DNA of 10,577 nucleotides. Source: Desulfotignum sp. (GTDB taxonomy: Bacteria > Desulfobacterota > Desulfobacteria > Desulfobacterales > Desulfobacteraceae). The stretch covers positions 1-10,577 of the forward strand of contig JAABSS010000440.1 of NCBI GenBank assembly GCA_011390235.1, given 5' to 3'. A model generated the notes under the pieces. That model ran no database searches. It was given only the letters and a program-made list of their open reading frames with translations, and had not been told where the DNA came from. Within the stretch, counting starts at the first letter, position 1; each line of letters begins with the position of its first letter. A program made the position numbers and the translations under genes. Shown here one piece after another: positions 1 to 10,577 of this stretch.

Positions 1-232
1 CGGTCATGGTGATGATCAAACCGAACAACAGCCCCAGCCCGTCCAGGCGGAATGCCAGGTTCAGGTCGAGACTGGGAACCCAGGCCCACTGGACAGCAAA
101 AATCTGTCCCTGCACCACCCGGGGCCAGGCAGTGCATAAAAGCCCGAAAAGCACAAGGGGCAGAATACTGGAAAAAAGCCCACCTCTGCAGCACGCCGGG
201 GGTTTTTCAATGTCTGGCAGGGGCGGTTTCAT
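1..232 (-). CDS. mrpA: Mrp-type Na+/H+ antiporter subunit A, N-terminal part
   Basis: Partial gene: the first 77 codons, read leftwards off the window edge. The ATG at 232-230 lies 2 nt after the stop of the universal stress gene, so the two are probably translationally coupled. Residues 20-36 form a hydrophobic membrane segment. Near residues 46-77 the read is FAVQWAWVPSLDLNLAFRLD followed by GLGLLFGLIITMT. This matches the W-x-P-x-L ... RLDGL-x-x-LF pattern at the start of MrpA/MnhA and related NuoL-like proton-translocating subunits. MrpA is the large integral-membrane subunit of a multi-subunit cation/proton antiporter. With only 77 residues visible, it could instead be a NuoL/HyfB-type or membrane-hydrogenase subunit. 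The family call is fairly secure; the exact complex is inferred. Confidence 0.72.
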   Translation of the reverse strand, partial: MKPPLPDIEKPPACCRGGLFSSILPLVLFGLLCTAWPRVVQGQIFAVQWAWVPSLDLNLAFRLDGLGLLFGLIITMT

Positions 233-234
233 GG

Positions 235-1065
235 CTACTGGGACAAAAACAAAGGAATTTCCGCTGATTGGATGGTTTCCAGTACGGTATCGCCCAGCAG
301 ACTCCGCTTGATAATGTTCTGAGAACTGTTGCCCATGACGATAAGATCTGTCTGAAGGTCATGGGCGTAAGAAAGCAAATCAGACCGCGGGTTGCCTTCC
401 ACAAGATCAGTCTGTACTTCAAAACCATGGGCCCGGCAATAATCTGCTGCCTTGTCCAGTAAAAAAGGTTCCGGTTCTTTGTGGTGTTTAAAGTGGACAA
501 TACGGATAGCAGCCCCGGGCCAGGGGTTTAAAAGCAGATAATCCCGCGTGGCCCTGGCTGATTCCATGGATCCGCTCAAGGCCACCAGCACGTTTTTGAC
601 AGGGCGGTACTTTTCCGCCACCGCCAGAATAGGCCGGACCCCCTGGCGCAGCAGTTTGATGATGGCTTTGTCCGGGTCGGTGACAAAGCCGTATTCAAAT
701 ATGCTGCGCAGCCCGAAAATGGTCAGATCATTAAAGCGGTCTTCATCGATCATGGCCTCAAAGGTATCTCCCTGCTCATACTGGATCCTTCGGCACACCA
801 CCTGCTGGTTGCTGCAGTGTTCTTTGAAAACGGCGATGGCCTGGTCCGTGCCCTCTTTGGTGACCTGGATTTTTTTTTCGCGCATGCGCTGGGCATAGGC
901 ACCTGCTCCTGCAGGCACCGGACCCACATTTTCCAGTTTTTTGGTGTTCACAATGGTGACACCGGTGAGCTGTGCCTGGTGCAGGTCTCCCAGTTCCGTG
1001 GCCCACTGGGTGGCGGCTTGGGTAAATGGTGTTCCGCCCAGCCCGACAAGTATCCGCTTGATCAT
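235..1065 (-). CDS. Universal stress protein with two tandem Usp domains
   Basis: A 276-aa cytoplasmic protein with two Usp folds. Domain 1 spans about 1-150 and starts MIKRILVGLGG; domain 2 spans about 156-276 and starts KNVLVALSGS. Usp proteins bind nucleotides or act as stress-responsive regulators. The usual ATP signature G-x2-G-x9-G-[ST] is degenerate here: domain 2 has G245-N-S-S248 ... G258-D-T, so Ser replaces the second Gly, and domain 1 has no clear signature. ATP binding is therefore doubtful. A purine-rich AGGGAGA lies about 10 nt before the ATG. The stop is 2 nt from the start of the MrpA-like gene, an arrangement that suggests the protein tunes or accompanies the antiporter (inference). 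It lies downstream of a dapB remnant, with a possible promoter between them. Confidence 0.88.
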   Translation of the reverse strand: MIKRILVGLGGTPFTQAATQWATELGDLHQAQLTGVTIVNTKKLENVGPVPAGAGAYAQRMREKKIQVTKEGTDQAIAVFKEHCSNQQVVCRRIQYEQGDTFEAMIDEDRFNDLTIFGLRSIFEYGFVTDPDKAIIKLLRQGVRPILAVAEKYRPVKNVLVALSGSMESARATRDYLLLNPWPGAAIRIVHFKHHKEPEPFLLDKAADYCRAHGFEVQTDLVEGNPRSDLLSYAHDLQTDLIVMGNSSQNIIKRSLLGDTVLETIQSAEIPLFLSQ

Positions 1066-1104
1066 CTGTTGGCATCTCCCTTGTTAATTTGGTTGCCGTT
1101 ACTC

Positions 1105-1143
1105 TTTTTAAGCCATGGGATCGTTGTTTTGTCAAGCAAAACA
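1105..1143 (-). promoter_or_regulatory. Possible promoter and palindromic operator of the stress protein/antiporter genes
   Basis: Reading the minus strand, TTGACA (1135-1130) is an exact -35 match. The best -10 candidate, TAAAAA (1110-1105), is poor and sits at 19-nt spacing. The -35 box lies inside a perfect palindrome, TGTTTTG-N5-CAAAACA (1125-1143, 7-bp arms), which could be an operator. This is the only promoter-like site between the dapB remnant and the stress gene. The weak -10 keeps confidence low. Confidence 0.35.
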
Positions 1144-1159
1144 GACCGTTTTTTTTGGT

Positions 1160-1436
1160 TTACAGAATCCGGTCTATCCCCCGGATGAGCCCGGTGACGG
1201 TGCCAACTTTTTCTGCCGCCTTCAGGGTGCCGTTGACATAGGCCTGTGCTTTGGTACCTGAATCATGGCGGATGGTGAGGCGCTCATCATCGTGCCCGAA
1301 AATAATTTCCGTGGACAGCACAAATCCGGGAACGCGCATGGAATGGACCTGGGAGCCGTCCAGGAATGCGCCCCGGACCCCGCCAGGACCCTGGACCTGA
1401 TCCGGTGGCTCCGGCCACACATATGCGGATCGCCAT
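1160..1436 (-). pseudogene. dapB: dapB remnant with internal deletion (4-hydroxy-tetrahydrodipicolinate reductase)
   Basis: DapB reduces hydroxy-tetrahydrodipicolinate with NAD(P)H in lysine and diaminopimelate synthesis; the family is usually about 240-270 aa. Only the two ends survive. The ATG at 1436-1434 follows a textbook AGGAGG (1450-1445, 8-nt spacer) and reads MAIRICVAGATG, the dinucleotide-binding G-x-x-G-x-x-G start; then the frame degenerates and stops after about 50 codons. In another frame, from about 1387 to 1160, the C-terminal catalytic/tetramer end reads GAFLDGSQVHSMRVPGF, then IIFGHDDERLTIRHDS, ending GLIRGIDRIL. Roughly 180 central residues, including the catalytic region, are absent, and the two parts are out of frame. 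The junction lies near 1400-1380, which contains repeated GGTCC. The gene follows trmJ by about 140 bp. It cannot make a working enzyme, so a functional copy is expected elsewhere. Confidence 0.85.
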
Positions 1437-1573
1437 GGTGATTGCCTCCTGTGTTTGTAATATGAAAGATCAATGGGGTTGAGCTTCAGGGTGATCGCAT
1501 ATGCCCCAATCCCTTTTGGTTGAGTGATACCCGCCCCCTGTGGATGCCTTGCCCAATATACCCGGAATCACAT

Positions 1574-2356
1574 CTACATGCAACTGCCCTGGTGTGAGGA
1601 AGGGTCATGGTGCATTGCAGCAAGTTTTTTGCGCTGGTTTTCGGTCCAGTCGATGCGGCTCATGAGTCCCTGGATGATCCGTACATCCCGGGAGGTCAAC
1701 CCGGCATCCCCGAACAGGCGCCGGAAGGTCCGCAGCAGGTGGTCCGGGTTCTGGGGGTCCAGAAAATCGATGTCCAGCAGGGTTTTGCGCATGTGGGCAT
1801 ACAGGTTCTCGATTTCTTTTCCCGAAGCCGGCTGTTTGGGGCCGGGATCTTGAAAGGCGCCGGTGAGATGGGCTTTGAGCGAGACTTCATACATAAGCAC
1901 TGCCAGGGCATGGCTCAGGTTCATGGAGGGATAGGCATCATGGGTGGGGATGGTGACAAACCGCTGGCACAGATCCAGGTCCCGGGTTTCCAGGCCGGTG
2001 TCTTCTCTGCCCAGCAGCAGGGCGCAGCTGAGATCCGGGCTGGATTGCGCGATCTGCCGGGCTGCCGTGGCCGGGGTCAGAAAGTTTTTACGGTATTTTC
2101 CGAACCTGCGGGTGGTGCCGAAGGTGAGATGGATGTCGGCCAAAGCGGTTTGCAGGTCTGGATAAACTTCTGCATTTTCCAGGATCTCCACCGTGCCCAG
2201 GGCCATTTTCCGGGCTTCCAGGGACCGGAACTCTTTGCAGGGGTTCACCAGCCGCAACCGGGTAACCCCGAAGTTCATCATCACCCGGCACACGGCCCCG
2301 ATATTCAAAGGCCCCTGGGGTTCTTTCAACACAATAACAAGGTTCGGATCATTCAT
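1574..2356 (-). CDS. trmJ: tRNA (cytidine/uridine-32-2'-O)-methyltransferase TrmJ-like
   Basis: A 260-aa SPOUT (SpoU/TrmH superfamily) enzyme; E. coli TrmJ is 246 aa. This family uses S-adenosylmethionine to methylate the 2'-OH of nucleotide 32 in the tRNA anticodon loop. All three SPOUT motifs are present: motif 1 as N18-IGAVCRVMMNFG with the catalytic-type Arg24, motif 2 as LLLGREDTGL (113-122), and motif 3 as PSMNLSHALAVLMYE (143-157), which build the trefoil knot and SAM site. The C-terminal part (about 175-260) is the charged helical extension typical of TrmJ rather than TrmL. The ATG overlaps the stop of the upstream PHP gene as ATGA, so the two are translationally coupled. Other SpoU-family specificities cannot be excluded, but the extension favours TrmJ. 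Confidence 0.88.
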   Translation of the reverse strand: MNDPNLVIVLKEPQGPLNIGAVCRVMMNFGVTRLRLVNPCKEFRSLEARKMALGTVEILENAEVYPDLQTALADIHLTFGTTRRFGKYRKNFLTPATAARQIAQSSPDLSCALLLGREDTGLETRDLDLCQRFVTIPTHDAYPSMNLSHALAVLMYEVSLKAHLTGAFQDPGPKQPASGKEIENLYAHMRKTLLDIDFLDPQNPDHLLRTFRRLFGDAGLTSRDVRIIQGLMSRIDWTENQRKKLAAMHHDPSSHQGSCM

Positions 2357-3258
2357 TTCATTTCCAGAAGCTTAGGAACCGGCCAGCCGGTATCAAACCC
2401 CATCTTTTCAAGTAGACGGATACCGGCGGCTACATGTATGCCGGCTTGAGCAACCCCGTGGGAATCATCTCCGGGCACCATGGGAATCTGTCGGGAGCGG
2501 ATCTTTTCCAAAATGGATCTTGCAGGATAGGGCTCTGCATCTCCCCGGGTCAGGGGCCGCAGGTTCAGGTCCATGACCAGCCCGAGCTCTTTGATCAGAT
2601 CCAGATTCCGGTCGATTTTCCGATCGATCTCCGGGTGCAGCACCCGTGCGGTATAATCAGGATCATGGATGCGGACCAGATCGAAATGCCCCACCACAAA
2701 AGGCCGGACAGCCTGGATCATCTCAAACTGGCGGTCAAAATAATCCATGTACAGGGCTTCGACAGCTCCGCAGGCCTTGACCGCAGCTGCATAGGTTTGC
2801 GAAGAATAATCAAAGCAGATGTCTGCCACATGGTGCACCGACCCCACCAGATAATCCGGGGAAAATTCAGCCACCAGGTGTCGAACATGGGGCAGATACC
2901 CGGTGAATGCTTCGGTTTCCATGCCGGCAAAAATCTGGATCCGGTCCGCCAGATCCGCTTTCAGCTGTCTGATGGTCGTAAAATACCGGGCAAACCGCTG
3001 ATAAATATGGTCCATGGTCAAGCCCTGTTCAACTTCTTCCGGATACAGAAACTTCGGATGTACCGGTGGGATATGCTCGGTGATTCCCACCTGGCAAAAA
3101 CCCATTTGAATATACTGCTGGATGATATCTGCCAGCCGGTCTTCGGCATGGCAGCAGAATTCACCGGAATGTCCGCCGTGAAGGGATATGGGGCCCAAAA
3201 GTTTCATGGACCGGGTTGTACCATTAAATGAGGTCAATGAAAAGGGTTTTGAAATCAT
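2353..3258 (-). CDS. PHP-family phosphatase, histidinol-phosphatase (HisJ/HisK)-like
   Basis: A 301-aa PHP metal-dependent phosphoesterase. Metal-binding motifs appear in family order: H27-GG-H30-S ... H37 (a variant of HxHS...H with an extra residue), GITEH61, GMETE (E114), SVHH (141-143), GHFD (190-193) and GDDSH (263-267). HisJ-type members hydrolyse histidinol phosphate in histidine synthesis, but nothing in the neighbourhood is a his gene, so the substrate is uncertain. The start at 3258 has AGGAAG about 10 nt upstream and is preferred. The internal ATG at codon 18 matches the usual short N-terminus of the family but lacks a ribosome site. It is the first gene of the leftward block and overlaps trmJ by 4 nt. 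Confidence 0.82.
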   Translation of the reverse strand: MISKPFSLTSFNGTTRSMKLLGPISLHGGHSGEFCCHAEDRLADIIQQYIQMGFCQVGITEHIPPVHPKFLYPEEVEQGLTMDHIYQRFARYFTTIRQLKADLADRIQIFAGMETEAFTGYLPHVRHLVAEFSPDYLVGSVHHVADICFDYSSQTYAAAVKACGAVEALYMDYFDRQFEMIQAVRPFVVGHFDLVRIHDPDYTARVLHPEIDRKIDRNLDLIKELGLVMDLNLRPLTRGDAEPYPARSILEKIRSRQIPMVPGDDSHGVAQAGIHVAAGIRLLEKMGFDTGWPVPKLLEMK

Positions 3259-3303
3259 GCATAAATAACTTCCTGTTCTATTCGATCAAAAAAACATCCA
3301 GGG

Positions 3304-3331
3304 TTGCATACTATTTAATGCTTCTTATATT
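3304..3331 (+). promoter_or_regulatory. Possible sigma70-like promoter for the 142-aa protein
   Basis: TATATT (3326-3331, 5/6 to the -10 consensus) follows TTGCAT (3304-3309, only 3/6) at a 16-nt spacing, in the divergent gap between the PHP gene and the plus-strand ORF. The predicted transcript would begin about 55 nt before the ATG. The -10 is reasonable and the -35 is poor. Confidence 0.4.
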
Positions 3332-3393
3332 TTGGACATGGATTACCCGCATAAAGGCAAACTCTCACCATTTATCAGAAAGGATTCGGCAAA

Positions 3394-3822
3394 ATGAAAG
3401 ACGTACAGAATCTGCATTTAAAAGTACAGGAACTATGTGACTGCTTTTCGACCACAGATCCACTCAAGGAAATGTCCGAAATCACGAACGGTGAGGACCG
3501 TCTGGAAGCAGCACTGAAGTGGCTGGCGTTGTCAGCTTTGCACGGGGTTAATGATAATGCCAAAAAAATCAAGATAAAGAAGACCAATGACGGAAATGTG
3601 TCCGTTACCGCAGAATACCGTGACAGTAAGCTTCCCTCTCCAGGCCCGGATGTTGCAGACCAAATTTTTGAGGTGGTAAGGGAAATGATACACCTTGAGG
3701 ATAAAAAGGGAAAAAGCGAATTTGCCCTTGGCCTGGGCGAATCAAGCCTGGATCTGAAAATTTCAGTCAAAGACAAGGATGACTATAAAAAGGTGAGCAT
3801 TAAGTTCCCTTCAAGGGCCTGA
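3394..3822 (+). CDS. Uncharacterised 142-aa protein
   Basis: The family is not recognised. The ATG at 3394 follows AGAAAGGA by about 10 nt. The protein is soluble, with no signal peptide or membrane segment. It is rich in charged residues, with lysine runs such as NAKKIKIKK (55-63) and EDKKGKSE (101-108). It appears to have an N-terminal helix (1-20), a helical middle (about 33-50) and alternating beta-like stretches toward the C-terminus (SLDLKISVKDKDDYKKVSIKF). It is a single gene flanked by minus-strand genes, divergent from the PHP gene and convergent with the possible 43-aa ORF. Codon use and a good ribosome site support a real gene. No function is proposed. Confidence 0.75.
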   Translation: MKDVQNLHLKVQELCDCFSTTDPLKEMSEITNGEDRLEAALKWLALSALHGVNDNAKKIKIKKTNDGNVSVTAEYRDSKLPSPGPDVADQIFEVVREMIHLEDKKGKSEFALGLGESSLDLKISVKDKDDYKKVSIKFPSRA

Positions 3823-3942
3823 TCCAGGCCTTCCGGCCAGGCGGAATAATTCTGTGAGCACTTCGGGCCGGGTATGATGGCCGGCAATCAGACAGTCCTG
3901 TTCTGTCGCGGATCCGATTTGTACACCGTTTAATTTTTTCAT
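3811..3942 (-). CDS. Possible 43-aa peptide after the M48 protease
   Basis: A short open frame starting ATG at 3942-3940, 6 nt beyond the protease stop, with GAGGGATTAAAGG just upstream as a possible ribosome site. It reads MKKLNGVQIGSATEQDCLIA, then GHHTRPEVLTELFRLAGRPG, then SGP and stop. The middle faintly resembles one leucine-rich-variant or HEAT-like helical repeat (x-L-x-x-L-A). Its stop lies inside the last codons of the convergent 142-aa gene. Spacing and ribosome site favour translation; small size and lack of a recognised family argue against it. It may also be a remnant of a longer gene. Confidence 0.33.
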   Translation of the reverse strand: MKKLNGVQIGSATEQDCLIAGHHTRPEVLTELFRLAGRPGSGP

Positions 3943-3947
3943 GGCCT

Positions 3948-4763
3948 TTAATCCCTCTGGGTATAATATCTCATGGCCGTGGGCAGATATTCTTTTATCT
4001 GGGCGATGCGTGTTGCATGGGCAGGATGCGTGCTTAAAAATTCCGGAGGGGCGCCTTTTTGCCCCTGCTTTTTCATCCTCGACCAGAAATCAACCGCCTG
4101 CCTTGGATCGTAACCGGCCATGGCCATGAAGATCAGCCCCATCTGATCGGCTTCTGTTTCGTGAAGCCGGCTGTAAGGAAGCATAATACCGACCTGGGTG
4201 CCGGCGCCATAGGCGGTCATGAGCAAATCTCTGGTCATTGCCGGCTGCTGTGAAAGGGCGGTTGCCAGGGCCACACCGCCCAGCTGATTCAATAATGACT
4301 GGCTCATTCTTTCATTGCCGTGCTGTGCGACTGCATGGGCGATTTCATGCCCCATAATGGTGGCAAGACCGTTTTCTCCCTGTGCGATGTCTAAAATACC
4401 CGAATAAACTGCAACTTTGCCGCCGGCCATGGCCCAGGCATTGGCACTGGGGTCTTTTATCAGGGTGAATTCCCATTTGTATTCCTGGAGCATTCCGGAT
4501 TTGTTGTGCTCGCGGAAATAACGTTCCGCTGCCTGAGTGATGCGGTTGCCTACCTGTTCAACCATTCGGGCATCAGGAGTATTGGTGATAACCTCATGTT
4601 TGGCCATGAAATCACTATACTGATCGGCACTCATGGCCATCAGTTGATCAGAGGGCACCAGTTCAAGCTGCCTGCGTCCTGTAATCGGGACGGTGCTGCA
4701 GCCCATTGCCAGCAGGATAAAAACCAGTATGCAGAAATATAGACAATTTTTTGTTTTGGGCAT
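3948..4763 (-). CDS. M48-family zinc metalloprotease, outer-membrane-type lipoprotein (LoiP/YcaL-like)
   Basis: A 271-aa envelope protease. The N-terminus is a lipoprotein signal with a lipobox ending LLAMGC (Cys22), followed by STVPITGRRQLELV, the pattern common in M48C lipoprotein peptidases. The zinc site is HEIAH (139-143), with the third ligand in the E202-T-E-A-D206 motif (ExxAD). The later region STHPAHATRI (244-253) is the usual conserved Ser-Thr-His-Pro motif near the end of such peptidases. Relatives such as LoiP and BepA act in outer-membrane protein quality control in the periplasm. The start is supported by AAGGGA 8 nt before the ATG. The entericidin-like lipoprotein lies just upstream in the same direction, but with a 139-bp gap, so co-transcription is uncertain. 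Confidence 0.9.
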   Translation of the reverse strand: MPKTKNCLYFCILVFILLAMGCSTVPITGRRQLELVPSDQLMAMSADQYSDFMAKHEVITNTPDARMVEQVGNRITQAAERYFREHNKSGMLQEYKWEFTLIKDPSANAWAMAGGKVAVYSGILDIAQGENGLATIMGHEIAHAVAQHGNERMSQSLLNQLGGVALATALSQQPAMTRDLLMTAYGAGTQVGIMLPYSRLHETEADQMGLIFMAMAGYDPRQAVDFWSRMKKQGQKGAPPEFLSTHPAHATRIAQIKEYLPTAMRYYTQRD

Positions 4764-4902
4764 GACAGATCCCTTTTTGTATGTGTCATCAAGCGGTTGG
4801 TCATCTTGAAACCAGGGTTGATACTATCGGGCTCGATTCCATGTCCATTATGCATGAATGCGGCCGGGAAGCTGCCTTCTGCCGCTTCAGATTAAAAAGA
4901 GA

Positions 4903-5043
4903 TCAATCGGCCGTTTCTTGAATCTCTTCGCCGGCGGCTTCCATATCCTCACCCATGCCCTGCATGGTATTACAGCTGGCCGTAAGAAAACCCAGTGACA
5001 TAAGCAACAGAAGGGTGATCAAATTTTTTAAAAGTTTCTGCAT
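4903..5043 (-). CDS. Entericidin EcnA/B-like small lipoprotein
   Basis: A 46-aa lipoprotein easily missed because of its size. The signal reads MQKLLKNLITLLLLMSLGFL, then TASC with Cys24 as the lipid anchor. The mature part is CNTMQGMGEDMEAAGEEIQE followed by TAD. This fits the entericidin pattern C-N-T-x-x-G-x-G-x-D-x-x-x-x-G-x-x-I-x-x-x-A seen in a very broadly distributed family. In E. coli, EcnA and EcnB are described as an antidote/bacteriolytic lipoprotein pair linked to stationary-phase osmotic stress; here there is one copy and its role is unknown. A GGAGG site sits 4 nt from the ATG, slightly tight but strong. It should be inserted in an envelope membrane. Confidence 0.87.
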   Translation of the reverse strand: MQKLLKNLITLLLLMSLGFLTASCNTMQGMGEDMEAAGEEIQETAD

Positions 5044-5349
5044 AGCTCCTCCAGATTTTTTTCGGGTTTGCTAAAACCGGATATCCGGTGATTCTGGTTC
5101 AGGCGGCAGTCAGAAAACCGCTGCATCCTGAACAGTATTCTAAGTGGAAATTCAGGAAACTGCCATCGGTAAATCGCTGTACTTTGGCATACCAAATCAT
5201 GCAGATAATCGTGGCATACCCGTTGGGTCCGCCTTATGATATACAGTGATTTTGTATCAGGCATGTGCTGAAAAAGGAGTTCGGCAGAATGCAAAGGACA
5301 CCCTGACAAAGTGCAGATCCAATATCCTGGTGAGGCTTTCCAGGCTGTG
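5044..5349 (-). other. 306-bp gap with no supported gene
   Basis: This stretch lies between the entericidin-like gene and the truncated hydrolase. A long open frame crosses it on the minus strand but resembles no family I know and overlaps the hydrolase in another frame. A 9-bp direct repeat TGGCATACC occurs at 5185-5193 and 5212-5220. Any promoter for the small lipoprotein should lie here, but I see no convincing -35/-10 pair. Confidence 0.4.
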
Positions 5350-5733
5350 TTACCACGGCATTTTACATGCCGCCGGTGATCTGCCTGCCTGGAAACCGGC
5401 CAGGGTCTTTTTGCTGGCCCCGTCCAGGTATCCGGCATAATTATCAAACAGGGCCTGCCACCTGGCGGCAAAATCGTCCAGGTCAAAGCCGTTGCAGTGA
5501 CTCAGGGATTCCAGCAACACCAGCATCTGGTCTCCGTAATGGGTGAAATCCCCTTTTTGTCTGTTTTTGTGAAACAGGGCGATTTCAGGGGCTGTCAGAG
5601 TTTCCAGGCGGCCGTACCGCTCCTTTATCCGGGATACATCATACACCCAGTGAACGCCCAGGGCCAGTGCATCCGCCGCAAACGCGGTCATGACACCGGA
5701 TACCATTTTCGGGTGAATGTCGGTCTTGTTCAT
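5350..5733 (-). pseudogene. ADP-ribosylglycohydrolase-family gene, truncated after 127 codons
   Basis: The ADP-ribosylglycohydrolase (DraG/ARH) fold is usually about 280-330 aa and removes ADP-ribose from targets using two magnesium ions. The start is firm: AGGAGG with a short spacer before the ATG at 5733-5731. Residues 10-43 (MVSGVMTAFAADALALGVHW and following) correspond to the conserved first helix. GDFTHYGDQMLVLLESL (61-77) matches the second conserved block, and FAARWQALFDNYAGYLDGAS (88-107) continues the family pattern. The frame ends QAGRSPAACKMPW then stop at 127. The C-terminal half, with the D-x-D-[ST] metal ligands, is missing, and I see no trace of it in the next 300 bp in any frame. 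A loss of function by 3' truncation is likely. A short functional variant is less probable. Confidence 0.75.
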
Positions 5734-5867
5734 TTTGTTCCTCCTTTGTTGCGGTATATGAATGTGGGGAGTACAGATGAGATTTTGAAGCAGCGGACAG
5801 CGGTTTTCAAGAAAAAACTGTGACGGTCCCGTAAACAACCGGGGGCACAATATGGCATTGCGTCAGG

Positions 5868-7172
5868 CTACAGCCGCTGGATAATATACAGAAACATGGG
5901 CAGGCGGCTGGTGGTCTTCAGCCGGTAGAAATCATAGAGCACTTCTCTGGAGGGTCTGGCAAATGCCAGGGGGGACAGGTACACACTTCCCTTGGGCAGG
6001 GCGTGGGTGATGCGGTGCCGGACCAGATCCAGGACGGCCCGGGTGTGGTCCGGGGACAGCTGGTCATCCATGACAAAATTGCCTGTCATTTCAATGCGGG
6101 CACAGGCCTGGTTGATGGACTGCATTCTGTCAAAAGCCAGACCCACCTGCCGGGCGGTGACGGGTTTTCCCAGAAGCTCCAGGGTGGCTGGATCAAAGGA
6201 TTCAAGGCCGATATTGATGCAGGTGTCAAAGGGCAGTGCGTTCAGGGATTCAAACAGGTGCGGGTCTGCATCGAGCAGGGAATCCACGCTGCCGAACAGA
6301 TACAGCCGGGGCCGGGTCATGTAGCTGCGTGCAAACCCGAATCGGTCATAACTTTCCCTGGCTGCATAAACAATCAGGTCTGCCGGCGCGTTCAAAGCAT
6401 CATGTTCTCCTAAAAAAAGGGCGTTGTAATTTACCAGGTCGTTGCTGTACAGGCCGGCCAGAGCCTGGATCTGTCTCCGGATATCATCCGGGGTCCGGGG
6501 GGTGAACGGTTTTTTGTTCTTTATCTTGCAGAACCGGCATTTGTACAGGCATCCGTCGGCAATGGTCAACGGGATCACATTGTAGTCTGAATGCCTGGCA
6601 TCCGGCGGGAGCACCGTGGTTCTGGCACCGCAGATCTCAAACAGGGTTTGGGCTTTATTCTCCAGGTCTGCTTTTGTGATGTGTTTCACCTGTCCGAGCC
6701 ATTCAGCCACCGGTGCGGGCATGTCAGGCCGGCTGTCCGGCACGGCCGCCAGAAGTTCGGGCCAGTTTTGATAGATTTTTGCGACCTCCGGCTCTTCAAA
6801 GGGCCGTCCCCCCAGCAGCGAATTGGTGGGGTAGGTGAAATTGGGCAGGTAATATTCACCGATGGCCTCATACACCCCGGCATATCCGCCGCTGGAATAG
6901 TAGATCCAGTCATTGCCCACGGTGCGCTTGAGCCATTCCGAGGGATGGAGCCAGTGCCGGGTTTTGGATCTGGCATGCCGGATTTCATGGTTCAGGTTGA
7001 ATTCCAGTATCATTTCCCGGGTCTCCAGGCGGGAAAAAATGCCGTATTTCACCGGGTAGCTGACCTTGGCATACTCTTTGTTTTCCCGGACATTCAGGAA
7101 GATGGAAAGATCATCGGATTGATAGGCTGTTTCCGGATGTGTTATCACAAAAGGATCGTTTAACTGAAGCAA
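5868..7172 (-). CDS. Radical SAM protein
   Basis: A 434-aa protein with the canonical radical SAM cluster motif C208-LYK-C212-RF-C215 (CxxxCxxC), which holds a [4Fe-4S] cluster for reductive cleavage of S-adenosylmethionine. An approximately 200-residue N-terminal domain precedes it and I do not recognise it. After the cluster, features of the partial TIM barrel follow, such as ALFLGEHDAL (251-260), LYLFGSVDSLL and INIGLESFDP. The enzyme's substrate cannot be named. The only in-frame initiator near the front is TTG at 7172-7170, without a convincing ribosome site; a TGA closes the frame about 45 nt upstream. An ATG at 7198-7196 is one base out of frame and leads into a stop at 7160. Thus the exact N-terminus is uncertain. 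Transcription likely starts from the promoter at 7254-7281. Confidence 0.85.
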   Translation of the reverse strand: MLQLNDPFVITHPETAYQSDDLSIFLNVRENKEYAKVSYPVKYGIFSRLETREMILEFNLNHEIRHARSKTRHWLHPSEWLKRTVGNDWIYYSSGGYAGVYEAIGEYYLPNFTYPTNSLLGGRPFEEPEVAKIYQNWPELLAAVPDSRPDMPAPVAEWLGQVKHITKADLENKAQTLFEICGARTTVLPPDARHSDYNVIPLTIADGCLYKCRFCKIKNKKPFTPRTPDDIRRQIQALAGLYSNDLVNYNALFLGEHDALNAPADLIVYAARESYDRFGFARSYMTRPRLYLFGSVDSLLDADPHLFESLNALPFDTCINIGLESFDPATLELLGKPVTARQVGLAFDRMQSINQACARIEMTGNFVMDDQLSPDHTRAVLDLVRHRITHALPKGSVYLSPLAFARPSREVLYDFYRLKTTSRLPMFLYIIQRL

Positions 7173-7253
7173 AAGGAACTCTGCCCTGTTTTTGTCATTT
7201 ACCCATGGGCGCCGCCTTCAAGACTGGGCATCCCGCAAAAACCAAATATTCAT

Positions 7254-7281
7254 ACTATAATTTTCTTCTGTGCCATGGCAA
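7254..7281 (-). promoter_or_regulatory. Sigma70-like promoter of the radical SAM gene
   Basis: On the minus strand, TTGCCA (7281-7276, 5/6) and TATAGT (7259-7254, 5/6) are separated by 16 nt. The predicted start is near 7247, giving a leader of about 75 nt. This is the best promoter match in the window and faces the only gene to its left. Confidence 0.6.
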
Positions 7282-7406
7282 TGGTTTTTTCGATTGATTT
7301 TGGTTTCCCCCTGATTTTTTCTCGACGGACCGATTTCGCACGTGTGCCGCCCCTGGTGGGGACTTGCTGTGCAGGGAGAACCATGGCCCGGGGTCATCAG
7401 CGACTA

Positions 7407-7596
7407 GTGTCGTGGGGTTGCTGTGGGGCGAATCCCATTCTGCTGCGTTTGTTACAGTGTGTTAGGCATGCAAAGCGTTAAGAACGTCAAACTGTGTGAG
7501 GACATACCTGCCCGCAGTTTTTGACGTTTAGCGCAGCATGCCTTACACACTGTCAAACGGGGCAGACGGGTGAGACCCGCAGCAACCCCACGACAC
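7407..7596. repeat. 190-bp interrupted palindrome with three nested stems
   Basis: The outer arms GTGTCGTGGGGTTGCTG (7407-7423) and its exact complement (7580-7596) are 17 bp and perfect. Inner arms ACAGTGTGTTAGGCATGC (7454-7471) and its partner at 7536-7553 match at 17 of 18. A third, gapped pair joins 7475-7493 with about 7515-7533. The parts between stems are also alike on both sides (CTGC..CGTTTG against its complement). It could be two diverged units of about 95 bp inserted head to head, a non-autonomous mobile element, or a structured RNA. It has no open frame and no transposase. Confidence 0.8.
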
Positions 7597-7663
7597 GGGT
7601 CTTTTGATCAACAGAAACGAACCTTTGAAACAGGCTTTTCAAAATACCGGGTCCCGAATCTGG

Positions 7664-7720
7664 CTGTGATTGCCCTATGATCCGGATGCCTGTGATTGAT
7701 TGCCCGTATGATCCGGATGC
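7664..7720. repeat. Two-copy tandem duplication of about 26-31 bp
   Basis: CTGTGATTGCCC-TATGATCCGGATGC (7664-7689) is followed directly by CTGTGATTGATTGCCCGTATG plus ATCCGGATGC (7690-7720). The copies differ by a 4-nt ATTG duplication and one inserted G. It looks like replication slippage in noncoding DNA. Confidence 0.75.
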
Positions 7721-7768
7721 AGGTGTTGACCCGTCCCCATAAAACAGGTAATACAGGGCCTGAATAAA

Positions 7769-7910
7769 GGCCATGCCCTGAGCGGGCACAACAAACATGA
7801 AAGCCATTAGCTGTTAGCCGTTAGCTGGTAGCTGGTAGTAACCAGCAGGGAAAAATTTGTAATTGTTTATTGGAAGAAGATAACTGAGTACTGACGGCTG
7901 CCGGCTTTCA
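7769..7910 (-). repeat. Heptad-arm hairpin element, copy A (inverted)
   Basis: The head is a 5-bp hairpin TGCCC/GGGCA (7774-7788). A CAACAAACA linker joins it to a 113-nt body, TGAAAGCC ... GGCTTTCA (7798-7910). The left arm is built of 7-nt units TTAGCTG, TTAGCCG, TTAGCTG, GTAGCTG. The right arm is built of partly complementary 7-nt units GATAACT, GAGTACT, GACGGCT, GCCGGCT. The tip carries ACCAGCAG and AAAAATTTGTAATTGTTTA. Orientation is opposite to copies B and C. It ends 30 bp before the start of the DUF3524 gene. Confidence 0.85.
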
Positions 7911-7940
7911 GTTAAAAAACAGACACAAAGGTGGACAACA

Positions 7941-9065
7941 GTGAAAGTGCTATTTCTGGAACCCTTCTTCGGCGGATCCCACCAGGATTTCGCCACAGGT
8001 TTTGCAGCCCATTCCCGGCATGATGTGACCTTGGCGACCCTGCCGGCCAGTTCCTGGAAATGGCGTATGCGGGGAGCGGCCCTGGCTTTTTTGCAGAAGA
8101 TAAAAGATATTGCCTCCTATGACCTGGTGTTTGCCACAGACATGATGAATGTTGCAGATTTTCTGGCACTGACAGGCCCTTCCCGGCCGCCCCTGGTATT
8201 GTATTTTCATGAAAACCAGCTGTCCTATCCCCTTTCTCCCAGGGAGAAAAAAAGAACACCGGATGTGGGGCTGGGCTTTATCAATATCACCTCTGCCCTG
8301 GCTGCTGACCTGGTGTTGTTCAATTCTGCATTTCATCTGGACGCGTTTGCAAAAGAGGCCCGGAAACTGATAAAGCAGATGCCGGCACCCCGTCCGTCAC
8401 AAATGGTCAACCGTATTTTAGAAAAAACCCGGGTGGTGTATCCAGGCTGCCGGTTTTCGGCAGAACCGGTTTCTGTGACGCCGCGTTCGTCAGATCCGCC
8501 ATTGATTATTTGGAACCACCGGTGGGAGTATGACAAGCAGCCGGAGGTTTTTTTCCGGGTACTTGGCAAACTCCGGGACAAAGGGGTGCCGTTTTCTCTG
8601 GCTGTGATGGGAGAGCAGTATGACCGGTATCCTGAGGTATTTGACAGGGCGAAACAAACCTTTGCCGACCAGATAAAAGTATTCGGGTATGTGCCGTCCC
8701 GGGCTGCGTATCACTCCTGGCTGGCCCGGGGAAGTGTGGTGGTTTCCACTGCCATTCAGGAAAATTTCGGCATCTCCGTGGTGGAAGCGGTGCGGTTCGG
8801 CTGCTTTCCTTTGCTGCCCCAGAGGCTGTCCTATCCGGAGATCATGCCGGAAAAATTTCACCCTGACATTCTGTACCAATCTGAAATCCAGCTTCTGGAA
8901 AAACTGGCATACCATCTTTTCCACCCTGAGGCCGGTCGGCCTGTGCAAAAAGCGTTGTGTGAGCATGTCCAGCAGTTTTCCTGGGAAATCTTGGGGCCGC
9001 AATACGACAATCTGCTGGAAAATTGTCAAAAAAAGGGGGCCAATCCTGCAGGCAGCTGCATGTAA
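7941..9065 (+). CDS. DUF3524 / tRNA-queuosine alpha-mannosyltransferase (QTMAN, GTDC1)-like GT4 glycosyltransferase
   Basis: A 374-aa GT-B glycosyltransferase of the GT4 type. The N-terminal DUF3524 signature is clear: LEPFFGGSH (6-14), WKWRMRGAA (39-47), DLVFATDMMNVADFLAL (61-77), LYFHENQLSYP (87-97) and FINITSALAADLVLFNSAFH (113-132). The C-terminal half has NHRWEYDKQPE (192-202), for nucleotide-sugar phosphate contact, and the E274-NFGISVV-E282 (E-x7-E) motif of GT4 enzymes. The vertebrate homologue GTDC1/QTMAN mannosylates queuosine in tRNA-Asp; whether bacterial relatives do the same is inference. The start is GTG at 7941, with AAAGGTGG 6-7 nt upstream, inside repeat-bearing DNA. It stands alone between inverted repeat elements and ends at a terminator 190 bp downstream. 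The last residues AGSCM resemble the end of trmJ. Confidence 0.85.
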   Translation: MKVLFLEPFFGGSHQDFATGFAAHSRHDVTLATLPASSWKWRMRGAALAFLQKIKDIASYDLVFATDMMNVADFLALTGPSRPPLVLYFHENQLSYPLSPREKKRTPDVGLGFINITSALAADLVLFNSAFHLDAFAKEARKLIKQMPAPRPSQMVNRILEKTRVVYPGCRFSAEPVSVTPRSSDPPLIIWNHRWEYDKQPEVFFRVLGKLRDKGVPFSLAVMGEQYDRYPEVFDRAKQTFADQIKVFGYVPSRAAYHSWLARGSVVVSTAIQENFGISVVEAVRFGCFPLLPQRLSYPEIMPEKFHPDILYQSEIQLLEKLAYHLFHPEAGRPVQKALCEHVQQFSWEILGPQYDNLLENCQKKGANPAGSCM

Positions 9066-9253
9066 ATGGTTCCATCCATATGCCAGGGTGCCCCGTCCCC
9101 TGCATAGCCTTGTATCCGGGCCGGGATACCCGGGGGGTTGACAATTGCGGTGCAGAATCCCCGGGAGGGGGTGTGCAACATGCCGGATCTGGAGGAAATT
9201 GCCTTAGAAATGATCATTGCCTGACTTGATAAACCCGCTTGTTTACGGTATAG
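9066..9253 (+). other. GC-rich 3' leader-like segment without a supported gene
   Basis: This stretch lies between the glycosyltransferase stop and its terminator. It carries two GC-rich inverted repeats: GTATCC-N6-GGATAC (9112-9129) and CCCGGGG paired with CCCCGGG near 9129-9165. A short open frame (9108-9224) ends with NMPDLEEIALEMIIA, which looks protein-like but has no good start and no recognised family. It could be a gene-end remnant or a structured 3' UTR. Confidence 0.35.
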
Positions 9254-9290
9254 AGGAATCATGATGTTTCATCCTGATTCTTTTTTTATA
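9254..9290 (+). terminator. Rho-independent terminator of the DUF3524 gene
   Basis: GAATCA-T-GATG-TTT-CATC-C-TGATTC (9256-9280) folds into a 10-bp stem with one mismatch and a 3-nt loop, followed directly by seven T residues (9281-9287). It is the clearest intrinsic terminator in the window and sits just before repeat copy B. Confidence 0.8.
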
Positions 9291-9430
9291 TGAAAGCCGT
9301 CAGCCTTAAGTACCCAGTTATCAGCTTCCAGTAAACAATTACAAATTTTTCTGCTGGTTACTATCGGCACTAACAGCTCATGGCTCATGGCTAATGGCTT
9401 TCATTTTTTGCTGTTGCCCGCCCGGGCATG
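9291..9430 (+). repeat. Heptad-arm hairpin element, copy B
   Basis: The body TGAAAGCC ... GGCTTTCA (9291-9403) is exactly 113 nt, the same as copy A. It shares the tip AACAATTACAAATTTTT and CTGCTGGTTACTAT, but its heptad units differ (complement strand: TTAGCCA, TGAGCCA, TGAGCTG, TTAGTGC). The TGCCC/GGGCA head is at 9415-9428, with loop GCCC. Copy B lies directly after the terminator and directly before copy C in the same orientation. Confidence 0.85.
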
Positions 9431-9436
9431 GCCGTT

Positions 9437-9560
9437 TATATGAAAGTAGTGAGATATGAGGTTTGAGTAGTGAGAAAAAAATATCAAATTAGCTTCTCTC
9501 AATACTCATAACTCACCACTCATAACTTTCATAATTTGTTGTGCCCGCAGGGCATGGGGG
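9437..9560 (+). repeat. Heptad-arm hairpin element, copy C
   Basis: The body TGAAAGT ... ACTTTCA (9441-9531) is 91 nt with the same architecture but different unit sequence: left units GTAGTGA, GATATGA, GGTTTGA, GTAGTGA, and right units CTCAATA, CTCATAA, CTCACCA, CTCATAA. An AT-rich tip lies between. The linker TTTGTTG and the head TGCCC-GCA-GGGCA (9542-9554) match copies A and B. Copy C ends about 30 bp before the TIGR03790 start. Confidence 0.85.
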
Positions 9561-9591
9561 TTATTGGGTATAAAGCAAGAAGAAAGGCGCC

Positions 9592-10577
9592 ATGAAGAGA
9601 TTATTATTTTTTCTGACCTGTATCTTCACTGTTTTTTTGGTTTGGTTTGCAGTGGCCGGTGCATCAGCCCTCACCCCGGAAGAGGTTCTGGTTGTGGCAA
9701 ACAGGAATGCCGCAAAAAGCAATGGCCTGGCAATCTATTACATGGCAAAGCGCCGGATCCCGGAAGAAAATCTGGTGTTGTTGTTTGTTACCGACAAAGA
9801 GCAGTGTTCCAGGGAAACCTATGAAAAAAAAGTTGTCCCGCCTGTTTTGCGGGCACTGGATGCCAATCCCGATATCCGGGCAGTTGTCACCATGTACGGG
9901 GTACCATTGAAAATTACCTCTCCCGGGCATACAAGTGAAGAAAAAACACACCTGGACCGCCTGGAATCTGAAAAAGCGCACCTGGAAGAGCTGCTGTCTG
10001 AAGATGACGCTGATGCCGGAGACGAAGAAATTATCAGGCAAAGAAAACAAAAACTGACCAGGTTGAAAAAGACCATCTCCTCCCGTGTCCGCCGGCTGGA
10101 CAAGACAGCATCATTTGATTCGGAATTGATGCTGGTGAAAGCAAAAGCGTATCCATTGAATATGTGGGTGCCCAATCCATATTACCTGGGGTTTGCAAAC
10201 CGCAAACCGGTTGTGAAAAAATCAGAGGTAATTATGGTCAGCCGCCTGGACGGGGCGGATGACACAATTGTCAGGCGCATCATTGATGACAGTATACAAG
10301 CTGAGATAGTTTGATGCACGGTGGCAGGATCACGGAGACACAGAGCTGGGCGGATATGGTCTGTATGACCGCTCCATTCACAGGGCATCACAAAAGGTGG
10401 CAGATAAAACACCAATGGGTGTGGTGCTCAATGATACCAAAGCATTATTCCAGAAAGGAGAAAGCCCTGATACCGCCCTTTACTGCGGCTGGTACAGCCT
10501 GGCAAAATATGTTGATGCCTTTGTGTGGCAGAAAGGGTCTGTGGGGTACCACATCGCCAGCTCGGAATGCGCCACCC
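9592..10577 (+). pseudogene. TIGR03790-family exported protein, frameshifted and cut by the window edge
   Basis: The first frame (9592-10314) encodes 240 aa. A signal peptide covers residues 1-26, ending AVAGASA. The family N-terminus follows: LTPEEVLVVANRNAA, then GLAIYYMAKRRIPEENLVLL, then AVVTMYGVPLKI. A charged, coiled-coil-like stretch spans about 122-172. The frame stops after DDSIQAEIV. The family sequence resumes from 10310 in the +1 frame as FDARWQDHGD, and continues to DTALYCGWYSLAKYVDAF and GYHIASSECAT at the window end. Only ATAG (10306-10309) separates the two matching parts, where the family normally has several residues, so a small deletion probably broke the frame. No slippery heptamer is seen, which argues against programmed frameshifting. 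The function of TIGR03790 proteins is unknown; they are exported. AGAAAGG precedes the ATG. Confidence 0.85.

Follow-up and report, generated by a model that had tools for sequence, protein, structure and literature searches.

We analysed a stretch of 10,577 nt from Desulfotignum sp. (the window), which carries three hairpin elements, A, B and C, bracketing a tRNA-queuosine mannosyltransferase-type gene (Table 1). A preliminary description of the locus had placed the three hairpin copies nearly exactly where we found them, and its body lengths of 113, 113 and 91 nt for A, B and C hold when counted from TGAAAG to CTTTCA (115, 115 and 93 nt when one extra base is counted at each end). The plan it described, a TGCCC/GGGCA mini-hairpin joined to a long hairpin, also stood, but the elements extend further, past the mini-hairpin to the TT cores. 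Read on its minus strand, element A runs TAACTGAAAG ... CTTTCAT-G-TTTGTTG-TGCCCGCTCAGGGCA-TGGCCT, and TATATGAAAG and CTTTCAT are the subterminal repeats of the window elements. A covariance model of the head hairpin, R2, matched the window at 9526-9558 (E 2.7e-14), 7770-7803 (E 3.4e-12) and 9398-9432 (E 1.9e-8), the first two of these heads being contained in its alignment and the third not; the sole further match up to E 1 had an E value of 0.67. Elements A and B are 87% complementary across 70 nt. DNA folding compared with shuffled sequences was strong for C (0 of 200 shuffles) and weak for A (z -1.4, 15/200) and B (z -1.8, 8/200). No transposase was identified among the ten window ORFs scanned, and the guide-RNA model had no match within the window. 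The mannosyltransferase-type gene is a bystander, and it stands without a neighbouring A in the orthologous loci L002 and L001.

Table 1. Elements, head hairpins, target flanks and gene in the window
Feature	Position	Strand	Remarks
Target flank next to A, not part of the element	7763..7767	-	TT core + ATT, TTATT on the minus strand
Miniature element A, heptad-bearing body	7768..7914	-	147 bp; pattern and covariance-model match; no copy at the orthologous position of L002 or L001
Head hairpin of A, TGCCC/GGGCA, within the right end	7774..7788	-	Stem shows covariation within the family
tRNA-queuosine mannosyltransferase-type gene, flanked by the elements	7941..9065	+	PF12038, E 1e-58
Miniature element B, TATATGAAAG ... 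GGGCATGGCCG	9287..9434	+	148 bp; body class shared with A
Head hairpin of B, TGCCC/GGGCA	9415..9428	+	
TT core separating B from C	9435..9436	+	Head-to-tail junction GCCG-TT-TATATGAAAG
Miniature element C, TGAG/CTCA heptad body	9437..9560	+	124 bp; 91 nt from TGAAAG to CTTTCA; fold z -5.7
Target flank right of C	9561..9565	+	TTATT (TT core + ATT)

Many further copies with a fixed head had been foreseen, and pattern and covariance-model searches of relatives bore this out. The pattern CTTTCA-N5-20-TGCCC-N1-8-GGGCA gave 43 matches in genome G001 and 24 in G002, compared with 0-1 match per strand for the reversed control pattern. Six of the G001 matches and one of the G002 matches represent a single head in tandem copies that was matched on each strand (30 G001 and 22 G002 loci), and G002 holds 23 distinct head matches. 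The family is a large one among sulfate-reducing bacteria: matches were present in 67 of the 291 Desulfobacteria-class genomes, and three of 12 genomes had at least 150 matches. The head consensus is TTTGTTG-TGCCC..GGGCA-TGG, and its stem covaries, with 22 double-change cells versus 8.2 +- 2.1 in shuffled alignments (45 rows, three decayed copies included); two of the five measures were unremarkable, namely both-side pair changes (3, reached by 84 of 500 shuffles) and further pair types (10, reached by 62 of 500). The tail profile comprised 55 tails, with 6 skipped. Loci L350 and L360 were provisionally assigned to G179, since L296 shows the same head variant.

Covariation was found in the head hairpin; the heptad covariation expected in the preliminary description did not appear in the arms of the long hairpin within the main body class. 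The idea that heptads are rewritten in concert on both arms did not hold up, as own arms paired at 10.16 of 14 positions and swapped arms at 10.26 +- 0.24 (n=31; 1267 of 2000 permutations reached the observed value). By a crude motif count, the numbers of left and right heptads were uncorrelated (rho -0.13, p 0.47, n=32). Concerted arm change was also considered with both classes pooled, where own arms paired better than swapped ones (46 of 2000 permutations reached the observed value), and was rejected because this excess reflects the difference between the two body classes. The fixed-offset arm test of the TGAG class is unreliable because the arms are not flush. STRR, to which the elements were compared at the outset, are heptamer repeats of cyanobacteria; the units here, of the NNNCAGC/GCTAACA or TGAG/CTCA class, do not recur as an exact direct array and sit inside defined ends. 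Other family members have non-heptad bodies. In a strand comparison that took in the window sequence itself, the better fold was that of the head-first strand in 45 of 50 copies, a bias that one would not expect of a mere passenger.

Orthologous loci were compared for empty sites, as had been proposed at the outset. At the B/C site, L002 carries a single element, its body 19 nt long, and L001 is empty and diverged. The empty-site search covered 10 of the 20 G001/G002 elements meeting the filter, with a query of 2240 nt that included some neighbouring bases at the joints, and five of these ten elements aligned across the junction to empty sites. A TT core is present at the empty sites, without any larger duplication. 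The pair L182/L302 is exact, AATGAT-TT-ATTATG corresponding to AATGAT-TT-[TATATGAAAG..GGCTG]-TT-ATTATG. A full-size copy in G138, with both ends present, gave the same picture against a paralogous, uninterrupted site elsewhere in its genome (CAG-TT-ATTGCGG and CAG-TT-[element]-TT-ATTGCGG), and the paralogue site contains no miniature. From this target rule, the TTATT after the head hairpin is target and not element. The family also forms tandem arrays.

Full-size elements sharing both ends with the miniatures were identified in several genomes. They carry a DEDD transposase gene and, downstream of it, a long non-coding region with a structured RNA; the predicted structure is conserved, 11 of its 19 predicted pairs being changed on both sides. 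Both full-size proteins scanned matched PF01548, PF02371 and NF033542 ('IS110 family RNA-guided transposase'). Complete transposase frames mostly span 421-463 aa from stop to stop, and the likely protein of about 420 aa is larger than the 330-350 aa of IS1111 members and within the 395-455 aa of the IS110-containing subgroup; we therefore use the label IS110/IS1111-type. The subterminal inverted repeats are ATGAAACAC/GTGTTTCAT (9 bp, within the 7-17 bp of IS1111) and, in the Desulfonema type, ATGAAACT/AGTTTCAT (8 bp). One full-size element had a sub-threshold Rfam match to a CRISPR repeat (E 0.81). The head was not found at two other IS110 genes, G001:C13 and G119:C33. An IS66 identity for the gene frame interrupted in L228 was dropped, its two pieces having no Pfam match.

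The guides of these RNAs were compared with the flanks of the elements. In 18 full-size types (22 genome-and-guide groups minus four without a readable guide), which represent five guide classes, guide and flank are alike over their first four bases in 16, a count that 0 of 20000 permutations reached; since the types are related, the permutations are not independent trials. The G255 flank was unparsed and a tie in G108 was scored as a miss, and the count took three G009 rows, no G099 row and no G001 locus. Flank and left-end counts of miniatures were made on elements outside the window. In the subsets taken from three genomes, the flank was TTTAT in 35 of 42 G009 rows (resident guide TTTATAT), TTTAT in 6/7 of G133 (TTTATAC) and TTATT in 10/17 of G255 (TTATTTT). 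In G034, from which one spurious minus-strand row (L372) was dropped, four of seven miniatures had TTCT (guide TTCTACT) and the other three TTATA. Moreover, 12 of the 17 G255 miniatures have the left end TTTATGTG, which likewise occurs in the G255 full-size end and RNA. In G009, G133, G255 and G034, most miniature flanks thus agree with the resident guide. They do not in G001, where TTATT flanks 15 of 32 rows and TTTAT six, the guide is TTAGTAT and the sole matching full-size element is a contig-edge fragment. One G138 miniature has the flank TTAGT, while the resident guides are TTATTA and TTATAT.

A matching RNA gene at E <= 0.001 was found in none of 12 of the 16 copy-bearing genomes searched, and all 12 carry heads by head model R1; two of them, G039 and G110, are assembled almost entirely as a single contig. 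Other PF01548 genes gave nine matches in G039, three in G110 and six in G201, and these 18 loci included one clear head, that of a miniature beside a G110 remnant. This transposase remnant, of the same subfamily, adjoins the miniature and matches L228 at 58 of 63 residues by visual count. In six of eight further genomes searched, G002 with its 23 distinct heads among them, PF01548 had no match.

We conclude, with a probability of roughly 0.86, that the window copies are miniature non-autonomous IS110/IS1111-type elements, moved in trans by the DEDD transposase and RNA of a full-size copy, with a body free to vary. The preliminary description had suggested a non-autonomous mobile element, which agrees with the ends shared with transposase-bearing elements, the dispersed copies and the empty sites. 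We propose that the miniatures keep only the ends of the IS, namely the ATGAAAG/CTTTCAT subterminal inverted repeats and the right end TTTGTTG-TGCCC..GGGCA-TGGnnG. A full-size copy, presumably once resident in the window's own lineage, would supply the DEDD transposase loaded with a bridge/seekRNA from its own non-coding region. The loaded transposase would recognise the ends of a miniature and excise it as a circle, which would insert at the TT core of a guide-matched target (TT-ATT in the window). The body between the repeats could vary freely, often as a heptamer array changing in 7-nt steps, and a heptamer body would tend toward a hairpin on the transposase-sense strand. Mobilisation of this kind has been reported for a mini-IS of ISEc11, a cargo between 84 bp of the left and 71 bp of the right IS end being mobilised by transposase and seekRNA provided in trans (PMC11187229). 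The window elements likewise consist of ends and cargo, but they are natural, multi-copy and have hairpin bodies, whereas the ISEc11 construct was laboratory-built with catA1 as its cargo. The full-size relatives resemble IS1111/IS110 elements with seekRNA or bridge RNA (PMC11187229, PMC11208160) in the DEDD transposase, subterminal inverted repeats, downstream structured RNA, guide-matched target and absence of a larger target duplication. In contrast to those elements, the window elements lack gene and RNA, and the repeat near the right end starts 36 nt from that end in the family.

Alternatively, the small elements could be an older family with another mobiliser, whose ends an IS110-type element captured or which it targets, as IS1111 does with QMITE2 of Coxiella. 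The abstract of PMC5896051 describes QMITE2 as an IS1111 target and not as a non-autonomous relative; in both cases a miniature is linked with such an element, and Desulfonema full-size copies likewise land on family left ends. Most copy-bearing genomes tested also lack a matching RNA gene. However, the full-size copy of G138 has both ends and occupies a site whose paralogue is uninterrupted and miniature-free, and left-end and flank variants of miniatures track the resident RNA in G255, G009, G133 and partly G034, so that we consider this origin improbable. A different mobiliser, the Y1 (HUH) transposase, would be expected if the elements were REP/REPIN-like, a kinship raised at the outset, with the mini-hairpin as the recognised structure and the long hairpin as the second arm. 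REP/REPIN and PATE, the latter being IS200/IS605-derived palindromic elements, are similarly small, mostly intergenic, hairpin-bearing, non-autonomous and present in many copies. The family has REP-like copy numbers, and its small hairpin and conserved 5' flank are reminiscent of REP plans. Y1_Tnp matches occurred in all six genomes searched, and in G006:C64 a head and a Y1 match are about 1.8 kb apart. Nevertheless, the fetched flanks of 24 Y1_Tnp matches in these six genomes (at most 1.5 kb, and frequently truncated where a contig ended) contained no head. The ends are those of DEDD elements, which belong to another enzyme class, and the flanks mostly track the guide RNA of the DEDD element. 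The heads also show no GT[AG]G foot, unlike REP subclasses 2.2, 2.4, 2.5, 2.7 and 2.8, although REP motifs of subclasses 2.6 and 3 are without it as well (PMC6006769). We therefore regard a REP-like nature as highly improbable.

It is harder still to credit that the hairpins act as regulatory RNAs or as terminators for adjacent genes, kept for their structure and not moved. The better folding of the head-first strand would fit such a role, as would convergent neighbours, the commonest arrangement in a rough ORF count (15 of 47). Against it stand the insertion polymorphism with clean empty sites, the sequence-specific target, the tandem arrays, the non-heptad bodies of other copies and an Rfam scan of the window with no match at gathering scores. 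As to other heptamer repeats, the TAACTGA repeats of Beggiatoaceae share with STRR and the family an intergenic position and a 7-nt period, and most TAACTGA sets of the genome described lie just upstream of start codons; the unit sequences differ, and no such ends or head are reported in the abstract of PMC4679880. The heptamer-repeat literature, as far as the survey of it reached, contained no element with the family ends.

The recognition of bridge/seekRNA elements as a class of RNA-guided recombinases is recent. MITEs and non-autonomous relatives are not mentioned in PMC11187229 or PMC11208160, nor miniatures in the former, and the prokaryotic MITE review PMC10969869 does not mention IS110; in titles and abstract openings of the open-licence literature surveyed, natural miniatures of such elements were not evident. 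As miniatures of this class, the family, with more than 100 copies in some genomes, would document in nature which ends, cores and targets these complexes accept, would offer very short donor ends of about 10 and 36 nt, and would explain a repeat class otherwise likely to be filed as REP-like or heptamer repeats.

In Desulfonema magnum the family is a case in which the guide matches its own end and arrays arise. There the left end, TTTATATG, opens with the same bases as the guide, TTTATAT, and all 11 full-size rows listed (10 loci) carry that left end at the right flank. We tentatively suggest, at somewhat less than even odds, that RNA-guided transposons of Desulfobacteria support large gene-less miniature populations, some guides now matching the family's own left end, and that the strand-biased heptad hairpins may have been selected as a single-stranded structure of the mobile form. 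Under this suggestion, since full-size copies land on family left ends, the miniatures would act as self-made landing sites. In the Desulfonema head-to-tail arrays, surveyed over 89 of at least 150 G009 coordinates, the spacings differ by 7-nt steps.

The three miniature, gene-less elements in the window share constant ends around a body (the stretch between the subterminal repeats), with a head, that is, a TGCCC/GGGCA hairpin and its conserved 5′ flank, at the right end. Copies B and C are arranged head to tail, separated by TT. By the mannosyltransferase-type protein, the closest relatives were the MAG loci L002 (Desulfotignum sp., 94% amino acid identity) and L001 (89%). The place of A was uninterrupted in both, and the place of B/C was empty and diverged in L001 and held a single element with a 19-nt body in L002. 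Copies are thus gained or lost from site to site, and only the body varies between fixed ends.

Features of the window; on the element strand, all three copies read TATATGAAAG-body-CTTTCAT-head
Feature	Position	Strand	Evidence
Copy A	7768-7914	-	
Copy B	9287-9434	+	
Copy C	9437-9560	+	
tRNA-queuosine mannosyltransferase-type gene	between A and B		PF12038, E 1e-58

Two other differences from L002 were observed. About 395 bp (7300-7694), containing a long imperfect palindrome (7402-7427/7576-7601 and 7454-7471/7536-7553) and accompanied by a direct repeat at 7673 and 7704, are missing from the orthologous place and are perhaps another small insertion. The TIGR03790-type gene at 9592-10314 looks broken: of the 316 model positions, no more than the first 163 are matched, and the frame continues in L002 and apparently ends early in the window.

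The preliminary description had proposed comparing orthologous loci for empty sites, and these were found, not only for A (L002 and L001) and B/C (L001) but also for five of ten flank pairs searched against genomes G001, G002 and G003, which aligned across the junction (L182, L136, L174, L169 and L179; L136 in two genomes). L182/L302 was exact, with the empty site AATGAT-TT-ATTATG versus the occupied site AATGAT-TT-[element]-TT-ATTATG; L136/L328 and L174/L325 were consistent with this pattern, and the junction was diverged at L169, L179 and the second L136 site. A full-size copy in G138 (L228) interrupts a gene frame that has an uninterrupted G138 paralogue, L425 (98% identity over 348 bases), reading CAG-TT-TTTTATATGAAAC ... 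GGGGG-TT-ATTGCGG versus the uninterrupted CAG-TT-ATTGCGG. These comparisons give an insertion rule with target TTATT, a TT core on both sides and no larger duplication, which tandem copies obey, reading GnnG-TT-TATATGAAAG. The length of the left-end T run varies. The L150 site was occupied in both G002 and G001, its 28-nt body having drifted through point changes.

Further copies with a fixed head, as the preliminary description had anticipated, are abundant. G001 had 43 matches to the head pattern and G002 had 24, at least 6 and at least 1 of which are a single head read from both strands; the reversed control gave 0-1 on each strand in these genomes. Heads share the consensus CTTTCATnnTTTGTTGTGCCCGYCAGGGCATGGnnG, followed by TTATT. 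At least 67 of 291 class genomes (E <= 1e-4) and at least 13 of 395 genomes of a phylum draw (E <= 1e-5) were matched by a covariance model built on head and flank, both lower bounds under stricter filters and a limited number of scored candidates. A model without the flank, applied to 12 chosen genomes (E <= 0.01) and counting heads of full-size elements too, gave at least 150 matches each in G009 (Desulfonema magnum 4be13, locus L027), G133 and G255, 131 in G179, 114 in G220, 107 in G063, 103 in G108, 80 in G138, 31 in G034, 25 in G205, 16 in G142 and 1 in G233. The head stem covaries: with the variants TGCCC/GGGCA, TGACC/GGTCA, TGTCC/GGACA and TGAGC/GCTCA, 22 double-change cells were counted versus 8.2 ± 2.1 in shuffles that leave relatedness among copies in place (0 of 500 reached 22) and at most 9 in slid control structures. 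Two coarser covariation measures were unremarkable (reached by 84 and 62 of 500 shuffles).

Some heads immediately precede a DEDD transposase gene and lie at one end of a full-size element, with (T)TTTATATGAAAC at the opposite end. Both full-size transposases scanned matched NF033542, PF01548 and PF02371, and relatives (E <= 1e-80) occurred in 21 of 389 class genomes. Downstream of the gene lies a conserved non-coding block, in which 19 consensus pairs were modelled from 18 sequences (11 of them showing a double change at least once) and which holds near-copies of the element ends, CATATAAAAC and GCACAAC. A variable stretch beside CATG in the predicted RNA, the putative guide, matches the DNA flanking each full-size element (TTATTA, TTATAT, TTTATA, TTAGT and TTCTA). 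Across 18 types, the mean common prefix of guide and flank was 5.1 bases versus 3.3 in permutations, and the first four bases were identical in 16; 0 of 20,000 permutations reached the observed value, a rough indication rather than a probability, as the types are related by descent. Because the empty sites already carry the flank as host DNA, the match is what RNA-guided target choice predicts. Two full-size types with different guides were seen within G138 (TTATTAT and TTATATT) and within G205 (TTAGTAC and TTAGTTT).

Siddiquee et al. (2024, PMC11187229) describe a downstream non-coding region in most IS1111 members and a mini-IS moved in trans, and Durrant et al. (2024, PMC11208160) describe the core, the bridge RNA and, for IS1111, repeats of 7-17 bp. 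'MITE' and 'non-autonomous' are absent from these two texts, a weak absence given open-licence literature only. The family is best read as a gene-less branch of the RNA-guided IS110/IS1111-type elements, one that is natural and abundant.

Miniature flanks, read for part of each genome's copies, were set against resident guides. The flank was TTTAT in 35 of 42 rows in G009 (guide TTTATAT) and 6 of 7 in G133 (TTTATAC), and TTATT in 10 of 17 in G255 (TTATTTT). G034 (TTCTACT) had TTCT in 4 of 7 and TTATA in 3 of 7, the guide was followed in one of two rows in G142, and the only row read in G138 was TTAGT versus guides TTATTA and TTATAT. G001, whose sole full-size fragment has guide TTAGTAT, had TTATT in 15 and TTTAT in 6 of 32; G002, where a search found no full-size element, had TTATT in 14 of 25. 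On the donor side, the left end TTTATGTG occurred in 12 of 17 miniatures in G255 versus 1 of 42 in G009; it is also the left end of the G255 full-size element and appears as CACATAAAA in the predicted RNA of that genome.

The guide of Desulfonema magnum matches the left end of its own element family. TTTATATGAAA stood at the right flank of full-size elements in all 11 rows listed (10 loci), and the next copy at that of miniatures in 31 of 42 rows. The 89 listed heads included 28 same-strand neighbours less than 130 bp apart, 24 of them spaced 82, 89, 96 or 103 bp (17 at 89).

Of 16 genomes searched, 4 had a matching RNA gene; none was found in the other 12, all of which bear heads and two of which, G039 and G110, are nearly one contig each. 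Other PF01548 genes in G039, G110 and G201 comprised 18 loci with one clear head, in G110. At L412 (G110:C1 around 4503169), a TGAG-type miniature adjoins a transposase remnant resembling the head-bearing subfamily (58 of 63 residues agree with L228 by eye). Mobiliser loss is thus documented once, in G110, and we infer it elsewhere, including in the window lineage.

The preliminary description had held that the 7-nt period is kept and that both arms may be rewritten in concert; the former stood and the latter was not seen. In 50 rows with both ends, body length modulo 7 was 0 in 20, 2 in 11, 5 in 6, 6 in 5, 3 in 5, 1 in 2 and 4 in 1. One subclass has bodies mostly of 72, 86 and 100 nt, with differing left-arm heptads and a constant right arm. 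Left and right heptad numbers were uncorrelated by a crude count (rho -0.13, n = 32), and within the main class own arms paired no better than swapped arms. The 7-nt period is therefore genuine and resembles the product of slippage. In 45 of 50 copies, which share descent, RNA folding energy favoured the head-first strand (transposase sense), because arm differences give G-U on this strand and C-A on the other (main class: 3.03 versus 0.68 per 14 positions).

Desulfonema bodies had one-sided heptads, and bodies in what is probably G179 were unrelated palindromes. Non-heptad palindromic copies (L350 1-1107 and an adjoining array) lie beside a gene resembling, by eye, the TIGR03790-type gene of the window. 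Miniature bodies at L345 and L215 (G133) contain other repeats or palindromes, as if they carried varied passengers. Arrays of gttagcc-type heptamers also occur outside recognisable elements, upstream of the L157 element and at L152 and L327.
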